From positions 2,914,001 through 2,978,000 of the forward strand of contig NZ_CP031148.1 of the NCBI RefSeq assembly GCF_003342675.1: 64,000 nucleotides of DNA. Direction: 5' to 3'. Every line of letters begins with the position of its first letter. Position 1 is the stretch's first letter. The position numbers and the translations under genes were made by a program. This document shows, piece by piece, positions 1 through 64,000 of the stretch. The notes beneath the pieces are model-generated. The model was not told the DNA's origin. It saw only the letters and a program-made list of their open reading frames with translations, and ran no database searches. This stretch comes from Haloplanus rubicundus. Lineage in GTDB: Archaea > Halobacteriota > Halobacteria > Halobacteriales > Haloferacaceae.

Positions 1-97
1 CGACGCCGGACGCGCCGTCGAGCGCCCGGCACGCGGCGCATGACTCGATTCCACGGGCCGGAACGAACTTCTCCGACGAGCCCGAAGCGTCGTCCCC

Positions 98-529
98 ATG
101 GTCCGCATCGAGGACGAAATCCACGTCGCCGTCGATCCGGAGACGGCGTTCGACTACATGGACGTGCCCGAACACCAAGCCGAAATCTCGCCCAGCCTCT
201 CGGCCGTCGAAACCGTCGCGGAACTGCCGAACGGCGGCAAGCGCGCCACCTACACCTACCGGATGGCCGGCGTTCCGCTCGACGGCGAGGTGGAAGCGAC
301 CGTCTACGACCCGCCCCGACGAATCGTCTTCGAGATGACCGGCGGTATCGAGGGTACCATCGAGTGGACCTTCTCTCCGGAGGACGACGGCGTCAGGGTG
401 GGCTACGCGGCCGAGTACGACCTCCCCATCCCCGTCCTCGACCGGCTGGCGGCGCCGTTCGTCCGCAAGTACAACGAGCGCGAACTGCGGACGACGCTCC
501 AGAACCTGAAGACGCGGCTCGAAACCTGA
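98..529 (+). CDS. SRPBCC family protein (polyketide cyclase/dehydrase-like)
   Basis: A 143-residue cytosolic protein with the START/SRPBCC pattern. The N-terminal strand is followed by VDPETAFDYMDVPEHQAEI (about residues 12-30), where the first helix of the fold normally lies. Alternating strands follow, ending in an amphipathic C-terminal helix with RTTLQNLKTRLE. The family binds hydrophobic ligands or acts as small cyclases; nothing here fixes the ligand. The ATG at 98 gives the full fold. The next gene starts 21 bp downstream on the same strand and may be co-transcribed. Confidence 0.8.
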   Translation: MVRIEDEIHVAVDPETAFDYMDVPEHQAEISPSLSAVETVAELPNGGKRATYTYRMAGVPLDGEVEATVYDPPRRIVFEMTGGIEGTIEWTFSPEDDGVRVGYAAEYDLPIPVLDRLAAPFVRKYNERELRTTLQNLKTRLET

Positions 530-549
530 CCGCCGACGCCGACCAATCC

Positions 550-909
550 GTGTCTGGCCGCGCTCCCGCCGCCACGGCCGACGACGCCTCCACGAGGACC
601 GACCGCTGTGGCTGCTGCGAGGAACCCGTCCCGACGGGCGTGAAGCGGTGTCCGATCTGTGGCTACCGTCCCGCGGGCCACAGTCCGCGGCTGACCCTCC
701 TGTGGGAAGTCGGCGCGGCGACGCTCCTGCTCGCCGCCGTGGTGACCTTCGCCGTCGGCGTCGGCGGCGCCGTCTTCGACGTGCCCGTCGGCGCGTTCGA
801 CCAACTCGCCATCGTCACGCCGTATATGGCGGGATTCTCGGGGTTCTTTACGTACTATCTCCACGAAAAGCGGCGGCTGACGCCGACGGACGACCAAGTG
901 TTCGAATGA
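550..909 (+). CDS. Zinc-ribbon membrane protein, hypothetical
   Basis: Read from a GTG at 550 this gives 119 residues. The cytosolic N-terminus carries Cys20, Cys22, Cys23, Cys34 and Cys37, with CxxC spacing typical of a haloarchaeal zinc ribbon (RCPICGYRP). Two hydrophobic stretches follow (about 48-70 and 86-108) before a charged tail. The frame is also open further upstream, but that part overlaps the SRPBCC gene and is low-complexity arginine-rich translation, so I prefer the GTG. Function unknown; zinc-ribbon plus two-TM proteins are common in haloarchaea. Confidence 0.65.
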   Translation: MSGRAPAATADDASTRTDRCGCCEEPVPTGVKRCPICGYRPAGHSPRLTLLWEVGAATLLLAAVVTFAVGVGGAVFDVPVGAFDQLAIVTPYMAGFSGFFTYYLHEKRRLTPTDDQVFE

Positions 910-934
910 TCGGACGACGGCGGTAAGAAACGAG

Positions 935-1009
935 TGGGTTGGGGCGGATTCGAACCGCCGGCCTGCTCCGTGTGAAGGAGCCGTCATAACCGGGCTAGAC
1001 CACCAACCC
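935..1009 (-). tRNA. tRNA-Val (anticodon CAC)
   Basis: Reading the minus strand from 1009, the acceptor stem GGGTTGG pairs with CCAACCC and the discriminator is A at 935. The anticodon stem GCTCC/GGAGC closes the loop TTCACAC, giving anticodon CAC, which reads GUG valine codons. The T arm is GGCGG-TTCGAAT-CCGCC. CCA is not encoded. No intron is needed to close the arms. Confidence 0.95.
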
Positions 1010-1011
1010 TG

Positions 1012-1043
1012 CCAGTACGGAGTACTGGTGATGTCGACTTAAG
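1012..1043 (-). promoter_or_regulatory. tRNA-Val promoter with leader palindrome
   Basis: CTTAAG at 1038-1043 lies about 30 nt before the tRNA 5' end and suits an archaeal TATA-like box. Between the box and the tRNA is a perfect inverted repeat, CCAGTAC-GGA-GTACTGG (1012-1028). It could be a leader hairpin trimmed by RNase P or a factor site; which one cannot be told here. Confidence 0.5.
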
Positions 1044-1130
1044 GGTTGTCTTATAGGGACTGTCGGAAGCCGTCACGGCTCGTCGCCGAGACAGCCGGCG
1101 AAAATCTATCGACGGCGTCGACAGCGTCGA

Positions 1131-1397
1131 TTACTCCGCCGCGTCGCCGCTGCGGTAGCGCCGGATTCGTTCCCGAGCGTCCGCGATGGCCGTCTTCGTC
1201 TCGCCCTCGGCGCGAGCCTCCAGTTCCTTGAGTTCGTCCTGCAACTTCTCCAGGCGGGACGGCTCCGGCTCCTCTTCTTTCCCGGTGAGTTCGCGGAAGC
1301 GCTCCTCCAGCGGACCGAGTTCCTCCACGACACCTTCCTTCGCGTGCTCGCCCGCTCGCCCGATGTAGTACAGTGCATCCTCGAAGTGCTTGTTCAT
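1131..1397 (-). CDS. Small conserved haloarchaeal helical protein, unknown function
   Basis: Eighty-eight residues, highly charged and almost entirely helical. The N-terminus FEDALYYIGRAGEHAKEGV is followed by a long Glu/Arg/Lys-rich stretch (about 28-84) that looks like a coiled coil. It has no membrane segment and no Cys or His cluster. I recognise the type as a conserved haloarchaeal small protein (it may be DUF7553, from memory only) but not a function. A TATA-like GCTATATT on the minus strand near 1420-1427 is 25-30 nt before the ATG, supporting this start and leaderless expression. Confidence 0.75.
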   Translation of the reverse strand: MNKHFEDALYYIGRAGEHAKEGVVEELGPLEERFRELTGKEEEPEPSRLEKLQDELKELEARAEGETKTAIADARERIRRYRSGDAAE

Positions 1398-1444
1398 ATA
1401 TGACCAAACGTAGACGACAAATATAGCTCTTGTGGCGAGGGGAG

Positions 1445-2347
1445 TCAGGATCGGCCGACGCCGCGGGCTCCGAGGACCCCGACGGCGGCGAGAGCGGTGA
1501 CGACGCCGAGTCCGGGGCCGGCTCCGGTCGTGGGGGGAGGCGTCACGGTCGCGGTCGACGACGGGGTAATCGAAATCGGCGTCGGACTCGCCGTCGGCGT
1601 CGGACTCGCCGTCGGCGTCGGTCCGACCGGCGGCAACGGTACCGGTACGGTGACCGGCATCCCGTTCCGCCGGTACGTATCACCGACGGTCTCGGCCGTC
1701 CCGCGGACGGCGACGGCTCGGAGGTCGCTCCCGGCGTCGACGCCCTCGACGGGAACGACGACGAGGGCGTGTCTCCCGGGGGCAAGGTGAGCCGACCGCC
1801 CGGCGAGGGCGTCGCCGTCACGGACCTCGACGTAGCCGCCGTCGGGGAGGGAGACGTTCTCGACGGCGACGGTGCGCACGGCGTCGCTCAGCGAGGCAGC
1901 CCCCAGGGTCGCCGACCGGCGCTCGACCACCTCGAAGGGCTGTACGTCCGAGTCGCCGTCGACGCGGACTTCGAGGAGGTACGTGCCCGGCGTCGCGTTC
2001 GCCGGAACGGGGAGCCGGGCGATCCAGACGCCGTCGTACCCCCAGGACTCGACGACGTCGAACCCGAAGCGGTCGGCGTCGGGACCGTCGATCACCGACA
2101 CGTCGATGGCGTTGTCGTCGGGGCGGCGGTTGGTGGTGCCACGAACCAGAAGCGTCGATCCGGCCTCGACGGGGCGGACGCCGGAGCGATTCGAGTCGTC
2201 GACGGGGCCCACGTCGACGATGGCGACGCGTCGGGGGTGGTCGGCGTCGACGGTCGAGGACGACCCGCCAGCGTCCGCGGCGCCGATTCCGGCGGCGACC
2301 GCCGACACCACGACGGCGAACGCGAAAAGTGGGACGAGCGGACGCAT
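1445..2347 (-). CDS. Secreted cell-surface protein with S-layer-like domain and PGF-type tail
   Basis: A 300-residue exported protein. A Sec-type signal peptide (about 1-25) is followed by a beta-rich region containing VRGTTNRRPDDNAIDVSV and WGYDGVWIARL. This matches the C-terminal domain of the S-layer protein encoded at 43969-46983, which has GATNLRPDDNSITVEL and WSYDGTW. After a second domain comes a Thr/Pro-rich spacer (TPTASPTPTASPTP) and a hydrophobic C-terminus beginning GAGPGLG and ending in Arg residues. That matches the PGF-CTERM layout, with PGL in place of PGF, so archaeosortase processing and lipid anchoring are likely but not certain. A repeated 18-bp unit encodes the TPTASP spacer. 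Confidence 0.75.
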   Translation of the reverse strand: MRPLVPLFAFAVVVSAVAAGIGAADAGGSSSTVDADHPRRVAIVDVGPVDDSNRSGVRPVEAGSTLLVRGTTNRRPDDNAIDVSVIDGPDADRFGFDVVESWGYDGVWIARLPVPANATPGTYLLEVRVDGDSDVQPFEVVERRSATLGAASLSDAVRTVAVENVSLPDGGYVEVRDGDALAGRSAHLAPGRHALVVVPVEGVDAGSDLRAVAVRGTAETVGDTYRRNGMPVTVPVPLPPVGPTPTASPTPTASPTPISITPSSTATVTPPPTTGAGPGLGVVTALAAVGVLGARGVGRS

Positions 2348-2388
2348 CGTCGACCGTTAGGTGTCGCCGTGAAAGTCGGTTTCGACGG

Positions 2389-2922
2389 TCAGTAGGACGG
2401 CCGATCCTCGCGAACGCCGTCGCGCTTGTTGACGAGGCGAGCGAAGGTGAAGAGGGCGTCCGAGAGGCGGTTCAGGTAGGCGATGGCCTCGGCGTTGACG
2501 GGATCGGTGCCGGCGAGGTCGACCGCCCGGCGCTCGGCCCGGCGGACGACCGTCCGGGCGTGGTGGAGGGCGGCGCCGGCCTCGCTTCCCGTCGGGAGGA
2601 CGAACGACTCCAGCGGGTCGAGTTCCTCGTCGGCGGCGTCGATCCAGTCCTCCAACTGCTCGGTGTGGGCCTCGCGGACGACGGGGGCGTCCTCGTCCGG
2701 ATCGGGGTTGGCGAAGTCGGCCTGTACGATGTGGAGGTGATTTTGCACCCGTTCGAGATACTCGTCCACGTCGTCGTACCCGGTCGGCCGGATCGTCCCG
2801 ACGAGCGCGTTGGCCTCGTCGACGGTGCCGTAGGCCTCGATTCGGGGGCTGGTCTTCGAGACGCGGGACATGTCCCGGAGATCGGTCATCCCCTCGTCGC
2901 CCCGGCCGGTGTAGATCTTCAT
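2389..2922 (-). CDS. pduO: Cob(I)yrinic acid a,c-diamide / cobalamin adenosyltransferase, PduO type
   Basis: A 177-residue cytosolic enzyme that transfers the adenosyl group of ATP to cob(I)alamin, making adenosylcobalamin. The N-terminal ATP-binding signature IYTGRGDEGMTDL is at residues 3-15, the conserved VDEANALVG follows, and the C-terminal NRLSDALFTFAR motif matches the trimeric PduO/MMAB family. Length is normal. It overlaps the downstream glutaredoxin-like gene boundary by 4 bp (ATGA-type coupling at 2919-2922), so the two genes are probably co-translated, with the glutaredoxin gene upstream in the transcript. Confidence 0.92.
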   Translation of the reverse strand: MKIYTGRGDEGMTDLRDMSRVSKTSPRIEAYGTVDEANALVGTIRPTGYDDVDEYLERVQNHLHIVQADFANPDPDEDAPVVREAHTEQLEDWIDAADEELDPLESFVLPTGSEAGAALHHARTVVRRAERRAVDLAGTDPVNAEAIAYLNRLSDALFTFARLVNKRDGVREDRPSY

Positions 2923-3158
2923 GCGAGGGTCCGCTCGACGTACTCCAGGATGTTGGCGCTCTCGGCCATCGTGACGCCGCGCTCGTCGTCGACGATGACG
3001 GGCACGGCGCGCTGGCCGCTGACGCGTTTCACCTCGTTGCGCTTCGAGTGGAGCGCTTCGGTCCAGACCGTCTCGTAGTCGATACCGTTCGCCTCCAGGG
3101 CGTCGTGGACCTTCTCGCAGTACGGGCAGCCGTCGAGCGCGTAGAGCGTGATCGACAT
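2919..3158 (-). CDS. Glutaredoxin-like protein
   Basis: Seventy-nine residues with the thioredoxin fold order of a small glutaredoxin. The redox motif is CPYC (residues 11-14), the cis-Pro loop is AVPVIVDD, and the last helix is ESANILEYVERTL. The frame continues upstream to 3359, but that extension is not glutaredoxin-like and crosses the divergent promoter region, so the ATG at 3158 is used. It probably works with haloarchaeal thiols (gamma-glutamylcysteine) or thioredoxin reductase. It lies directly upstream of the cobalamin adenosyltransferase gene and overlaps it. Confidence 0.88.
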   Translation of the reverse strand: MSITLYALDGCPYCEKVHDALEANGIDYETVWTEALHSKRNEVKRVSGQRAVPVIVDDERGVTMAESANILEYVERTLA

Positions 3159-3291
3159 ACCTCGCCTTGGGACGCGGTGGGCAAGTAGCTTGGCCCGGGG
3201 GCGTGCCCGTGAACTTCGTATCGCGACATGTGGTTTATCGCGCATTTCGGCAACCAGTATCTTCAATTGAGCCGCCCACCGAAAGACAGCT

Positions 3292-3462
3292 ATGAGTCTG
3301 GAGATGGAACACGACTGTCCGGAGTGTTCGAACGACACGTTCTGGCGGACGGCGAGCACGACGCTTCACCTTGGGGAGAAGACGAAGTGGGTGTGTACCG
3401 ACTGCGACTACGGCCTCGTCCGCATCGACGGCATCGACAGCTCCGAACACGTCGGCTTCTAA
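3292..3462 (+). CDS. 56-residue zinc-ribbon protein
   Basis: Translation from ATG 3292 gives 56 residues with two CxxC knuckles, Cys9/Cys12 (CPEC) and Cys35/Cys38 (CTDC), framing a short beta hairpin with LHLGEKTKWV. This is a classic small zinc ribbon, similar to many conserved haloarchaeal single-ribbon proteins. Its partner is unknown; such proteins can bind nucleic acid or protein. A TATA-like TTCAATTG near 3263-3270 is about 26 nt before the ATG, so the gene looks leaderless. It is transcribed divergently from the glutaredoxin gene and faces gcvH tail to tail. Confidence 0.75.
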   Translation: MSLEMEHDCPECSNDTFWRTASTTLHLGEKTKWVCTDCDYGLVRIDGIDSSEHVGF

Positions 3463-3480
3463 AAAGGAACGACCGCGGCG

Positions 3481-3861
3481 CTACTCGATCTGTTCGCGGT
3501 ACTCGTCGGCGGTGAGCAAGTCGTCGAACTCCCCCTCCGAACTCGGCTCGACTTCGATCATCCAGCCGTCGCCGTAGGGGTCCTGATTGACGAGTTCCGG
3601 CGCGTCGAACAGGTCTTCGTTGACACCGACGACGGTGCCCGAGACGGGCGAGACGAGGTCGGAGACGGCCTTGATGCTCTCGACGACGCCGAACTCGCCG
3701 TCTTTGGTCACCTCGTCGCCCTCCGCGGGCAGTTCGACGAACACCACGTCGCCGAGTTCGTCCTGTGCGAAGTCCGTGATACCGATGCGAACGGTGCCGT
3801 CGGTCGTCGTCCATTCGTGCGATTCCAGATACCGTCGATCCGCGGGTACGTCGAAGCTCAT
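3481..3861 (-). CDS. gcvH: Glycine cleavage system H protein
   Basis: A 126-residue lipoyl carrier protein of the glycine cleavage complex, shuttling the aminomethyl group between P and T proteins. The N-terminal [20 protein letters not shown] and the lipoylation site ESIKAVSDL with Lys64 are both intact, as is the GxVxxxN region ([10 protein letters not shown]). Length is normal. Its ATG overlaps the stop of gcvT by 4 bp, so T and H are translationally coupled with gcvT first. The P protein genes are not in this window. Confidence 0.97.
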
Positions 3862-4958
3862 CTGTTGATAAACGGGGGCGTCACTACGTTTGCTTGCTTC
3901 GGTTCGCCCCGGACGACGACGCGGACACGAGTGCCCGGAGGTGCCTGTTCGGTCGAGAGGTAGCCGAGGCCGATGGGTTCGTTGAGCGTCGGGCTCATCG
4001 TCCCGCTGGTGAGGTGACCGAGGTGGTCGCCGTCGGCGTCGACCACCTCGTAGCCGTGGCGAGGGACGCCGCGTTGCTGGAGGACGACGCCCCGGAAGCG
4101 CTCGTCGACGCCCTCGCGCTCGACGGCTTCGAGGGCGTCACGGCCCACGAACTCCGTATCGAGGTCGACCGTCCAGCCGACGCCCGCCTCGTAGGGGTTG
4201 CGGGGTTCGTCCTCGGGGTGGAAATCCTCGCCGGAGAGGAGAAAGCCCATCTCCAAGCGGAGGGTGTCCCGCGCGCCGAGGCCACAGGGCTGGCAGTCGA
4301 AGGCCGACCACACCGTCTCGGCCTCGTCCCACGGGACGAGGAACTCGAAGCCGTCCTCGCCGGTGTAGCCGGTTCTGGAAGTGAAAGAGCGCACGCCGGC
4401 CACCTCGCAGAACGTGGCCTCGAACCGGTCGATGTCGGTGGTCAGGCCGTCGCTCGCCTCGGCGGCCAAATCCGGCGCTTCCGGCCCCTGGAGCGCCAGC
4501 ATCGCCCACTCCTCGGTGGTGTCGTCCACCGTCGCGTCGAGGCCCCACTCGTCGCGGTGGGAGACCCACCGCTCGTACATCTCGGCGTCGTGGCCCGCGT
4601 TCGGGATGAACAGATAGTGGGGCTGGCCCTCCCGGTCGGGCAACCTGAACACCATCGTGTCGTCGAGGATCACCCCCGACTCGTCCGTGATGCACGCGTA
4701 CTGGGTGTCGCCCGGTTCGAGTTCGGATACGTCGTTGGTGGTCAGCCGACCCATCAGCGCCGTCGCGTCGGGACCGGCCACCTGAATCTCGCCCATGTGC
4801 GAGACGTCGAAGATGCCCGCCGACTCGCGGACTGCGGCGTGTTCTGTCCGGATGGAGTCGAACTCCACCGGCATCTCCCACCCGCCGAACTCGGTGAACG
4901 AGGCGTCCCGCTCGGCGTGCATCTCGCGTAAGGGTGGCTTCCGGAGGCCCATGCTCAC
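3858..4958 (-). CDS. gcvT: Glycine cleavage system T protein (aminomethyltransferase)
   Basis: A 366-residue tetrahydrofolate-dependent enzyme that releases ammonia from the H-bound aminomethyl group and forms 5,10-methylene-THF. Conserved landmarks are the N-terminal GWEMPVEF and FDVSHMGEI, the folate-binding [13 protein letters not shown] (about 210-222), and the C-terminal OB-like domain with [18 protein letters not shown]. Length is typical. Start could be Met1 or Met3 (6 bp apart). It is the first gene of the gcvT-gcvH pair; the upstream 4959-5081 gap separates it from dabA. Confidence 0.97.
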
Positions 4959-5081
4959 CCCTCAACGCCTCGTGACCTAATGGTTTTGTCCGAAAGCCGA
5001 CGAACGACCGGGGCGTAAACCGTATATTGCGATATAGAATCGGCGGCGGACGTGACCGAACGGGAGCCGTCGCCAGCCGAC

Positions 5082-7472
5082 TCAGTCGTCCGACGCGGCG
5101 GCGGTCGGCGCACGCGACGCCACGCGTCCGTCCATCGGTTCCCAGTTGAGCGCCCCCTCGTAGTGGAACGCGCGGTGGTCCTGTGTCGGATCGACGACCG
5201 TCAGCGAGAGCCAGCCGTTGTCGAGGAGGGTAGTCAGCTCCTCGTGGTCGGCCAGAATCCCGGTGACGCGCTCGATTGGGGCGTGGACGACCGTCGAGAG
5301 CCGGAGCGGCTGGTGGTACGGCTCGTCGTCGGCGCTCGTCAGGGACTGTAGCGGGAGCCCAGTCATCAGGTCGCCGCCGTTGCCCTGGTAGACGCCGACG
5401 TTGCCGACGGGGTTGTGCGTCACCTTCGACCCGCTGCCGTAGGCCGCGTTGTCGACAGTCGAGAAGTAGTACTGGGCGTTGATCCACTGCGTGACGACCA
5501 TCGGGCCGGTCAGGATGGCGTCGAGTGCCTCCCCGTCGTCGGTCTCCCAGTCGTAGGAGTGGAGGAACGACCGCCCGTCCAGGTCGAGGCCGTCGGTGAG
5601 GGCGCGGGGACCGACGACGAAGCCCGCGTTGCCGGCCAACCCCCACTCCGGGCGCGTCTCCGCCCAGTCGCCGGCGCGGCGCTGGGTCTCGCGGACGCCC
5701 GCGTCGGCGTCGCCGCCCATGTCGGCGGCGCGTTCGGCGGCCGCATCGGCGCGTGCGGTCGCCAAGTCGGCACGGAGCCGGTCGATATCTTCGGCGTGGG
5801 TCTCGGGGACGTGGCCGTCGTACAGCTGCACCTCGTCGGTGGTCGTGTTGTGTTCGGCGGCGAGGAAGACCGTGTCGTGAGGGACGTCGATCCCGCGTTC
5901 GCGGAGTTCCGCCTTGACTGCGTCGTCGTTGCAGATGGCGGCGAGGACGCGGGCGTTCGGGCCGCCGGGGTTGCCGGCACAGGCGCCACAGTCGAGGCTC
6001 GAATCGAACGGGTTGTTCGCCGTCTCGCTGGCGTGGCCGGTGAAGACGACGACGCGGGCGAACTCCGCCCAGCCCATGAGGTCGAAGGCCGTCTCGGCGT
6101 AGGTCACCTTCTCCTCGAGCGTGAGTCCCTCGCGAAGCTCGTGGACCGAGTCCGGGTTGTAGTCGACCGTCGGCTCACAGAACTCGTGGGTCTCGGGGGT
6201 CCGGTCGGCGGCGTGGAACAGGTCCCGGACGCGTCCCGGCAGGAGCGTGCGGGCAGCCAGCGCGGCGCCGTAGCCGGCGCCGGCGCTCTCGACGAAGCTG
6301 AAGGCCGTCGCGGCGTTGGATTTGAGCCGCTTGACCGCCGCCTTCCCGGCGTCGAGTGCGGCGTGCCAGTCGTCGTACGCGTCCGCCTCGGCCGCCGCCG
6401 TGGGACGCTCCGCGATGCGATGCTCCGCGTCGAGGATCGGCGGACAGGCGTCGACGGTCACGTCGGCGTCGTAGCCGTCCCAGCGCATCGGCACCCCGAA
6501 GAAGCCGGCGTAGCCGAACGTCTCGTAGTCCCCGGCTGCCTCGACGTGCCGACGGATGATCTCCGAGCGGGTGTCGATACAGAAGACCAGTTGGGCGTCC
6601 GGGCGGTCGTCGTCCCCGTCCTCGGCGACCGACTCGCTCGCGTCGGCGACCGATTCGGCCAGTTCCGACCGGTAGGTCGCCTCCCACGCGGACAGCCAGA
6701 CGTCGGCGAGCGGGACGGTGCCCGCGTCCGTGCGGTCGTCCGTTCCGTCCTCCGGAGGTACGAGGGGCGCGTCGACGGCGTCGGCGAGCGTCAGCCGCAC
6801 CGCCAGATAGCCCGGAAGCGTGATCGGATACGTCGACTGCCAGGCGTCGCCGTCAGCGGCGCGCTGTTTGAGCAGGCCCGTCCAACCCGGCAGCGCGGCC
6901 AAGTGGAACTCGAAGCTGTCCTGCCACCGACCGACGGGGTGGGCTGCGAGGCAGTCCCGGATGGCGTCGATCGGTTCCTCGGGGAGGTCGACGACGGCGT
7001 CCGGCACGTCGCTATCGTGGGGGGCGACGGTGCGGAAGGCCTCGTAGAACCCCGCCTCGCGGTTCGGCATGGACCACGACGCGGATCCCTGATCGAGAAA
7101 CGCCGCCAGCCACTTCGCCACGATGGCGTCGACCCGATCCGTCTCCGGCGTCGCCGTCCCGTCGTCGGGGTCGGCGGCGGCCATGCGGTCGAGCGACGCC
7201 TCGGGGTCGGCGTCGTAGCCGTGGGCGTCCAGCCGCGACCGTAGGGCGTCGGGGTCGATCCGGCCGGCCGCCCACGCACGGCGGAAGGTGTCGGCGCTCG
7301 GGTAGCCGTCGCCGCCGAGCAAACGCTCGGCGTCCGCGACGGCCTCGTGGAACGGGCGGTCCTCGTATCCGGAGAGCGGGTTGGCGGTCACGAACGAGTG
7401 GATCGGCCAGGCCGACCCGACTGCGTCCGCCGCCGCGTCGATACTCGCTTCGATGGCAGGGTCAGTACTCAT
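5082..7472 (-). CDS. dabA: Inorganic carbon transporter subunit DabA (UPF0753/DUF2309)
   Basis: A 796-residue soluble, beta-carbonic-anhydrase-related protein of the DAB energy-coupled inorganic carbon uptake system. The zinc site known from bacterial DabA (Cys-Asp...His...Cys) is present: Cys298 and Asp300 in LVFCIDTRSE, His480 in FTGHASETANNPF, and Cys495 in LDCGACAGNPGG. The spacing is close to the bacterial protein. Family members form a complex with a membrane partner and are thought to hydrate CO2 vectorially, driven by an ion gradient. The start overlaps the end of dabB by 11 bp, so the pair is coupled. Halophilic acidic insertions (about 240-290) add Asp/Glu-rich loops. Confidence 0.9.
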   Translation of the reverse strand: MSTDPAIEASIDAAADAVGSAWPIHSFVTANPLSGYEDRPFHEAVADAERLLGGDGYPSADTFRRAWAAGRIDPDALRSRLDAHGYDADPEASLDRMAAADPDDGTATPETDRVDAIVAKWLAAFLDQGSASWSMPNREAGFYEAFRTVAPHDSDVPDAVVDLPEEPIDAIRDCLAAHPVGRWQDSFEFHLAALPGWTGLLKQRAADGDAWQSTYPITLPGYLAVRLTLADAVDAPLVPPEDGTDDRTDAGTVPLADVWLSAWEATYRSELAESVADASESVAEDGDDDRPDAQLVFCIDTRSEIIRRHVEAAGDYETFGYAGFFGVPMRWDGYDADVTVDACPPILDAEHRIAERPTAAAEADAYDDWHAALDAGKAAVKRLKSNAATAFSFVESAGAGYGAALAARTLLPGRVRDLFHAADRTPETHEFCEPTVDYNPDSVHELREGLTLEEKVTYAETAFDLMGWAEFARVVVFTGHASETANNPFDSSLDCGACAGNPGGPNARVLAAICNDDAVKAELRERGIDVPHDTVFLAAEHNTTTDEVQLYDGHVPETHAEDIDRLRADLATARADAAAERAADMGGDADAGVRETQRRAGDWAETRPEWGLAGNAGFVVGPRALTDGLDLDGRSFLHSYDWETDDGEALDAILTGPMVVTQWINAQYYFSTVDNAAYGSGSKVTHNPVGNVGVYQGNGGDLMTGLPLQSLTSADDEPYHQPLRLSTVVHAPIERVTGILADHEELTTLLDNGWLSLTVVDPTQDHRAFHYEGALNWEPMDGRVASRAPTAAASDD

Positions 7473-8943
7473 TGTAATCCTCCGTAGCGGTCAGCAGGGT
7501 CTCCGAGGCGGGTTGTGACGCGTTCAACAGCGCCACGTACAGGCGCTCGCTGTGGCGGTAGACGCCGGTCTCGACGGCGAGATACGCGCCGACGAACGCG
7601 ACGGCGACGAGTCCGTGTATCGGCGTCAACGCCATCGGCTCCCCGACGGCGGGGAGTCCGGACAGCAGCCCCTCGATCACGCGGTAGAAGACGGCGTAGA
7701 CGGCGAGGGCCGGGAGAGCGACCAGCGGGACGGCGGCGTACCGAATCGTCGTCGGAACTGTGGTGCCGGTGACGACGGTCCGGGCCGCCTGCAGGACCGT
7801 CAGGACGACCAGCAGCGTGAGCAGGAGACCGCTATCGAGCGCGGTGCCCTTGCCCGTGAGCGCGGCGAACAGGACGCCGCCCGCGAGGCCAGTGCCGAGG
7901 ATCACGGCGGCGCCGACGGGGCCGGTCGACCCCGTCGCGCCCGTCGACGGGTGCTCGTGGGAAACCCGACCGCCCGACGAGAGGAACTGGTAGGCCTTGT
8001 AGAACCCGTGCAGGACGAGGTGGGTGATCGCGGCCGCGAAAAAGCCCAGCCCGGCCTGCATGATCATGAAGCCCATCTGTCCGACGGTCGAGCAGCCGAG
8101 CCGACCCTTGACGTCCGTCTGGACGGTCTTCAGGAGCTTGCCGAGCAGCGCACTCGCCGCGCCGACGGCCGTGATGCCCAGCATCGTTCCCGGGTCGACG
8201 GTGACGACGGGGGCAAAGCGCACCAGCAGAATCCCGCCGGCGTTGACGAACCCGGCGTGCATCAGCGCCGAGGCCGGCGTGGGTGCCGTCATCGACGAGA
8301 GAAGCCAGGTGTGGAAGGGCAGGAGTGCCGACTGCACCATCGCCGCCAGCAGGAGCGCCCCGGCGGCGACGAGCACGGCCGCCGTCGGCGCCGCGCCGAC
8401 GGTCGACGCGATGCCCGAGACCGTCGTCGACCCGGTGGCCCACCACAGCGTCACGAGACCGACAGCGAGTAACGCGCTGCTCGCGAGGAAGTACCGGCGC
8501 GCGAGCGAGGCGGCCGCCTTCGCCTGTTTCCAGCCCTCGACGTGCCCGATCAGGTCGGCCATGAGGAGTCCCATCGCGAGCCACGCGGCCCAGAACAGGG
8601 CGACGTGGTCGGCCGCGACGAGTACCGTCGCGACCAGCGTGAACGCGAACAGGCGGCCGAAGAACCGGTCCACGTGGTGGTCCCCGGCCATGTAGCGCCG
8701 CGAGTAGCTGTGGACGACCCCGCTGAGGAACGTGACGGTGACCCACATCACGGCGGTCAGTCCGTCGACGGCGAGGGGGCCGACCGTCCAGGGATCGGCG
8801 CTCCGCAGTCGGAGGGCGAGGACGGCGACGCTCGCGACCCAGAGGAACCACACGAGTCGCGTCAGCGCCCCCGGAACGCGTGATTCGTCACTCGTCGGCG
8901 TCGGCAGCGATCCCACGGTCGGTGTCCGTTCTTCCTCGTGCAT
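7462..8943 (-). CDS. dabB: DabB, NuoL/MrpA-like membrane subunit of the DAB carbon transporter
   Basis: A 493-residue polytopic membrane protein of the proton-conducting Nuo/Mrp superfamily. Typical pieces are GLTAVMWVTVTFLSGVVHSY (about 80-100), LLSSMTAPTPASALMHAGFV, GKLLKTVQTDVKGRLGCST and LHGFYKAYQFLSSGG, with the lysines and histidines expected in an ion path. Placement directly before dabA, with an 11-bp overlap, identifies it as DabB rather than a complex I subunit. It should supply ion-gradient energy for CO2 or bicarbonate capture. A hydrophilic N-terminal extension of about 25 residues precedes the first helix. Confidence 0.88.
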   Translation of the reverse strand: MHEEERTPTVGSLPTPTSDESRVPGALTRLVWFLWVASVAVLALRLRSADPWTVGPLAVDGLTAVMWVTVTFLSGVVHSYSRRYMAGDHHVDRFFGRLFAFTLVATVLVAADHVALFWAAWLAMGLLMADLIGHVEGWKQAKAAASLARRYFLASSALLAVGLVTLWWATGSTTVSGIASTVGAAPTAAVLVAAGALLLAAMVQSALLPFHTWLLSSMTAPTPASALMHAGFVNAGGILLVRFAPVVTVDPGTMLGITAVGAASALLGKLLKTVQTDVKGRLGCSTVGQMGFMIMQAGLGFFAAAITHLVLHGFYKAYQFLSSGGRVSHEHPSTGATGSTGPVGAAVILGTGLAGGVLFAALTGKGTALDSGLLLTLLVVLTVLQAARTVVTGTTVPTTIRYAAVPLVALPALAVYAVFYRVIEGLLSGLPAVGEPMALTPIHGLVAVAFVGAYLAVETGVYRHSERLYVALLNASQPASETLLTATEDYNEY

Positions 8944-9062
8944 CGGTTGCTCCGTCGACGACCGACCACGACGGGGCGTCGCCAGCCCCGTGAGACTAGT
9001 TTCGGTCGCCTACATCACTTTCACGAACAGAATAGGCATTAAATCTGTCTATTTTACCAGAT

Positions 9063-9089
9063 CGTTCGAATATTGTATATTATAGAACG
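9063..9089. promoter_or_regulatory. AT-rich dyad upstream of dabBA
   Basis: Within the AT-rich 9000-9100 stretch between dabB and the upstream regulator gene, CGTTC (9063-9067) and GAACG (9085-9089) are inverted around a 17-bp AT core containing TATATTATA. The dyad is about 120 bp before the dabB start. It is a plausible binding site for the neighbouring Lrp-type protein or a core promoter element. Assignment is by position only. Confidence 0.4.
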
Positions 9090-9180
9090 TTATGGTTTTC
9101 AGAGAGACAGTCGTCGGAGGAGAGGTTTCACTGACGGGGGAGTGGCAGTGGGCGGGACCGATCCGGAGGCGAACGCGGAG

Positions 9181-9666
9181 CTACTCGTCGTCCTCACCGC
9201 GTCGCGCGGGGTCGAACTTCCCGAACGGCGTCGTCTCGTGGCTCCGGACGAGCACTTCGTCGGCGACGGTGAGACCCATGTCGAGCAGTTCCTGTGCGAC
9301 GGGCGTGATGTCGCCGTCGGACTCGCCGACGGCCGTCACGAGGAGGTTCTGTTCCCCGGTGACCAGTTCCTGAACCGAAACGACGCCGTCTATCTCCAGA
9401 ATGTCGGCGACGAGGTCGCCCCGTTCCGGGATCGACGCGGTACAGTAGAGCAACATGCGGAGCGGGTAGCCCGACTGACCGTAGTCCACATCGGCGCTGT
9501 ACCCTTTGATCACGCCGTCGGATTCGAGGCGCCTGATTCGCTTCCGGACGGTGCTGTCGGAGGTGCCGGTACGCTCCGCGATATCCCCGGACGACGTGTT
9601 TCGGGCGTCTTCCTGTAGCGCGTACAGAATCGCTCCGTCTACGTCGTCGATGTCCTCGTCACCCAT
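9181..9666 (-). CDS. Lrp/AsnC family transcriptional regulator
   Basis: A 161-residue regulator. An N-terminal winged HTH (about 8-60, with DIAERTGTSDSTVRKRIRRL as recognition region) is followed by a RAM-like ligand domain (about 70-140) with GYPLRMLLYCTASI and VSVQELVTGEQNLLVTA. The ATG at 9666 is chosen because the upstream extension is arginine-rich, unlike a protein, and a TATA-like AACATAC near 9689-9697 fits leaderless initiation. It is the gene immediately upstream of dabB on the same strand, which suggests control of carbon uptake, but the effector is unknown. Confidence 0.88.
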   Translation of the reverse strand: MGDEDIDDVDGAILYALQEDARNTSSGDIAERTGTSDSTVRKRIRRLESDGVIKGYSADVDYGQSGYPLRMLLYCTASIPERGDLVADILEIDGVVSVQELVTGEQNLLVTAVGESDGDITPVAQELLDMGLTVADEVLVRSHETTPFGKFDPARRGEDDE

Positions 9667-9728
9667 ACCCCGTACGTCCGTGGCGACGGTCCTGTATGTT
9701 TGGGCGTCGAGCGGCGGGGACGACGGGA

Positions 9729-10727
9729 TCACAACAGGTGCACGTCGTCGACCGACGCCCGAACGGGGTCGCCGGGGTCGAGCGGTCGCCCGGCCGCCGG
9801 CGGCACGGTGGCGACCAGATCCACGCCGCCGAGGTCGACGATCACCCGCCAGCCGTCCCCCTCGTTGAGACGGCGACGGACCGCGCCGACGAGGCCGGCG
9901 TCGTCGTCCGCCGGATCGAGGCGGACGCGGGACGGGCGAAGACACGCCGTGACGGCCGTGCCGACCGCTCGATCCGTCGCAACCGGCAGGGTGACGCCGC
10001 CGACGCGGACGCCGTCCTCGACGACCGTCCCCTCGAAGACGTTCTCACAGCCGGTGAAGCGCGCGACGAACTCGCTCTCGGGGCGGTCGAGGACGGCGTC
10101 CGGGGTGCCGACCTGTTCGACGGCGCCGTCCCGGAGCACCGCGATCCGATCTCCGAGCACCGTCGCCGACCGCTGGTCGTGCGTGACGTACAGCACCGGC
10201 ACGTCGAGCGCGCCGAACAGGTCGTGGAGTTCGTCGCGGAGGCGCCGACGGATCGGCGCGTCGAGGCTCGACAGCGGTTCGTCGAGTAACAGGGCGTCGG
10301 GGTCGGCGGCGAGCGTCCGAGCGAGCGCGACCCGCTGGGCCTCGCCGCCGGAGAGGGCGGCCGGCCGCCTGTCGAGGAGGTCCCGAATCTCCAGAGTCGC
10401 GGCCAGGTCGTCGACGCGCGCCTCCGCCGTCGCCGCGTACGCGACGTTCTCTCGGGCAGTCAGGTGGGGAAAGAGCGCGCCGTCCTGAAAGACGAGACCG
10501 ACGCCGCGCTCCTCCGGTGGCCGGCCGTCCAGTGATCGGCCGTCGAGCGTCAGGCTCCCGTCGTCGGCGGAGACGGTACCCGCGATCAGCGAGAGGAGCG
10601 TCGTCTTGCCACAGCCCGACGGTCCGAGGACGGTCACCACTTCGTCGTCGACGGCGAGGTCGACCGGCCCGAGTTCGAAGCGTCCGTACCGCTTCGTCAC
10701 CCCGTCGAGGCGGAGGCCGCCAGTCAT
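9729..10727 (-). CDS. ABC transporter ATP-binding protein, tungstate/molybdate type
   Basis: A 332-residue ATPase. Walker A GPSGCGKT is at 35-42, signature LSGGEAQ at 125-131, Walker B ALLLDEP at 145-151, and the switch His183 is in YVTHDQ. The C-terminal about 100 residues look like a TOBE-type regulatory domain (VTACLRPSRVRL). Its start overlaps the permease stop by 4 bp, making the third gene of a binding protein-permease-ATPase operon. Family resemblance is to WtpC/TupC/ModC; choice among tungstate and molybdate rests on the binding protein and context. Confidence 0.9.
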   Translation of the reverse strand: MTGGLRLDGVTKRYGRFELGPVDLAVDDEVVTVLGPSGCGKTTLLSLIAGTVSADDGSLTLDGRSLDGRPPEERGVGLVFQDGALFPHLTARENVAYAATAEARVDDLAATLEIRDLLDRRPAALSGGEAQRVALARTLAADPDALLLDEPLSSLDAPIRRRLRDELHDLFGALDVPVLYVTHDQRSATVLGDRIAVLRDGAVEQVGTPDAVLDRPESEFVARFTGCENVFEGTVVEDGVRVGGVTLPVATDRAVGTAVTACLRPSRVRLDPADDDAGLVGAVRRRLNEGDGWRVIVDLGGVDLVATVPPAAGRPLDPGDPVRASVDDVHLL

Positions 10728-11530
10728 CGCCACGGGTTCGAGGCGACGGTGTCCAGAACGAGCAGTGCGAGCGCGGAGACGACGACGAGGACGATGGCGA
10801 CCGGATAGGCGGCGTCGAGGCCGAGCGAGACAAAGGACACCCAGATCTGGACGGGCATCGTCCGCGGGTAGTACGCCAGCATCATGGTCGCGCCGAACTC
10901 GCCCATCGCGCGGGCGAACGCGAGCGTCACGCCGGCGAGAACGCCCGGCGCCGCGAGCGGCAGGGTGATACGCCGGGCGGTCGTCAAGCGTCCCTTCCCG
11001 AGCGAGCGAGAGGCGTGTTCGAGCGCCCGGTCGACGCCCTCGAAGGCCGCCTTCGCCGTGACGACGACGAACGGGGACGCGACGAACGTCTGGGCGAGGA
11101 CGACGCCCGCGAGCGACCGGGTGAGCGGGAGGCCCGCCGCGGCGGCCACGTCGCCGAGGAGCGTGTTCGGACCGACCACCGTGAGGAGGACGACCCCACC
11201 CACCGTCGGCGGGAGGACGAGTGGAAGCACCACGGCCGCGAGGACGGCGTCCGTCCACCGCGTGTCGGCGCGGGCCAGCCAGTACGCAAGCGGCAGGCCG
11301 AAGGCGGTGCCGAGGAGAGTGCTGAGCGTCGCGGCGACGATCGACGTCGTCGCCGCGTTCACCACCGTCGCCTCGGTCAGGCTGGCGGCGACCGCACCCG
11401 GCGGCGCCGAGAGAAACAGCGAGACGAGGGGTGCGAGGTAGTAGAGGAGGAGCAGTCCCCCGAGGGCGAGCGCGACGGTGAGCCAGTCGGAGCGGGGCAG
11501 GCGTCGACGCATCGAGCGTGTCGTCGTCAT
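10724..11530 (-). CDS. ABC transporter permease, tungstate/molybdate type
   Basis: A 268-residue inner-membrane permease with about six transmembrane helices and the BPD_transp_1 layout. The EAA-type coupling loop, which contacts the ATPase, is EHASRSLGKGRLTTARRITL (about 165-184). LPLVLPPTVGGVVLL is typical of ModB/WtpB/TupB permeases. It overlaps both neighbours by 4 bp (ATGA junctions), so the three genes are tightly coupled. Substrate inferred from the cluster. Confidence 0.9.
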   Translation of the reverse strand: MTTTRSMRRRLPRSDWLTVALALGGLLLLYYLAPLVSLFLSAPPGAVAASLTEATVVNAATTSIVAATLSTLLGTAFGLPLAYWLARADTRWTDAVLAAVVLPLVLPPTVGGVVLLTVVGPNTLLGDVAAAAGLPLTRSLAGVVLAQTFVASPFVVVTAKAAFEGVDRALEHASRSLGKGRLTTARRITLPLAAPGVLAGVTLAFARAMGEFGATMMLAYYPRTMPVQIWVSFVSLGLDAAYPVAIVLVVVSALALLVLDTVASNPWR

Positions 11531-12498
11531 CGGGGACTCGTTCGGTCGGCAGCCGTCGGTTCGCGGCGGTCGCCGTTCGTCGCCGCCCTGACCGCGGCGG
11601 GCACGTCGCCCTCGTACCGCGGGAACGCGTCGCGGCGCAGGAAGCCGGACTCGTCGAGGTAGGTCCCGGTCGTGTGCGCGGCGAAGACCGACCGCGCGGC
11701 CTCGCTCGGTCGCCGGATCGTCGAGCCGTAGGCGATGAGGCTACCCCGAATCTCCCGTCCGCTCGGGAGCGTATAGGAGACGGTCGCGTACCGGTCGGCG
11801 TGGGCCGGGTCGCTGAGGTCGATCCGGTCGGGGAGGGAAACGTAGTCGTAGCCGCGCTCGACGGCCATGTTTCGGTAGGCGAAGGCGGCGTCGATCGATC
11901 CGGTCTCGAACTCGCCGAGCAGCGCCGTCTCCGGGTAGATCTGTCGGCGGTCGGGCACCACCTCGCGGAGCGCCGGCGCGTCGTCGTAGTGGCGGCCGGC
12001 GAGTTCGAGGGTAAAGAGGGTGCGATACCCCAGCGGGTCCCGATCCGGGTCGGTGCGCCCGAGGCGCACGTCGCCCGCGACCAGCGGGTCGTACCACCGC
12101 GCCGCCTCGGCGACGCGTCGCCCTCCCGCCGTCTCGGGGTTGTACGCGAGGACGACCGCGTTGCTCGTAAACGTCGCGTACCACGGCGGCGAGAGGGGAT
12201 CCTCGAAGAGCGCGGTGTCGGCGACGGTGACGATGTCGGGGTCGCGCTGTCCCTCGGCGACCATGCGCGCGACGGTCGCCGATCCGTGGGCTTCGACCCG
12301 GATGGGCACGTCGACGGCGGGTTTCAACCCCGTCTCCAGTGCGTGCTGGAAGCTCCCGGCCGCGAGAATCGCGACCGAGTCGTCGTCGGCACCCCTCGCA
12401 CCCGCTCGGCCGCCGACACAGCCAGCCAGCCCGGCGGCGCCGGCCGCGCCGACAGCGGACAGGAACGCACGGCGGGGGACCCCGGCTGTCTCGTGCAT
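11527..12498 (-). CDS. Tat-exported lipoprotein, tungstate/molybdate-type substrate-binding protein
   Basis: A 323-residue binding protein of the WtpA/extracellular-binding class. The N-terminus has twin arginines (VPRRAFLSAVG) and a lipobox LAGC, so it is likely Tat-exported and lipid-anchored. ILAAGSFQHALETGLKP, the HGSATVARMV loop and the late SGREIRGSLIAYGSTI region fit oxyanion-binding proteins. The frame extends to a TTG at 12525, but CCTTTTGG at 12521-12528 is a good TATA position for a leaderless ATG at 12498, so that start is used. Transcribed divergently from a Tfx regulator 59 bp away. Tungstate versus molybdate is not settled. Confidence 0.85.
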   Translation of the reverse strand: MHETAGVPRRAFLSAVGAAGAAGLAGCVGGRAGARGADDDSVAILAAGSFQHALETGLKPAVDVPIRVEAHGSATVARMVAEGQRDPDIVTVADTALFEDPLSPPWYATFTSNAVVLAYNPETAGGRRVAEAARWYDPLVAGDVRLGRTDPDRDPLGYRTLFTLELAGRHYDDAPALREVVPDRRQIYPETALLGEFETGSIDAAFAYRNMAVERGYDYVSLPDRIDLSDPAHADRYATVSYTLPSGREIRGSLIAYGSTIRRPSEAARSVFAAHTTGTYLDESGFLRRDAFPRYEGDVPAAVRAATNGDRREPTAADRTSPR

Positions 12499-12529
12499 GG
12501 CCTGGAGTACAGACAGTTGAGCCAAAAGG

Positions 12530-12550
12530 TTATCTCAAACGGTTTCGTTT
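12530..12550. promoter_or_regulatory. Divergent control region between binding-protein gene and tfx
   Basis: Only 59 bp separate the two start codons. TTATCT (12530-12535) is placed as a TATA box for the plus-strand gene. AAACG-GTTT-CGTTT (12537-12550) is a short inverted repeat immediately before the regulator start. It is a candidate operator for the Tfx protein, by position only. Confidence 0.4.
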
Positions 12551-12557
12551 TAGTCGT

Positions 12558-12980
12558 ATGGTTGCGGCCGAGTCGACGACCCTGACCGAACGACAGGTGG
12601 AGGTGCTCGAACTCCGGGAGCGGGGGCTCACACAGCGGGAAGTCGCCGAGCGCCTCGGGACGACTGGTTCGAACGTGAGCGCAATCGAGCGGGCGGCGGA
12701 GCGAAACGTCGAGCAGGCCCGCCGGACGCTGGGGTTGATTCGAACGATCAGGTCCCCCGTCCGCCTGACCGTCGAGGCGGGGACCACCTTCGACGACCTG
12801 ATCGACACCGTGTACGAACGGGGCGACGAGGACGGTGTGAAGATCGACTACTGCCGCCCGGAGCTGTACGCCCACCTGTTCGGCCGGCTCGAACCCCACA
12901 CGTCGCGGAACCGCCTCGACACCGAGGTCGAAATCGGGTTGACCCGCGAGGGCGAGGTGAAGGTGTTCGTCGACGAGTGA
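12558..12980 (+). CDS. Tfx family DNA-binding protein
   Basis: A 140-residue archaeal regulator. The basic N-terminal HTH is at about 8-55, with LTERQVEVLELRERGLTQRE and AERLGTTGSNVSAIERAAER, followed by the acidic C-terminal domain of Tfx. Methanothermobacter Tfx binds the promoter of a molybdenum formylmethanofuran dehydrogenase operon, and haloarchaeal relatives often sit beside molybdate or tungstate genes. Here it is divergent from such a transporter and 20 kb-scale neighbours include a molybdenum hydroxylase operon, so a metal-responsive role is likely. TATA-like box at 12530-12535 fits a leaderless ATG at 12558. Confidence 0.88.
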   Translation: MVAAESTTLTERQVEVLELRERGLTQREVAERLGTTGSNVSAIERAAERNVEQARRTLGLIRTIRSPVRLTVEAGTTFDDLIDTVYERGDEDGVKIDYCRPELYAHLFGRLEPHTSRNRLDTEVEIGLTREGEVKVFVDE

Positions 12981-12995
12981 TCCCCCACCGGCCGC

Positions 12996-13190
12996 TCACC
13001 GACGGACCGGCATCGGCCCGCCGGCCACCATCGCGACGGCATCGGTCTCCGGATCTTTGAGCATGAGCGCGCCCGACGCGCACTCGACGGCGGGGAAGAC
13101 GGGCGCTTCGGGGACGCCGTAGTCCGCCGGCTCGTGGAACCGAGCGGCGAGCACCCACTCCCGGGCGCGCATGCTCGACCCGTCGCTCAT
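12996..13190 (-). CDS. 64-residue hypothetical protein coupled to xdhC
   Basis: Sixty-four residues from an ATG at 13190 that overlaps the XdhC stop codon (ATGA). The protein has one cysteine (Cys37, in VECASGALMLKD) and conserved-looking blocks WVLAARFHEPADYGVPEAP and DAVAMVAGGPMPV. There is no membrane segment or HTH. I do not recognise the family. The tight overlap at the end of a long molybdenum hydroxylase operon says it is real and probably serves enzyme maturation or regulation, but that is inference. Confidence 0.65.
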   Translation of the reverse strand: MSDGSSMRAREWVLAARFHEPADYGVPEAPVFPAVECASGALMLKDPETDAVAMVAGGPMPVRR

Positions 13191-14392
13191 GGCTGGAGGC
13201 GTCGGTCGAGCATCTCCGCTTCGCGGAGGTGATCGGGGGCGCGCCCGTACCGGATCGCGAGCAGTTCCGCGACGATGCTGTAGGCGATCTGATACGGCGT
13301 CCCGCCGCCCAGGTCGAGGCCGACGGGCGTGTAGAGCCGGTCGAGCTCCGACGGCGACACCTCGCGGCCCTCCTCGTGCCACTGGTCGGCAATCTCCTCG
13401 AATCGTTCGGGCGGTCCCATCAACCCCACGTACGGGACGTCGGACGCGAGGAGTTCGTCGACCGCGATGGCGTCGTCGACGAAGTTGTGTGTCATCACCA
13501 CGGCGTAGGTGTCGGCATCGAGGTCGAGTTCGTCCCGGACCCGGGCGGGGGAGAGCGACCGAACCTCGTCGGCCGCCGGGAACCGCTCGCTCGTCGCGTC
13601 GGCGCCGCGGAACCCGGCGACGGTGACCCGAAAATCGACACGGCGGGCGAGTTCGACGACCGGGGAGATGTCGTGACCGGTGCCGAAGACGACGAGGTCC
13701 GCGGGTGGGGTCACGCCGTCGACGAACACCTCGATCCGCCCGGCTGGACGGGGGAGTTCGACGGTGTCCGACACCCCCTGCCGGCGGAACTCGCGGGCGG
13801 CGTCGGCCAGGTCGTCGCCGAACCACGCGGGTGGCTCGTCCGGGATCGGATCGTCGCCGACTGCGACCGCCCGGTCGCCGACGGGGGCCGCCGAGTAGTC
13901 CGCGTCGACCACGGTGTAGACGAGGGCGGCCTCGCCCCCGTCGTACGCGTCGACGACGGGGCGATAGCCCGAGTCGAGGGGTTCGAGCAGGACGTCGACG
14001 ACGCCGTTACAGCCGACGCCGAGGCCCCACACGTCGTCGTCGCCCGTCAGGTCGAACCGCTCGACGCGGGGGGTGCCGTCCGCACGGACCTCGCCCGCCA
14101 GGTCGATCAGCACGTCCTCCAGACAGCCGGCGGTGATGCTGCCCACGCCGGCGTCCCCGGCGACGAGCATCTTCGCACCCGGGCCGCGGTACGCGCTCCC
14201 CTCGACGCCGACGACGGTCGCCAGTACCGTCGGCTCGTCGGCGTCGAGGGCGTCACGGATCGACGCCATCACCGTCGCCTCGGGCGCGCTCCACTCCTCG
14301 TCGGGGATCATCGCGGCCCTCCGCGAGCGGTCGTCGGTCGACGGGTCGGTACGGTCGTCGCTGTGGGATGTCTTGCTAGCATCGGTCGTCAC
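13187..14392 (-). CDS. XdhC/CoxI family molybdenum hydroxylase maturation protein
   Basis: A 401-residue protein of the XdhC/CoxI family, which binds molybdenum cofactor and is needed for sulfuration and insertion into xanthine dehydrogenase-like enzymes. The N-terminal XdhC_CoxI domain (about 30-110) shows EGSAYRGPGAKMLV and GSITAGCLED; GLGVGCNGVVDVLLEPL follows. The C-terminal Rossmann-like domain has VVFGTGHDISPVVELARR and ends with GLDLGGGTPYQIAYSIVAEL. It overlaps the VWA gene by 17 bp. The N-terminus has an Asp/Ser-rich 27-residue leader; Met28 is an alternative start. Confidence 0.92.
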   Translation of the reverse strand: MTTDASKTSHSDDRTDPSTDDRSRRAAMIPDEEWSAPEATVMASIRDALDADEPTVLATVVGVEGSAYRGPGAKMLVAGDAGVGSITAGCLEDVLIDLAGEVRADGTPRVERFDLTGDDDVWGLGVGCNGVVDVLLEPLDSGYRPVVDAYDGGEAALVYTVVDADYSAAPVGDRAVAVGDDPIPDEPPAWFGDDLADAAREFRRQGVSDTVELPRPAGRIEVFVDGVTPPADLVVFGTGHDISPVVELARRVDFRVTVAGFRGADATSERFPAADEVRSLSPARVRDELDLDADTYAVVMTHNFVDDAIAVDELLASDVPYVGLMGPPERFEEIADQWHEEGREVSPSELDRLYTPVGLDLGGGTPYQIAYSIVAELLAIRYGRAPDHLREAEMLDRRLQP

Positions 14393-15674
14393 GTCGCCAG
14401 TCGTACTCGTAGCCGACGGGGTGCCGTCGGCGTCGTAGTTGTCGTGCGATATCGAACAGGTCGGCGGGATCGGCGAAGGCGAAGAGCCCGTCGAGGTGGG
14501 GGCGGGCGATCACCATCCCCCGACAGGCCGGCTCGTACGCCGTCGACGCCGCGAGCGGGTTGAGCCAGAACACCAGCCGCGTCCGGCGGTCGAGCCACGC
14601 CAGTCCGTCGGCGAGTTCCGAGACGTCGCCCGTCTCCAGCCCGTCGCTGACGATCAGGACGACCGTGTCCCGGTCGGCGGCGGTCGGGGCGGTGTCACGG
14701 ACCGTCGTCAGCGCGTGGCCGATGCGAGTCCCCCCACCCCACGCGGCTTCGAGGCGGTCGAACGCCCGGAGCGTCGCCGACGCCGACTCCGCCTCCAGTG
14801 CCGCCGTCACCTCGGTCACGTCGGTGTCGAAGAGGAAGGTTCGGCTGTCGCGCCACTCGGCGGACAGCGCCCGGAGGACGCGGACGAGAAAGTCCCGATC
14901 TACCGTATCGAGCACCGACCGACTCACGTCGACGAGGACGAGGCCGCGGACCGAGTTCGGCTGGGGCGCCCGCTCGGGCACCTCGACCACGGCGCCGCCG
15001 GTGCCGTGACTCCGGCGCATCGCGCGGCGAACGTCCGGTCGGCCGTCGGCCGCGGGGGCGTGGCGCCGACCGGGACGGGTCGCCAGCGCGGCGGTGAGTT
15101 CACGGACCGCCGGCGTCGGGTCGGTGCCGACGCCGAGCGCCTCCGCTCGCACCCGCGTCGATTCGCCGACGGGACTGAACCGGGCGACCGACCCCTCGGC
15201 GTCGGGCGTCCGCGCCCCCGACTCGGCGCCGACGTGGTCGAACTGGAATCCGTCACCGTCGCCGTCGTCGGTCTCGTCCGTCTCGGCCACGTCCGAGTCG
15301 TCGGCGTCGGGAGCGGTCACCGGGGCGAAGCCACCGTCGAGCGACGAGGCGTCGACGCCGCCCGGGTCGTCCTCGGTCAAGGCGTCGTTCACCACCGTCC
15401 AGAACCGCCCGAACAGGCGGTCGAAGGTGTCGAGGTCCTCGGGGCGGGAGACGAGGGCGGATCGGAGGGCCGTCCGGACCGTCGCTTCGTCCTCGACGCC
15501 GACGGCGCCGAGCGCCTCGGCGGCGACGAGCGAGCCGTCGGCCGGAACCTCGACGCCGGCGGTGCGGAGGTGGTCGACGAACCGAACCAGCGCGGTGCGG
15601 ACGCGTCGGACCGGGGTCAGCGGGGTGTCTCCCCCGCCCTCGCCGAACGAGTCGGGGTCGGAGTCGGAGGCCAT
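14376..15674 (-). CDS. VWA domain protein, CoxE-like
   Basis: A 432-residue cytosolic protein. A variable acidic region (about 100-160) separates an N-terminal helical part from a CoxE-type von Willebrand A domain. The MIDAS-like motif LVLVDVSRSV has Asp249, Ser251 and Ser253, with DTVVLIVSDGLETGD downstream. CoxE works with the MoxR ATPase CoxD to mature the Mo/Cu active site in CO dehydrogenase. The MoxR gene ends 6 bp upstream. The partner and position argue for a role in metal-centre assembly here as well. Confidence 0.88.
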   Translation of the reverse strand: MASDSDPDSFGEGGGDTPLTPVRRVRTALVRFVDHLRTAGVEVPADGSLVAAEALGAVGVEDEATVRTALRSALVSRPEDLDTFDRLFGRFWTVVNDALTEDDPGGVDASSLDGGFAPVTAPDADDSDVAETDETDDGDGDGFQFDHVGAESGARTPDAEGSVARFSPVGESTRVRAEALGVGTDPTPAVRELTAALATRPGRRHAPAADGRPDVRRAMRRSHGTGGAVVEVPERAPQPNSVRGLVLVDVSRSVLDTVDRDFLVRVLRALSAEWRDSRTFLFDTDVTEVTAALEAESASATLRAFDRLEAAWGGGTRIGHALTTVRDTAPTAADRDTVVLIVSDGLETGDVSELADGLAWLDRRTRLVFWLNPLAASTAYEPACRGMVIARPHLDGLFAFADPADLFDIARQLRRRRHPVGYEYDWRRDDRC

Positions 15675-15680
15675 CGATGG

Positions 15681-16595
15681 TCAGGACGGGGCGTCCTCGG
15701 CCGCCGCGAGGAGGGCGGACATGGTCTCGTCGTCGAGGCGGTCGACGTCCTCGACCTCCTTCAGCAGGCAGCCGACGGTCGTTCGGATGTCGGACTCGGT
15801 CAGCGGGTCGTCGCCGTCGCCGTTCGGGCCGTCGAGGACGGCCAGCGCCCGCGCCCAGTCGAGCGTCTCGGCGACGCCCGGGGGCTTGAGCAGCGGTTCC
15901 TCGCGGAGCCGGCCGGTCACGTTACAGACGGCGGCCGCCACCGCCGCGTCGAGTTCCGGCACCTTCCGCCGGACGATGCTCCGCTCCTTCTCGACACTCG
16001 GGGGCTCGACGTGGAGGTACAGACAGCGCCGCTTGAGCGCGTCGCTCAGCGAGCGGGTGCGGTTCGAGGTGATGATCACGATTGGCGGTCGCTCGGCGCT
16101 CACGGTGCCGAGCTCCGGAATCGTCACCTGGAAGTCCGACAGCACCTCGAGCAGGAGGGCCTCGAACTCCTCGTCGGCGCGGTCGACCTCGTCGATCAGG
16201 AGGACGGGCGGGCGGTCACCCTCGTGGCGGAGCGCGCGGAGGAGCGGGCGCTCCAGCAGGTACTCCTCGGTGAACACCGAGTCCTCGCCGTCGCCGGACT
16301 GGACGGCCAGCAGCTGCTTGGTGTAGTTCCACTCGTAGAGGGCGCTCTCGGCCGCCAAGCCCTCGTAACACTGGAGGCGAACGAGGTCGGTCCCGAACCC
16401 CTCGGCGAGCACCTTCGCGAGTTCGGTCTTGCCCGCGCCGGGTTCGCCCTCGACGAGGAGGGGTCGCCCGAGCTTCAGCGCGAGCAACACCGTCGTCGTG
16501 AGTTCGTCCCCGGCGACGTAGTCCGTCGCGTCGAAGACCGACTGCAGCTGCTCCCGCGTCGGCGTCTCGAAGTCGGCGTGCGTGTCGTCCGTCAT
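15681..16595 (-). CDS. MoxR-type AAA ATPase, CoxD-like
   Basis: A 304-residue AAA+ ATPase with Walker A GEPGAGKTE (50-58), Walker B LLIDEVDRAD, sensor-1 ITSNRTR and the RRCLYLHVEPPS region typical of MoxR/CoxD. MoxR proteins pair with VWA proteins to insert metal cofactors; in CO dehydrogenase clusters CoxD is needed for the copper-sulfur centre. It lies between the medium subunit gene and the VWA gene in the same operon. Confidence 0.9.
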   Translation of the reverse strand: MTDDTHADFETPTREQLQSVFDATDYVAGDELTTTVLLALKLGRPLLVEGEPGAGKTELAKVLAEGFGTDLVRLQCYEGLAAESALYEWNYTKQLLAVQSGDGEDSVFTEEYLLERPLLRALRHEGDRPPVLLIDEVDRADEEFEALLLEVLSDFQVTIPELGTVSAERPPIVIITSNRTRSLSDALKRRCLYLHVEPPSVEKERSIVRRKVPELDAAVAAAVCNVTGRLREEPLLKPPGVAETLDWARALAVLDGPNGDGDDPLTESDIRTTVGCLLKEVEDVDRLDDETMSALLAAAEDAPS

Positions 16596-16609
16596 GAAGC
16601 GGGCGAAGG

Positions 16610-17497
16610 TTACGCCGACCCGGCGATGACGCCAGTGCCGTCGCCGGCCTCCCGAAGCGCGCGCTCGGCGTAGCTCTCGAGCAACTGCGCTCGGAACGCC
16701 GCCGAGGCCTGGAGGTCGTCCATCATCATCATCTCGTCCAACTCGTCCGCGGCGCTCTCGGCCGCCCGCCGGACCAACTCGTCGTCCGGCGTCGTCCCCC
16801 GAAGTGCCTCCTCGACGGGATCGAGGCGGACGCCGTGATCCATGATGCCGTTGGCGGCGACGCCGACGTCCTCGACGATACCCGCGTCGACCGTCAGCGA
16901 GACGGCGACGCCGACCATCGCGTACCCCGAGGAGGGACTCGGCTTCTTCGCGTACGCGCCCGTCGCCGCCGGCCGCGCCGGGAACTCGACGTGTGTGAGG
17001 AGTTCGTCTTCGGCCACGTCGGTCGCGTACATGCCGAAGAAGAAGTCGTCGGCGTCGACGCGGCGCTCGCCGTCGGGCCCCCGCACGACCATCGTCGCAT
17101 CGGCCGCGAGCGCGGCCGCCGGCAGGTCGGAGGCGGGGTCGGCGTGCGCGAGGTTGCCGCCGACGGTCCCCCGGTTCCGGACCTGCACGTCGCCGACGGC
17201 GTGCGCCGCCTCCGCGAACACCGTGACGTTCTCCCGAACGACCTCGGACTCGTCGATGGTCGCGTAGTTCGTGAGGCCGCCGATGGACACCGTCCCGTCC
17301 GCGTGGTCGATGCCCCGCATCTCGTCGATGCGGCTGATGTCGACGAGGAGATCCGGGCTAGCGAGCCCCGACTTCATCGTCGGCAGGAGGCTGTGCCCTC
17401 CGGCGAGCACCTCGGCTTCGGGGTACTCGGTCAGCAGGTCGAGCGCTTCGTCGACCGTCTCGGGTCGCTCGTAGTCGAACTCGTCGGGGTACATCAC
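16610..17497 (-). CDS. Molybdenum hydroxylase FAD-binding medium subunit (CoxM-like)
   Basis: A 295-residue FAD subunit of the xanthine dehydrogenase/CO dehydrogenase family. The flavin motifs AGGHS (32-36) and TVGGN (111-115) are in their usual places, and the C-terminal CO_deh_flav_C-like domain follows (about 175-285). It would carry electrons from the Fe-S subunit to an acceptor. Its start overlaps the stop of the large subunit gene; Met1 or Met2 may be used. Confidence 0.93.
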   Translation of the reverse strand: MMYPDEFDYERPETVDEALDLLTEYPEAEVLAGGHSLLPTMKSGLASPDLLVDISRIDEMRGIDHADGTVSIGGLTNYATIDESEVVRENVTVFAEAAHAVGDVQVRNRGTVGGNLAHADPASDLPAAALAADATMVVRGPDGERRVDADDFFFGMYATDVAEDELLTHVEFPARPAATGAYAKKPSPSSGYAMVGVAVSLTVDAGIVEDVGVAANGIMDHGVRLDPVEEALRGTTPDDELVRRAAESAADELDEMMMMDDLQASAAFRAQLLESYAERALREAGDGTGVIAGSA

Positions 17498-19896
17498 TCC
17501 TCACCTCCGTCGGTCGCGGCCGTCGCGTTGGCCGCCTGCCACACCCGTTCGGCCTTCAGCGGCATGTCGATGTGCTCGACGCCGAGCGGCTCTAACGCGT
17601 CACAGACGGCGTTGACGACCGCCTGCGGCGCGGCGATGGTGCCGGCCTCGCCGACGCCCTTGACTCCGAGTGGGTTGACCGGGCTGGGCGTGCACGTGGA
17701 GTCGGTTTCCATCTCCGGGATGTGCTCGGCCTTCGGGACGGTGTAGTCCTGCATCGACCCCGTCACCAGTTGGCCGTTGTCGTCGAACTCGGCGCCCTCG
17801 TAGAGCGCCTGACCGATACCCTGTGCGACGCCGCCGTGGATCTGTCCCTCGACGATCTTGGGGTTGATCTGGTTGCCCACGTCGTCGACGGCGACGTACT
17901 GCTCGATGTCTATCTCGCCGGTGTCGGGGTCGACCTCCACGATGGCGGCGTGGACGCCGAACGGGAACACGAAGTTGTCCGGATCGTAGAAGGAGGTCGC
18001 TTCGAGGCCGGGCTCCATGTCGTCGGGCATGTCGTGGGCGAGATAGGCCTGCGTGGCCACCTCGGTGATCGTCATGGAGCGGTCGGGGGCGCCGGCGACC
18101 CGGAAGTCACCGTTCTCGAACTCGACGTCCTCGGGCGCGGCCTCCAGCTGGTGGGCGGCGATCCGTTTCGCTTTCTCGACCAGCTTCTGTGAGCTCTTGA
18201 CGAGGGCGCTCCCGCCGACGGCGGCGGAGCGGCTGCCGTACGTCCCCATCCCCTGTGGAATCTCGTCGGTGTCGCCCTCGACGACCTCCACGTCGTCGTA
18301 GTCGACGCCGAGTTCGTTGGCGACGATCTGGGCGTAGGTGGTGTCGTGTCCCTGCCCGTGTCCGGAGGTGCCACAGTACGCGGTCACCGTGCCGGAGGGG
18401 TGGAAGCGGACGAGACCACTCTCCCACAGGCCGGCCTGTGCGCCGAGTTGGCCGGCGAGTTCCGAGGGCGCGAGCCCACAGGCCTCGATGTACGCCGAGA
18501 GGCCGACGCCGAGATACCGTCCGTCCTCGCGCGCCTCGGCCTGTCGCTCGCGGAACGCGTCGTAGTCGAGGTGATCGAGCGCCAGGTCGAGGGTCTTCTC
18601 GTAGTCGCCGCTGTCGTACTCGACGGCGACCTGGGTCTGGTAGGGGAACTCCTGGACGAAGTTTCGCCGCCGGAACGCGGCGGGGTCCATCCCCAACGCT
18701 TTGGCCGCGCGGTGGATCATCCGCTCGACGAGGAAGGAGGCCTCGGGACGGCCGGCGCCGCGGTAGGCGTCGACCGGCGGCACGTTCGTGAACGCCCCCT
18801 CGACCGAGCAGTGGATCGCGGGCATGTCGTACTGGCCCGACAGCAGGGTGCCGTAGAGATACGTCGGTACCGCGGGCGCGAACGTCGAGAGGTAGGCGCC
18901 GAGGTTCGCCTTGGTGTCGACGCGGAAGCCGAGGATGTCGCCGTCGTCGGAGAGCGCCATCTCGGCGTGGGTGTCGTGACCCCGGCCTGGGGCGTCCGTG
19001 AGGTACGTCTCGGTCCGCCGGGCCGTCCACTTCACCGGCCGCTCGTGGCGCTTGGCCGCGAGCGCCACCAGCGCCTCGTCGGCGTAGTGGTGGATCTTGC
19101 TCCCGAAGCCGCCGCCCACGTCCGGCGCGCGCACTCGAAGCTTGTGTTCGGGGTGGTCGATGACGCCCGACATGAGCAGGCGGTGGAGATGCGGGTTCTG
19201 GGAGGTCATGTGAACCTCCAGTTCGTCGTTCGAGGGGTTGTAGTCCGCCACGGCGGCGCGGGGCTCCATCGCGTTCGGGATCAGCAACTGGTTCTCCACG
19301 TCCAGGTCGACGACGTGGTCGGCGTCCGCGAATGCCGCGTCGGTCTTCTCGGCGTCGCCGATCTCCCAGTCGAAGGCAGTGTTGTCGCCGGCGTCGTCGT
19401 GGACGACGGGGGCGTCGTCGTCGAGCGCCTCGGCGGGGTCGGTCACCGCGTCGAGGCGGTCGTAGTCCACCTCGATCCGCGTGAGCGCGTCGTGGGCGAC
19501 GTAGCGCTCCTCCGCGACGACGACGGCGAGGGCGTCGCCCTGATAGCGGACGCGGTCACCGGCGAGGATCGGGTGCTCGACCTGTTCGAGCGAGTCGAGC
19601 AACCAGCCGGTCGGGAGGTTGCCCGGCACGTCGAGGTCGTCGGCGGTGATCACGTCGAGGACGCCCTCCAACGCCTCGGCGTCGCTCGTGTCGATCCCGT
19701 CGATGCGGGCGTGGGCGTGCTGGCTCCGCTTGATGGCCACGTGGACCATGTTCGGCAGTTCGATGTCGTCGGTGTACTCCGCGTCGCCGGTCAGGAGCGC
19801 GGGGTCCTCACGGCGCTCGATGGCGGACCCGAGGATGTCCGCGGCGTCGACGTCGTCGGGGTCGATGGACTGGACGCCCTCGTCGGGGGCGACCAT
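17494..19896 (-). CDS. Molybdenum hydroxylase large subunit, form II CoxL type
   Basis: An 800-residue molybdopterin subunit. GGGFGSK at 261-267 and the active-site loop AYRGAGR at 377-383 are intact; the catalytic glutamate is Glu750 in GVGEAGT. True aerobic (form I) CO dehydrogenases have AYxCSFR, so this is a form II/aldehyde oxidase-like enzyme and its substrate is open. The substrate might be an aldehyde, a purine-like heterocycle or CO at low efficiency. Neighbouring genes encode the FAD and 2Fe-2S subunits and maturation factors. Confidence 0.93.
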
Positions 19897-19898
19897 CG

Positions 19899-20399
19899 TC
19901 AGTCACCTCCTCCGTCCGCCACGGCCGGTTGCTCCTGCATCTTCTCGGCGGCGGTCTCTACCGCACGGACGATGTTCTGATAGCCCGTACAGCGACAGAG
20001 GTTGCCCTCCAACGCCTCCCGGATCTCCTCCCGAGTCGGGTCGGGATTGTCCTCCAGCAGCTGCGTGGCGGTCATCATCATGCCGGGCGTGCAGTAGCCA
20101 CACTGCAGGCCGTGTTCCTCCTGGAACCCCTCCTGGATGGGGTGGAACTCGCCGTCGTCGGCGAGGCCCTCGACGGTCGTCACCTCGCGGCCGTCGGCCT
20201 GAACCGCGAGGACGGTACAGGACTTGACGGCCTCGCCGTCGAGGTGGATCGTACAGGCCCCACACATGCTGCTCTCGCAGCCGACGTTCGGACCGGTGTA
20301 TCCGAGTTCGTCCCGGAGGACGTGGATCAGCAGGGATCGGGGTTCGACGTTCAGTTCGTGGTCGGTGCCGTTTACCGTGAGTGAAATTTCCGCTGCCAT
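19899..20399 (-). CDS. Molybdenum hydroxylase 2Fe-2S small subunit (CoxS-like)
   Basis: A 166-residue iron-sulfur subunit. The plant-type cluster is bound by Cys41, 46, 49 and 61 ([14 protein letters not shown]), and the second cluster by Cys100, 103, 135 and 137 (CGYCTPG and CRCTGY). All eight ligands are present. Length and order are standard for the XdhC-CoxS family. It starts 2 bp before the next gene upstream in the operon. Confidence 0.96.
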
Positions 20400-20401
20400 G
20401 G

Positions 20402-21001
20402 TCAGATGAAGTTGCTGATGCGGTCACGGAGCCCGGACGAGCCGCCGCCGACGTCGCTGAGCTCCGTCTGAATCTGTTTGAAAAAGCGGCCGACGACGCG
20501 GTTGGCGACCGGGTTGATGACGCGCTGGCCCATCTGGGCGACGCGGCCGAACACGTCCGCCTCGGTCCACCACTCCACGTCGACGCCGTCGTCCGTCTCG
20601 ACGAGCGTCATCCCCGAGTCCATCTCGAACGAGGAGTCGCTCGCGCTCCCCTGTCCGGAGGCGTCCATCTCGGGGAACTCCCGTCGGTCGATGGTGACGA
20701 CCGTCTCGAATCGGGGTTTGACGCTCCCGACGCCGACCTGTACGAGCGCGGCGTAGTGCCCACCCTCCGTCAGGCCGCGTTCGGCCACGTCCTCGGGGTC
20801 GGCCTCCGGGAGCGTCGGCGGGTCCTCCCGCTCCGCCGCCTCGTCGGCGAGGGCGTCGAAATCCACGTCGTCGGGGTCGTCGACCTCGACGAGGAACTGA
20901 CAACCCGGCAGCGCGTTCTTGACCATGATCGGGTCCGAGAGGGCGAGCCAGACCTCCTCGGTGGTCACGTCTTCGAGGCCGAACGTGCCGTCGAACTCCA
21001 T
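20402..21001 (-). CDS. CoxG/SRPBCC family protein
   Basis: A 199-residue protein of the CO dehydrogenase subunit G (COG3427) family. The N-terminus MEFDGTFGLEDVTTEEVWLA and the helix-grip layout fit; the C-terminus is a hydrophobic-amphipathic helix (VANRVVGRFFKQIQTEL). CoxG recruits CO dehydrogenase to the membrane in Oligotropha. An acidic halophilic insertion (about 45-70) is present. It is the first gene of the operon; AACACTTAAC on the minus strand near 21030-21039 is a candidate TATA box. Confidence 0.85.
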   Translation of the reverse strand: MEFDGTFGLEDVTTEEVWLALSDPIMVKNALPGCQFLVEVDDPDDVDFDALADEAAEREDPPTLPEADPEDVAERGLTEGGHYAALVQVGVGSVKPRFETVVTIDRREFPEMDASGQGSASDSSFEMDSGMTLVETDDGVDVEWWTEADVFGRVAQMGQRVINPVANRVVGRFFKQIQTELSDVGGGSSGLRDRISNFI

Positions 21002-21069
21002 TATCGGGTCACCCCGGACGGTACGGCTGTGTTAAGTGTTTGTACCATCATCGGCAATCTACCGTGACA

Positions 21070-21201
21070 GTAACCATATTAAGCAACCTAATAAGCCTTT
21101 TGAGGAATAAAGTTGGTATATATGGTTACGTTGCGCTAGCGATTCGGTCTAGCACGGAGTGAAACGAAGCTATTTCCAGTTACGTCCAGTTCAGAGAACT
21201 G
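21070..21201. promoter_or_regulatory. AT-rich region with two inverted repeats between the cox-like operon and VOC gene
   Basis: The 294-bp gap 21002-21295 separates divergent genes. GTAACCATAT (21070-21079) and ATATGGTTAC (21120-21129) form a perfect 10-bp inverted repeat over 40 bp. CAGTTC-AGA-GAACTG (21187-21201) is a compact palindrome, followed by AT-rich CTCTATTAATG. These are candidate regulator sites and promoters for the operon and/or the VOC gene. Confidence 0.45.
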
Positions 21202-21295
21202 AATTCAATTTCTCTATTAATGTTTTTTAGTTTCGTCATCGTCGCGGCACGGACGGGGCGGCAGAGCGAAGTGGCCGGCTCCCGTACCGACGATC

Positions 21296-22093
21296 ATGAC
21301 CGGACACGTCGGTCGGGTCGCGCTTCGGGTGACCGACCTCGACCGCACGGTCGCGTTCTACGAGGACGTGATCGGCCTGGAGATCCTCGACCGGGCGGAC
21401 GGCCGCGCTGTCCTCGGCGTCGACGACCCGCTCTTGGTCCTCCTCGCGGCCCCCGACCGGCCGGCTCGCGGGCCGGACGAGACGGGACTCTTCCATACGG
21501 CGTTTCGCGTCCCCTCACGGGCGGCGCTCGGCGACGCCCTCGACCGAATCGAGACGGGGTGGCGCCTCGATGGCGCCTCCGATCACCACGTCAGCGAGGC
21601 GCTCTACCTCTCCGACCCCGAGGACAACGGGGTCGAGGTGTACCGCGACCGGCCACGCGACGACTGGCCGGTCGACGACGAGGGCCGGGTCGGGATGGAC
21701 ACCCTCCCGCTCGCACTCGACCCCCTGCGCGACGCCGCGGCCGGCGCCGATCGCGCCCCGTCGGGGACGGATATCGGCCACGTCCACCTCGAAGTCGCCG
21801 ACCTCGACGCGGCGCGGGCGTTCTACGTCGACGGCCTCGGCCTCCGCGTCCGGCAGGCGATGCCCGCGGCGCTCTTTCTCGCCATCGGCGAGTATCACCA
21901 CCACGTCGGCTGTAACGTCTGGAACGGACGGTCGAAGCCAGCCGAAGGACGGGGGCTGGCGTGGATCGAACTCGTCGTCGACGACACGGAGACGATTCGG
22001 GAGCGACTGGATCCGGACGCCGTCACGGACCGCCCGGACGGAATCGACGTCGACGGCCCGAACGGGATCACGGTCCGGGTGCGGCGACGGTAA
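21296..22093 (+). CDS. Two-domain VOC protein (catechol 2,3-dioxygenase-like)
   Basis: A 265-residue protein with two vicinal-oxygen-chelate modules: residues about 4-120 (HVGRVALRVTDLDRTVAFYE) and 155-265 (DIGHVHLEVADLDAARAFYV). It has His4 in the first and His158-region plus EYHHHVGCN in the second, like the CatE branch of ring-cleavage dioxygenases. The usual metal ligands (His, His, Glu) appear in the second half, Glu nearer WIELVV. Aromatic cleavage or glyoxalase-type chemistry is possible; substrate unknown. Confidence 0.8.
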   Translation: MTGHVGRVALRVTDLDRTVAFYEDVIGLEILDRADGRAVLGVDDPLLVLLAAPDRPARGPDETGLFHTAFRVPSRAALGDALDRIETGWRLDGASDHHVSEALYLSDPEDNGVEVYRDRPRDDWPVDDEGRVGMDTLPLALDPLRDAAAGADRAPSGTDIGHVHLEVADLDAARAFYVDGLGLRVRQAMPAALFLAIGEYHHHVGCNVWNGRSKPAEGRGLAWIELVVDDTETIRERLDPDAVTDRPDGIDVDGPNGITVRVRRR

Positions 22094-22105
22094 GGCCGGA
22101 GCGGA

Positions 22106-22462
22106 CTACCCGATCAGCAGCCGCAGGTTGTAGACGGTGGTGAAGGCGCCGACGAGCGCCAGCATCGCCGGTGGCCCGTAGTAGAGCGCGGAGTCGTCGT
22201 CACGGGCGCCGTAGAGACTGATCACCAGACAGAAGAGAAAGGCAAGCAGCTTCATGCCGATCAGCCCCCACAGTCCGAAGCTCTCGATTACCGTCCGGAG
22301 CAGGACGTTCCCCTCGTTCACCGAGGCGCTGTAGCCCACGAGTGCGAGCGTCGTGACGATGTCGCCGACGCCGTAGGTGAGCGTCGCGAGGAACCAGAGC
22401 CGTGAGAACTCGGTGGGATCGAAGGGCGTTTCGTCCAGCGAAACCGAGACGACGGAGTTCAT
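22106..22462 (-). CDS. Small membrane protein, hypothetical
   Basis: 118 residues with three to four hydrophobic segments: about 23-45, 55-82 and 92-115. It faces the VOC gene tail to tail with a 12-bp gap. A TATA-like GGTTATTACC on the minus strand (22480-22490) is 25 nt before the ATG. No motif gives a function; it resembles conserved haloarchaeal membrane proteins. Confidence 0.7.
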   Translation of the reverse strand: MNSVVSVSLDETPFDPTEFSRLWFLATLTYGVGDIVTTLALVGYSASVNEGNVLLRTVIESFGLWGLIGMKLLAFLFCLVISLYGARDDDSALYYGPPAMLALVGAFTTVYNLRLLIG

Positions 22463-22574
22463 ACGGGGAGGTGGCCGGCTCGGGTAATAACCCCACCCTC
22501 CAAATTATCAGGATCGAAACGTGGCCGCCGCCGATACCGGGACGTATATGCCCGCGAGCGCGGTACGACACCGT

Positions 22575-23039
22575 ATGGACCTGTTCGGTCGGGGCGACGA
22601 CGGCGACGACGGCGAGCCCCGCGTCGCGCTCTTCGTCGACGGCCCCAACGTGCTCCGCGGGGAGTTCGACGTCGACCTGGACGACGTCCGCGAGGCCGCC
22701 GCGGCCGCCGGACGCCCGGCGACGACCCGCCTCTACCTCGACGAACACGCCACCCCCGAACTCGTCCAGGCCGCGGAGGCCCGCGGGTTCGAGGTGGTCG
22801 TCACCAGCGGCGACGTCGACGTGAAACTCGCCGTCGACCTCACCCGCTTCGCCGTCGAGGGGCGGGCGGACGTCGTCGCCGTCGCCTCCCGGGATACGGA
22901 CTTCAAACCCGCCATCGAGGCGGCCAACGCCTGCGGCCTCCGGACGCTCGCCATCGCACCCGGCGAACACGGCCGCTCGGACGCCCTCCGCAACGCCGCC
23001 GGCGAGAGCGTCACGCTCGACGGCGACGCCGACGCGTAA
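22575..23039 (+). CDS. NYN domain (LabA-like) putative RNase
   Basis: 154 residues of the NYN/PIN-like nuclease fold. Acidic residues sit in LFVDGPNVLRG (about 15-25), TSGDVDVKLAVDL and ASRDTDFKPAI, matching the family's metal-binding carboxylates. Archaeal members (TIGR00288 type) are thought to act on RNA. The frame is open from 22521, but CGTATATG at 22543-22550 is a TATA position for a leaderless ATG at 22575. Confidence 0.85.
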   Translation: MDLFGRGDDGDDGEPRVALFVDGPNVLRGEFDVDLDDVREAAAAAGRPATTRLYLDEHATPELVQAAEARGFEVVVTSGDVDVKLAVDLTRFAVEGRADVVAVASRDTDFKPAIEAANACGLRTLAIAPGEHGRSDALRNAAGESVTLDGDADA

Positions 23040-23071
23040 CCTTTTCGCGCCGTGCGCCCCCACGCTCGCCC

Positions 23072-23938
23072 GTGACCGAGCCAGACCTCGACACGCCGGT
23101 TCTCGACGACCACCTCCACCTCGACCCCGACAACGGGCGAGGGCTGGACGCCGTGCGCGACTTCCGTCGCCTCGGCGGGACGCACCTGCTCGTCGTCAAC
23201 AAGCCGTCGTGGCATCTCGGCGTCGAAGCCGAGACTGGCGACGACTTCCGCGCGGTCTTCGACCGGACACTCGACATCGTCGCCGACGCCGACGACCTGC
23301 TTCCCGGCCGGGCGTGGCCCGTCCTCGGCGTCCACCCCGGCCTGATCTCGCGGCTCGTCGACGAGCGTGGCTTCGCGCCCGACGAGGCCCGCGACCTGAT
23401 GCGGGCCGGCCTCGACGCCGCCGCCGAGTACGTCCGCGACGGGCGCGCACTCGCGCTCAAATCCGGGCGACCCCACTACGACACGACCGACGCGGTGTGG
23501 GACGCCTCGAACGCGGTCCTGAAACACGCGCTCGCGCTCGGCGCCGACGCGGACTGTGCGGTCCAGTTGCATACGGAGGCCAGCGAGGACCTGACCGACA
23601 TCGCCGAGTGGGCCGAAGCGCGCGGCCTGCCGGCGCGGAAGGTGGTCAAACATTACGCGGGGCCGACGCTCGCGGGACCGACGCCGAGCGTGATGTGTCG
23701 GAAAGAGTGGCTCCGCGAGGCCGCCGAGAGCGGGGCGCCGTTCCTGATGGAGACGGACTTCGTCGACGACCCCGACCGGCCGGGGGCGGTGATGGGACCG
23801 AAGACCGTGCCCCGTCGCGTCCGGGCCCTGTTGGACGAGGGATACGACGACGCCATCCGGCGGGCGCACGTCGAGACGCCCGCCGACGTGTACGGAGTCG
23901 ACACCGAGGCGACGCTCTCGGCCCGGACGAACGCATAG
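23072..23938 (+). CDS. TatD-related metal-dependent hydrolase
   Basis: 288 residues from a GTG start with the amidohydrolase/TatD layout. The N-terminal metal motif is DDHLHLD, with VLGVHPGL, AVQLHTEAS and METDFVDDP following; the last supplies the conserved Asp. Haloarchaeal members of this branch are often annotated as TatD family; the substrate (DNase-like or small molecule) is unknown. A T-rich box at 23041-23048 precedes the GTG by about 27 nt. Confidence 0.85.
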   Translation: MTEPDLDTPVLDDHLHLDPDNGRGLDAVRDFRRLGGTHLLVVNKPSWHLGVEAETGDDFRAVFDRTLDIVADADDLLPGRAWPVLGVHPGLISRLVDERGFAPDEARDLMRAGLDAAAEYVRDGRALALKSGRPHYDTTDAVWDASNAVLKHALALGADADCAVQLHTEASEDLTDIAEWAEARGLPARKVVKHYAGPTLAGPTPSVMCRKEWLREAAESGAPFLMETDFVDDPDRPGAVMGPKTVPRRVRALLDEGYDDAIRRAHVETPADVYGVDTEATLSARTNA

Positions 23939-23974
23939 GAAAGGTCTTTGAGTCCACGAACGTTCCAACGAGGT

Positions 23975-24556
23975 ATGACCGACGTGGAGGACACGTTCTA
24001 CACGGAAGACCGCTGGCAGAACTGGATCGGGCGGGTAGCCGAGGAGGAGCTCGACCCCGAGAACGAGGATTCGGCCCGCCTCCTGCTCAACCTGCAGGAC
24101 GACGCCGCCATCGCCGTCGCGAAGATCATCAGTGCCTACGAGGACGACCGCCTCGACGAGGAGGCCGCCATCGACGAACTGGCCGGCATCCGCGAGATCG
24201 TCCTCGACGACGTGGAGCTAGAGGACGAGGAAAAGCGGATGCTCGTCGACGGCGTCCAGACCAGCCTCGTCTGTGTCTTCTACGCCGCCGAGGAGTTCAT
24301 CGCCGCCGGCCCGGCCGAGGACGGCACCGTCGAGGAGTACGTCCACGCCGCCGCCGACGCCGAGGCCAACGAGGACTTGGACGCCGCGCTGGGCTATCTC
24401 GTCCAGGCCGGCACGCGAATCATCGACGGCGACGAACTCGACATCGCGCTGGTCGAGGATCTGGAGTACGGCCTGGTCTCGGAGTGGGTCAACGGGCTGG
24501 ACAGTCTGCAGAGCGCGATGAGCGACCCCGAAGTCGTCGAGGAAGACGAGGACTGA
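23975..24556 (+). CDS. DUF2150 family protein
   Basis: A 193-residue acidic, all-helical protein conserved in haloarchaea (DUF2150). It begins DVEDTFYTEDRWQNWIGRV and contains ESARLLLNLQDDAAIAVAKI-like helices; the C-terminus ends VVEEDED. No catalytic motif is visible. The ATG at 23975 begins the conserved part. Its last 147 bp (24410-24556) are repeated with changes at 25434-25578, on the far side of a toxin-antitoxin pair. Confidence 0.85.
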   Translation: MTDVEDTFYTEDRWQNWIGRVAEEELDPENEDSARLLLNLQDDAAIAVAKIISAYEDDRLDEEAAIDELAGIREIVLDDVELEDEEKRMLVDGVQTSLVCVFYAAEEFIAAGPAEDGTVEEYVHAAADAEANEDLDAALGYLVQAGTRIIDGDELDIALVEDLEYGLVSEWVNGLDSLQSAMSDPEVVEEDED

Positions 24557-24633
24557 ATACCCGTCCGGGTTACGCGGTAGGCCGCTCTCCCCGCTGTCTC
24601 CGATTCTCCCGACGATCGACCTCCTCCAGTTAG

Positions 24634-24653
24634 CTATGGACTTCAGTCCATAG
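24634..24653. promoter_or_regulatory. Perfect palindrome upstream of tumE-like gene
   Basis: CTATGGACT-TC-AGTCCATAG is a perfect 9-bp inverted repeat with a 2-bp centre, 33 bp before the start of the toxin-like gene. Operators of this form are usual for autoregulated toxin-antitoxin operons, and the second gene encodes a winged HTH protein. Role inferred from position and symmetry. Confidence 0.55.
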
Positions 24654-24686
24654 GATTATGATCGTGGGGCGAGTATCGGAGTACGG

Positions 24687-24992
24687 ATGGCGTCCTACAC
24701 GACCGTCGCCGACTGGCGGGACGTCGAAGCCGGCTACGTCGTCGCCATCACCATCCGCCGGACTGAAGCCGAGTCGTACCCGAGCGGCTGGGACTACAGC
24801 CTCCACCTCGGAGAAGTCGGGGGCGACACTGTCCTCCGCTACGACAACGCCCACGAGCGAACGAAAGGCCACGAACGCCACGTCGGAGACGATGTCGAAT
24901 CCATCGATTTTCCGGGGATGCTCTCGCTTTACGACCGGTTCACGCGAGAGGCCACGGAACTATGCCCCGTCTCGTGGAACTGGCCGGAGTAG
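24687..24992 (+). CDS. TumE-like toxin protein (DUF6516 family)
   Basis: 101 residues resembling the TumE/DUF6516 toxin family: ADWRDVEAGYVVAITIRRT at the N-terminus, SGWDYSLHLGE (about 33-43), YDNAHERTKGHERHVGD with clustered His and Glu (about 52-69), and a C-terminal FTREATELCP. TumE-type proteins are found next to HVO_A0114-like HTH antitoxins, as here. It is followed at 21 bp by such a gene. The toxic activity is not visible from sequence alone; family assignment is from memory of motifs. Confidence 0.75.
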   Translation: MASYTTVADWRDVEAGYVVAITIRRTEAESYPSGWDYSLHLGEVGGDTVLRYDNAHERTKGHERHVGDDVESIDFPGMLSLYDRFTREATELCPVSWNWPE

Positions 24993-25013
24993 GACGCCAC
25001 CGGGAGCCACACC

Positions 25014-25418
25014 ATGCCCACGCTCAAAGTCACCGTCGGCGAACGCGACCGTCTCGACGAGCGAACGCGCCGCCGCATCGAGGCCGCACGGGAGGGAGCG
25101 GACATCGAGGACGACCAACCGACGCTGAACTTCGGCTCGTACGCCGAACTCAGTCGGCTCCTCAGCCCGAAGAACCTGGAACTACTGCAGACGGTCGCCG
25201 AACACGATCCGGAAAGCATCAGCCAGACGGCCGAGTTGGTCGGTCGGGACTACAAACAGGTCCACAGGAATCTCTCGGAACTCCACGACATCGGCGTCGT
25301 CGAGTTCGAGGGGGGCGGTCCCGGGCGGGCGAAGAAACCGATCCTGGCCTACGACGGCCTCGAAATCGACATCCCGTTCGTCGATTCGGATCGGAACGTC
25401 GGTGCGGCGGCGCCGTAG
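25014..25418 (+). CDS. TumA/HVO_A0114-like winged HTH antitoxin or regulator
   Basis: 134 residues. A MarR-like winged HTH occupies about 45-115, with LLSPKNLELLQTVAEHDPES, SISQTAELVGRDYKQVHRNL as the recognition region, and ELHDIGVVEFEGGG as the wing. It matches the HVO_A0114-type DNA-binding proteins that pair with TumE toxins. It probably binds the palindrome at 24634-24653 and neutralises or represses its partner. Confidence 0.8.
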   Translation: MPTLKVTVGERDRLDERTRRRIEAAREGADIEDDQPTLNFGSYAELSRLLSPKNLELLQTVAEHDPESISQTAELVGRDYKQVHRNLSELHDIGVVEFEGGGPGRAKKPILAYDGLEIDIPFVDSDRNVGAAAP

Positions 25419-25433
25419 CCGGTGGCCACGTCG

Positions 25434-25578
25434 GGCACGCACGTCGTCGACGGCGACGAACTCGACATCGCGCTGGTGGAGGATCTAGAGTATGGCCTGG
25501 TCTCGGAGTGGGTCAACGGGCTCGATAGTTTGCAAAGCGATGAGCGACCCCGAAGTGGTCGAAGAGGACGAGGGCTGA
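25434..25578 (+). pseudogene. Broken partial copy of the DUF2150 gene 3' end
   Basis: This 145-bp stretch aligns with 24410-24556, the last 49 codons of the intact DUF2150 gene. By hand I count about 15 substitutions, most of them at third codon positions, and a 2-bp deletion near the centre (GCGCGATGAGC becomes GCGATGAGC), which shifts the frame. The stop codon TGA is retained in register. Because changes are mostly synonymous, the copy probably came from a diverged homologue under selection, not from simple decay of the local gene. It flanks the TumE/TumA pair. Confidence 0.85.
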
Positions 25579-25606
25579 CGCGGGTCCGAGCTCGTCGACT
25601 ACCGCC

Positions 25607-27208
25607 TCAAGCCTTCTCCAGCGTTACAAAGTACGTATTAACATCTCCAGTCTCTTCGAAGACGAGCGAGAGGACCAAGAAGTCGCCGGGAACGGGGACT
25701 CCACTTCCCATATTAGCGGTCAGCGTTATCGTCTGTCCCGTCCCCGGTGCGAGCGTCAGAGTTGAATCGAGTTGGGTTAGCCTGCTGGGAACCGAAAGAT
25801 CGGTTCCTCCGATAGTGATCGACTCGGGGGGGTTGTCATTCGATCCCGACGCATAGTAGAAACTGAGTCGGGCCTCAGTGATCGTCCGATCGCCGTCGGC
25901 GGTGTTGTTGAAGCGTATTGTTATTTCATCTTTATTCGAGGATTGTTGCGTCTCGCCGGATTCCAGGACGACATCCCCCTCTTCTGCGGGATTGATCTCT
26001 TCGGCACCCCCCTGGTCGTCCGATCCGTCCGTCGCGGTAACCGCGAACCGCGTGCGCTCGTACGACTCGATGGTTCCGTTCCCGTTCAGATCACTTTTCG
26101 CCTCGACGGTGATCGTTCCGGAGCCACCGGGACGGAGGGCGACCGGCGCGCGGCCGCTACCGTCGGTGGTGACGATTCGTTCCGTGCCGCCGCCGGCGAA
26201 GGTCGCGTCGCCATCGGTGACGTTGAACGTCACGTCGGCCCCGCTGACCGGATTGTTGTAGCGGTCCCGAACCTCGACCGCAATCGGGCTGGTCCCGTTC
26301 GTGCTGATCGTCTCGTTCCCCGTGAGCCCGATCAGATACGACCCATCGGGCTGCTGGACGGTACTCGAATCCGACTGCGCTCGAAGTTCCACCGCGGCGA
26401 GGCGGAGTTCGTACCGCCGGCTCCCGTTGAACTCGATGCGGACGCTGTCGTCGCCGACCGGGTCCGTCGTCCGGACGTTCGGGTTCGCCACCACGTCCGG
26501 CGCGACGGTGTCGTTCCACGCCGACGCCGGGACGGGCGTGGGGACGGTCACGTTGAACGTCCCGCCGGTGCCGGTGACGACGACGGTCCTCGTCGCCGTC
26601 GAGACCGGATCGGCCGTCACGGAGACGGAGCGACCGGAGGCGCCGAGGTCACCGCGAACTGTCACGAGCGTGATGCGGTTCCCGCTGATCGTCGATCCCG
26701 CCGATATCGGGAGGACGCGACCCTCCGGGAGCCGATAGACGCCTTGCCCGGCGATGGCGACCGGCGAGCCGTCGAACTCGTTGTACGACGGCGTGAACGT
26801 CACGCGGTTGGTCTCGTAGGTGCCGGACGTTTGATTCCAGAACGCCCGGGTGTTGCTGGCCTCGCTGTCGACGGGGCGAATGCCGCTGACGGTGACGTTC
26901 GACGCCGACGCCGTCGAGACCGTCCCGGACGGGGCGCCGGGGTTGATGAAAATCGAGCGGGCCGGGTACGTCGCGCCGGTCTCGACCGTCGTGCTCGCGG
27001 CCGTCCCTTCCGTTCCCGCGGTCACCACGTCGTCCCGGACCGACACCATGTCGTCGGTCGCCTCCTGGTACGCGTTGAACTCGACGCGGGCGTTCTGCTG
27101 GGGAACGACCGTCGCCTGATAGATGGAGATGCCGAGAATGAGGAGGGCGAACAACAGGATTGCACCGACCTGAATGGCCTGTGCTCGGTTCGCGTCGCGA
27201 AAGCCCAT
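25607..27208 (-). CDS. Membrane-anchored surface protein with Ig-like domain
   Basis: 533 residues. A hydrophobic N-terminal helix (AIQVGAILLFALLILGISIY, about 11-30) follows a short basic start, giving a type IV pilin-like or signal-anchor topology. The rest is Ser/Thr/Asn-rich beta sequence. A bacterial Ig-like domain is suggested by PIAVEVRDRYNNPVSGADVT and TDGSGRAPVALRPGGSGTIT (about 340-390). The C-terminal domain has a late beta-sandwich character. It is divergent from a short pilin-like gene; TATA-like TTTTTTACC lies about 25 nt before the ATG. Confidence 0.7.
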   Translation of the reverse strand: MGFRDANRAQAIQVGAILLFALLILGISIYQATVVPQQNARVEFNAYQEATDDMVSVRDDVVTAGTEGTAASTTVETGATYPARSIFINPGAPSGTVSTASASNVTVSGIRPVDSEASNTRAFWNQTSGTYETNRVTFTPSYNEFDGSPVAIAGQGVYRLPEGRVLPISAGSTISGNRITLVTVRGDLGASGRSVSVTADPVSTATRTVVVTGTGGTFNVTVPTPVPASAWNDTVAPDVVANPNVRTTDPVGDDSVRIEFNGSRRYELRLAAVELRAQSDSSTVQQPDGSYLIGLTGNETISTNGTSPIAVEVRDRYNNPVSGADVTFNVTDGDATFAGGGTERIVTTDGSGRAPVALRPGGSGTITVEAKSDLNGNGTIESYERTRFAVTATDGSDDQGGAEEINPAEEGDVVLESGETQQSSNKDEITIRFNNTADGDRTITEARLSFYYASGSNDNPPESITIGGTDLSVPSRLTQLDSTLTLAPGTGQTITLTANMGSGVPVPGDFLVLSLVFEETGDVNTYFVTLEKA

Positions 27209-27307
27209 CGTGCCGAAGAGCGGTCGAGCGGGTAAAAAAGCCTTGTCGCCAAAATCTCAGGCGGAATAGTGGGAACGGTTAACGGGTTCGGGCGTCGCCC
27301 TCGAACC

Positions 27308-27802
27308 GTGAACCGTGCCCAGTCGGAGGCGGTCGGCACCGTCCTGCTTCTCGCGATGGTGGTGATCGGCGTGAGCGTCGTCGGCTACGTCGCGTTGGGG
27401 GCGATCGAACCCGACGACAGCCCCGCAGTCGACGTCAAGTCGACGGTAACCGACAGCACGCTGGCGCTCACACACTGGAGCGGCGACAGCCTCCCGGGCG
27501 ACGACCTGACCGTCGTCGTCCGGTACGGCGGGAGCGAGGAGCGCTACGACTTCGCAACCGACGGGAGCTACGGCGCGGACGCCACCTTCGATCCCGGCGA
27601 CGAGTGGCGACTCGACGGGGCTGTCCCGTACGCCGTCGGCGACCGGGTCGAAGTCCGCTTGATCCACGATCCCTCGAACACCGTCCTCTTCCGGGGGCGA
27701 CGGGTCGCCGCCACGCCGACGCCGACGGCGACGCCGGCGCCGCCCGCAGCCGTCGTACCAGACAAAAACGACATGATGCGACGGGACGAAGGACTGGCGT
27801 GA
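27308..27802 (+). CDS. Type IV pilin-like protein
   Basis: 164 residues from GTG 27308. The N-terminus NRAQSEAVGTVLLLAMVVIG is the haloarchaeal pilin H-domain plus its short positive leader, so PilD-type cleavage after the small residue before SEAVGT is likely. A beta-rich domain (about 40-135) follows, then a Thr/Pro/Ala linker (TPTPTATPAPPAAVVPD) near the C-terminus. An upstream in-frame GTG at 27269 exists, but the TATA-like GGTTAAC at 27278-27284 fits the later start. Confidence 0.75.
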   Translation: MNRAQSEAVGTVLLLAMVVIGVSVVGYVALGAIEPDDSPAVDVKSTVTDSTLALTHWSGDSLPGDDLTVVVRYGGSEERYDFATDGSYGADATFDPGDEWRLDGAVPYAVGDRVEVRLIHDPSNTVLFRGRRVAATPTPTATPAPPAAVVPDKNDMMRRDEGLA

Positions 27803-28068
27803 GCTTGACGACGCGTCTCGCCGCCCTCATCGGCACCCTCCTCCTCGCCGCCAGCGCCCTCGCCACCCTCTGGGGCGTCGCCCTCGTCGGCTGGACGCTC
27901 TGGGCCGGCCCGACCGCCACCCGCGTGATGGCCGTGATGGTCGCGTTCGGACTCGCCATCGGTCTCGGCCTGACTGGCGCCGTCGTCCGCAAGCGGGCCG
28001 CGGGCACGCTCCTGCCGTCCGACGTGGACCTCTCGGTCGGGTTCCGGGGTGGGCAGGGCGGGTTGTGA
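27799..28068 (+). CDS. Small membrane protein coupled to the pilin-like gene
   Basis: 89 residues with two or three hydrophobic segments (about 8-35 and 40-62) and a charged tail VRKRAAGTLLPSDVDLS. Its GTG start overlaps the stop of the pilin-like gene (GTGA), so it is translated with it. No recognisable domain. Confidence 0.55.
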   Translation: MSLTTRLAALIGTLLLAASALATLWGVALVGWTLWAGPTATRVMAVMVAFGLAIGLGLTGAVVRKRAAGTLLPSDVDLSVGFRGGQGGL

Positions 28069-28087
28069 GCGAGGCCGCAGGGAGCAG

Positions 28088-28156
28088 CGAGGGATCGGAG
28101 GTCCCTCGGGCAGCGAGAGATCGAGGTTCTCTCGGGCAACCGGCCCACGACCGGTT
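28088..28156. repeat. Three tandem hairpins in the gap before hmgS
   Basis: CGAGGGA...TCCCTCG (28088-28108), CGAGAGA...TCTCTCG (28114-28134) and AACCGG...CCGGTT (28138-28156) are successive stems, each with a 7-nt loop. The first two units are direct repeats of 26 nt, and their differences are compensatory (GGGA/TCCC versus GAGA/TCTC), so pairing is kept. They may act in RNA, for example as a terminator for the upstream operon. The rest of the gap 28069-28281 holds the hmgS promoter. Confidence 0.5.
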
Positions 28157-28251
28157 ACAGTCGGCGACGAAGCGACCGTGGCCTCGAAACGAGGTCAGCC
28201 TCGCCCCCGCCGAAACCACCTTCGACACCTGACGTATCGAGCATCGACAAA

Positions 28252-28260
28252 CCCATATGG
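28252..28260 (+). promoter_or_regulatory. TATA-like box of hmgS
   Basis: CCCATATGG is centred 26 nt before the ATG at 28282, the spacing of a leaderless haloarchaeal promoter. Nothing else in the gap resembles a better box. Confidence 0.5.
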
Positions 28261-28281
28261 TGTCTCCTGCAATCCGAGGGT

Positions 28282-29619
28282 ATGACCGCCGTCGGCATCG
28301 ACGCAATCGAAATCTGGACGGGCAAGCTCAAACTCGACCTGGCCGAGACGTTCGCGCCGGCCAAGGGCGAGGCCCCGGAGAAGTACACGAAGGGGCTGGG
28401 GTTGGAAGCCTCGTCGTTCCCCGACACCTACGAAGACATCGTGACGATGGGGGCGAACGCGGCCAAGCGGCTGATGGACCGCAAGGGCCTCTCCCCCGAC
28501 GACATCGGCCGCATCGACGTGGCCACCGAGAGCGCCTTCGACAACTCCAAGCCCGTCTCCACCTACATCGCCGGCTGTCTGGAAGAAGTGTACGACGGCG
28601 ACTTCCACCACGCCAACAAGGGCGAACGCAAGTTCGCCTGCGTCGCCGGCACCCAGAGCATCGACGACGCCTACAACTGGATCAAGGCCGGCCGGCATCG
28701 TGGCCGGTCGGCGCTGGTGATCGCCACCGACACCGCGCTCTACGCCCGCGGCGATCCCGGCGAGGCCACACAGGGCGCGGGCGCCGTCGCGATGCTCGTC
28801 TCCGAGGATCCGAGCGTCGTCGAACTCTCGACCCACCAGGGCTACGGCAGCGCCGACGAGACGGACTTCCTCAAGCCCAACCAGCAGTTCCCGAGCGTCG
28901 ACGGCAAGCGCTCCGTCCAGGTGTATCTCGCACGGATGCGCGAGGCGCTGACGGACTTCGAATCGGTCGCCGGCCGCATCCACTCCGACGACTACGCCTA
29001 CTTCCCCTTCCACACGCCGTTCCCGGGGATGGTCCGGAAAGCCGCCCTGCTGGGCTTCCGACACATGACGCGGGATACGGAAATCGAGGACGAACTCGCG
29101 ACCGAAATCGGCCGCCAGCCCCGCGAGGAGGAGTACGAGGACTGGGAGGCCTACGAGGACGCGATCCGCAGCTACATGGACGCCCTGAAGGAGACCGACA
29201 CGTACAACGACTGGTACGCACGGGCCATCGACCCGACGCTCACGCTCGCACGCCGGGTCGGCAACTGGTACACCGGCTCCGTCCACGTCGCCCGCGCGAG
29301 CGCGCTCAAAACCGCGGCCGAGACGGGGCGAGCGCTCTCGGGCGAGAAACTCCTCGTCGGGTCCTACGGCTCCGGCGCACAGGCCGAGATCCACTCCGAG
29401 ACCATCATGGACGGCTGGCGCGAGGAAGTCGAGGCGTTCGACATCGACGAACAACTCGCCCGGCGCTACGACCTGAGCTTCGAGGAGTACGGCCGCGTCC
29501 ACGACGCCCACAACCACGAGAAAGAGCGTGAACTAGAGGAGTTCACGGTGCCGAGCGGCGAGTTCGTCTTCACCGGCTGGGGCCGGATGAACGAGCGCAA
29601 GTACGAGTACGTCGACTAG
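28282..29619 (+). CDS. hmgB: Hydroxymethylglutaryl-CoA synthase
   Basis: A 445-residue enzyme condensing acetoacetyl-CoA and acetyl-CoA to HMG-CoA for the mevalonate pathway and archaeal isoprenoid lipids. Catalytic residues are visible: Glu83 in ATESAFDNSK, nucleophile Cys120 in ERKFACVAGTQS, and His244 in YFPFHTPFPGM. Length fits archaeal forms. It ends in CTAG: the last two bases TAG are shared with the stop of the convergent regulator, so the two genes overlap by 4 bp tail to tail. Confidence 0.96.
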   Translation: MTAVGIDAIEIWTGKLKLDLAETFAPAKGEAPEKYTKGLGLEASSFPDTYEDIVTMGANAAKRLMDRKGLSPDDIGRIDVATESAFDNSKPVSTYIAGCLEEVYDGDFHHANKGERKFACVAGTQSIDDAYNWIKAGRHRGRSALVIATDTALYARGDPGEATQGAGAVAMLVSEDPSVVELSTHQGYGSADETDFLKPNQQFPSVDGKRSVQVYLARMREALTDFESVAGRIHSDDYAYFPFHTPFPGMVRKAALLGFRHMTRDTEIEDELATEIGRQPREEEYEDWEAYEDAIRSYMDALKETDTYNDWYARAIDPTLTLARRVGNWYTGSVHVARASALKTAAETGRALSGEKLLVGSYGSGAQAEIHSETIMDGWREEVEAFDIDEQLARRYDLSFEEYGRVHDAHNHEKERELEEFTVPSGEFVFTGWGRMNERKYEYVD

Positions 29620-30323
29620 GGCAGTTCGCGGAGTTTCGCGAGCGCCGCGTCCAGATCACAGGTCGAGACGGCGAGGGCGAAGCCGTCGACCCGCGCGAGC
29701 GCCGCCGCGTGTTCCCACAGATCCCCTTTTTCCAGCCCGTGCAGGACGACGGCGTTCGGCGTCGGATTCACCACTCGAAGCGCGACCAGCGGCGACTCCC
29801 CGCGGGTCACGTCGGTGAAGACGAGCGCGCGGTTCGTGCTCTGCCCGTAGAGTCGGTAGAACTCCTCGCTCGGCAGGCGCTTGATCGCCTCGATGCTGTT
29901 GATGACGGTGTGCCCGCTGACGTGATCGCGGTCGCCGGCGACCACCTCCGTCGCGTCCATCGCCTCGTAGAAGCGTTCGAGGGGGATGGAGGTCGGATAC
30001 TCCCGGAGGTCCTGGACGATGTCGCTCTCGAAGCCGGCGGAGATAACGCGGGCGTACTGACGGATGCGGCCGCCGCCACGGGACTCGTCGATGTCGAGCA
30101 GCGCGCGGACGATCCGACTGACGACGCCGATTCCGGGACTCTCCCGGCGGCCGCTCTCGTAGTCGGAGATGACGGAGGAGGACACGTCGAGCCGCTCCGC
30201 GAGCTCCGTCTGTGAGACGTCGAAGTCGGTGCGCCACTTCCGGAGCGTCGCGCCGGGATTCGAACTCAGCGTGATCTCGCCGGCGATGCGTCGGGCGAGT
30301 TCGTCGCGGGGGTCGTCGCTCAT
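29616..30323 (-). CDS. XRE-type helix-turn-helix regulator (COG1709-like)
   Basis: 235 residues. The N-terminal HTH (about 20-75) has RKWRTDFDVSQTELAERLDV and SSVISDYESGRRESPGIGVV. The C-terminal domain (about 120-230) contains DVTRGESPLVALRVVNPTPN and FALAVSTCDLDAALAKL, found in archaeal COG1709 regulators of unknown effector. It is convergent with HMG-CoA synthase, so a role in lipid or isoprenoid control is a guess from location. TATA-like CGGTATGG on the minus strand (30347-30354) suits a leaderless start. Confidence 0.85.
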   Translation of the reverse strand: MSDDPRDELARRIAGEITLSSNPGATLRKWRTDFDVSQTELAERLDVSSSVISDYESGRRESPGIGVVSRIVRALLDIDESRGGGRIRQYARVISAGFESDIVQDLREYPTSIPLERFYEAMDATEVVAGDRDHVSGHTVINSIEAIKRLPSEEFYRLYGQSTNRALVFTDVTRGESPLVALRVVNPTPNAVVLHGLEKGDLWEHAAALARVDGFALAVSTCDLDAALAKLRELP

Positions 30324-30434
30324 CGGTCACCCCACCGGCTCTGGGACCACACCATACCGAATGGGTGGCCGGTGAGCGCAAAAGGCTACCGACTCGGGGA
30401 ACGGCCTTTAGGTGCCGCGTCCCAGAGGGAACCG

Positions 30435-31232
30435 ATGACCGAATCCATCGACGACGAGACGGTCGACGGCCTCGCGGAGCGACTGTACGACGCCTACCGA
30501 CGTGGCGACCCCCTCGACGCGGCGACGCTCCCGGATCTCGACGTCGCCGACGGCTACGCGGTCCAGCGGGCCGTGGCCGACCGCCGCGAGGTCGACGAGG
30601 GACCGAGCGTCGGCTACAAGGTCGGGTTCACCTCGGCAGCGATCCGGGAGGAGTTGGGCGTCGACGAACCCGCCTACGGGCGCGTGCTCGCCGACACCGT
30701 CCGCGAGGAGGGACGACTCGACGACGGCGACGACTTGATCGATCCGAAGATCGAACCGGAGATAGCCGTCCGACTGGCCACGCCGCTCGACCCGCCGGCG
30801 ACGCCGGTCGACGCGCTGGCAGCCATCGACGCCGTGGTCCCCGTGATCGAGGTGGTCGACTCCCGGGTCGCGGACTGGGAGCTGACGGCCGGGAGCGCCG
30901 TCGCGGACAACGCCCTCGCGGCGCGGGTGGTCCACGGCGACCGAATCGCCGACCCCGCGGCCGTCGACCTCCCGCTCGAAGGCGTCGTCGTCCGCCGGAA
31001 CGGCGAGCGGGTGGCCACGGGCGTCGGCGCCGACGTACTCGGGTCGCCCGCCCGCGTCGTCGCGTGGCTGGCCGAGGCGCTCGCCGACCGTGGCGAGCGA
31101 CTGGCCGCCGGCGACCTCGTCTCGACCGGATCGCTCACCGAACTCGTGTCGCTCGACCCCGGCGACACCGTCGAGGCGCGCTTCGCCACGCTCGGGTCGG
31201 TGACGGTGTCGCGGGGATACTGTTCAGATTAG
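30435..31232 (+). CDS. 2-keto-4-pentenoate hydratase / FAH-family protein
   Basis: 265 residues of the hydratase/decarboxylase group (MhpD/DmpE-like). Conserved pieces are GYKVGFTS (about 57-64), the acidic metal site KIEPEIAV, IEVVDSRVADWEL and the C-terminal LVSTGSLTELVSLDPGDTV. Such enzymes hydrate 2-hydroxypenta-2,4-dienoates after ring cleavage. The 21.3-kb VOC protein could be an upstream ring-cleavage enzyme, but they are not linked in an operon. A TATA-like CCTTTAGG box is centred about 26 nt before the ATG. Confidence 0.85.
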   Translation: MTESIDDETVDGLAERLYDAYRRGDPLDAATLPDLDVADGYAVQRAVADRREVDEGPSVGYKVGFTSAAIREELGVDEPAYGRVLADTVREEGRLDDGDDLIDPKIEPEIAVRLATPLDPPATPVDALAAIDAVVPVIEVVDSRVADWELTAGSAVADNALAARVVHGDRIADPAAVDLPLEGVVVRRNGERVATGVGADVLGSPARVVAWLAEALADRGERLAAGDLVSTGSLTELVSLDPGDTVEARFATLGSVTVSRGYCSD

Positions 31233-31249
31233 CGCACTTTGGTTGAGGA

Positions 31250-31503
31250 CACCTCGAAAGCCCCCGGCGTCTCGGCTCCCGGGACTCGCTGCGCTCCTCA
31301 CTACGTTGCGGTGCTTGCTTCGTCCGGGTTCGCCGAGACGCCGGCCCCTTTCAGTCCCACCCAGCGGCGGCCGGTCGGCCAGCCGATGCGGGTGGGACTG
31401 AAAGGGGCGACTCGCTGGAGGAAGGCGGCCGACGCAAGCACGCGAGCGGAGCGAGCGCGCGCAGCGAGGCCCCCGACTCCAGCGAGTCGGGGCTTTCGAG
31501 GTG
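31250..31503. repeat. 254-bp palindromic element folding into an exact four-way junction
   Basis: Four perfect stems meet without unpaired bases. Outer: CACCTCGAAAGCCCC (31250-31264) with 31489-31503. Left arm: CCGGCGTCTCGGC (31264-31276) with 31332-31344. Middle: 19 bp, GCCCCTTTCAGTCCCACCC (31344-31362) with 31390-31408. Right arm: CGACTCGCTGGAG (31408-31420) with 31477-31489. The two lateral arms differ in stem sequence but enclose similar-length loops (55 and 56 nt) that share GTGCTTGC in opposite orientation. It fills most of the 352-bp gap 31233-31584 and has no credible gene. A MITE-like mobile element or structured RNA is possible. Confidence 0.85.
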
Positions 31504-31584
31504 CTCCCAGTTTCACCGGCTTATTTGAACACTGTCTGTCGCGGGAGCCGAGACATTCAAGCCGCTGACCGCCGACGGTCCGCT

Positions 31585-32202
31585 ATGCCCTCGACGGTCG
31601 TCCACCTCGCCGTCGGCGCCGTCGTCGCCGCCGCGCTCCTGGGCGACGAGTTCGACCGACGATCCGTCGCCGTCGTCCTCGCCGCCACCGCCGTTCCGGA
31701 CGTCGACACCTTCGTCGGGCTCTACATGCAGGGTGCTCACCGGGCGCTGTTGCACACGCTCGTCCTCCCCGCCGGGGCCGGCGCCGTCCTCGCTTACGAC
31801 ACGCGGATACGGCCCGGATCGTGGCTCCACGGCCGCTTCGGTCCACGCGGCGTTCGGGTGGCGTGGGTCGCGCTCGCGGCGCTTCTGATCGGTGGCATCC
31901 TCCCCGACCTCATGACCAACGGCGTCAACGCCTTCTACCCCTTCTACGACCGGTTTCTCACCGTCGACGGCGAGCTTCTCCTCTCCAATCAGCGGGGCGT
32001 CGTCCAGACGTTCGTCGACCTGTCGGCCGATCCCGAGCGGACGACCGAGAACACCCACTACTGGACGGGGGTCGATCCGACGCGCGGGAGAGAGCCCGAG
32101 AACGTCGAACGGATCTTCCCGGTGGTCCGCTCGGGGTTCCAGTTGCTCGTCGTCTTCCTCGGGGCGTTCACGCTCGGAGGGCGGTTCTGGGCGGAGCGAT
32201 AG
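31585..32202 (+). CDS. Membrane-bound metal-dependent hydrolase, YdjM/LexA-binding family (COG1988)
   Basis: 205 residues, several transmembrane helices. The N-terminal STVVHLAVGAVVAAALLGDE and PDVDTFVGLYMQGAHRALLHT have the His and Asp residues of the DUF457/YdjM family: HLAVG, PDVD, HRALLHT. A periplasmic-side loop (about 115-175) holds DLSADPERTTENTHYW. The frame is open from 31501; the ATG 31585 is chosen as start of the family. Function unknown beyond membrane metalloprotein. Confidence 0.8.
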   Translation: MPSTVVHLAVGAVVAAALLGDEFDRRSVAVVLAATAVPDVDTFVGLYMQGAHRALLHTLVLPAGAGAVLAYDTRIRPGSWLHGRFGPRGVRVAWVALAALLIGGILPDLMTNGVNAFYPFYDRFLTVDGELLLSNQRGVVQTFVDLSADPERTTENTHYWTGVDPTRGREPENVERIFPVVRSGFQLLVVFLGAFTLGGRFWAER

Positions 32203-32254
32203 GTCGACCCGTCGCCGCCACGCTTTCATGTGACTCCGGCCACTACGCCGTGCG

Positions 32255-33682
32255 ATGGCCTCCGACGCCGACCCCGACACCACACTCTGGTGGCTCCGAC
32301 GTGACCGTCGCCTCCACGACAACCCGGCGCTCGTCGCCGCGGCCGACGCCGACCGCCTGCTCCCGGTGTCAGTCTTCGACCCGGCCCACTACGGCACGGC
32401 CGAGTACGGCGGCACGAACTCCTTCACCTACGAGAAGACGGGGGGCCGACGGACGCGATTCCGAATCGACTCCGTCGCCGACCTTCGCTCGCGACTCCGC
32501 GACCGCGGGAGCGACCTCGTCGTGCGGACGGGCGACCCCGCCTCGGTCCTCTCGACGCTCGCGGACCGTGTCGACGCCGACGCCGTCCACGTCCACACGC
32601 GCCCGACACCGGAGGAACGGGCAGTGGAGGAACGGGTCGAGGCGGCACTCGACGCCCCGCTCGTCCGCCACTGGGGGCACACCCTGTACCACCCGGCGGA
32701 CCTCCCGAACGGCGTCTCGGGGGTCGACGACACCTACACCCCGTTCCGGAAGTCGGTGGAGTCGTCGGCGTCGGTGCGGGACCCGGAACCGATCCCCGAA
32801 CTTCCCCCGCGGCCGTCCGGCGTCGATCCGGGCGTGCTTCCCGACGCCGCCGCCCTCGGCGTCGACACCTCCCCCGTCGACGACCGGGCGGCACTCGTCT
32901 TCGAGGGCGGCGAAACAGCCGCGCTCGGCCGCCTCGACGAGTACCTCTGGGAGACCGACGCGCTCCGCGAGTACAAGGAGACCCGGAACGGGTTGCTCGG
33001 CCGCGACTACTCCTCGAAGTTCTCGCCGTGGCTGAACGAGGGGTGTCTCTCGCCGCGGCGGGTGTACGCCGAAATAGACGAGTACGAGGACCGGCGCGTC
33101 GCGAACGACTCGACGTACTGGCTCCGGTTCGAACTCGTCTGGCGTGACTTCTTCCAGTTCCAGTTCGCCAAACACGGCGCGACGTTCTTCACGCCGGGCG
33201 GCATCCGTCACCGCGAAATCGCGTGGCGGGACGACCCCGAAGCGTTCGAGCGCTGGAGACGCGGCGAGACGGGGATTCCGTTCGTCGACGCCGGTATGCG
33301 CGAGTTGAACGCGACGGGCTACCTGTCGAACCGCGCCCGACAGAACGTCGCGTCCTTCCTGGCGAACGACCTGCGGATCGACTGGCGGACGGGTGCGGCG
33401 TACTTCGAGACGCGCCTGATCGACTACGACCCCGCGTCGAACTACGGCAACTGGGCGTACGTCGCGGGCGTGGGCAACGACTCGCGGAACCGCTCGTTCG
33501 ACGTGGTGTGGCAGGCCCACCGGTACGACCCGGACGCCGAGTACGTGCAGCGGTGGGTGCCCGAACTCGACGGGCTGTCGCCGGAGGCGGCCCACGAACC
33601 GTGGACGCTCCCCGACGAGAGACGGGCGCGGCTCGACTACCCGGCGCCGATGATCGATCCGGAGACGCAGTACGGGGACTGA
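32255..33682 (+). CDS. DASH-type cryptochrome/photolyase
   Basis: A 475-residue flavoprotein. The N-terminal photolyase domain starts WWLRRDRRLHDNPAL; the C-terminal FAD domain has YSSKFSPWLNEGCLSPR, GETGIPFVDAGMREL, NRARQNVASFLANDL, and the FAD/active region DPASNYGNWAYVAGVGND. The C-terminal motif GNDSRNRSFDVVWQAHRYDP with a short end matches DASH proteins, which repair single-strand or loop CPDs and may sense light. TATA-like CTTTCAT is about 27 nt before the ATG. The ferredoxin gene begins 2 bp after the stop. Confidence 0.93.
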   Translation: MASDADPDTTLWWLRRDRRLHDNPALVAAADADRLLPVSVFDPAHYGTAEYGGTNSFTYEKTGGRRTRFRIDSVADLRSRLRDRGSDLVVRTGDPASVLSTLADRVDADAVHVHTRPTPEERAVEERVEAALDAPLVRHWGHTLYHPADLPNGVSGVDDTYTPFRKSVESSASVRDPEPIPELPPRPSGVDPGVLPDAAALGVDTSPVDDRAALVFEGGETAALGRLDEYLWETDALREYKETRNGLLGRDYSSKFSPWLNEGCLSPRRVYAEIDEYEDRRVANDSTYWLRFELVWRDFFQFQFAKHGATFFTPGGIRHREIAWRDDPEAFERWRRGETGIPFVDAGMRELNATGYLSNRARQNVASFLANDLRIDWRTGAAYFETRLIDYDPASNYGNWAYVAGVGNDSRNRSFDVVWQAHRYDPDAEYVQRWVPELDGLSPEAAHEPWTLPDERRARLDYPAPMIDPETQYGD

Positions 33683-33684
33683 CG

Positions 33685-34068
33685 ATGGAAGACGGCGAGC
33701 ACTGCGACGTAGTGTACGTCTGGGTGGAGGACAGTGAGAGACGCAGTCCCTCCGGCAGTCGGTCGAAGCCCGTGGACGGCGAGGGACGCCTCCTGACGGC
33801 CCCGGCCGGGGCGACGCTCCGGGACGTCCTCGTCGCGGCCGGGCTGTCGCCGTACACCCGACTCACCGAGCGGCTGAACTGCGGGGGCCGGGGACTGTGT
33901 GGAACCTGTGGCGTCCGGATCGAGGAGGGTCCGAGCGCCGAGCACTGGCACGACGCCCTCGCCGAACGGTGGGGGTATCCGCGGCTCTCGTGTCAGGTCC
34001 GGCTGGACGGGGACGCCCGAGTCCGGCTCGCCGAGAAGGTCGTCTGGGGGCGACGGAAGTCGGAGTAG
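33685..34068 (+). CDS. Plant-type 2Fe-2S ferredoxin
   Basis: 127 residues with the four cluster ligands Cys66, Cys72, Cys75 and Cys103 (RLNCGGRGLCGTCGVRI and LSCQV). A Ser/Arg-rich stretch (about 18-29) and acidic N-terminus precede the beta-grasp fold. It begins 2 bp after the cryptochrome stop, so the pair shares a transcript. It could reduce the cryptochrome flavin, but ferredoxins have many partners. Confidence 0.88.
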   Translation: MEDGEHCDVVYVWVEDSERRSPSGSRSKPVDGEGRLLTAPAGATLRDVLVAAGLSPYTRLTERLNCGGRGLCGTCGVRIEEGPSAEHWHDALAERWGYPRLSCQVRLDGDARVRLAEKVVWGRRKSE

Positions 34069-34105
34069 CGTCGGTCGACGGCGGCTGCTCCGCGCGGCGC
34101 CGCGA

Positions 34106-34291
34106 TCAGACCGGACGCCCGTCCATGTCCGTCCCGACGAGGTAGGTACCGAGCGTCAGAAGCGCTGCGGCGGCGACGGCAGTCAGATCGACGGACAGTG
34201 TCGTCCCGGGAAAGAGGGTCGGGTAGAACGCTGCCGTTCCCACGATCATCAGGACGATTCCGATCAGGCCACGCTGCGTGAGGCCGAGCAT
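34106..34291 (-). CDS. 61-residue membrane protein, hypothetical
   Basis: 61 residues with two hydrophobic helices (LIGIVLMIVGTAAFYPTLF and LTAVAAAALLTLGTYLVG). It has the look of small conserved haloarchaeal membrane proteins. A TATA-like AGTTATG on the minus strand (34313-34320) fits the ATG. No function can be read. Confidence 0.6.
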   Translation of the reverse strand: MLGLTQRGLIGIVLMIVGTAAFYPTLFPGTTLSVDLTAVAAAALLTLGTYLVGTDMDGRPV

Positions 34292-34361
34292 ACGACATTG
34301 CTCGTACCGCAGTCACATAACTGATTAGCTTTCGACTGGCCCGGAGGGCGGGACCGTCGAG

Positions 34362-34622
34362 TCACTGTCCGTGTTCGTGGCCGACGACGAGGGCGACGAC
34401 GTTCATCAGGAGGAGTCCGACGAACACCGTGGCCTGCTGGCCGTCGAGGCCACCGACGAGCAAGGGGAGATAGAGGAAGGGCAACGCGACGGCGGTCCAG
34501 AAGGCCAGAAAGCGGAGGGGGGCGACGACCACGGCGAGGCTCAGGCGAACGAGCCGTGAGTCGACGAGTTCCTGTGGGCGGGGCAGTCGGTCGATTGGGG
34601 CGGTGGGGGACGAGTTCGACAT
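34362..34622 (-). CDS. 86-residue membrane protein, hypothetical
   Basis: 86 residues starting MSNSSPTAPID with two hydrophobic segments (about 30-55 and 60-80) and a His-rich C-terminus GHEHGQ. The frame begins further upstream (34661), but a TATA box GGGTATATGGG (about 34656-34666) lies before the 34622 start and inside that extension, so the later ATG is used. Function unknown. Confidence 0.6.
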   Translation of the reverse strand: MSNSSPTAPIDRLPRPQELVDSRLVRLSLAVVVAPLRFLAFWTAVALPFLYLPLLVGGLDGQQATVFVGLLLMNVVALVVGHEHGQ

Positions 34623-34888
34623 CGGGGACACCTCACTTCCCGAATGGACGGGCGGACCCATATACCCCGCCGAGCGTTGCCGTCGTTTCGGGGATTTTCA
34701 TCCACGACACGCTCAGTATCGGCCAACAATCCACAGCCTCTGTTTGGCGCTAACTTTTCATACGGCTCGTTCACTCTTTTATTCAAATATAATATGAAGA
34801 ATTTATATCGGCGGAGGTACGGGTCCATTACCGACCGCGAACCGGTGTTCTCTTAACGCCGGTGTCGCGTAGGTGATGACGAACGTTC

Positions 34889-35572
34889 ATGTCGAATCCG
34901 AGCGCCACCACGGAGCGGCAAATCGACAGCAATCTGTTCATTACCGTCTCCGGACCACCGGGCTGTGGGGCGACGACGCTCACCGAGGGACTCGCGGAGG
35001 CGCTGAACTGCGGCTACGTCATCGGGGGCGACATCTTCCGTGACCTCGCCGAGGAGCGCGACCTCTCGCTGCAACAGCTCATCGCCAAGGCCGAAGAGGA
35101 CGACACGATAGACCGGGCGCTCGATCAGCGGCTCCGCCGTATCGCCGAGCAGTGGGGCGCGGCGAACAAGGCGTTCATCCTCGAATCGCGGCTGGCGGGA
35201 TGGCTCGCGGGCAACCGGGCCGACCTGCGCATCTGGCTCGACGCCCCCGAAGAGATCCGCATCGAGCGCCTCAGCGACTACGAGGTGAGTTACGAAATCG
35301 AGCGCCCCGCCGAGCGCGAGGACGTCAGCCTCCGGCATCTCGACGACGAGGAGGAAATCGGCCCGCTGCTCCGCGTCCGCGAGGTGAGCGAGGCCGGTCG
35401 GTACGAGAGCTACTACGGTATCGACGTGGAGGATCAGTCCTTCTACGATCTCTCGATCAACACCGCTCGGTGGGACGCCGAGACGGTGCTCGAGATGGTG
35501 CTCACGGCCATCGAAGGCTACGACCCCGAGACGGACGAGGGGGCCTTCACCACGCGCGACGTGACGCTTTAA
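34889..35572 (+). CDS. Cytidylate kinase-like P-loop protein (archaeal type)
   Basis: 227 residues resembling archaeal CMP kinases: ITVSGPPGCGATTLTEGLAE (18-37), GYVIGGDIFRDLAEERD, and DLRIWLDAPEEIRIERL. The P-loop is GPPGCGATT, with Ala where classic Walker A has Lys. Archaeal cytidylate kinases often have GTGTTT-type loops lacking this lysine, so the change is not proof of inactivity. A long C-terminal extension includes DINTARWDAETVLEMVL. The upstream gap 34623-34888 has AT-rich ATATAATATG and TTAACG boxes, the latter about 29 nt before the ATG. Confidence 0.75.
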   Translation: MSNPSATTERQIDSNLFITVSGPPGCGATTLTEGLAEALNCGYVIGGDIFRDLAEERDLSLQQLIAKAEEDDTIDRALDQRLRRIAEQWGAANKAFILESRLAGWLAGNRADLRIWLDAPEEIRIERLSDYEVSYEIERPAEREDVSLRHLDDEEEIGPLLRVREVSEAGRYESYYGIDVEDQSFYDLSINTARWDAETVLEMVLTAIEGYDPETDEGAFTTRDVTL

Positions 35573-36495
35573 TCCTCCATCGCTCGCCGAAGCCGTGGGA
35601 GTTCGGCTCGGATGGCCCGCCGCTTGACCAGGAGGAAGCCGGCGAAGATCAGCGCGAAGCCGCCGACGGTGGCAAGGGAGAGGCGTTCCTGCAGGAAGAG
35701 CCAGCCCGCGAGCGCCGCGAACACCGGCGCGACGTAGGAGACGAGGTTGATCTCGACCGCCCCCAGCCGGTCCAGCAGGTCGAAGTAGATGAGAAAGCCG
35801 AGCGCGCTGGCCGCGAGGGCGAGATAGGCGAGCGCGAGAACCCCCTCGACGGAGAGGGTCACGTCCGCGAACGACTCGCCGAGCGCGAGCGAGATGGCGT
35901 GCATCAAGAGTGCGCCCCCGAGCATCGACCACGCCTCCATGGTCTCGATGGGGAGCGTGGCCTCGATCCGGCGAGTCAACACGGAGCCGAGGGCAAAGGA
36001 CGTCGCGGCGCCGAAGACGAGCAGCTTCGCGACGACGCCGCCTGCGAGGAGCGCGTCAGGGGCGGGGCGCGCGAGGACGACGACGCCCAGCAGGCCGAGA
36101 CAGAGGCCGACGACGCCGGCGGTGGTCAGACGCTCGTCGGGAAGGAACACGCGGGCAAAGCCCGTCGTCAACACGGGGCTGAGGCTGACGATGACGGCGG
36201 CGGCCGCGCTGGTGACGGCGGGGTCGGACTCGCCGAGAAAGAGCAGGACGTGATAGCCGGCGATCAGGAGCGTCGCGCCGACGACGACGAGCGTCCACTG
36301 GCCTCGTCCCGAAGGGACGGGGTCGTCGACGGCCCACACGGCGTACGCGAGCATCAGGACGCCGGCCACGTCGTATCGGATCGCCGCGAAGAGGACCGGC
36401 GGGAAGTACGCGAGCCCGGCTTTGATCGCCATGAACGCCGACCCCCAGACGGCGGCGAGGACGAGAAAGAGGGCGAGGTTGCGGTAGCGGGACAC
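35569..36495 (-). CDS. EamA/DMT family transporter
   Basis: 308 residues with ten predicted transmembrane helices in two EamA repeats (about 5-135 and 150-290), e.g. LALFLVLAAVWGSAFMAIKA and LAYLALAASALGFLIYFDLL. The second half ends AGFLLVKRRAIRAEL. Substrate unknown; members export amino acids, nucleosides or metabolites. Overlaps the CMP-kinase-like gene by 4 bp, tail to tail. Confidence 0.88.
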   Translation of the reverse strand: MSRYRNLALFLVLAAVWGSAFMAIKAGLAYFPPVLFAAIRYDVAGVLMLAYAVWAVDDPVPSGRGQWTLVVVGATLLIAGYHVLLFLGESDPAVTSAAAAVIVSLSPVLTTGFARVFLPDERLTTAGVVGLCLGLLGVVVLARPAPDALLAGGVVAKLLVFGAATSFALGSVLTRRIEATLPIETMEAWSMLGGALLMHAISLALGESFADVTLSVEGVLALAYLALAASALGFLIYFDLLDRLGAVEINLVSYVAPVFAALAGWLFLQERLSLATVGGFALIFAGFLLVKRRAIRAELPRLRRAMED

Positions 36496-36520
36496 GGAGT
36501 GAGTCGGCCCGATGCGGCAC

Positions 36521-37042
36521 TCAACGTTTCGATTCGCGGCGCCCGTCGCGGATCGCTCGCAACACGTCCTGTCGGGCGACGATACCGACGAGTCGGCCGT
36601 CGTCGGTCTCCTCGCTCCCGACGACGGGGAGCCGGTTGATGTCGCGTTCGTCGTCGGCGAGCAGATCCAGAATCGTATCGAGGTCGGTGTCGGGCGTGAT
36701 CGTCACCACGTCGGCGGTCATCACCTCGCTGATGGGCCGGTTCGCGTTCTTCGCGAGGTCGATGCCGAGGTCGAGGTCGTCCCACGACACGTCGATGGCG
36801 TACGTGAGCGTCTGGGTGAACGGTGGCAGCCCGATGGGAAGCCACAGGGTTCGCTCCTCGGTCTGGAACAGGTGGACGAGGTCGTGTTGGGTGACGATGC
36901 CCACGACGGCGCCGGCATCGTCTACCACGGGGAAGCCGTTGAAGTCGGCGCGGGCCAGGCGGCCAAGCACCTCGCTCACCTCGTCGTCGGGGGCGACCGT
37001 CTCGACGTCCGTCTCCATCAGATCACGGGCGGTCAGAGCCAT
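36521..37042 (-). CDS. CBS-pair domain protein
   Basis: 173 residues made of two CBS domains (about 5-60 and 108-165) separated by a helical insert with RTLWLPIGLPPFTQTLTYAI. DLMETDVETVAPDDEVSEV and ISEVMTADVVTITPDTDLD are the repeat starts. CBS pairs bind adenosine nucleotides and regulate partner proteins; the partner is not evident. The frame upstream of 37042 is not CBS-like. Convergent with the EamA gene is not seen; both are on the minus strand with a 25-bp gap. Confidence 0.88.
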   Translation of the reverse strand: MALTARDLMETDVETVAPDDEVSEVLGRLARADFNGFPVVDDAGAVVGIVTQHDLVHLFQTEERTLWLPIGLPPFTQTLTYAIDVSWDDLDLGIDLAKNANRPISEVMTADVVTITPDTDLDTILDLLADDERDINRLPVVGSEETDDGRLVGIVARQDVLRAIRDGRRESKR

Positions 37043-37126
37043 GCGATGAGGGAGGACGGTGAGCGGCGTAGGTTTTGCGGGTGCGCCGCGCCGTACGTTT
37101 AAGTAACCCGACCGCAAAAACGGAGT

Positions 37127-37771
37127 ATGGCCGTTCACGGCCGTTCGACGCTCCGGGACCTGTTCGACGACTCGCCCACGCCCCACATCGCGCACCCGCC
37201 GCGCACCCACCATCGACACTTCTACGTCGCCACCGACGGCTCCTACCGAGCCGAGGGTGGGGGACTCGGGGCAGTCATCGAGGCACGCGACGGGACGCGG
37301 GTCGCCCGACTCGCCCTCCCCGACACACCGCCGGACAACAACGTCGCGGAGTATCGGGCGCTCCATCTCGGACTCGACGTACTCGCCGCGCGGGCACCGC
37401 CGGACACCCGGGTCGGCGTCCTCGTCGACCACGACGACCTGGCAGCGAACGTCAACCACACCGTGCTCACCGCGGACCATCCGGACTGGGAGCCGACGGG
37501 ACCCATCGACGTGCCGGCGCGAAGCGAGTACCACTGGCGCGGCATCCGCGCCCGCATCGGCGACTTCGAGGAACTGCGGGCGGCACGCATCGACAGCCGC
37601 GTCAACCCGGCGCATCCGCTCGCGAACGCACCCGAACGGTACGCTCACGTCAACGGCCGCGAGGATCGATGCGTCCTTCCGGACCGGAACCGGGGGCACG
37701 CGCCGACGCCGGAGGACGCGACGACCGAGATCCCGCCGCCGTCGCGGGCGGAGCGCCGCGCGAGCGACTGA
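37127..37771 (+). CDS. rnhA: RNase HI family protein
   Basis: 214 residues. The RNase H fold has YVATDGSYRAEGGGLGAVIE (Asp37), NNVAEYRALHLGLDVL (Glu75) and VLVDHDDLAANVNH (Asp101 or nearby), the usual catalytic carboxylates. This is the archaeal-type RNase HI that degrades RNA in RNA-DNA hybrids; a histidine-rich N-terminus (about 20-31) and a proline-rich C-terminus add to the domain. TTTAAG at 37098-37103 is a TATA box 26 nt before the ATG. Confidence 0.88.
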   Translation: MAVHGRSTLRDLFDDSPTPHIAHPPRTHHRHFYVATDGSYRAEGGGLGAVIEARDGTRVARLALPDTPPDNNVAEYRALHLGLDVLAARAPPDTRVGVLVDHDDLAANVNHTVLTADHPDWEPTGPIDVPARSEYHWRGIRARIGDFEELRAARIDSRVNPAHPLANAPERYAHVNGREDRCVLPDRNRGHAPTPEDATTEIPPPSRAERRASD

Positions 37772-37772
37772 C

Positions 37773-40031
37773 CTACTCGTCCCGTTCCTGGGCGTCGACG
37801 ACGGCGACGCCCGCGAGGTTGACGATGTCTTTCACCTCGTCGCCCCGCTGGAGGACGTGGACCGGCTTGTCCATGCCCACCAGCATCGGCCCGATGGCGT
37901 CCGCGCCGCCGAGCCGTTGTAACAACTTGTACCCGATGTTCCCCGCCTCCAGATTCGGGAAGATCAACACGTTCGCCGGCTCCTCCAAGTCCGCGAAGTC
38001 GTAGGTGCCCTCCAGAATGTCCTCGACCACCGCGGTGTCGGCCTGCATCTCGCCGTCGACCGGGAAGTCCACCTCGGGGTCCTCGCGGAGCATCTCGGCG
38101 GCCCGTCGGGGCTTGCGCGTCCCCGGGTTGTCGACGCTCCCGAAGTTGGAGTACGAGAGCATCGCGGCCCGCGGTTCGACGTTGAACCGGCGGGCGAGTT
38201 CGCCCGTGTGGCGCCCGATTTCGGCCAACTCGGCCGCACCGGGGTCCTGGTTGACCGTCGCGTCGGCGACGAAGATCACGCGGTTCTTGAACGTGAGCAT
38301 GTAGACGCCGGCGGCGTACTCCGCGTCCTCGGCGGTGCCGATGATCTGGAGCGGCGGCCGCAGCGCGGACGGGTAGTGATGCATCAGGCCGGTCAGCATC
38401 GCGTCGGCGTCGCCCATCTCCACCATTACGCTCCCGAGGTAGTTGCCGTCGCGGACGAGTTCGTTCGCCTCGCGGCGGGTGACGCCCTTCCGTTTCCGGA
38501 GTTCGTACAGGCGCTCCGCGTAGGAGTCGAGTTCGTCGGTGGCGGGGTCGACGATTTCGGGGTCGAAATCGAGGCCGAGGTCGTCCATCGTCTCCCAGAT
38601 GGCCTCGCGGTCGCCCAGCAGGACGGGCTGGGCGATACCCTGATCCGTGATCTGGTAGGCGGCGCGGATCATCTTCTCGTCGGTACCCTCGGCGAGGACG
38701 ACCCGCTTGGGGTCGGTCTTGGCCTTGTTGAGGACGACCCGCATCATCTCGCGGGACTTGCCGAGTCGCGCCTCCAGCTCCTCGCGGTAGGTGCTGAGGT
38801 CGATGGACTTGCGGGCGGCGTCGCTCTCGATGGCCGCCTGCGCGACGGCGGGCGCCACCTCGAACATCACCCGCGGGTCGACGGGTTTGGGGAGGATGTA
38901 CTCGGGGCCGAACTGAAGCGGCTGGTCGCCGTACGCCTTCACGACGGCGTCCGGGACGTCCTTGCGCGCGAGGTCCGCGAGCGCGCGGGCCGCGGCGACT
39001 TTCATCTCCTCGTTGATCTCCGTCGCCCGCACGTCGAGTGCCCCCCGGAAGATGAAGGGGAATCCGAGGACGTTGTTCACCTGATTGGGGTAGTCGGAGC
39101 GTCCCGTGCCGACGACGACGGTGTCGTCGCGGGCCTCCTTGGCCTCGTGGTACCCGATTTCGGGTTCGGGGTTGGCCATCGCGAAGATGATCGGGTTCTC
39201 GGCCATCGATCGCACCATCTCCGGGCTCACGATGCCGCCGACGGAGAGACCGACGAACACGTCGGTCGCCTCCATGGCGTCGGCCAGTCCTCCCTCGGCG
39301 CGGTCCTGCGCGAAGCGGGCCTTGTACTCGTTGAGTTCGCCGGCGTCGACCCGGTCGGTCGTGATGATCCCCGAGGAGTCACACATGGTGACGTTGTCGC
39401 GGGCGACGCCGAGGGAGACGAGGAACTCGGCGGTGGCGATGGCGCTCGCACCCGCGCCGGAGATGGTCACCGTGAGGTCTTCGAGGGTTTTCCCCACGAT
39501 GTCGGCGGCGTTGACGAGGCCGGCGCCGATGATGATGGCCGTGCCGTGCTGGTCGTCGTGGAAGACGGGGATCGACATCTCCTCGCGGAGGCGCTCCTCG
39601 ATTTCGAAACAGTCGGGCGCCTTGATGTCTTCGAGGTTGATCCCGCCGAACGTCGGTTGCATCGCCTTCGTCGCCGTGATCACGTCCGCCGGATCGTCGA
39701 AGTCGAGTTCGATGTCGAAGACGTCGATGTCGGCGAAGCGCTTGAACAGGACGCCCTTCCCCTCCATGACGGGTTTGGAGGCCTGCGCGCCGATGTCGCC
39801 GAGGCCGAGGACGGCCGACCCGTTGGAGATGACGCCGACGAGGTTCCCTTTCGCCGTGTAGTCGTAGGCGAGGTCGGGGTCCTCGTGGATGTCCGAACAC
39901 GGCGCGGCCACGCCGGGGGAGTACGCCAGACTCAGATCCCGCTGTGTGTTCGTCGGCTTCGTCGTCGAAATCTCTATCTTGCCGGGAGGATCCTGTCGAT
40001 GATACTCCCTGGCGTCGTCGTCGAGTCCCAT
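37773..40031 (-). CDS. maeB: NADP-type malic enzyme fused to a phosphotransacetylase domain
   Basis: 752 residues from ATG 40031. The N-terminal malic enzyme (about 1-400) has [40 protein letters not shown] and [10 protein letters not shown]; the C-terminal phosphotransacetylase-like domain (about 420-750) has [19 protein letters not shown] and [17 protein letters not shown]. Such fusions decarboxylate malate to pyruvate; the PTA part is usually regulatory. A GTG start at 40043 is possible, but TTTTTATC on the minus strand near 40056-40063 gives leaderless spacing for the ATG. Confidence 0.93.
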
Positions 40032-40247
40032 AACCGCGACCACAAGTGGGGTAGATAAAAAGCTATCCGTGGCACGTCGATCATTACATTCGTCGATTGT
40101 CGTTCAATCCGGCGATCGGACGCCCCGGATAGTCCGCTGGCGGCGGGCCGTCACGGGCGTCGACGGCACTCGACCGTGAACCGACGCTCTCCCAGTTCGT
40201 GGGGACGGTCGGACAGGTCTAAGTACGCATAGCCCCGAAGCGCGCGT

Positions 40248-41102
40248 ATGAGCCTCCGCGACCGGGTTACGTTCCCTCGTTTCGCCGCGTTCACCACGGG
40301 GCTGACCCTCACGCTCGTCATGCTCGGCGTCTACACCGCCGCGACGGGATCGGGACTGGCCTGCTCGGCCCAGTGGCCCCTCTGTGACAACGGGCTACTT
40401 CCCCAGACCATCCCGAGTTTCATCGAGTGGTTCCACCGCCTCGTCGCCATGATCACCGGCTGGTTCATCGTCGGCACCGCGATATGGTCGTGGCGTCGCC
40501 CCGAGACGGGGACCCGCCTCACCGCGACGCTCGCGACCCTCCTCCTGCCGCTCCAGATCAGCATCGGCGCCGTCACCGTCACGCTCAACGGTATGCTCCC
40601 GACGGGGTACTCCCCGCCGACGCAGGGCGCCCACCTCGTCGTCGCGCTCACCATCTTCTCGCTGCTCGTGTGGACGGCGCTGTCCGCACGGACGAACGGC
40701 GACCCGCCGCTCCCCCGCGTCCGTCGGGCGCTCCTCGTCGCCTTCGGCGCCCTCGTCGCGAGCATCCTCGCCAGCCGTGTCTTCACGCCGACGCCGTACG
40801 GCCCGGCCGGACAGGCCCTCTTCTACGGCACCTCGCTGCTCGCCGTCGCCGCGCTCATCGCCGCGACCCGATGGCTCGCCGCCTCCTCCGTTCCGCGGCT
40901 CCGGTTCGCGACCGGAACGGCGCTTGGGCTGCTCTTCGTCGGCAGCCTGCTCGGCCGTGATCTCGTGTTCTACACCCCGACCGTCCGCCTCGTCAACGCG
41001 GCCGTCTTCCTGCTCGCCGGCGCCCTCGTCGCCGCCACGGCGGTCCTCGTCAGCCGGGCACGTCCCGACGGACGGGCCGGCAGCGTGGTGAGTTCGGACT
41101 AG
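40248..41102 (+). CDS. ctaA: Heme A synthase (CtaA/COX15)
   Basis: 284 residues with about eight transmembrane helices. Conserved pieces are GVYTAATGSGLACSAQWPLC near the first loop, the heme-binding His in WFHRLVAMITG, and TQGAHLVVALTIF. It converts heme O to heme A for cytochrome aa3-type oxidases. TCTAAGTA at 40218-40225 is a TATA box 26 nt before the ATG. The stop overlaps the ADH stop region tail to tail. Confidence 0.93.
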   Translation: MSLRDRVTFPRFAAFTTGLTLTLVMLGVYTAATGSGLACSAQWPLCDNGLLPQTIPSFIEWFHRLVAMITGWFIVGTAIWSWRRPETGTRLTATLATLLLPLQISIGAVTVTLNGMLPTGYSPPTQGAHLVVALTIFSLLVWTALSARTNGDPPLPRVRRALLVAFGALVASILASRVFTPTPYGPAGQALFYGTSLLAVAALIAATRWLAASSVPRLRFATGTALGLLFVGSLLGRDLVFYTPTVRLVNAAVFLLAGALVAATAVLVSRARPDGRAGSVVSSD

Positions 41103-42166
41103 AACTCGGTGACGACTTCCACGCCCGTCGTCTCGTACTCCGTCATCGCCGCCAGCCGCTCCGGCACCTCCGCCAACGACACTTCGCGGCGAACGAGCCG
41201 GCCGGGTTCGATCTCTCCCGACTCCAGCAAGCGAAGCAGTTCGTCGTATCGCGTCGGCGGCATCCCGCGCGCGCCCTTGAAGTCGGCCTCCATCATCGCC
41301 ATCCGCTCGACGGGTAGGGACACCTCGCCACGCTCCTCGTCCGTCGTCAACCCGACCTGGACGTGCGTGCCCCGACGCCGCAACGAGAACACCGAGTTGC
41401 GACACGTCTCGGCCACCCCGAGGGCGTCGACGGAGACGTGCGCGCCGCCGTCGGTCGCGCCCCGAACCGCACCCGTCACCGCTCGACCGTCCTTCCCATC
41501 GGCGTTCACGACGGCGTCGGCGCCCAACTCGGTCGCCAGGTCGAGCGCCGCATCACGGATGTCGACCGCGACCACCCGTGCGCCCAATGCGTCGGCGATG
41601 TGGACCGTCGAGAGACCCACGCCACCACAGCCGTGGACGGCGATCCAATCGCCCGCGCCGACGTCACCGCGCGCCGTCAGGGCGTGGAAGGCGGTCATGA
41701 ACCGGCAGCCGAGCGCAGCCATGTCCCGCGCCGAGACGCCGTCGGGGAGGTGCATGGCGTTGTAGTCGGCGTACGGAACGTGGACCTGTTCGGCGAACGC
41801 GCCCTGTGCCTCCCGCTGGAACCCGAGAGCGAGACCGTCCTCACAGACGTTGCCGTGGCCGCTCAGACACTGCGGACACGAGCCGTCGCCGAGGTTGAAC
41901 GGGACGGCGACGCGGTCACCCTCGGCGACGCGTTCGACCCGGTCGCCGACGGCGACGACGCGACCCGCCGGTTCGTGGCCGAGGATCTGCCCGTCGGCGA
42001 CCGCGTCGCCGACCCACTCGCCGTGTCCCTGCCACGCGTGCCAGTCGCTCCGGCAGACGCCGCAGGCCTCGACGTCGACGACGACGCCGTGCGGATCGGG
42101 ATCGGGTGCTTCGACGTCGGTGATCTCCAGCGGTTCGCCGTGTTCCCGGAGGACTGCGGCTCGCAT
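41099..42166 (-). CDS. Zinc-dependent alcohol dehydrogenase
   Basis: 355 residues, medium-chain dehydrogenase. Catalytic zinc ligands are Cys35 (EACGVCRSDWH), His64-Glu65 (GHEPAG) and a later Cys; the Rossmann motif is HGCGGVGLSTVHIA. The structural zinc lobe reads DGSCPQCLSGHGNVC, with Cys97, Cys100 and Cys108 and an Asp where one Cys is usual. Substrate and cofactor preference are not visible. CCTTTTTGACC on the minus strand (42188-42197) is 25 nt before the start. Confidence 0.9.
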   Translation of the reverse strand: MRAAVLREHGEPLEITDVEAPDPDPHGVVVDVEACGVCRSDWHAWQGHGEWVGDAVADGQILGHEPAGRVVAVGDRVERVAEGDRVAVPFNLGDGSCPQCLSGHGNVCEDGLALGFQREAQGAFAEQVHVPYADYNAMHLPDGVSARDMAALGCRFMTAFHALTARGDVGAGDWIAVHGCGGVGLSTVHIADALGARVVAVDIRDAALDLATELGADAVVNADGKDGRAVTGAVRGATDGGAHVSVDALGVAETCRNSVFSLRRRGTHVQVGLTTDEERGEVSLPVERMAMMEADFKGARGMPPTRYDELLRLLESGEIEPGRLVRREVSLAEVPERLAAMTEYETTGVEVVTEF

Positions 42167-42203
42167 ACTCGACGCCACGCCACCACGGGTCAAAAAGGAT
42201 TGC

Positions 42204-43664
42204 TCACATGAAATCCGAGAGACCGGACTGGCCGTCGTCGGCGTCCGCTTCGGTATCGGAATCGGCAGTGGCAGTCTCGCCGTCGGCCTCGTCCACGACA
42301 CTGCCGTCGTCCGCCGCGTCGGCGTCCGCTTCGGTATCCACGGTCCCGTCTGTCGTCACCGCGCCCCCGAACGCCCCCGAGTGTTCCTCCATCTCGGCCT
42401 CGCGAAGCTCCTCGGCGTCCGCGACGATGGACTCCACTTTGTTCGTCGTCTCGCCACTCCCGGTGACGAAAGACACCGCCGCCTCGTCGAGGCCGTAGTA
42501 GGCGGCCATCGCTACCGTCAGTTCACGGGGCTTGCAGTGGTGGGTCATCGCCGCGAGGAAGGGAATGACCTCGCGGCGAGCGGTCGCCATGCTGAATCCG
42601 CCGTTCTCGGCCACCTTGCGGACCACCTCGTCGGCCGTCGAATCGGAGGACGGCCAGAACTGCGGCCGGTTGAACCGCGTCCATCCACCCTTCGATCCGT
42701 CGCGGGACGCCGCCACGCCGCCAGCGAGGGCGTCGGTCGCGTACCGCCAGTAGCCGTACTCCTGGCTGGCGCGTACCCGCCCCAGCCACCGGTCGGCGTT
42801 CGCGAGGTGGTCGTACGCCCGCGCGAGTTCCGCCCCGTCGTACACTTTGGTGACGTTCTCGGCGATCCACTTCGTCAGGTCGTCCGGCGTCTCGTCGACG
42901 CGGTACGCGGAGCCGATGGCCTCCTCGGGGGACTCCTCTTTCAACACCGCATCGAGGAAGGGAAAGACCCCGAGACTCCGATCGCGGTCGCTCGTCACCA
43001 CGTCGTCGACCGTCAGGCGACGGTCATCCTCCGCGGCCGCCTGCAGGTCGTTTACCGCCGAACGCAGGTCGCCGTCGTTGATTTCGGCGATGCGATCCAG
43101 GGCGTCGGCCTCGAACTCGACGTCCTCGCGCCGGCAGATGTCCCGGAGGACGGGGACGATGGAGCGCGCCGACACGTCGCGGAATTCGATTTCACGGCAG
43201 GCGTTGCGCAGCCCCCGACCCATGTCGTAGTAGTCGTTGGCGATCAGAACGATGGGCTGGCCGGCGTCTTTCACCACGCGCGTGACTGCGCTCGCCCCGC
43301 CGCGGTCGTAGTTGCCGTGGATGTTGTCGGCCTCGTCGAGGATCACGAGCTGTCGACCGTCGTCGTCACCGCCGCCGACCGATCCGACGAGCGTCGCGTT
43401 CTGCGCCGCTCGCCCCGCGAAGCGTTCGATCACGTCGGCCGTCCGCTGGTCGGAGGCGTTGAGTTCGACCGTCTCCCACCCCATGTCGGTCGCCAGCGCG
43501 TGAGCCGCCGACGTCTTGCCGACGCCCGGACTCCCGTGGACGACGACTGCCTCGCGGTGGTCGTCCCACGTCTTCGCCCACTCCGCCAGCGCGTCGCGGG
43601 CCTTGTCGTTCCCCCGGACCGCCGACAGCGTCGATGGGCGGTACTTCTCCGTCCAATCGGTCAT
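42204..43664 (-). CDS. rfcL: Replication factor C large subunit
   Basis: 486 residues, archaeal clamp loader large subunit. TEKYRPSTLSAVRGND begins the protein; Walker A GSPGVGKT is at 44-51 and Walker B LVILDEADNIHG follows. The C-terminus is acidic and ends with a PIP box, Q479SGLSDF485, for PCNA binding. Small RFC subunits are not in this window. CCACTAAACGC on the minus strand precedes the start. Confidence 0.97.
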   Translation of the reverse strand: MTDWTEKYRPSTLSAVRGNDKARDALAEWAKTWDDHREAVVVHGSPGVGKTSAAHALATDMGWETVELNASDQRTADVIERFAGRAAQNATLVGSVGGGDDDGRQLVILDEADNIHGNYDRGGASAVTRVVKDAGQPIVLIANDYYDMGRGLRNACREIEFRDVSARSIVPVLRDICRREDVEFEADALDRIAEINDGDLRSAVNDLQAAAEDDRRLTVDDVVTSDRDRSLGVFPFLDAVLKEESPEEAIGSAYRVDETPDDLTKWIAENVTKVYDGAELARAYDHLANADRWLGRVRASQEYGYWRYATDALAGGVAASRDGSKGGWTRFNRPQFWPSSDSTADEVVRKVAENGGFSMATARREVIPFLAAMTHHCKPRELTVAMAAYYGLDEAAVSFVTGSGETTNKVESIVADAEELREAEMEEHSGAFGGAVTTDGTVDTEADADAADDGSVVDEADGETATADSDTEADADDGQSGLSDFM

Positions 43665-43706
43665 TACCGGACGAAGGCGCGAAGCGCGTTTAGTGGTTGC
43701 GCTCGC

Positions 43707-43904
43707 CTACCCGCCGGTGTTTCGACGATCGAACTGGGTGGCGAATCCGTCGTCCGTCTCGTCGCTGGAGACGATGGTGTCGCCACCGGATTCGACGAGA
43801 TAGAGGGCGTCGAACGTCGTGAACCCGTGCTCCTCGACGTACGTCGCCGCCGCGACTGCAGTTATCGTTGCGAGCGAAGAGACATCGTACCTGTCGCTAC
43901 CGGG
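43707..43904 (-). pseudogene. Start-less C-terminal remnant of a PIN domain (VapC-like) gene
   Basis: On the minus strand, from after a TGA (43905-43907) to a TAG at 43707-43709, an open frame of about 65 codons reads ...VAAATYVEEHGFTTFDALYL, ...VESGGDTIVSSDETDDGF. This is the C-terminal part of a PIN domain: the helix before FDA, the conserved TFDA and the VSSD strand with its Asp. There is no ATG or GTG start, and the N-terminal active-site half is missing. It is probably a decayed VapC-type toxin. It lies in the 304-bp gap between rfcL and the S-layer gene, which otherwise shows no gene. Confidence 0.7.
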
Positions 43905-43968
43905 TCAGCGCCGATAAAAGAATCCGCATCGGGTGACCGCTTCCGGCGGTCAGTCGTGATTCAGTCGT

Positions 43969-46900
43969 TTAGTTGTCGCGCCGGACGGCCAGCAGCGCAG
44001 CCGCGATGAGCGCGATGACGGCGACGAGGGCACCGAAGCCAGGACCGCCACCCTCAGTGGGCGTCGGCGTGGCCGTTGCCGTGTCCGTCGGTTCCGGCGT
44101 CGGTTCCGGCGTCGGTTCCGGCGTCGGTTCCGGCGTCGGTTCCGGCGTGTCAGTCGGCGTCGGTTCCGGCGTCTCCGTCGGTTCCGGCGTTGCCGTCTGG
44201 ACGCTCTGGACGATCTCTACCTGAACGAGGTCCGTGTTCTCACCGTCGTCGGCTTCGAGGTCGTACGTGCCCGTCTGGACGTCTTCCAGCTCGAGGCTCG
44301 TCGACCACGTGCCGTCGTAGGACCACTCGTCGGTGGTCGCGAGGGCGACCGAGTCACCCTCGCTCGTCAGCAGTTCGACGGTGATCGAGTTGTCGTCCGG
44401 ACGCAGGTTGGTCGCACCTTCAACGACCATCGTGTCGTCGACACCAACCGGGTTGACACCGGAGGCTTCCATGCCTTCGGGGTAGACCGTCTGAATCTGC
44501 GTCTGCGCGTCGGCGTAGCGGAAGTTCGCCGTGACCATGCGGTCGTCACTTCCAGTCTCCTCGATCGTGTCGGCAACGACGTTCGCGCGGATCTGCGCAC
44601 CCGTCGAGCTGCCGAAGTTCTTCGTATCGAGGTAGCCGTCGATGTCGGACTCGCCGGTCGTGCCGTATTCGCCGTCACGACCGGGGATCAGGATGTGGAC
44701 GCTGACGCGCTGGCCATCCTCGAGACCGCTGATGGACACGTCGTCCTCGTCGAACGTGTTGTCGTCGTCGACCGAGATGTCCGCGGTGTGCGTGCCACCA
44801 CGGTCGCCGACGAACAGGACGTCGACGTTCGAGGCGCCGAACGCACTACCCGAGATGTTCACGGTCGAGTCGGTGGTCGAGACCTGACCGCCGACGGTCT
44901 TGACCGTCGCCGACAGTTCCGTGTCGGTCACCCGCAGCGACTGCTGGGTGCTCGTGTTCGTGTTGAACTCCGAGGGCGACAGGTCGTAGTCGTCGTTGGT
45001 GTCGGGCGAGCCCGAGAGGCCGCCGACGTCAACCACACCGAAGCGGTAGGTGCCGGGGAGCGACAGGATGTCGTTCCCGGTGCCTTCCCCTTCGCTGAGG
45101 ACGACGTCTTCCTCTTCGAACGTGCCGTCGGCGTCGACGGTGATCGTGTTGGAGCCGTCGATTTCGACGATCTCGTAGTCGTCGTTACGGCGGGCGAAGA
45201 AGGCAACGTCGTCGATGCCTTCCGAGGCCGTGCCGTTGACCTCGACTTCGCTGCCGACGACGTACGCGTTACCGGGCGATTCGATCGAGAGGTCGCCTTC
45301 CTCGACTTCCAGCGTCTGCTCGTCGTCCTCGCCTTCGGTGTCGGTCGTGCTACCGAGCTCGAACGGCACTTCAGTCGTCCCGTTGTAGAGCGTCATCTCG
45401 ACGTCCGTCTCGTCGAGGTACTGCGTCTCGATCTGACCGACGCCGACACCCGTGTCGTCGTCGATCGTGATGTTGGCGTAGGCGTACTGCATGTCGCCGT
45501 TGATGCCAGTGTCGTCAACCGTCGACCGGTTGTACTTGGCGGCATCGCCGGGCGAGTCGGTCACGACACCGACTTCGCTGGTGTCGCCGACCTGCCGGAA
45601 GATCCGCGCGGCGTTCTCGGGGGAGACGCCGTCACGGAAGTCGTCAGCCTCGATGATGACCACGTGCGTGTCACCAGCGTCCGAACCGCCAATCTCGAAG
45701 CGGACGTCCTCACCGCGGACGACGTTGTCCGAGTCGAGTTCGATGTTCGCGTCGTCATCACCGGTGACGGTGATGGTCGTGGACTGGCTGGCCTGACCGA
45801 AGCCGAGGTCGTCGGTCCCGGCCAGGGTGATCGTGTACGTGCCCGTACCCGTGTTCGCGAGGTCGATCGGGTAGAGGACTTCGTTGACCGCTGCGTCGCC
45901 ACCGCGGCTGGCGCCTTCAGGGTTCGTGAAGCTCTGGCCCGTCTCGCTACCGGTGCGCACGGCGTCGTTGGATTGCTGCACGTTGTCGTCGATGACGTCA
46001 CCGGTCACGTCGAGACCGGAGTCGTCCTCGACGGTCAGTTCGAGGTTCTCGGCGTCCTGGTAGTTCCAGGCACCGACGACGGTCAGGTTACCGGCGTTCG
46101 TGCCGTCCTCGCCGCTGGTCGGGCTCGTGCCCTCAGCGACGGATCCGCCCGCGATGTCCTCGAGGTTGCTGTTGAGGACGTCCAGCGTGGTCACACGCGG
46201 CGTCTGGACGGTCACGCCCGGACTGCCGGCGTTACCGGACGTCGTGTAGGAACCAGTCGGCTGGTCCTGGGGGACGTTCGGCGTTTCGAGGGGGACGCCC
46301 TCGGCGTCACCGGCCGTCTTCTCGACGCCGCCGGAGATGGCGCCGGCGAGGAAGACGTCGGATTCACCCTGGAAGACGGTCGCACCACTGTAGATGGTAC
46401 CCGTACCGTCCTGGGTGTTGAACTCACCGACCTCACCGTTCGGACCCGCGCGGGTCTCGTCGGTGCTGACGGTGACGGTGTCAAGGGTGGTGTCACCACC
46501 ACTGGTGCTCCTCAGATCCACGTCCACGTCACCGCTGGTAGTGATATCAGAGTAGTCTATCTCCACTTGAGCTTCAACTCGGTACTCATTACCAGTGCCA
46601 CTGGTAGTTGTGGAGTCGTAGACAATCTGCGGCGCGCTAGCTTGCTGAGTGGATACCGGGACCTCTTCTCGGGAATTGTTAATGATGGAAACATCACTAA
46701 CGTCCGTAATCGAAGCGGAACCGGTAACGGCACCGTCGTTTAGCGTGAGGATGATCTCCTCACTAGAATTGCCGAAGTTCGGGTCTTCGGTCACGTTGAA
46801 TACCACACTATGCGTTACTGTCGTGTTCGCAACGTTCGTCGGAGGCGTACCCGCATCCGACGGTTGCGTACCAACATTTGCCGCAGCAGCCGAGCCTGAC

Positions 46901-46983
46901 AGCGCCACGGTGCCAGCGAAGACGCTGAACACCATGAGCGCGGCCAGGATGACTGCGCGGACCTTCTGATTATAGTCTGTCAT
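43969..46983 (-). CDS. csg: S-layer glycoprotein
   Basis: A 1004-residue surface protein. Signal peptide (about 1-35, ending GSAAAANVG), then repeated beta domains with many Asn-X-Ser/Thr sites, very high Asp/Glu/Thr content and few Lys. A membrane-proximal domain (about 860-940) has GATNLRPDDNSITVEL. The C-terminus has a Thr/Pro/Glu spacer (TPEPTPEPTPEP repeats), GGGPGFGALVAVIALIAAAL and the RRDN end, the PGF-CTERM signal for archaeosortase and lipid attachment. This is the major cell-wall lattice protein, judged by size and anchoring. Codon choice is strongly biased. Confidence 0.93.
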   Translation of the reverse strand: MTDYNQKVRAVILAALMVFSVFAGTVALSGSAAAANVGTQPSDAGTPPTNVANTTVTHSVVFNVTEDPNFGNSSEEIILTLNDGAVTGSASITDVSDVSIINNSREEVPVSTQQASAPQIVYDSTTTSGTGNEYRVEAQVEIDYSDITTSGDVDVDLRSTSGGDTTLDTVTVSTDETRAGPNGEVGEFNTQDGTGTIYSGATVFQGESDVFLAGAISGGVEKTAGDAEGVPLETPNVPQDQPTGSYTTSGNAGSPGVTVQTPRVTTLDVLNSNLEDIAGGSVAEGTSPTSGEDGTNAGNLTVVGAWNYQDAENLELTVEDDSGLDVTGDVIDDNVQQSNDAVRTGSETGQSFTNPEGASRGGDAAVNEVLYPIDLANTGTGTYTITLAGTDDLGFGQASQSTTITVTGDDDANIELDSDNVVRGEDVRFEIGGSDAGDTHVVIIEADDFRDGVSPENAARIFRQVGDTSEVGVVTDSPGDAAKYNRSTVDDTGINGDMQYAYANITIDDDTGVGVGQIETQYLDETDVEMTLYNGTTEVPFELGSTTDTEGEDDEQTLEVEEGDLSIESPGNAYVVGSEVEVNGTASEGIDDVAFFARRNDDYEIVEIDGSNTITVDADGTFEEEDVVLSEGEGTGNDILSLPGTYRFGVVDVGGLSGSPDTNDDYDLSPSEFNTNTSTQQSLRVTDTELSATVKTVGGQVSTTDSTVNISGSAFGASNVDVLFVGDRGGTHTADISVDDDNTFDEDDVSISGLEDGQRVSVHILIPGRDGEYGTTGESDIDGYLDTKNFGSSTGAQIRANVVADTIEETGSDDRMVTANFRYADAQTQIQTVYPEGMEASGVNPVGVDDTMVVEGATNLRPDDNSITVELLTSEGDSVALATTDEWSYDGTWSTSLELEDVQTGTYDLEADDGENTDLVQVEIVQSVQTATPEPTETPEPTPTDTPEPTPEPTPEPTPEPTPEPTDTATATPTPTEGGGPGFGALVAVIALIAAALLAVRRDN
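44089..44148. repeat. Five tandem copies of a 12-bp repeat in csg
   Basis: CGGTTCCGGCGT repeated five times without change (44089-44148, minus-strand coding for TPEP units). Similar but imperfect units flank it. The segment encodes the Thr/Pro spacer before the membrane anchor, and could change length by slippage. Confidence 0.85.
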
Positions 46984-47045
46984 TTTTTACGTTGTTGTTG
47001 GACCGCAGTGACATTCCAGAGGTCCTTCCTCTTTCCTGCCGATTT

Positions 47046-47077
47046 GTGGCTCCGCCGTCCCGAAGGGACAGCGCCAC
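47046..47077 (-). promoter_or_regulatory. Stem-loop in the S-layer mRNA leader
   Basis: In the 244-bp gap 46984-47227, GTGGC...GCCAC encloses an 8-bp stem (GCTGTCCC with GGGACGGC, one G-U pair) and a TTC loop, read on the minus strand. The ATG of csg is at 46983, so the hairpin lies about 63 nt upstream. A TATA-like CATATACC near 47109-47117 would start a leader that includes it. It probably stabilises the mRNA or controls translation. Confidence 0.55.
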
Positions 47078-47227
47078 CACTGGTAGGGGTACGGGCATTT
47101 CTTTACCCAAGTATGGTATATGTTTTGTGGTATTGTCGTGTGTGTGTCAGACAACCCCGAGAAGCGAGGCCGGCCGCGGTTGCCGGAAACCGGACGCCAT
47201 TTACGTCGCCCGCGCGGAGGGACGGGC

Positions 47228-48082
47228 ATGCGACGCCGCGCCTTCCTCGCTTCGGCCGGAATCGCCGCCCTCGCCGGCTGCTCCAGCGGTAACGACGATG
47301 GAGACGGGTCGGACGGAACCGCGACGCCGACGGCAACATCGACGGGCACCGGGACGCCGAACTTCGAACTCCGCGGCGCCGAAATTCCCGAGGCACGGGC
47401 GTTGAACGTCCCCACCGCCATCGCCGTCGCCGTCCAGAACACGGGGACCGGTGCGGGAACGTTCACCTCGACGCTCGAACGACGCGTCGACGACGGGGAG
47501 TGGGAGACGGCGGCCAACATCGAGATGCCCCTCGAAGCGGGCGAGACGGGGGAGTGGCACAGCCCCCGATTCGCACCGCGGTATCTGGCGACGCTTCACT
47601 TCCGACTCGCGGCGTTCGACGAGACGTGGTCGATGGAGATCGCCCCGAAACGGCTGGATTTCGGACTCTACTACGCCGCGCCGACGGGACTCTACCTCAA
47701 CGTCCTCGGTGGCTCGTTCGAATCCGAGTACCCAGCGCCGAGCAACGAGACGGACACGACGGCCAACGAGACGCTGACGCCGACGACGGCGCCCGACGGC
47801 GAGACGTGGGCGATCATGCGAGTCGACGTGCGAAATCGATTGGAAGAGCCCCAGACCACGCCCGCCGCCGACGAGTTCGTGTTGACCGTCGACGGCGAGC
47901 CCCGACCCCAGCATCAGGAGGTCACGGACGATCCGTACGAGGGCGGCGAACTCGCCGGCCGAACCGTCACGCGCGGCGACTTGGTTTACTCCGTGCCCGC
48001 GGGAACACAGGCGCGCGATATCACAATAACGTGGGAGTCTTCGCTCCCCGACGGCGACGTGAAGGCCATCTGGACGAAGTGA
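47228..48082 (+). CDS. Tat-exported lipoprotein, hypothetical
   Basis: 284 residues. RRRAFLASAGIAALAGCSSG has twin arginines and a lipobox with Cys at about 18, followed by a Thr/Asp-rich spacer. The mature part is beta-rich with VAVQNTGTGAGTFTSTLERR, resembling a CARDB/DUF-type fold found in haloarchaeal lipoproteins, and LVYSVPAGTQARDITITW near the end. Function unknown. CATTTACG at 47198-47205 is a TATA box about 26 nt before the ATG. Confidence 0.78.
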   Translation: MRRRAFLASAGIAALAGCSSGNDDGDGSDGTATPTATSTGTGTPNFELRGAEIPEARALNVPTAIAVAVQNTGTGAGTFTSTLERRVDDGEWETAANIEMPLEAGETGEWHSPRFAPRYLATLHFRLAAFDETWSMEIAPKRLDFGLYYAAPTGLYLNVLGGSFESEYPAPSNETDTTANETLTPTTAPDGETWAIMRVDVRNRLEEPQTTPAADEFVLTVDGEPRPQHQEVTDDPYEGGELAGRTVTRGDLVYSVPAGTQARDITITWESSLPDGDVKAIWTK

Positions 48083-48088
48083 GCCCGC

Positions 48089-48217
48089 TCAGGGGAGCGC
48101 CGCCACCGCACAGCCGAGCATCGCGACGAACAACAGCGCGATCGACAGCGCCTCGACGGCGCAGCCGACGGGCGAGAGCGCATGGAAGACCGTTCGGGCT
48201 GTGAATTTTGGTTGCAT
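48089..48217 (-). CDS. 42-residue single-helix membrane protein, hypothetical
   Basis: MQPKFTARTVFHALSPVGCA begins a 42-residue protein with one hydrophobic helix (about 20-41, rich in Ala and Leu). It is too short for most gene calls. A TATA-like TCTAAGC on the minus strand (48238-48244) is 23-27 nt before the ATG, which supports a leaderless gene. It is tail to tail with the lipoprotein gene. Confidence 0.55.
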   Translation of the reverse strand: MQPKFTARTVFHALSPVGCAVEALSIALLFVAMLGCAVAALP

Positions 48218-48287
48218 ACTTGTGTGGCAATTCACGCTTAGACTTCCAGAATATAGTGTTTGACGCTTCAAACAATCATAATTCATC

Positions 48288-48322
48288 AGTATCGTGGTGG
48301 AAAATCATATTTCCCCGATACT
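48288..48322. repeat. AT-rich inverted repeat downstream of tRNA-Met
   Basis: AGTATCG (48288-48294) with CGATACT (48316-48322), and inner GGAAA (48299-48303) with TTTCC (48310-48314). It lies about 53 nt beyond the 3' end of the tRNA gene. It may terminate or process tRNA transcripts, or be an operator of the 42-residue gene. Confidence 0.45.
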
Positions 48323-48374
48323 ACGGGATCGAATGCCGGAGCCGGGGCTCTCGGCGAACGTGACAGCGAGAGAA

Positions 48375-48533
48375 TGCCCGGGGTGGGCTCCGAACCCACG
48401 ATCTCCGCATGTCCCAGGTTACGAGGCTCGGCGGGCCTCGAGGGAGACGGAGGCTTCCAAGGCCGAGGTGTATCCGCACCGAATCTCGAATACCCTATGA
48501 GTGCGGCGCTATGTCCAGCTAAGCCACCCGGGC
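48375..48533 (-). tRNA. Elongator tRNA-Met (CAT) with an intron
   Basis: The acceptor GCCCGGG pairs with CCCGGGC, discriminator A. The 5' exon ends CCGCACTCATA, with anticodon CAT; the 3' exon begins A-TGCGG and continues GTGGG-TTCGGAG-CCCAC. Joining them gives a CCGCA/TGCGG anticodon stem and the loop CTCATAA. The intron by this reading is 48411-48495 (85 nt), following the base after the anticodon. Haloarchaeal elongator tRNA-Met is known to carry an intron at this position, cut by the splicing endonuclease at a bulge-helix-bulge. Confidence 0.93.
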
Positions 48534-48637
48534 GCAGTAAGTCGTAGGCAAATGCCGCCCTTGAAGCTTCCCATATCCGTCCACCCCGTCGACGCACAGC
48601 CGGCAGTATTATGATTCGCGACGGGGACCATCCCCGC

Positions 48638-49660
48638 ATGAGTCTGCCGGAGCTCGTCCAGTCCACGCTCGACGGCGAATCCGTGGCGGCACGCGTGGGG
48701 CTCGGCGGTGACGACCTGCTCCTCGTGACGTCGACGCGGACGCTCGTCTACCGGGCCGAGGGACTCCTCTCGGACGAAGCGGTCGAGGAGTACCCCCACG
48801 ACGCGGAACACGTCGGCGTCTCCGAGGGCCGACGCAAGGCCAAGATCACGCTCGATTACGGGCTCGACGGCGAGCGGACGTTCTCGGTGCCGACGAAACA
48901 GCTCGATCAGGTGCTCCACCCGGTGCTCGCCGGCGTGTTCAACGCCCGCGGGATCACGGACACCGGCGAGACGGTCAAGCAGACCTACCGGTTCAGCGAA
49001 CTGACCATCGTCATCACGAGCGCGCGGCTGATCCGTCACATCGGCGCCGCAGTGTGGGACGAGGAGTACGAGGAGTACGCCTTCGAGGACGTGACCGACC
49101 TCGACTTCGAGGAGGGGAGCGTCGCCACGTCGGTTGTCCTCACCGTCGGCGGCCGACAGGAGCGGTTCAAGACGCCGAACGATCAGGCGCGGGCGGTCCG
49201 CGAGGGGCTCGTCTCGGCGGTGTGTGCCTACCACGGCGTCGACGACGTCGACGAACTCCGGGCGAAGGTAGCGGAGGAAGCGGAACGCGACGACGAGGCG
49301 GACACGGACGCCGACGCCGACACGGAGGGGACGGTATCGTTCGGCGACGGTCCCGGTCCCCTGGATACGAGCGGCGTCGACGGCGACGTGACGGCGGAGG
49401 ACGGAGCAGAGAGCGGGAGTGAGGACCGTGGAGCGACGGAGACGGTTCGAACGCCGGAGCCGGGACAGGCCACGGAGACGACGGACCGCGACGACGACGG
49501 CTTCGGCGACTCCGGGTTCCGGTCGGCGGGCGTCGCCGACGACGCCGTCGCCGAGGAACTGGCCGAGCTGCGAAAGGTCGTCGAGAAGCAGAACGAGCGC
49601 CTCGACCGCCAGGAGCGGACCATCCAGCAGCTGATCGAGGAACTCCGGCAGGGCCGCTAA
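48638..49660 (+). CDS. Hypothetical protein with a C-terminal coiled coil
   Basis: 340 residues from ATG 48638 (an earlier in-frame ATG is at 48611, but TATTATGA at 48607-48614 looks like a TATA box for the later start). The N-terminal 215 residues form two alpha/beta repeats (VLGGDDLLLVTSTRTLVY-like and IVITSARLIRHIGAAVWD), similar to PH-like haloarchaeal DUFs. A long acidic disordered region (about 225-300) is followed by a coiled coil (ELAELRKVVEKQNERLDRQE). Function unknown. Confidence 0.7.
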   Translation: MSLPELVQSTLDGESVAARVGLGGDDLLLVTSTRTLVYRAEGLLSDEAVEEYPHDAEHVGVSEGRRKAKITLDYGLDGERTFSVPTKQLDQVLHPVLAGVFNARGITDTGETVKQTYRFSELTIVITSARLIRHIGAAVWDEEYEEYAFEDVTDLDFEEGSVATSVVLTVGGRQERFKTPNDQARAVREGLVSAVCAYHGVDDVDELRAKVAEEAERDDEADTDADADTEGTVSFGDGPGPLDTSGVDGDVTAEDGAESGSEDRGATETVRTPEPGQATETTDRDDDGFGDSGFRSAGVADDAVAEELAELRKVVEKQNERLDRQERTIQQLIEELRQGR

Positions 49661-50064
49661 TCCCGGCCGAGCACTTTTCTGACGCAGGAGGAGCCGAACG
49701 GGCCGAGTTCGCCGGATTCGAACTGGACGAAGTGACCGGTCGAGAGCGACGCGCCACAGCGTCGACAGTCGAAGTCGCCCTCCCGTTCGACGACCTGTCG
49801 CTCGAAGCGGACGAAGCCGCCGTCGCGACGCATCCGGACCCGATCCGCGTCGCGCTCGATGATCCCCCGAAGTTCGGCCTCGTCGAGGACCGTTCGGACG
49901 AGCGTCGGATCGGTCGTCACCGTCTCGATCCGGTCGACCACGGCCGACAGCGGCAGGTCGTCGCGTTCGAGGGCCGCGAGCAGGTCGAGTGCGAGTTCGA
50001 CCCGCGCGCTCGCTCGCTCGTGCGTGTCGTCCGTCACGGCCGGCCGTTCGGGACCGGCGCTCAT
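49657..50064 (-). CDS. DUF5830-like zinc-binding protein
   Basis: 135 residues. A helical N-terminal half, winged-helix-like (about 15-85), is followed by a C-terminal zinc-binding part: DCRRCGASLSTGHFVQF, and SSCVRKVLG. Cys ligands are two in CRRC and one near the end. Resembles conserved haloarchaeal DUF5830; function not known. Start placed at 50064 since the upstream frame is Arg-rich. The stop overlaps the preceding gene tail to tail by 4 bp. Confidence 0.72.
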   Translation of the reverse strand: MSAGPERPAVTDDTHERASARVELALDLLAALERDDLPLSAVVDRIETVTTDPTLVRTVLDEAELRGIIERDADRVRMRRDGGFVRFERQVVEREGDFDCRRCGASLSTGHFVQFESGELGPFGSSCVRKVLGRD

Positions 50065-50137
50065 CAACGTCCCGTTCGGGCGTCGGGGGCGTCCGCCGAA
50101 GCGCAACTCGTTTGCCACGTGGCGACGAGCGACGGAC

Positions 50138-50767
50138 ATGGACCGACGCGTTCGCCTCGGCGCCGGCGTGGGTCTGATCGCCCTCGTCGCCGCCCTCGCG
50201 GCCCTCACCTCGCCGGCGGCGGTCCTCGGCCGGCTGGCGTGGGTCGCCGCCGATCCGCTCCGTCTGACCCTCGCGCTCGTCGCCGTCGCCGTCGTCCGCC
50301 CGCTGTTCGCGTGGCCGACGACGCTGCTCGCCGTCGCCGCGGGCTACGGGCTAGGCCTCGGGGGGTTCCCGCTCGCGCTCGCGCTGGTCGTCGTGACGAG
50401 TCTCCCCCCGTACTGGGTGGCCGGCCTGAGCGCCGGCGACGGCTCCGTCGCCGCGGCGGGGGAGCGACTCGTCGCCGAGACGGGCGACGTGCGGAGCGTC
50501 GTCGGCAGTCGTCTCCTGCCGCTCCCCTCCGACGTGGTGTCGGCGGGCGCGGGCGTCGCGGGCGTCCCGCTCCGGGCGTTCGCGCTGGGAACCGCCGTCG
50601 GCGAGGTGCCGTGGGTCGCCGCGGGCGTCGTCGCCGGCGACTCGTTCGCGAGGCTCTCGACGGCGTCGCTCTCGGCCGCGATGGACCCGCGGATTGTCGT
50701 CGGGGCCGCGATACTCGCCGGGCTGGCTTTCGCCAGACCGGCGTACCGGCTCTACGCCAGTCGGTGA
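50138..50767 (+). CDS. TVP38/TMEM64 (DedA-like) membrane protein
   Basis: 209 residues, four to six transmembrane helices. The SNARE-associated VTT pattern is seen: LFAWPTTLLAVAAGYGLGLG (about 58-77), then a cytosolic re-entrant region and VGSRLLPLPSDVVSAGAGVA with the conserved Arg-x-x-P and glycine-rich turn, ending FALGTAVGEVPWV. Such proteins act in lipid scrambling or membrane homeostasis; in archaea the role is unknown. Confidence 0.8.
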   Translation: MDRRVRLGAGVGLIALVAALAALTSPAAVLGRLAWVAADPLRLTLALVAVAVVRPLFAWPTTLLAVAAGYGLGLGGFPLALALVVVTSLPPYWVAGLSAGDGSVAAAGERLVAETGDVRSVVGSRLLPLPSDVVSAGAGVAGVPLRAFALGTAVGEVPWVAAGVVAGDSFARLSTASLSAAMDPRIVVGAAILAGLAFARPAYRLYASR

Positions 50768-50849
50768 GTTCGTCGAGAGCGGCGTCGGTTCGATCCGGGG
50801 TGTCGACGAGGGCGAAGCTACTTCACTACAGGGGCGATACCGACGGCCA

Positions 50850-51266
50850 GTGACCGGGATTCTGCGGCGGGCCAAACGCCCGTTGCTCTATCTGATGGGG
50901 CCGATGTACGCCGTCGCCGGAGCGTTGCACTTCGTCGTGCCGGACCTGTACGTCCAGATCGTCCCACCGATATTCCCGGCGCGGCTCGCACTCGTGTATC
51001 TCTCCGGCCTCGCCGAAATCGCCGTCGGCATCGGGGTACTGCTCCCTCGAACGCGACGGCTGGCGGCGTGGGCGACGGTCGCCGTACTCGTCGCCGTCTT
51101 TCCGGCGAACGTCTACATGGCGACCCACGGCGTCGTCGTCGAGGGACTGCCGGGCGGCGGCGATCCGTCCGCCCTCGTTCGCTGGGGACGGCTGCCGCTG
51201 CAGGCCGTGCTGATCCTCTGGGCGGCCTGGTATACGCGGCCGTTGCCCGAACCGGACCGACGCTGA
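50850..51266 (+). CDS. DoxX family membrane protein
   Basis: 138 residues with four transmembrane helices: LLYLMGPMYAVAGALHFV, ALVYLSGLAEIAVGIGVLL, LAAWATVAVLVAVFPANVYM and RLPLQAVLILWAAWYT. This matches the DoxX/DoxD-like family (including MauE-type). The GTG at 50850 starts the first helix. The stretch between the VTT gene and this one is short and the genes may be co-transcribed. Confidence 0.82.
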   Translation: MTGILRRAKRPLLYLMGPMYAVAGALHFVVPDLYVQIVPPIFPARLALVYLSGLAEIAVGIGVLLPRTRRLAAWATVAVLVAVFPANVYMATHGVVVEGLPGGGDPSALVRWGRLPLQAVLILWAAWYTRPLPEPDRR

Positions 51267-51283
51267 ACGGACGGAACGGGAGG

Positions 51284-51529
51284 TCACCCGCCGCGCCGTC
51301 GATACCAGACCTGCTCGCCGACGGGCGACGCCCCGTCGGCGATGTCCAGTCGCGACAGGACGAGGTCACGGATCGCAAACGTGACCACGAGTTCGACCAC
51401 GGTGTCGTCCGCCGCCGCGACGGTGACGACGCAGTGACCGTCACGGTCCGTGATCGATTCGATGGTCCCCGTCGACCACCGGTCGAGGTCGTGGGTCGGT
51501 CGGCGCGCGTGGATTCGGTCGTGGTGCAT
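51284..51529 (-). CDS. 81-residue hypothetical protein
   Basis: 81 residues beginning MHHDRIHARRPTHDLDRWST, with CVVTVAAADDTVVELVVTFA and a C-terminal basic WYRRRGG. It may be a small beta-barrel or OB-like haloarchaeal DUF (DUF7861-like from memory). No function. Between the DoxX gene and phosphoglycerate mutase. Confidence 0.55.
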   Translation of the reverse strand: MHHDRIHARRPTHDLDRWSTGTIESITDRDGHCVVTVAAADDTVVELVVTFAIRDLVLSRLDIADGASPVGEQVWYRRRGG

Positions 51530-51611
51530 CTCGACACGCCACGCTACGCCGGCTCGACGCTAAAGCCCGGCGGGTGGATCGACGTGTCGCGTCCGCGGGG
51601 TGGCCCGACGA

Positions 51612-53126
<1,515 letters not shown>

Positions 53127-53255
53127 ATCCGAGCGAGGCCATCGGGCGTTAACTACCTGTTGCATCGCGTCTGGAGGGGTGTCCGTGCGAGACGGTCCCC
53201 CCGCCCTGCCGGCGCCATCGGCACGCCTTTGAAGGTCGCTTCGGAACACGCATCC

Positions 53256-54608
53256 ATGTCCACCGACGAGCAGGGACCCGTTCGTGTCGGGGTGCTCTCC
53301 CTACACAACAGCAAGGAGACGAAGGCGATCTTGAACGCGGTCGAGGACCTCGGCCACGAACCGGTGTGGCTCCGGCGCGAGAACACGACGGTCAGCATCG
53401 AGGACAGCGAGGTGACCGTCGATCCGGACGTGGACGTGGTCGCCAACCGCCTCCTACTGTCGACGACGGGCGATCCCGCGGAACTGCTGGGACTGGCGAC
53501 GACGTTCAACCGTATCCGCCCGATGCTGAACGAACCGGACCCGGTGTTGACGGCGATCCACAAGTTCGCGACGGCGGCGACGCTCGCGGACTGGAACATC
53601 AGCGTGCCCGACGCTTTCCTCGGACTGTCGAACGAGCGACTCAACAGCGGCCGGGGACGGTTCGGCGACGTGGGCGTCTACAAGACGGCCATCGGCACGC
53701 ACGGCGGCGGGACGTGGAAGGTCGACCTCACCGAACCGGTCAACCCGCGGGTCGGCAACCGACAGGCGTTCCTACAGGACCTCGTCGAACGCGACGAGAA
53801 CGAACACCGCGACCTCCGGGTGTACGTCGTCGACGACGAAATCGTGGGCGCGATGTACCGCTACGCCCCGGAGGGCGACTGGCGGACCAACGTCGCCCTC
53901 GGCGGCGACGTGGCCGACGCCACCGACGACCTCCCCGACGTGGCAGCAGAGATGGCGCTGTACACCGCGGACGTGATGAATCTCGACTACGCCGGCGTCG
54001 ACCTCATCGAGGGCGAGGACGGCTGGTTCGTCCTCGAAGTCAACCCGACGGCGGGGTTCAAAGGGCTGTACGAGGCCACGGGCACCAGCCCCGCCCCCCA
54101 CGTGGCGAAACTCGCCATCGAGCGCGCCGGCGGGAGCGTCGACGAGGAACGGGTGGAACAGCTCTCGGCCACGCTCGACGACTCGACCCCCTCGTGTAAG
54201 CCCCGCATCACGCCGCCCGAACAGGAGGATCTCCCGGTCATCGGCTACATCGAGGACGTCATCGTCAGCGGGACGAGCGGATCGAAACAGGTGAAGGCCA
54301 AATCCGACACGGGCGCGACGCGGACGAGCATCGACACGGGACTCGCCGCCGACATCGGCGCCGGGCCGATCAAGAGCATGACGCGCGTGAAGTCGGGGAG
54401 CGTCAAGTCGGGGAAGGCGCGACCGGTCGTCGACTTGGTCATCGGCATCGGCGGCACCCAACACACCGTCACCGCGAGCGTCGAGGACCGCGGCCACATG
54501 GACTACCCCCTGTTGCTCGGGCGGGACGTGCTCGAACACTACCGGGTCGACGTGCGGCGACGCGCCGACGACGACGAGCGGAGTAGCGGCGAACTGCTGG
54601 AGGAGTAG
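53256..54608 (+). CDS. RimK-type ATP-grasp / retropepsin-like protease fusion
   Basis: 450 residues. The N-terminal ATP-grasp ligase of the RimK type (about 10-300) has KFATAATLADWNISVPDAFL, VYKTAIGTHGGGTW, DLRVYVVDDEIVGAMYRY and the metal motif LEVNPTAGFKG (260-270). The C-terminal part (about 330-430) is a retropepsin-like aspartyl protease domain, with SDTGATRTSID (Asp351-Thr-Gly-Ala) and LLLGRDVLEHY, matching the ATP-dependent zinc protease/RimB-type family. Together they may add and trim peptide or glutamate tails. A CTTTGAAGG box precedes the ATG by about 26 nt. Confidence 0.88.
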   Translation: MSTDEQGPVRVGVLSLHNSKETKAILNAVEDLGHEPVWLRRENTTVSIEDSEVTVDPDVDVVANRLLLSTTGDPAELLGLATTFNRIRPMLNEPDPVLTAIHKFATAATLADWNISVPDAFLGLSNERLNSGRGRFGDVGVYKTAIGTHGGGTWKVDLTEPVNPRVGNRQAFLQDLVERDENEHRDLRVYVVDDEIVGAMYRYAPEGDWRTNVALGGDVADATDDLPDVAAEMALYTADVMNLDYAGVDLIEGEDGWFVLEVNPTAGFKGLYEATGTSPAPHVAKLAIERAGGSVDEERVEQLSATLDDSTPSCKPRITPPEQEDLPVIGYIEDVIVSGTSGSKQVKAKSDTGATRTSIDTGLAADIGAGPIKSMTRVKSGSVKSGKARPVVDLVIGIGGTQHTVTASVEDRGHMDYPLLLGRDVLEHYRVDVRRRADDDERSSGELLEE

Positions 54609-54646
54609 GAGTAACCTTTTCCGGCTCGTTCCTGAAATCGAGGGCG

Positions 54647-55702
54647 ATGACCCCGCTGGAAATCGGTCTCCGACTGGTGGCCGGCGTCCTTCTCATCCTC
54701 GCGAACGGCTTCTTCGTCGCCATCGAGTTCGCGCTGACGCGCGTCCGCCAGTACCCCGAATCCGAGTTCGACACGCCCGCGCTCGAACGGGCGTGGGAGA
54801 TGACACAGGATCTCGAAATCTACCTCACGAGCTGTCAGGTCGGCATCACCGCCTCCAGCATCGCGGTCGGTATCGTCGCCGAGCCGGCGCTCGCGGCGCT
54901 GTTCGAGCCCTACTTCGCCGGGAGTGCGCTGGCGTCGGTCGGCGCTGGCGCCCTCATCGCGTACGCGATCATCAACCTCCTGCATCTCACCCACGGCGAG
55001 CAGACACCGACGTATCTCGGCGTCGAGCGCTCGAAGTTCGTCTGTCGGTACGGCGCGCGCCCGCTCTACTGGTTCGCGTGGCTCATCTCGCCGATCATGC
55101 ACGTCGGCGACACCGTCGCGAAGGCGACGCTGAAACTGTTCGGCATCGAGATGACCGGCGCGTGGCTGGAGACCGAAGAGCAGGTCATCGAGTCGCGCGC
55201 GGACCTCCGGAACCGCCTCGACTCCCTGCTCGACGAGGGGGACGTACCCGAGGAGCGCCAGGAGGAGGTGCTCAACGCCCTCGCCGTCGGCGAGATGGCG
55301 GTCGCGGAGCTCGTGACCGACCCCGACGACATCGTGGCGCTGTCGGTCGGGGCGTCGGTCGAGGAGAATCTGGCGACGATGCGGGCGACCCCGCACACCC
55401 GCTTCCCGCTCGTCGGCGAGGACCTCGGGGACTTCCGGGGCGTCGTCTACACGCCGTCGGTGCTGACGCATCTGGAGGCGCTGGAGCGGGGCGAGCGGAG
55501 CTTCGAGGACATCGCGGCGGCGCCGATGACGCTCGCGGCGGAGACGAACGTCAGCGACGCCTTCGACCAGTTCCAGGCCCAGGATCAGGAGCTCGCGCTG
55601 GTGCTCGAGGACGGCGACGTCGTCGGCCTCCTGACCGCGACGGACGCGCTGGAGGCCGTGATGGGCGAGCTAGAGGATCCGCTGGACCGGGCGTACGGCT
55701 AA
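54647..55702 (+). CDS. CNNM/CorC family transporter-like protein
   Basis: 351 residues. The N-terminal CNNM transmembrane domain (about 1-180) has RLVAGVLLILANGFFVAIEFALTR and ELTSCQVGITASSIAVGI-like ITASSIAVG, with THGEQTPTYLGVER. Then come two CBS domains (about 210-345), VAELVTDPDDIVALSVGASV and LVLEDGDVVGLLTATDALEA. Related proteins move or regulate magnesium and cobalt. TAACCTTTTCC at 54611-54621 suits a TATA box. Confidence 0.88.
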   Translation: MTPLEIGLRLVAGVLLILANGFFVAIEFALTRVRQYPESEFDTPALERAWEMTQDLEIYLTSCQVGITASSIAVGIVAEPALAALFEPYFAGSALASVGAGALIAYAIINLLHLTHGEQTPTYLGVERSKFVCRYGARPLYWFAWLISPIMHVGDTVAKATLKLFGIEMTGAWLETEEQVIESRADLRNRLDSLLDEGDVPEERQEEVLNALAVGEMAVAELVTDPDDIVALSVGASVEENLATMRATPHTRFPLVGEDLGDFRGVVYTPSVLTHLEALERGERSFEDIAAAPMTLAAETNVSDAFDQFQAQDQELALVLEDGDVVGLLTATDALEAVMGELEDPLDRAYG

Positions 55703-56310
55703 CGCTCCCGCACCTCGTCGACCGAGTCGGCGACGTCCTCCTCGATCCGCCACAGGTAGAGGCTGGCGTAACTCCGGTACGGCGCCCACTGCTCCGCGCG
55801 GTCGACCATCGCCTCCCGGTCGATGTCGCCGTACAGCGCCCGCATCCCCTTCCGAATCCCGAGGTCGCCGACCGGGAACACGTCGGGGCGGCCGAGCGAG
55901 AACAGGAGTTGCATCCGCGCGGTCCAGTCCCCGACCCCGGTGATCGAGGTGAGTTCGTCGATCACGGCGTCGTCGTCCACCCCCGCGAACGAGTCGACCG
56001 TGTAGCCGCGGTCACGGAAGGCCTCGGCGACGTTGTTGACGTACCGCGTCTTCTGCCGGGAGAGCCCCGCGTCGCGGAGGGTGGCGTCGTCCGCGGCCAA
56101 GACGCCGGCAGGCGTCACGTCGACGGCTTCGAAGAGTCGCTCACGGGTCGCTGCGGCGGACGCCATCGACACCTGCTGGCGGAGAACCGAGACGACGAAG
56201 CGGGCGAAGAAGTCGTCCGCGGGCTCGATGGCGAGGGGACCGTGGCGCTCGATCAGCGGCCGGAGGTCGGGGTCGGCCCGCAGCGCGGCGATGGCGTCGG
56301 CGTCGTTCAT
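55699..56310 (-). CDS. HhH-GPD DNA glycosylase (AlkA-like)
   Basis: 203 residues of the helix-hairpin-helix-GPD superfamily. The hairpin is SITGVGDWTARMQLLFSL (about 122-140), with GRPDVFPVGDLGIRKGM holding the catalytic Asp. FFARFVVSVLRQQVSMASAA is the family's characteristic helix. No C-terminal 4Fe-4S motif is present, so it is 3-methyladenine type rather than EndoIII. Overlaps the CNNM gene stop by 4 bp. Confidence 0.9.
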   Translation of the reverse strand: MNDADAIAALRADPDLRPLIERHGPLAIEPADDFFARFVVSVLRQQVSMASAAATRERLFEAVDVTPAGVLAADDATLRDAGLSRQKTRYVNNVAEAFRDRGYTVDSFAGVDDDAVIDELTSITGVGDWTARMQLLFSLGRPDVFPVGDLGIRKGMRALYGDIDREAMVDRAEQWAPYRSYASLYLWRIEEDVADSVDEVRER

Positions 56311-56435
56311 GTCGGCCGTGAGCGGCCTACGGGCATAAGGGATCGGCCGGGAACGCGGGTGCTCTTCCACCCCCTCATAAGGGCGTTATAGGATTAAGCT
56401 ACAGACCGATGGCGATAGGCGCCCACCATTCAGTC

Positions 56436-56585
56436 ATGGTACAGCGGAGTCACGCCGACGGTCGAAGCAACGCAACCGAACCGAAATTCTACCTTCCCGC
56501 CGGGCCGGCTACGTCGTTCGTCGCCGACCGGGCGACGTCCGTCTGGGCGGCGCTGTTCAACCACGGCGTCGAAACGTCGGGGTAG
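56436..56585 (+). CDS. 49-residue hypothetical protein upstream of Bat regulator
   Basis: MVQRSHADGRSNATEPKFYL begins a 49-residue peptide ending NHGVETSG with a hydrophobic-aromatic middle (FYLPAGPATSFVADRATSVW). It precedes the Bat-type gene by 88 bp. ATG at 56409 in the same frame is an alternative start. GGATTAAGC at 56391-56399 may be its TATA box, about 37 nt before the ATG. Real coding status is unclear. Confidence 0.35.
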   Translation: MVQRSHADGRSNATEPKFYLPAGPATSFVADRATSVWAALFNHGVETSG

Positions 56586-56673
56586 GTTCGAGAACGGTGT
56601 TCGCGGCGGCGACGAGCACGACCAACCGACCCGTATCAATTAAGCCGCCACGCGGCGACCGGTCGGTAGCGAG

Positions 56674-57339
56674 ATGAGCGACGTTAAAGCGGTCGTCCGA
56701 GTCGAGCACCCCGACATAGTGCTCACGGGAGCGGTTACCCACGACCGAAGTTCGGAAGTCAAGTCGGTGTCGGAGGCGGGAACCGACCCGACGTCGGGGA
56801 AGTTCTTCTATCACATCGAGTCGGCCGACTTCCGTCAGTTCGAGGACGGATTACGGACGGATAGTACCGTCGGCGAGTTCGAACGGGTGATCGAAATCGG
56901 GGCGGAGAAGGCGATTTACAGCATCGAGTACACCGACGACGCGAAGATCCTCTCACCGGTGATTTCGGCCGCGAACGGCGTCATCCTCGACATGGAAAAC
57001 GACGGGCGCGCCTGGATTCTGACGGTGTGGATGCCCGAGCGAACGGATCTGGTGCAGCTCTGGGACTACGCACAGGGGAACGACATCGACATCGAGCTAC
57101 TGCGCGTGAACGAATACGACGGCTTGGGTGAGACGGACGCCGGACTGACCGAGAGCCAGCGAGAAGCCCTCCTCGTCGCAGTCGAAGCCGGGTACTTCGA
57201 AGAACCACGCAACGCGACGCTCGGCGACGTCGCCGCTGCGCTCGACATCTCCCAACCCGCAGCCAGCGGTCTCCTTCGACGTGGCATCAAGCGACTCGTC
57301 GTCTCGTCCCTGATGGACGCCGGTGACGGGACGAATTGA
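56674..57339 (+). CDS. Bat/HTH-10 family transcriptional regulator
   Basis: 221 residues. The N-terminal alpha/beta sensor-like domain (about 1-145) contains DILSPVISAANGVILDMEND-like sequence; the C-terminal HTH_10 (about 155-210) has LTESQREALLVAVEAGYFEE, ATLGDVAAALDISQPAASGL and RRGIKRLV. This is the bacterio-opsin activator class widespread in haloarchaea; target unknown. CAATTAAGCC at 56636-56645 lies about 30 nt before the ATG. Confidence 0.88.
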   Translation: MSDVKAVVRVEHPDIVLTGAVTHDRSSEVKSVSEAGTDPTSGKFFYHIESADFRQFEDGLRTDSTVGEFERVIEIGAEKAIYSIEYTDDAKILSPVISAANGVILDMENDGRAWILTVWMPERTDLVQLWDYAQGNDIDIELLRVNEYDGLGETDAGLTESQREALLVAVEAGYFEEPRNATLGDVAAALDISQPAASGLLRRGIKRLVVSSLMDAGDGTN

Positions 57340-57395
57340 TCGCCACGACGCCGTGCGGTGGCAACCGGGAACACGATTCTCACCGTCGCGTGCCG

Positions 57396-58073
57396 CTACT
57401 CCCCGCTGGGCGCCAGCGGATCGAACCGCTCCGGGCGGTCGAAGACGCGGTCCGCGAGGTAGACGGCCCCGACCGAGAGGAGTAGCGTCGCGAGGATCAG
57501 GGGGATGCCGGGATCGTAGCGAAGCGGCGGATGGTAGCCGAAGGCGTAGTCGAAGACGTCGTTGACGAGGAGCGCGACGAGCGCGAGCTTGAGCGCGCGG
57601 TCGGTCGTCCGACCGTAGTAGGGGATGGCGAAGGCCTCGACGACGAACAACAGGTGAGTGAGCATGATCCCCCAGTAGTTCCAGAGGGCGCCCGGGGCGC
57701 CGACGTACTGACCGGGGTGGAGGTTGAGGGCGACGACGGTCCAGAGGCCGTACTTGACGAGCCAGACGAACGCGAACGTATGGAGGTAGGCCAGCGGGGT
57801 GTTGGTCGGGGCGTCGCGGACGCGACGGGCGTTCCCGAGGAGGGGAAGAAGCGTCGCGAGCGAGAGCGTCGCCAGCGCGAGCGCGGTAGGCGAGTCGCCG
57901 AAGAGCGGGTAGAGGAAGGTCGGCAGGTCGGCGAAGGAGGGATCGGCGTGGACGTAGAAACTGATGCCGACGAGGAAGGCGGCGCCGTTGGCGACCAAGA
58001 GCATCGAGAGGCTGGGCGCGTTGCCGAGGTAGTACTCCACGTAGCGCCCGAGGTCGAGCGAAACCGTGACCAT
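57396..58073 (-). CDS. DUF1405 family membrane protein
   Basis: 225 residues, six predicted transmembrane helices, including SMLLVANGAAFLVGISFYVH, ALALATLSLATLLPLLGNAR and GALWNYWGIMLTHLLFVVEA. DUF1405 proteins are conserved in archaea and Firmicutes without a known role. The first helix follows LGRYVEYYLGNAP. ATTTTACC on the minus strand (58095-58103) is a likely TATA box. Confidence 0.82.
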   Translation of the reverse strand: MVTVSLDLGRYVEYYLGNAPSLSMLLVANGAAFLVGISFYVHADPSFADLPTFLYPLFGDSPTALALATLSLATLLPLLGNARRVRDAPTNTPLAYLHTFAFVWLVKYGLWTVVALNLHPGQYVGAPGALWNYWGIMLTHLLFVVEAFAIPYYGRTTDRALKLALVALLVNDVFDYAFGYHPPLRYDPGIPLILATLLLSVGAVYLADRVFDRPERFDPLAPSGE

Positions 58074-58160
58074 CGATCACTTCGTGGATCGGTCGAAGGT
58101 AAAATCTGTCGTGCGGCGGAGGTTGAATGGTTTAAGTGGCCGCCTCGCGGAAGGACCGAC

Positions 58161-59159
58161 ATGGATTCGGACGCGGCCTTCACGTACAACGGCGGGAAGG
58201 TCGCCCCCGGCGAGCGGCAGAACCTCCGGTACGGCATCAGCGAGACGTATCTCGGCGATCCGGTGCGGATTCCGGTGACCATCGTCAACGGCGAGCGCGA
58301 CGGGCCGACGGTGTTCCTGTCGGCGGCCGCCCACGGCGACGAACTCAACGGCATCGAGGTGGTACGGGAGGTGGCCTTCGAGTGGGACCTGGACGACCTC
58401 GCGGGCACCATCGTCTGTCTGCCCGTCCTGAACGTCCAGGGCTTTCTCACCCAGCAGCGGTATCTCCCCATCTACGACCGCGACCTCAATCGATCCTTTC
58501 CCGGCGACCCGTCCTCGACGAGCGCGAAGCGGATGGCTCACGCCATCTTTCGGAACTTCATCGCGCCCTGTGATCTCGGCATCGACTTCCACACCTCGAC
58601 GCGAGGGCGGACGAACATGTTACACGTGCGCGCGGACACGGAAGACGACGCGGTGTCGCGGCTCGCTTTCGCCTTCGGGGCGAGCGTCGTCGTCGACGGC
58701 GCGGGGAGCGACGGGACGCTCCGTGGGGAGGCGACCCGCGCGGGCGTCCCGACCATCACGGTCGAGATGGGGCAGGCCCACCGGTTCGAACGCCGCCTCA
58801 TCGACGACGCCCTCGACGGCGTGGAGAGCGTGTTCGCGGAGTACGGCCTCCAGCCGGGGCCGGTCCGCTGGCCGGGATGGCGAACGGTCGTGACGGAGAA
58901 GACGTGGATACGGGCGGACGCGGGCGGCATCGTCGACATGCACTACGACCGGGGGAGCCTCGTCCACGAGGGCGAGCGCATCTGTACGATCACCGATCCG
59001 TTCAAGGCCGACGGGGTGCCGGTCGAGGCACCCTTCACCGGCGTCCTGATCGGTCTCCTCGAGAATCCGGTGGTGTACCCGGGCAATCCGATCTGTCATC
59101 TCGCGGAACTCGACGCGGAGACGGCGCGGATCGTCGACCGCCGACAGACGGATCGATGA
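58161..59159 (+). CDS. Succinylglutamate desuccinylase/aspartoacylase family protein
   Basis: 332 residues, zinc carboxypeptidase-like fold. Zn ligands are His58 and Glu61 in AAAHGDELNG, with DLGIDFHTSTRGRTNM as the second histidine motif. A catalytic Glu is in ITVEMGQAHRFE. The C-terminal beta domain (about 235-325) has TEKTWIRADAGGIVDMHYDR and a hammerhead-like end. Hydrolyses an N-acyl or related amide; substrate unknown. GTTTAAG at 58130-58136 is a TATA box about 27 nt before the ATG. Confidence 0.85.
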   Translation: MDSDAAFTYNGGKVAPGERQNLRYGISETYLGDPVRIPVTIVNGERDGPTVFLSAAAHGDELNGIEVVREVAFEWDLDDLAGTIVCLPVLNVQGFLTQQRYLPIYDRDLNRSFPGDPSSTSAKRMAHAIFRNFIAPCDLGIDFHTSTRGRTNMLHVRADTEDDAVSRLAFAFGASVVVDGAGSDGTLRGEATRAGVPTITVEMGQAHRFERRLIDDALDGVESVFAEYGLQPGPVRWPGWRTVVTEKTWIRADAGGIVDMHYDRGSLVHEGERICTITDPFKADGVPVEAPFTGVLIGLLENPVVYPGNPICHLAELDAETARIVDRRQTDR

Positions 59160-59247
59160 TCGACGGAATCGGCGGCCAGCGACGCCGCGAGCGCCCGCGA
59201 GCGGTACGTAACTTCTATACGATCACGGTCCCGAGAGCCGGACGAGC

Positions 59248-59676
59248 ATGAGTCAGTCCTACGATCGAGGCCTCATCGAGGATTTCGGCCGGTGGCGGGA
59301 ATTCTCGGCCGGCATGTGGGCCTGGATTTTTCATAAGTTCACCGGGTGGGTGTTGATCGGCTATCTGTTCACCCACATCGCCGTGCTGAGTACGGCCCTC
59401 ACGTCGGCGAGCGCCGATCCCGCGACGGTCGCGGCGAATCAGGACCTCTACACGCAGACGATCCAGGCGCTGGAGAGTCTGCTGGTGGTCCGCCTCCTCG
59501 AAGTCGGGTTGCTCGCGGTCGCCGTGTTCCACATCCTGAACGGGACGCGCCTCCTGCTGGTCGACCTCGGAATCGGCCTCGGCACGCAGGACCGGAGCTT
59601 CTACGCGTCACTGATACTGACGGGCGCCATCGTCGTCGCGAGCATCCCGACCTTCCTCGCGGGGGTGTCGCTCTGA
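59248..59676 (+). CDS. sdhC: Succinate dehydrogenase cytochrome b subunit
   Basis: 142 residues with three transmembrane helices: [20 protein letters not shown] (with the heme-related His), [20 protein letters not shown] and [20 protein letters not shown]. It forms the membrane anchor of succinate:quinone oxidoreductase. TTCTATAC at 59213-59220 is a TATA box about 29 nt before the ATG. It is the first gene of sdhCDBA; the next gene starts at the overlapping TGATG. Confidence 0.94.
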
Positions 59677-60056
59677 TGGCCGAGCGCTACTCCTCGTTCC
59701 GAGCGGGCGGGCGGCTGTGGCTCTGGCAGCGCATCACCGCCGCCTTCCTCGTCGTCGTGCTCGCCTTCCACTTTTTCCTCCTCCATTTCGTCCACCACGC
59801 CGACGAGGTGACGTTCGCGATGAGCGCCGGCCGGATGGAGACGTGGAGCTACTACTCGCTGATGATCCTCTTTCTGGTGACCGCGACGTTCCACGGCGTC
59901 AACGGCGTCTACAACGCCCTGATCAACGCCGGCCTGACCGGTGTCAAGCGACAGGCCGTCAAAGTCGTCCTCGGCGTCGCGAGCCTCCTCCTGCTGGTGC
60001 AGGGGTTCAGAACCGCGAACGCGTGGGCCGGCATCGACCTCCTCCCAATCCTATGA
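59676..60056 (+). CDS. sdhD: Succinate dehydrogenase membrane anchor subunit
   Basis: 126 residues, three transmembrane helices with RITAAFLVVVLAFHFFLLHF (His-rich) and WSYYSLMILFLVTATFHGVN. Starts inside the stop of sdhC (TGATG) and its own stop overlaps the sdhB ATG (ATGA), so the three genes are translationally linked. Confidence 0.94.
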   Translation: MAERYSSFRAGGRLWLWQRITAAFLVVVLAFHFFLLHFVHHADEVTFAMSAGRMETWSYYSLMILFLVTATFHGVNGVYNALINAGLTGVKRQAVKVVLGVASLLLLVQGFRTANAWAGIDLLPIL

Positions 60057-60940
60057 GTACGCAACGACAACAACCCGAGACCGAAACCGAGACGGAGAGT
60101 ACGGAAAGCGAGGGTGAGACGGCCCAGGAGCGCCGCCTCGACGAGAAACGTCGGCGGGCCGAGGAGCGCGAACGCAAGCGCGTCGAGGCCGAGGAACGCG
60201 CCGCGGCGGACGCGGAACGCTACCACCTGAAGGTGTTCCGCTACGACCCCGAGGTGGAGGGGAAACAGGAGCCGCGCTTCGACGACTTCCACGTCCCCTA
60301 CGAACCGGGGATGACGGTACTGGACGCACTCATCTACGCGCGCGACCAGTTCGACGCCAGCCTCACCTTCCGGCACTCGTGTCGACAGGCCATCTGTGGC
60401 TCGGACGCCCTCTTCGTCAACGGCTCCCAGCGGCTCGGCTGTCAGACCCAGCTTTCGGACCTCGATCAGCCGGTACGGATCGAACCCCTTCCCCACTCGG
60501 AGGTGGTGAAGGACCTGGTCGTCGACATGGAACACTTCTACGACCAGATGGAGTCGGTCGAGCCGTACTTCCAGACGGAGAACCGGCCCGAGGGAGAGCT
60601 GGAAGAACAGCGACAGAGCCGGGAAAACAGGGAGAAGATCAAGAAGTCGACCCGGTGTATCTGGTGTGGCGCGTGCATGTCCTCGTGTAACATCGCGGCG
60701 GGCGACAACGAGTATCTCGGGCCGGCGGCCATCAACAAGGCCTACCGGTTCGCGATGGACGAGCGGGAAGGCGAGGACATGAAACAGCGACGTCTGGAGA
60801 TCATCGAGCAGGAACACGGCGTCTGGCGGTGCCAGACGCAGTTCTCGTGTACCGAGGTGTGTCCGAAGGACATCCCCCTGACCGAGCACATCCAGGAGCT
60901 GAAACGCGAGGCAGTCAAGAGCAACCTGAAGTTCTGGTAA
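60053..60940 (+). CDS. sdhB: Succinate dehydrogenase iron-sulfur subunit
   Basis: 295 residues. The 2Fe-2S cluster Cys are in SCRQAICGSDALFVNG and RLGCQTQ; the second part has CIWCGACMSSCN and CTEVCPKDIPL for 4Fe-4S and 3Fe-4S clusters. An unusual Glu/Arg/Lys-rich N-terminal extension of about 60 residues precedes the domain; similar extensions occur in other haloarchaea. Passes electrons from SdhA to the quinone site. Confidence 0.96.
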   Translation: MSTQRQQPETETETESTESEGETAQERRLDEKRRRAEERERKRVEAEERAAADAERYHLKVFRYDPEVEGKQEPRFDDFHVPYEPGMTVLDALIYARDQFDASLTFRHSCRQAICGSDALFVNGSQRLGCQTQLSDLDQPVRIEPLPHSEVVKDLVVDMEHFYDQMESVEPYFQTENRPEGELEEQRQSRENREKIKKSTRCIWCGACMSSCNIAAGDNEYLGPAAINKAYRFAMDEREGEDMKQRRLEIIEQEHGVWRCQTQFSCTEVCPKDIPLTEHIQELKREAVKSNLKFW

Positions 60941-60942
60941 CC

Positions 60943-62778
60943 ATGTACGAATACGACGTCATCGTGGTCGGCGCGGGCGGGGCGGGCCTGCGCGCGGCCA
61001 TCGCGGCACAGGAAGCGGGGGCGGACGTGGCGATGGTCACGAAACTCCACCCCGTCAGGAGTCACACTGGGGCGGCCGAGGGCGGCATCAACGCCGCTCT
61101 CCGTGAGGGCGACGACTGGGAGCTCCACGCCTACGACACGATGAAGGGGTCGGACTACCTGGGCGACGCCCCGGCCGTCGAGGCGCTCACCCAGGAGAGC
61201 CCGGAGGAAGTGATCCAGCTCGAACACTGGGGGATGGCGTTCTCCCGCGAGGACGACGGCACCGTCTCCCAGCGGCCGTTCGGCGGGCTCTCCTTCCCGC
61301 GGACGACGTACGCGGGCGCCGAGACGGGCCACCACCTCCTGCACACTCTGTACGAGCAGGTCGTCAAACGGGGCATCGAGGTGTTCGACGAGTGGTACGT
61401 CCTGAACCTCGCCGTTTCCGACGAGGACGACCCAGCAGAGCGGAGTTGCCACGGCGTCGTCGCCTACGAGACGGCGACTGGGAACGTCGAGGCCTTCACC
61501 GCGCGCGACGGCGTCGTCCTCGCCACGGGCGGGCTGGGCCAGGTGTACGATCACACCACCAACGCGGTGGCGAACACGGGCGACGGCGTGGCGATGGCCT
61601 ACCGCGCCGGCGTCCCCGCCGAGGACATGGAGATGATCCAGTTCCACCCGACGACGCTCCCCTCCACGGGCGTCCTGATTTCGGAGGGGGTGCGCGGCGA
61701 GGGCGGCATCCTCTACAACGACGAGGGCGAGCGGTTCATGTTCGAACACGGCTACGCGAACAACGACGGCGAACTCGCCTCCCGTGACGTGGTGTCCCGC
61801 GCCGAGTTGACCGAGGTGAACGAGGGCCGGGGCATCGAAGACGAGTACGTCCACCTCGACATGCGTCACCTCGGCGAGGAGCGCATCGTCGACAGGCTGG
61901 AGAACATCCTCCACCTCGCGGAGGACTTCGAGGGCGTCGACGGGTTGGAGGAGCCGATGCCGGTCAAGCCCGGCCAACACTACGCGATGGGTGGCATCGA
62001 GACGGACGAGTACGGACAGACCTGCGTCGACGGGCTGTACGCCGTCGGCGAGTGTGCTTGCGCGAGCGTCCACGGCGCGAACCGCCTCGGCGGCAACGCC
62101 CTGCCGGAACTCATCGTCTTCGGCAAGCGTGCCGGCCTGCACGCCGCCGGCGGCGAGACGGAAGCGCCGCGGGTGACGGTCGGCCGGAGCGACGATTCGG
62201 AGGCCGGCGACGTAGAGACGCCGGTCGAACTGGGCGAACCGTGGGGCAGCGAGGGCGACGCCGTGGCGGACGGCGGTGCGGCCGCCGAGACGGCCGAGGC
62301 CGTCGTCGAACGGTCGCTCGAACGGGAGCGCGAGCGGGTCGAACGCCTGCTCGAACGCGACGACGGGACCCAACACGCCGAGATTCGGGCGGCGGTCCAG
62401 CACACGATGACGGAGAACGTCAACGTCTTCCGCGAGGAGGCGGCGCTGAAGGAGGCGCTGGTCGACATCCACGCCGCGCGCGAGCGGTACCGCGACGTCT
62501 ACGTCGCCGACCCGTCGAGCACGTACAACACGGACCTGATCCAGACCATCGAGACGCGGAACCTGCTGGACATCGCGGAGATGATCACCGTGGGCGCGCT
62601 CGCACGCGACGAGTTCCGCGGCGCCCACTGGCGCAAGGAACACCAGGAACGCAAGGACGACGAGTGGCTCAAACACACGATGGTGTCGTGGTCGGACGGG
62701 TCGCCCGAACTCTGGTACAAGCCGGTGGTCCTCGAAGGCGAGAAGAAGACGTACGAACCGAAAGAGCGGAGCTACTGA
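60943..62778 (+). CDS. sdhA: Succinate dehydrogenase flavoprotein subunit
   Basis: 611 residues with the FAD fold VIVVGAGGAGLRAAIAAQEA, the histidine for covalent FAD in RSHTGAAEGGINAAL, the active-site QFHPTTLPSTGVLISEGVRG (His, Thr), and the C-terminal HGANRLGGNALPELIVFGKR. Acidic insertions lie near 390-470. It oxidises succinate to fumarate in the TCA cycle. Two bp separate sdhB stop and this ATG. Confidence 0.97.
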   Translation: MYEYDVIVVGAGGAGLRAAIAAQEAGADVAMVTKLHPVRSHTGAAEGGINAALREGDDWELHAYDTMKGSDYLGDAPAVEALTQESPEEVIQLEHWGMAFSREDDGTVSQRPFGGLSFPRTTYAGAETGHHLLHTLYEQVVKRGIEVFDEWYVLNLAVSDEDDPAERSCHGVVAYETATGNVEAFTARDGVVLATGGLGQVYDHTTNAVANTGDGVAMAYRAGVPAEDMEMIQFHPTTLPSTGVLISEGVRGEGGILYNDEGERFMFEHGYANNDGELASRDVVSRAELTEVNEGRGIEDEYVHLDMRHLGEERIVDRLENILHLAEDFEGVDGLEEPMPVKPGQHYAMGGIETDEYGQTCVDGLYAVGECACASVHGANRLGGNALPELIVFGKRAGLHAAGGETEAPRVTVGRSDDSEAGDVETPVELGEPWGSEGDAVADGGAAAETAEAVVERSLERERERVERLLERDDGTQHAEIRAAVQHTMTENVNVFREEAALKEALVDIHAARERYRDVYVADPSSTYNTDLIQTIETRNLLDIAEMITVGALARDEFRGAHWRKEHQERKDDEWLKHTMVSWSDGSPELWYKPVVLEGEKKTYEPKERSY

Positions 62779-62830
62779 GCGACGGTCGCACACCGAGACG
62801 CCAAATCACCCGACTGCAACGGGCTGAAGG

Positions 62831-62849
62831 GTCCCCCTTCTTCGGGGAC
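62831..62849. terminator. Hairpin after sdhA
   Basis: GTCCCC-CTTCTTC-GGGGAC is a perfect 6-bp stem 52 nt after the sdhA stop. It may mark the operon end. The remaining gap to the pilin gene (up to 63024) holds the pilin promoter and leader. Archaea do not need such hairpins for termination, so the call is tentative. Confidence 0.35.
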
Positions 62850-62918
62850 GCCGACGTTCAACGACGCCCTGAGTCGACGAGTCGGTTCCAATTATCTCTC
62901 GTGATATTCGAACGCCCG

Positions 62919-63024
62919 AATTTATCACTCACCGCCACATTCGTGCCACCAACACGCCGACGCGTGTCCGTGCGGGAGCACCGAACCGATCCCCCCGGCT
63001 CCGGCCCGGCGTGTCGATCAATCC
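62919..63024 (+). promoter_or_regulatory. Promoter and leader of the first pilin gene
   Basis: AATTTATCAC (62919-62928) is a TATA-like element about 100 nt before the ATG, so the transcript would have a leader of about 75 nt, which is long for a haloarchaeon. The leader contains GACGCGTGTCCGTGCGGGAG and CCCCCCGGCTCCGGCCCGGC, both repeated before the next pilin gene. A weak hairpin (GTG-TCC with GGA-CAC) forms in it. Confidence 0.6.
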
Positions 63025-63435
63025 ATGCAACTGAAACAACTACTGACAGAGGACCGCGCAGTGAGCCCGGTCATCGGCGTCATCCTGATGGTGGCCATCA
63101 CCGTCATCCTCGCCGCCGTGATCGGCACGTTCGTCCTCGGCCTGGGCGACCAGGTCAGCGAGAGTGCACCGCAAGCCAGCTTCAGCTTCGACTTCAACGA
63201 TACCGGCGTGAACATCACCCACGAGGGTGGCGAGACGCTGGAGGCGGACAACATCAACGTGAGCGGCGACAATGGCGCCGATCCGAGCGGCAACAACTGG
63301 GCGGGTAATACCATCTCGGCCGGCGATACGGCTCCTTATTCGGGCGTCGACCCCGGCGAGACGGTTCGCGTCATCTGGACCAACCCAGCCGGCGGAGCGA
63401 CCAACACCATCGCCCGCGCGACCGCACCGCAGTAA
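63025..63435 (+). CDS. Type IV pilin (PilA-like)
   Basis: 136 residues. The leader [12 protein letters not shown] precedes the haloarchaeal H-domain [20 protein letters not shown], so prepilin peptidase would cleave after Ala12. The mature protein is short and Asn/Gly-rich (DGNNWAGN-like), with ISAGDTAPYSGVDPGETVRV. The first 50 residues are identical or nearly so to the next pilin. It forms adhesive or surface pili in related haloarchaea. Confidence 0.9.
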   Translation: MQLKQLLTEDRAVSPVIGVILMVAITVILAAVIGTFVLGLGDQVSESAPQASFSFDFNDTGVNITHEGGETLEADNINVSGDNGADPSGNNWAGNTISAGDTAPYSGVDPGETVRVIWTNPAGGATNTIARATAPQ

Positions 63436-63545
63436 CCGAACTGCGACACCGCCATACCGTTTTTTCGAGCCACGTTCGGCGGACGTTCACTCGGCGTTCG
63501 TCGATAAGCGGCGTATAATTATCTATTTTGATAATTAGCCGCGCA

Positions 63546-63644
63546 AATTTATCACTCGTCGCCACGTTCGTCGGGCTAACACGTCGACGCGTGTCCGTGC
63601 GGGAGCACGTATCCCCCCGGCTCCGGCCCGGCGTGCCACATAAC
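63546..63644 (+). promoter_or_regulatory. Promoter and leader of the second pilin gene
   Basis: AATTTATCAC (63546-63555) and the same leader blocks as at 62919-63024 are repeated here, with a few changes and a shorter length. The 3' untranslated part of the first pilin gene and AT-rich GATAATTAG separate the two units. The repeat supports co-ordinate regulation of both pilins. Confidence 0.6.
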
Positions 63645-64000
63645 ATGCAACTGAAACAACTCCTAACCGAGGATCGTGCGGTCAGCCCGGTCATCGGCGT
63701 CATTCTGATGGTGGCTATCACCGTCATTCTGGCCGCCGTGATCGGCACGTTCGTCCTCGGCCTGGGCGACCAAGTCAGCGAGAGCGCACCGCAAGCCAGC
63801 TTCAGCTTCGACTTCAACGGCAGTAATGGCGTGAACATCACTCACGAGGGTGGTGAGACGCTGGAGGAGAGCAACATCAACGTCAGCGGTGACGAGGGCG
63901 GCGTGACCGAAACCACGGCCTTCCCGTCCACGATCGCGGCCGGTGACACAGCCGAGTACGGTAGTGTCGCCGAAGGCGAGACCATCCGCGTCGTCTGGAC
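63645..64000 (+). CDS. Second type IV pilin, cut by the window edge
   Basis: 118 codons are visible. The N-terminal 48 residues match the first pilin (leader, RAVSPVIG cleavage site, H-domain, [17 protein letters not shown]); after that the sequences diverge ([20 protein letters not shown] against [19 protein letters not shown]), then differ completely except [22 protein letters not shown]. The gene has no stop before base 64000, so the C-terminus is missing here. A tandem duplicate with variable surface domain. Confidence 0.9.

Follow-up and report, generated by a model that had tools for sequence, protein, structure and literature searches.

Haloarchaeal transcripts are described as mostly leaderless (PMC6523106), and 5'-UTRs longer than 100 nt as rare in haloarchaea (PMC6490895). 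In a 64,000-nucleotide stretch of the Haloplanus rubicundus genome (the window, with positions counted from its first letter), an earlier note placed a strong stem-loop some 63 nt upstream of the S-layer gene csg, and took it for part of a structured leader that might give an abundant mRNA its long life, or control it. The locus raises the question of whether this stem-loop belongs to a conserved mRNA leader, how far such an element extends, and what it may do for an S-layer gene.

The csg leader in the window

The csg gene (43969-46983, minus strand) encodes a 1004-aa S-layer glycoprotein with a signal peptide and a PGF-CTERM (TIGR04216, TIGR04207, TIGR04126, PF18204). Its product scores 745 bits against TIGR04216 (cut-off 400) and also exceeds the cut-offs of TIGR04207 (S-layer signal) and TIGR04126 (PGF-CTERM), as is characteristic of an S-layer glycoprotein of the HVO_2072 type. 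Upstream lies a predicted BRE/TATA, CCACAAAACATATACC (47115-47130, minus strand), recognised from its sequence and from its distance to the leader motif, which is also found in relatives. The TATA core (47117-47120) stands 31 nt ahead of CCCCTA, and this is also the commonest spacing among 89 pairs of TATA core and CCCCTA (31 nt in 50, with 28 nt in 2, 29 in 22, 30 in 3, 32 in 10 and 34 in 2; 29 or 31 in 72). Given a BRE/TATA at the commonest spacing, and by comparison with related leaders, transcription is predicted to start near 47092, at GTACCCC, yielding a 5' leader of about 109 nt (46984-47092, minus strand) that contains the stem-loop; a start downstream of the hairpin, the one result that the earlier note had named as speaking against its reading, is not indicated. 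Further upstream, GTCTGACACACACACG (47137-47152, minus strand) starts 25 nt ahead of the BRE/TATA match, and among 38 regions upstream of csg-family and related genes, GTCTGACA is present in 11; from this recurrence, GTCTGACACACACACG/GTCTGACA is a possible activator site.

The stem-loop itself, hairpin 1, is real and slightly longer than first described: it occupies 47046-47080 on the minus strand, an extent of 47046-47077 missing three bases of the 5' arm, and its 3' end lies 62 nt upstream of the csg ATG at 46983, close to the distance originally given. Its 14 pairs form an outer block of five and an inner block of nine with a 2x2 loop between them; the folding energy is -24.8 kcal/mol (z -4.57), and none of 200 dinucleotide shuffles was equally stable. 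The 115-nt stretch as a whole is only mildly unusual (z -1.92, with 10 of 200 shuffles as good), so that energy favours hairpin 1 rather than the leader as a whole, and it is the comparative evidence that makes the case. The next ORF (47228-48082, plus strand, its start picked by eye) is divergent from csg, and hairpin 1 therefore cannot be its terminator. As for an intrinsic terminator or attenuator acting on csg, the window reads AAAUCGG after hairpin 1 instead of a U-run, and a four-U run 3' of the hairpin occurs in none of the 23 aligned leaders described below.

The csg element exceeds the hairpin that was first noticed, and consists of a 5'-terminal ACCCCUACC, hairpin 1, hairpin 2 and an A/C-rich linker. 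Its 5'-terminal motif, GUACCCCUACC (47082-47092, minus strand), is mostly single stranded by prediction and near-invariant across the aligned leaders. Hairpin 2 (47010-47040, minus strand), identified by covariation and on its own not unusually stable in the window (z -0.64), has GGCA/UGUC and GAGG/CCUC stems and a 5x5 purine-rich internal loop (xGAAA / NGGAx). The linker (46984-47009, minus strand), defined by the composition of 23 leaders, leads up to the start codon without a Shine-Dalgarno (SD) sequence.

Comparison of Haloplanus-form leaders

Searches with TIGR04216 in 60 relatives yielded paralogs and orthologs of csg, and 38 upstream regions were compared. Nine lack the motif (in two cases the gene is the second of a pair, 9-11 nt after the first, and in one it is not csg-like) and six have other leader types; the remaining 23 make up alignment A1, with 21 sequences from Haloplanus, one from another genus of the family (L057) and one from Haloferacaceae archaeon XH8 (L003). 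The 5' end reads ACCCCUACC in 20 of them, GCCCCUACC in two and ACCCCACCC in L057. When the segment is folded alone, without a shuffle control, a stem of 6-14 pairs appears at the place of hairpin 1 in all 23 leaders, irregular in L036 and with just 6 pairs in the own-genome paralog L040. The conservation of the hairpin that the earlier note had proposed to look for in related csg leaders thus holds for the stem, while sequence and length vary. MAFFT misregisters L003, L057 and L036 at hairpin 1 (as judged by eye), which lowers the covariation count there.

Pair counts speak for the fold. Across 13 named pairs of A1, 91.2% of cells are paired, as against 32-45% when the partner is slid, and two-sided changes are seen in 8 of the 13 compared with 2.8 in shuffles. 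The strongest signal comes from a pair of internal-loop columns, 56:81, whose bases close that loop and which read C:C in 11 leaders, U:U in 7, G:A in 3, C:G in 1 and U:C in 1; their mutual information ranks first of 2299 gap-free column pairs, and none of 10000 shuffles, which ignore kinship among the sequences, reaches its value. Such non-Watson-Crick covariation points to a putative three-dimensional RNA motif.

A covariance model of the Haloplanus form (R1) matched 10 of 391 genomes of the class. Its 17 Haloplanus matches, in nine genomes, are all training leaders, and the one further match (G108, E 0.009) precedes an ORF that by eye resembles methionyl-tRNA synthetase and was taken as chance; the search of the 391 genomes gave no new member beyond the training leaders. 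The 78.5 bits that the window leader (L081) scores against R1 are likewise those of a training member. Hairpin 1 is a lineage-specific part of a larger leader element.

Over its last 2455 nt, csg is 97.1% identical to L040 (G000:C2:3271039-3280456), but the first 560 nt or so align over just 104 nt, located at the signal peptide (83%); further paralogs are L041 (84%) and L056 (about 67%). Judged by these alignments, csg and its paralogs look like mosaic S-layer genes whose N-terminal regions may have been exchanged.

The class-type leader and its relation to the Haloplanus form

The 5' motif recurs in other genera. Of 59 TIGR04216/NF041335 genes, 37 have CCCCTAYC in the 200 nt ahead of the start (0.43 on average and at most 3 in shuffles), and 46 of the 59 regions are reached when four near variants, which carry no shuffle control, are added; 59 of 60 regions were counted, L111 having given no start, and starts were set by a script heuristic. 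The pattern CAAAN{27,37}ACCCCTACC was found at 70 places in the 60 relatives, in 43 of the 60 genomes; a backward-read control matched 39 places, so that the pattern on its own lacks specificity. Among 47 pattern rows examined from these 70 places, 37 have a TATA-like core, and in 36 of these an ORF with an S-layer-type signal peptide N-terminus follows, the exception being L177 with no ORF. The 10 rows lacking a TATA-like core comprise eight before unrelated or no ORFs, the Haloplanus csg L172, whose TATA was missed by the pattern, and a second reading of L162. In the rows examined, the pattern becomes specific once a TATA-like core is required. The window shares this 5' feature of the class leader, with GUACCCCUACC at 47082-47092 near the TATA-predicted start.

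The class-type fold was derived from alignment A3, which keeps 22 of the 32 sequences of alignment A2; the 10 dropped had P1 out of register in MAFFT, or a different leader. It comprises an 11-pair helix P1 (GGUGRCAUCAG with CUGNUGUCGCC) around a GAGUA/GAAAG loop, and inner helices P2 and P3. In A3, 82.2% of cells are paired, 14 of 22 pairs are changed on both sides, where shuffles give 9.2 and only 3 of 500 get as far as 14, and the covariation score is 0.271, as against 0.165 for shuffles and no more than 0.122 for slid structures. Given that the structure was drawn from the same sequences, the slid control is biased in its favour, and the P2 pairs are the weakest.

A covariance model built from the 22 leaders (R2) found matches in 203 of the 391 genomes of the class, which span 52 of 86 genera, with 17 of the 203 having supplied training sequences and one, G003 (E 9e-4), probably reflecting an out-of-register match to L049 rather than a clean member. 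In the 188 genomes where R2 has no match, divergence, filters or absence may be the cause. We inspected 70 strong matches, a non-random set of the 30 best and 40 chosen among the matches listed, of which 10 coincide with training sequences and 60 do not. A same-strand ORF recognised by a signal-peptide HMM made from csg-type genes starts between -3 and +19 nt from the model end in 69 of the 70; in the seventieth, L256, the ORF reads MTNDNNTRKKANAVFFSAIMVLSMV, by eye an S-layer-type signal peptide. Nine weaker matches (E 8e-11 to 8e-4) behave similarly, eight of them having a signal-peptide ORF that starts at the model end (six clear by HMM, L274 at HMM E 0.048 and L275 by eye); the ninth is the G416 match described below, which has none. 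In the alignment of the 70 fitted to R2, which leans to the model, 20 of 22 pairs show two-sided changes (score 0.334 vs 0.171), and in the 60 independent leaders, in an alignment with the same leaning, pairing reaches 87.4% for the cells of P1 and 82.2% over the whole structure. The bases of the GAGUA/GAAAG loop are kept in 60-70 of the 70 leaders, per base. In a sample of the phylum R2 matched 19 of 196 genomes, the sole one outside the order being G416, where the match (L281, G416:C1:597170-597224) is 55 bases long, scores 26.3 bits, reads GAGTACCCCTACCCATGG and has no signal-peptide ORF; it is probably due to chance.

The window leader itself scores 14.6 bits against R2 (E 0.08 in a 177-kb search) and has no P1 with GAGUA/GAAAG. 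On Haloplanus-type loci, R2 finds 12 of 19 at E up to 10, with 17.2 bits for the best in-register match; the 26.9 bits at L049 are out of register. A single model for both leader forms is not claimed, R2 being weak on Haloplanus-type leaders. The two forms have in common their position, the 5' terminus, a linker rich in A and C and, as judged by eye, the segment CUGUC in the 3' half, and since R2 performs poorly on the Haloplanus type, common descent of the bodies rests on these four features. Haloplanus probably remodelled the P1/GAGUA-GAAAG body and gained hairpin 1, which would be a new helix following the 5' motif and preceding a second, shorter one.

The own genome also contains one class-type leader (G000:C2:1213878), before another surface glycoprotein gene, with a csg paralog 9 nt on. 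The arrangement is seen in two Haloplanus genomes (L041:708-825 and L037:7582-7700), where an R2 leader precedes a different surface glycoprotein gene and a csg paralog without a leader of its own follows 9-11 nt behind that gene. In three genomes, at L210 (G395), L213 (G201) and L224 (G389), the R2 leader stands elsewhere than at the TIGR04216 gene compared, whose upstream region has no motif. Where there are several candidates, the R2 leader may point to the main S-layer gene.

Possible roles, rival explanations and known RNAs

An RNA-level element ahead of S-layer genes is well supported by the comparison of sequences, and the earlier claim of a structured leader on the S-layer mRNA agrees with the promoter position, the covariation in 23 leaders, the class-wide leader with the same 5' end and the absence of a terminator U-run. 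We think it rather probable that the csg leader is the Haloplanus form of a haloarchaeal S-layer cis-acting RNA leader, most likely with a constitutive role in stability or translation. The leader body would be transcribed and, we infer, act as RNA; its fold would shield the 5' region of a highly abundant S-layer mRNA from decay, the start region would be kept open for SD-independent initiation, and a protein is possibly bound at the purine-rich internal loop. The long mRNA life, or control, that the earlier note proposed would be a plausible role.

The start region is compatible with this constitutive reading. In the last 15 nt before the AUG, the A+C fraction is 0.84 in the class set of 70 leaders, compared with 0.54 overall, and 0.88 in A1; these 15 nt are predicted to be unpaired to 83% in both sets, as against 36% (class) and 41% (A1) for the body, and within the last 20 nt nothing SD-like was found in any of the 70 class-type or 23 A1 leaders. 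Since a lack of pairing is what A/C-rich sequence would show anyway, the open linker indicates compatibility with initiation and not selection for openness. Pairing of GTACCCCTACC with the 16S rRNA of the own genome was considered and rejected: the best contiguous run is 7, matched by 920 of 1000 shuffled motifs. More tentatively, the leaders may constitute a haloarchaeal RNA family that marks cell-coat mRNA, in which GUACCCCUACC and the internal-loop body would recruit a dedicated protein for decay, translation or delivery to secretion. Eukaryotic TOP mRNAs, with their 5'-terminal class mark, are the comparison for such marking by GUACCCCUACC.

Other explanations have to be weighed against the constitutive leader. 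The fold could bind a protein or ligand and, through decay or initiation, match the output of S-layer protein to growth, salt or export status; its conserved internal loops (GAGUA/GAAAG and the x:x position) resemble a binding site, and haloarchaeal 5'-UTR stem-loops together with 3'-UTRs are described as needed for growth-phase translational control (PMC2636863). However, neither a terminator nor SD sequestering was seen in the folds examined, predictions for 70 leaders leave the start region open on average, and there is no known ligand or protein; we regard a regulated RNA of this kind as possible, if rather unlikely. Since the structural gene behind it is presumably highly expressed, the leader is most simply read as a constitutive one that stabilises the mRNA or promotes its translation, and it is most likely of this kind rather than a switch.

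The evidence for RNA also bears on readings at the level of DNA or of a peptide. That GTACCCCTACC is an initiator or promoter-proximal site, conserved by the needs of transcription, would fit its narrow spacing from the TATA core, but would leave the compensatory paired changes deeper in the leader unexplained; we hold it to be improbable for the element, and the 11-mer alone may have a DNA-level role. Still less probable is a leader peptide or uORF controlling csg by translation from an AUGG near the 5' end: such an AUGG starts at bases 10-17 in 61 of 70 class-type leaders, and some ATG is present in 14 of 23 A1 leaders, yet its frame relative to csg is mixed (36/16/9), the stop lies inside the leader in 28 and past the csg start in 33, the 14 peptides compared diverge, no AUG in A1 has a conserved position, and the conserved bases belong to P1. 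A chance hairpin without function could be invoked given that GC-rich sequence yields many hairpins and that the energy of the whole leader is so little out of the ordinary, but it is scarcely credible in the face of the stability of hairpin 1, the stem in every aligned leader and the covariation.

Several known RNAs invite comparison. The bulged-G (sarcin-ricin) consensus has AGUA opposite GAA with helices on both sides, and in sequence, class-type leaders have 5'-AGUA-3' facing 5'-GAA-3' in the manner of this loop, also called loop E; the window leader is without AGUA/GAA, the Haloplanus form having a different, symmetric 5x5 loop. Archaea have L7Ae-bound kink-turn leaders, which the S-layer leader resembles in having a purine-rich G-A internal loop in an archaeal 5'-UTR; the kink-turn consensus places a three-base bulge beside tandem G.A pairs, whereas the A1 internal loop is symmetric, 5x5, and has no one-sided three-base bulge. 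With riboswitches it shares the conserved structured 5' leader ahead of one gene class, but no terminator or SD sequestering was seen in the S-layer leader, and the gene is structural, not metabolic. The 5'-UTR stem-loops of Brenneis and Soppa (2009) are likewise haloarchaeal leader structures affecting translation, described in the abstract for two individual genes and not as a conserved RNA family (PMC2636863). A protective stem-loop has been predicted in the Lactobacillus slpA mRNA (PMC6482533), and the untranslated leader of L. acidophilus slpA is alike in belonging to an S-layer gene; that leader is bacterial, whereas the haloarchaeal one has a fold backed by class-wide covariation, a conserved 5' terminus and no Shine-Dalgarno sequence.

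At gathering score, Rfam release 15 reports only a tRNA at 935-1009 in the window and nothing in L152, and with E up to 1 it gave one sub-threshold match on nine leader loci, outside the leader. No description of an S-layer leader RNA was found in the open-access literature searched; the main texts of PMC4983044 and PMC6490895 have no mention of S-layer, HVO_2072 or surface glycoprotein, and S-layer, csg, HVO_2072, VNG2679 and glycoprotein are all absent from that of PMC8303175. On this coverage, the S-layer leader would be a new RNA element, though of a familiar type, the structured mRNA leader. Its presence across the class would offer a handle on the making of a very abundant protein, a system in which to test SD-independent initiation on mRNAs that have a leader, and possibly an expression part for use in haloarchaea, and the TATA core followed at about 31 nt by CCCCTACC would serve as a simple signature for main S-layer genes among many surface glycoproteins.

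Elsewhere in the window, ARAGORN together with Rfam (gathering score) detected just the tRNA at about 934-1009; by eye, a minus-strand segment at about 48379-48535 resembles an intron-containing tRNA-Met (CAU).
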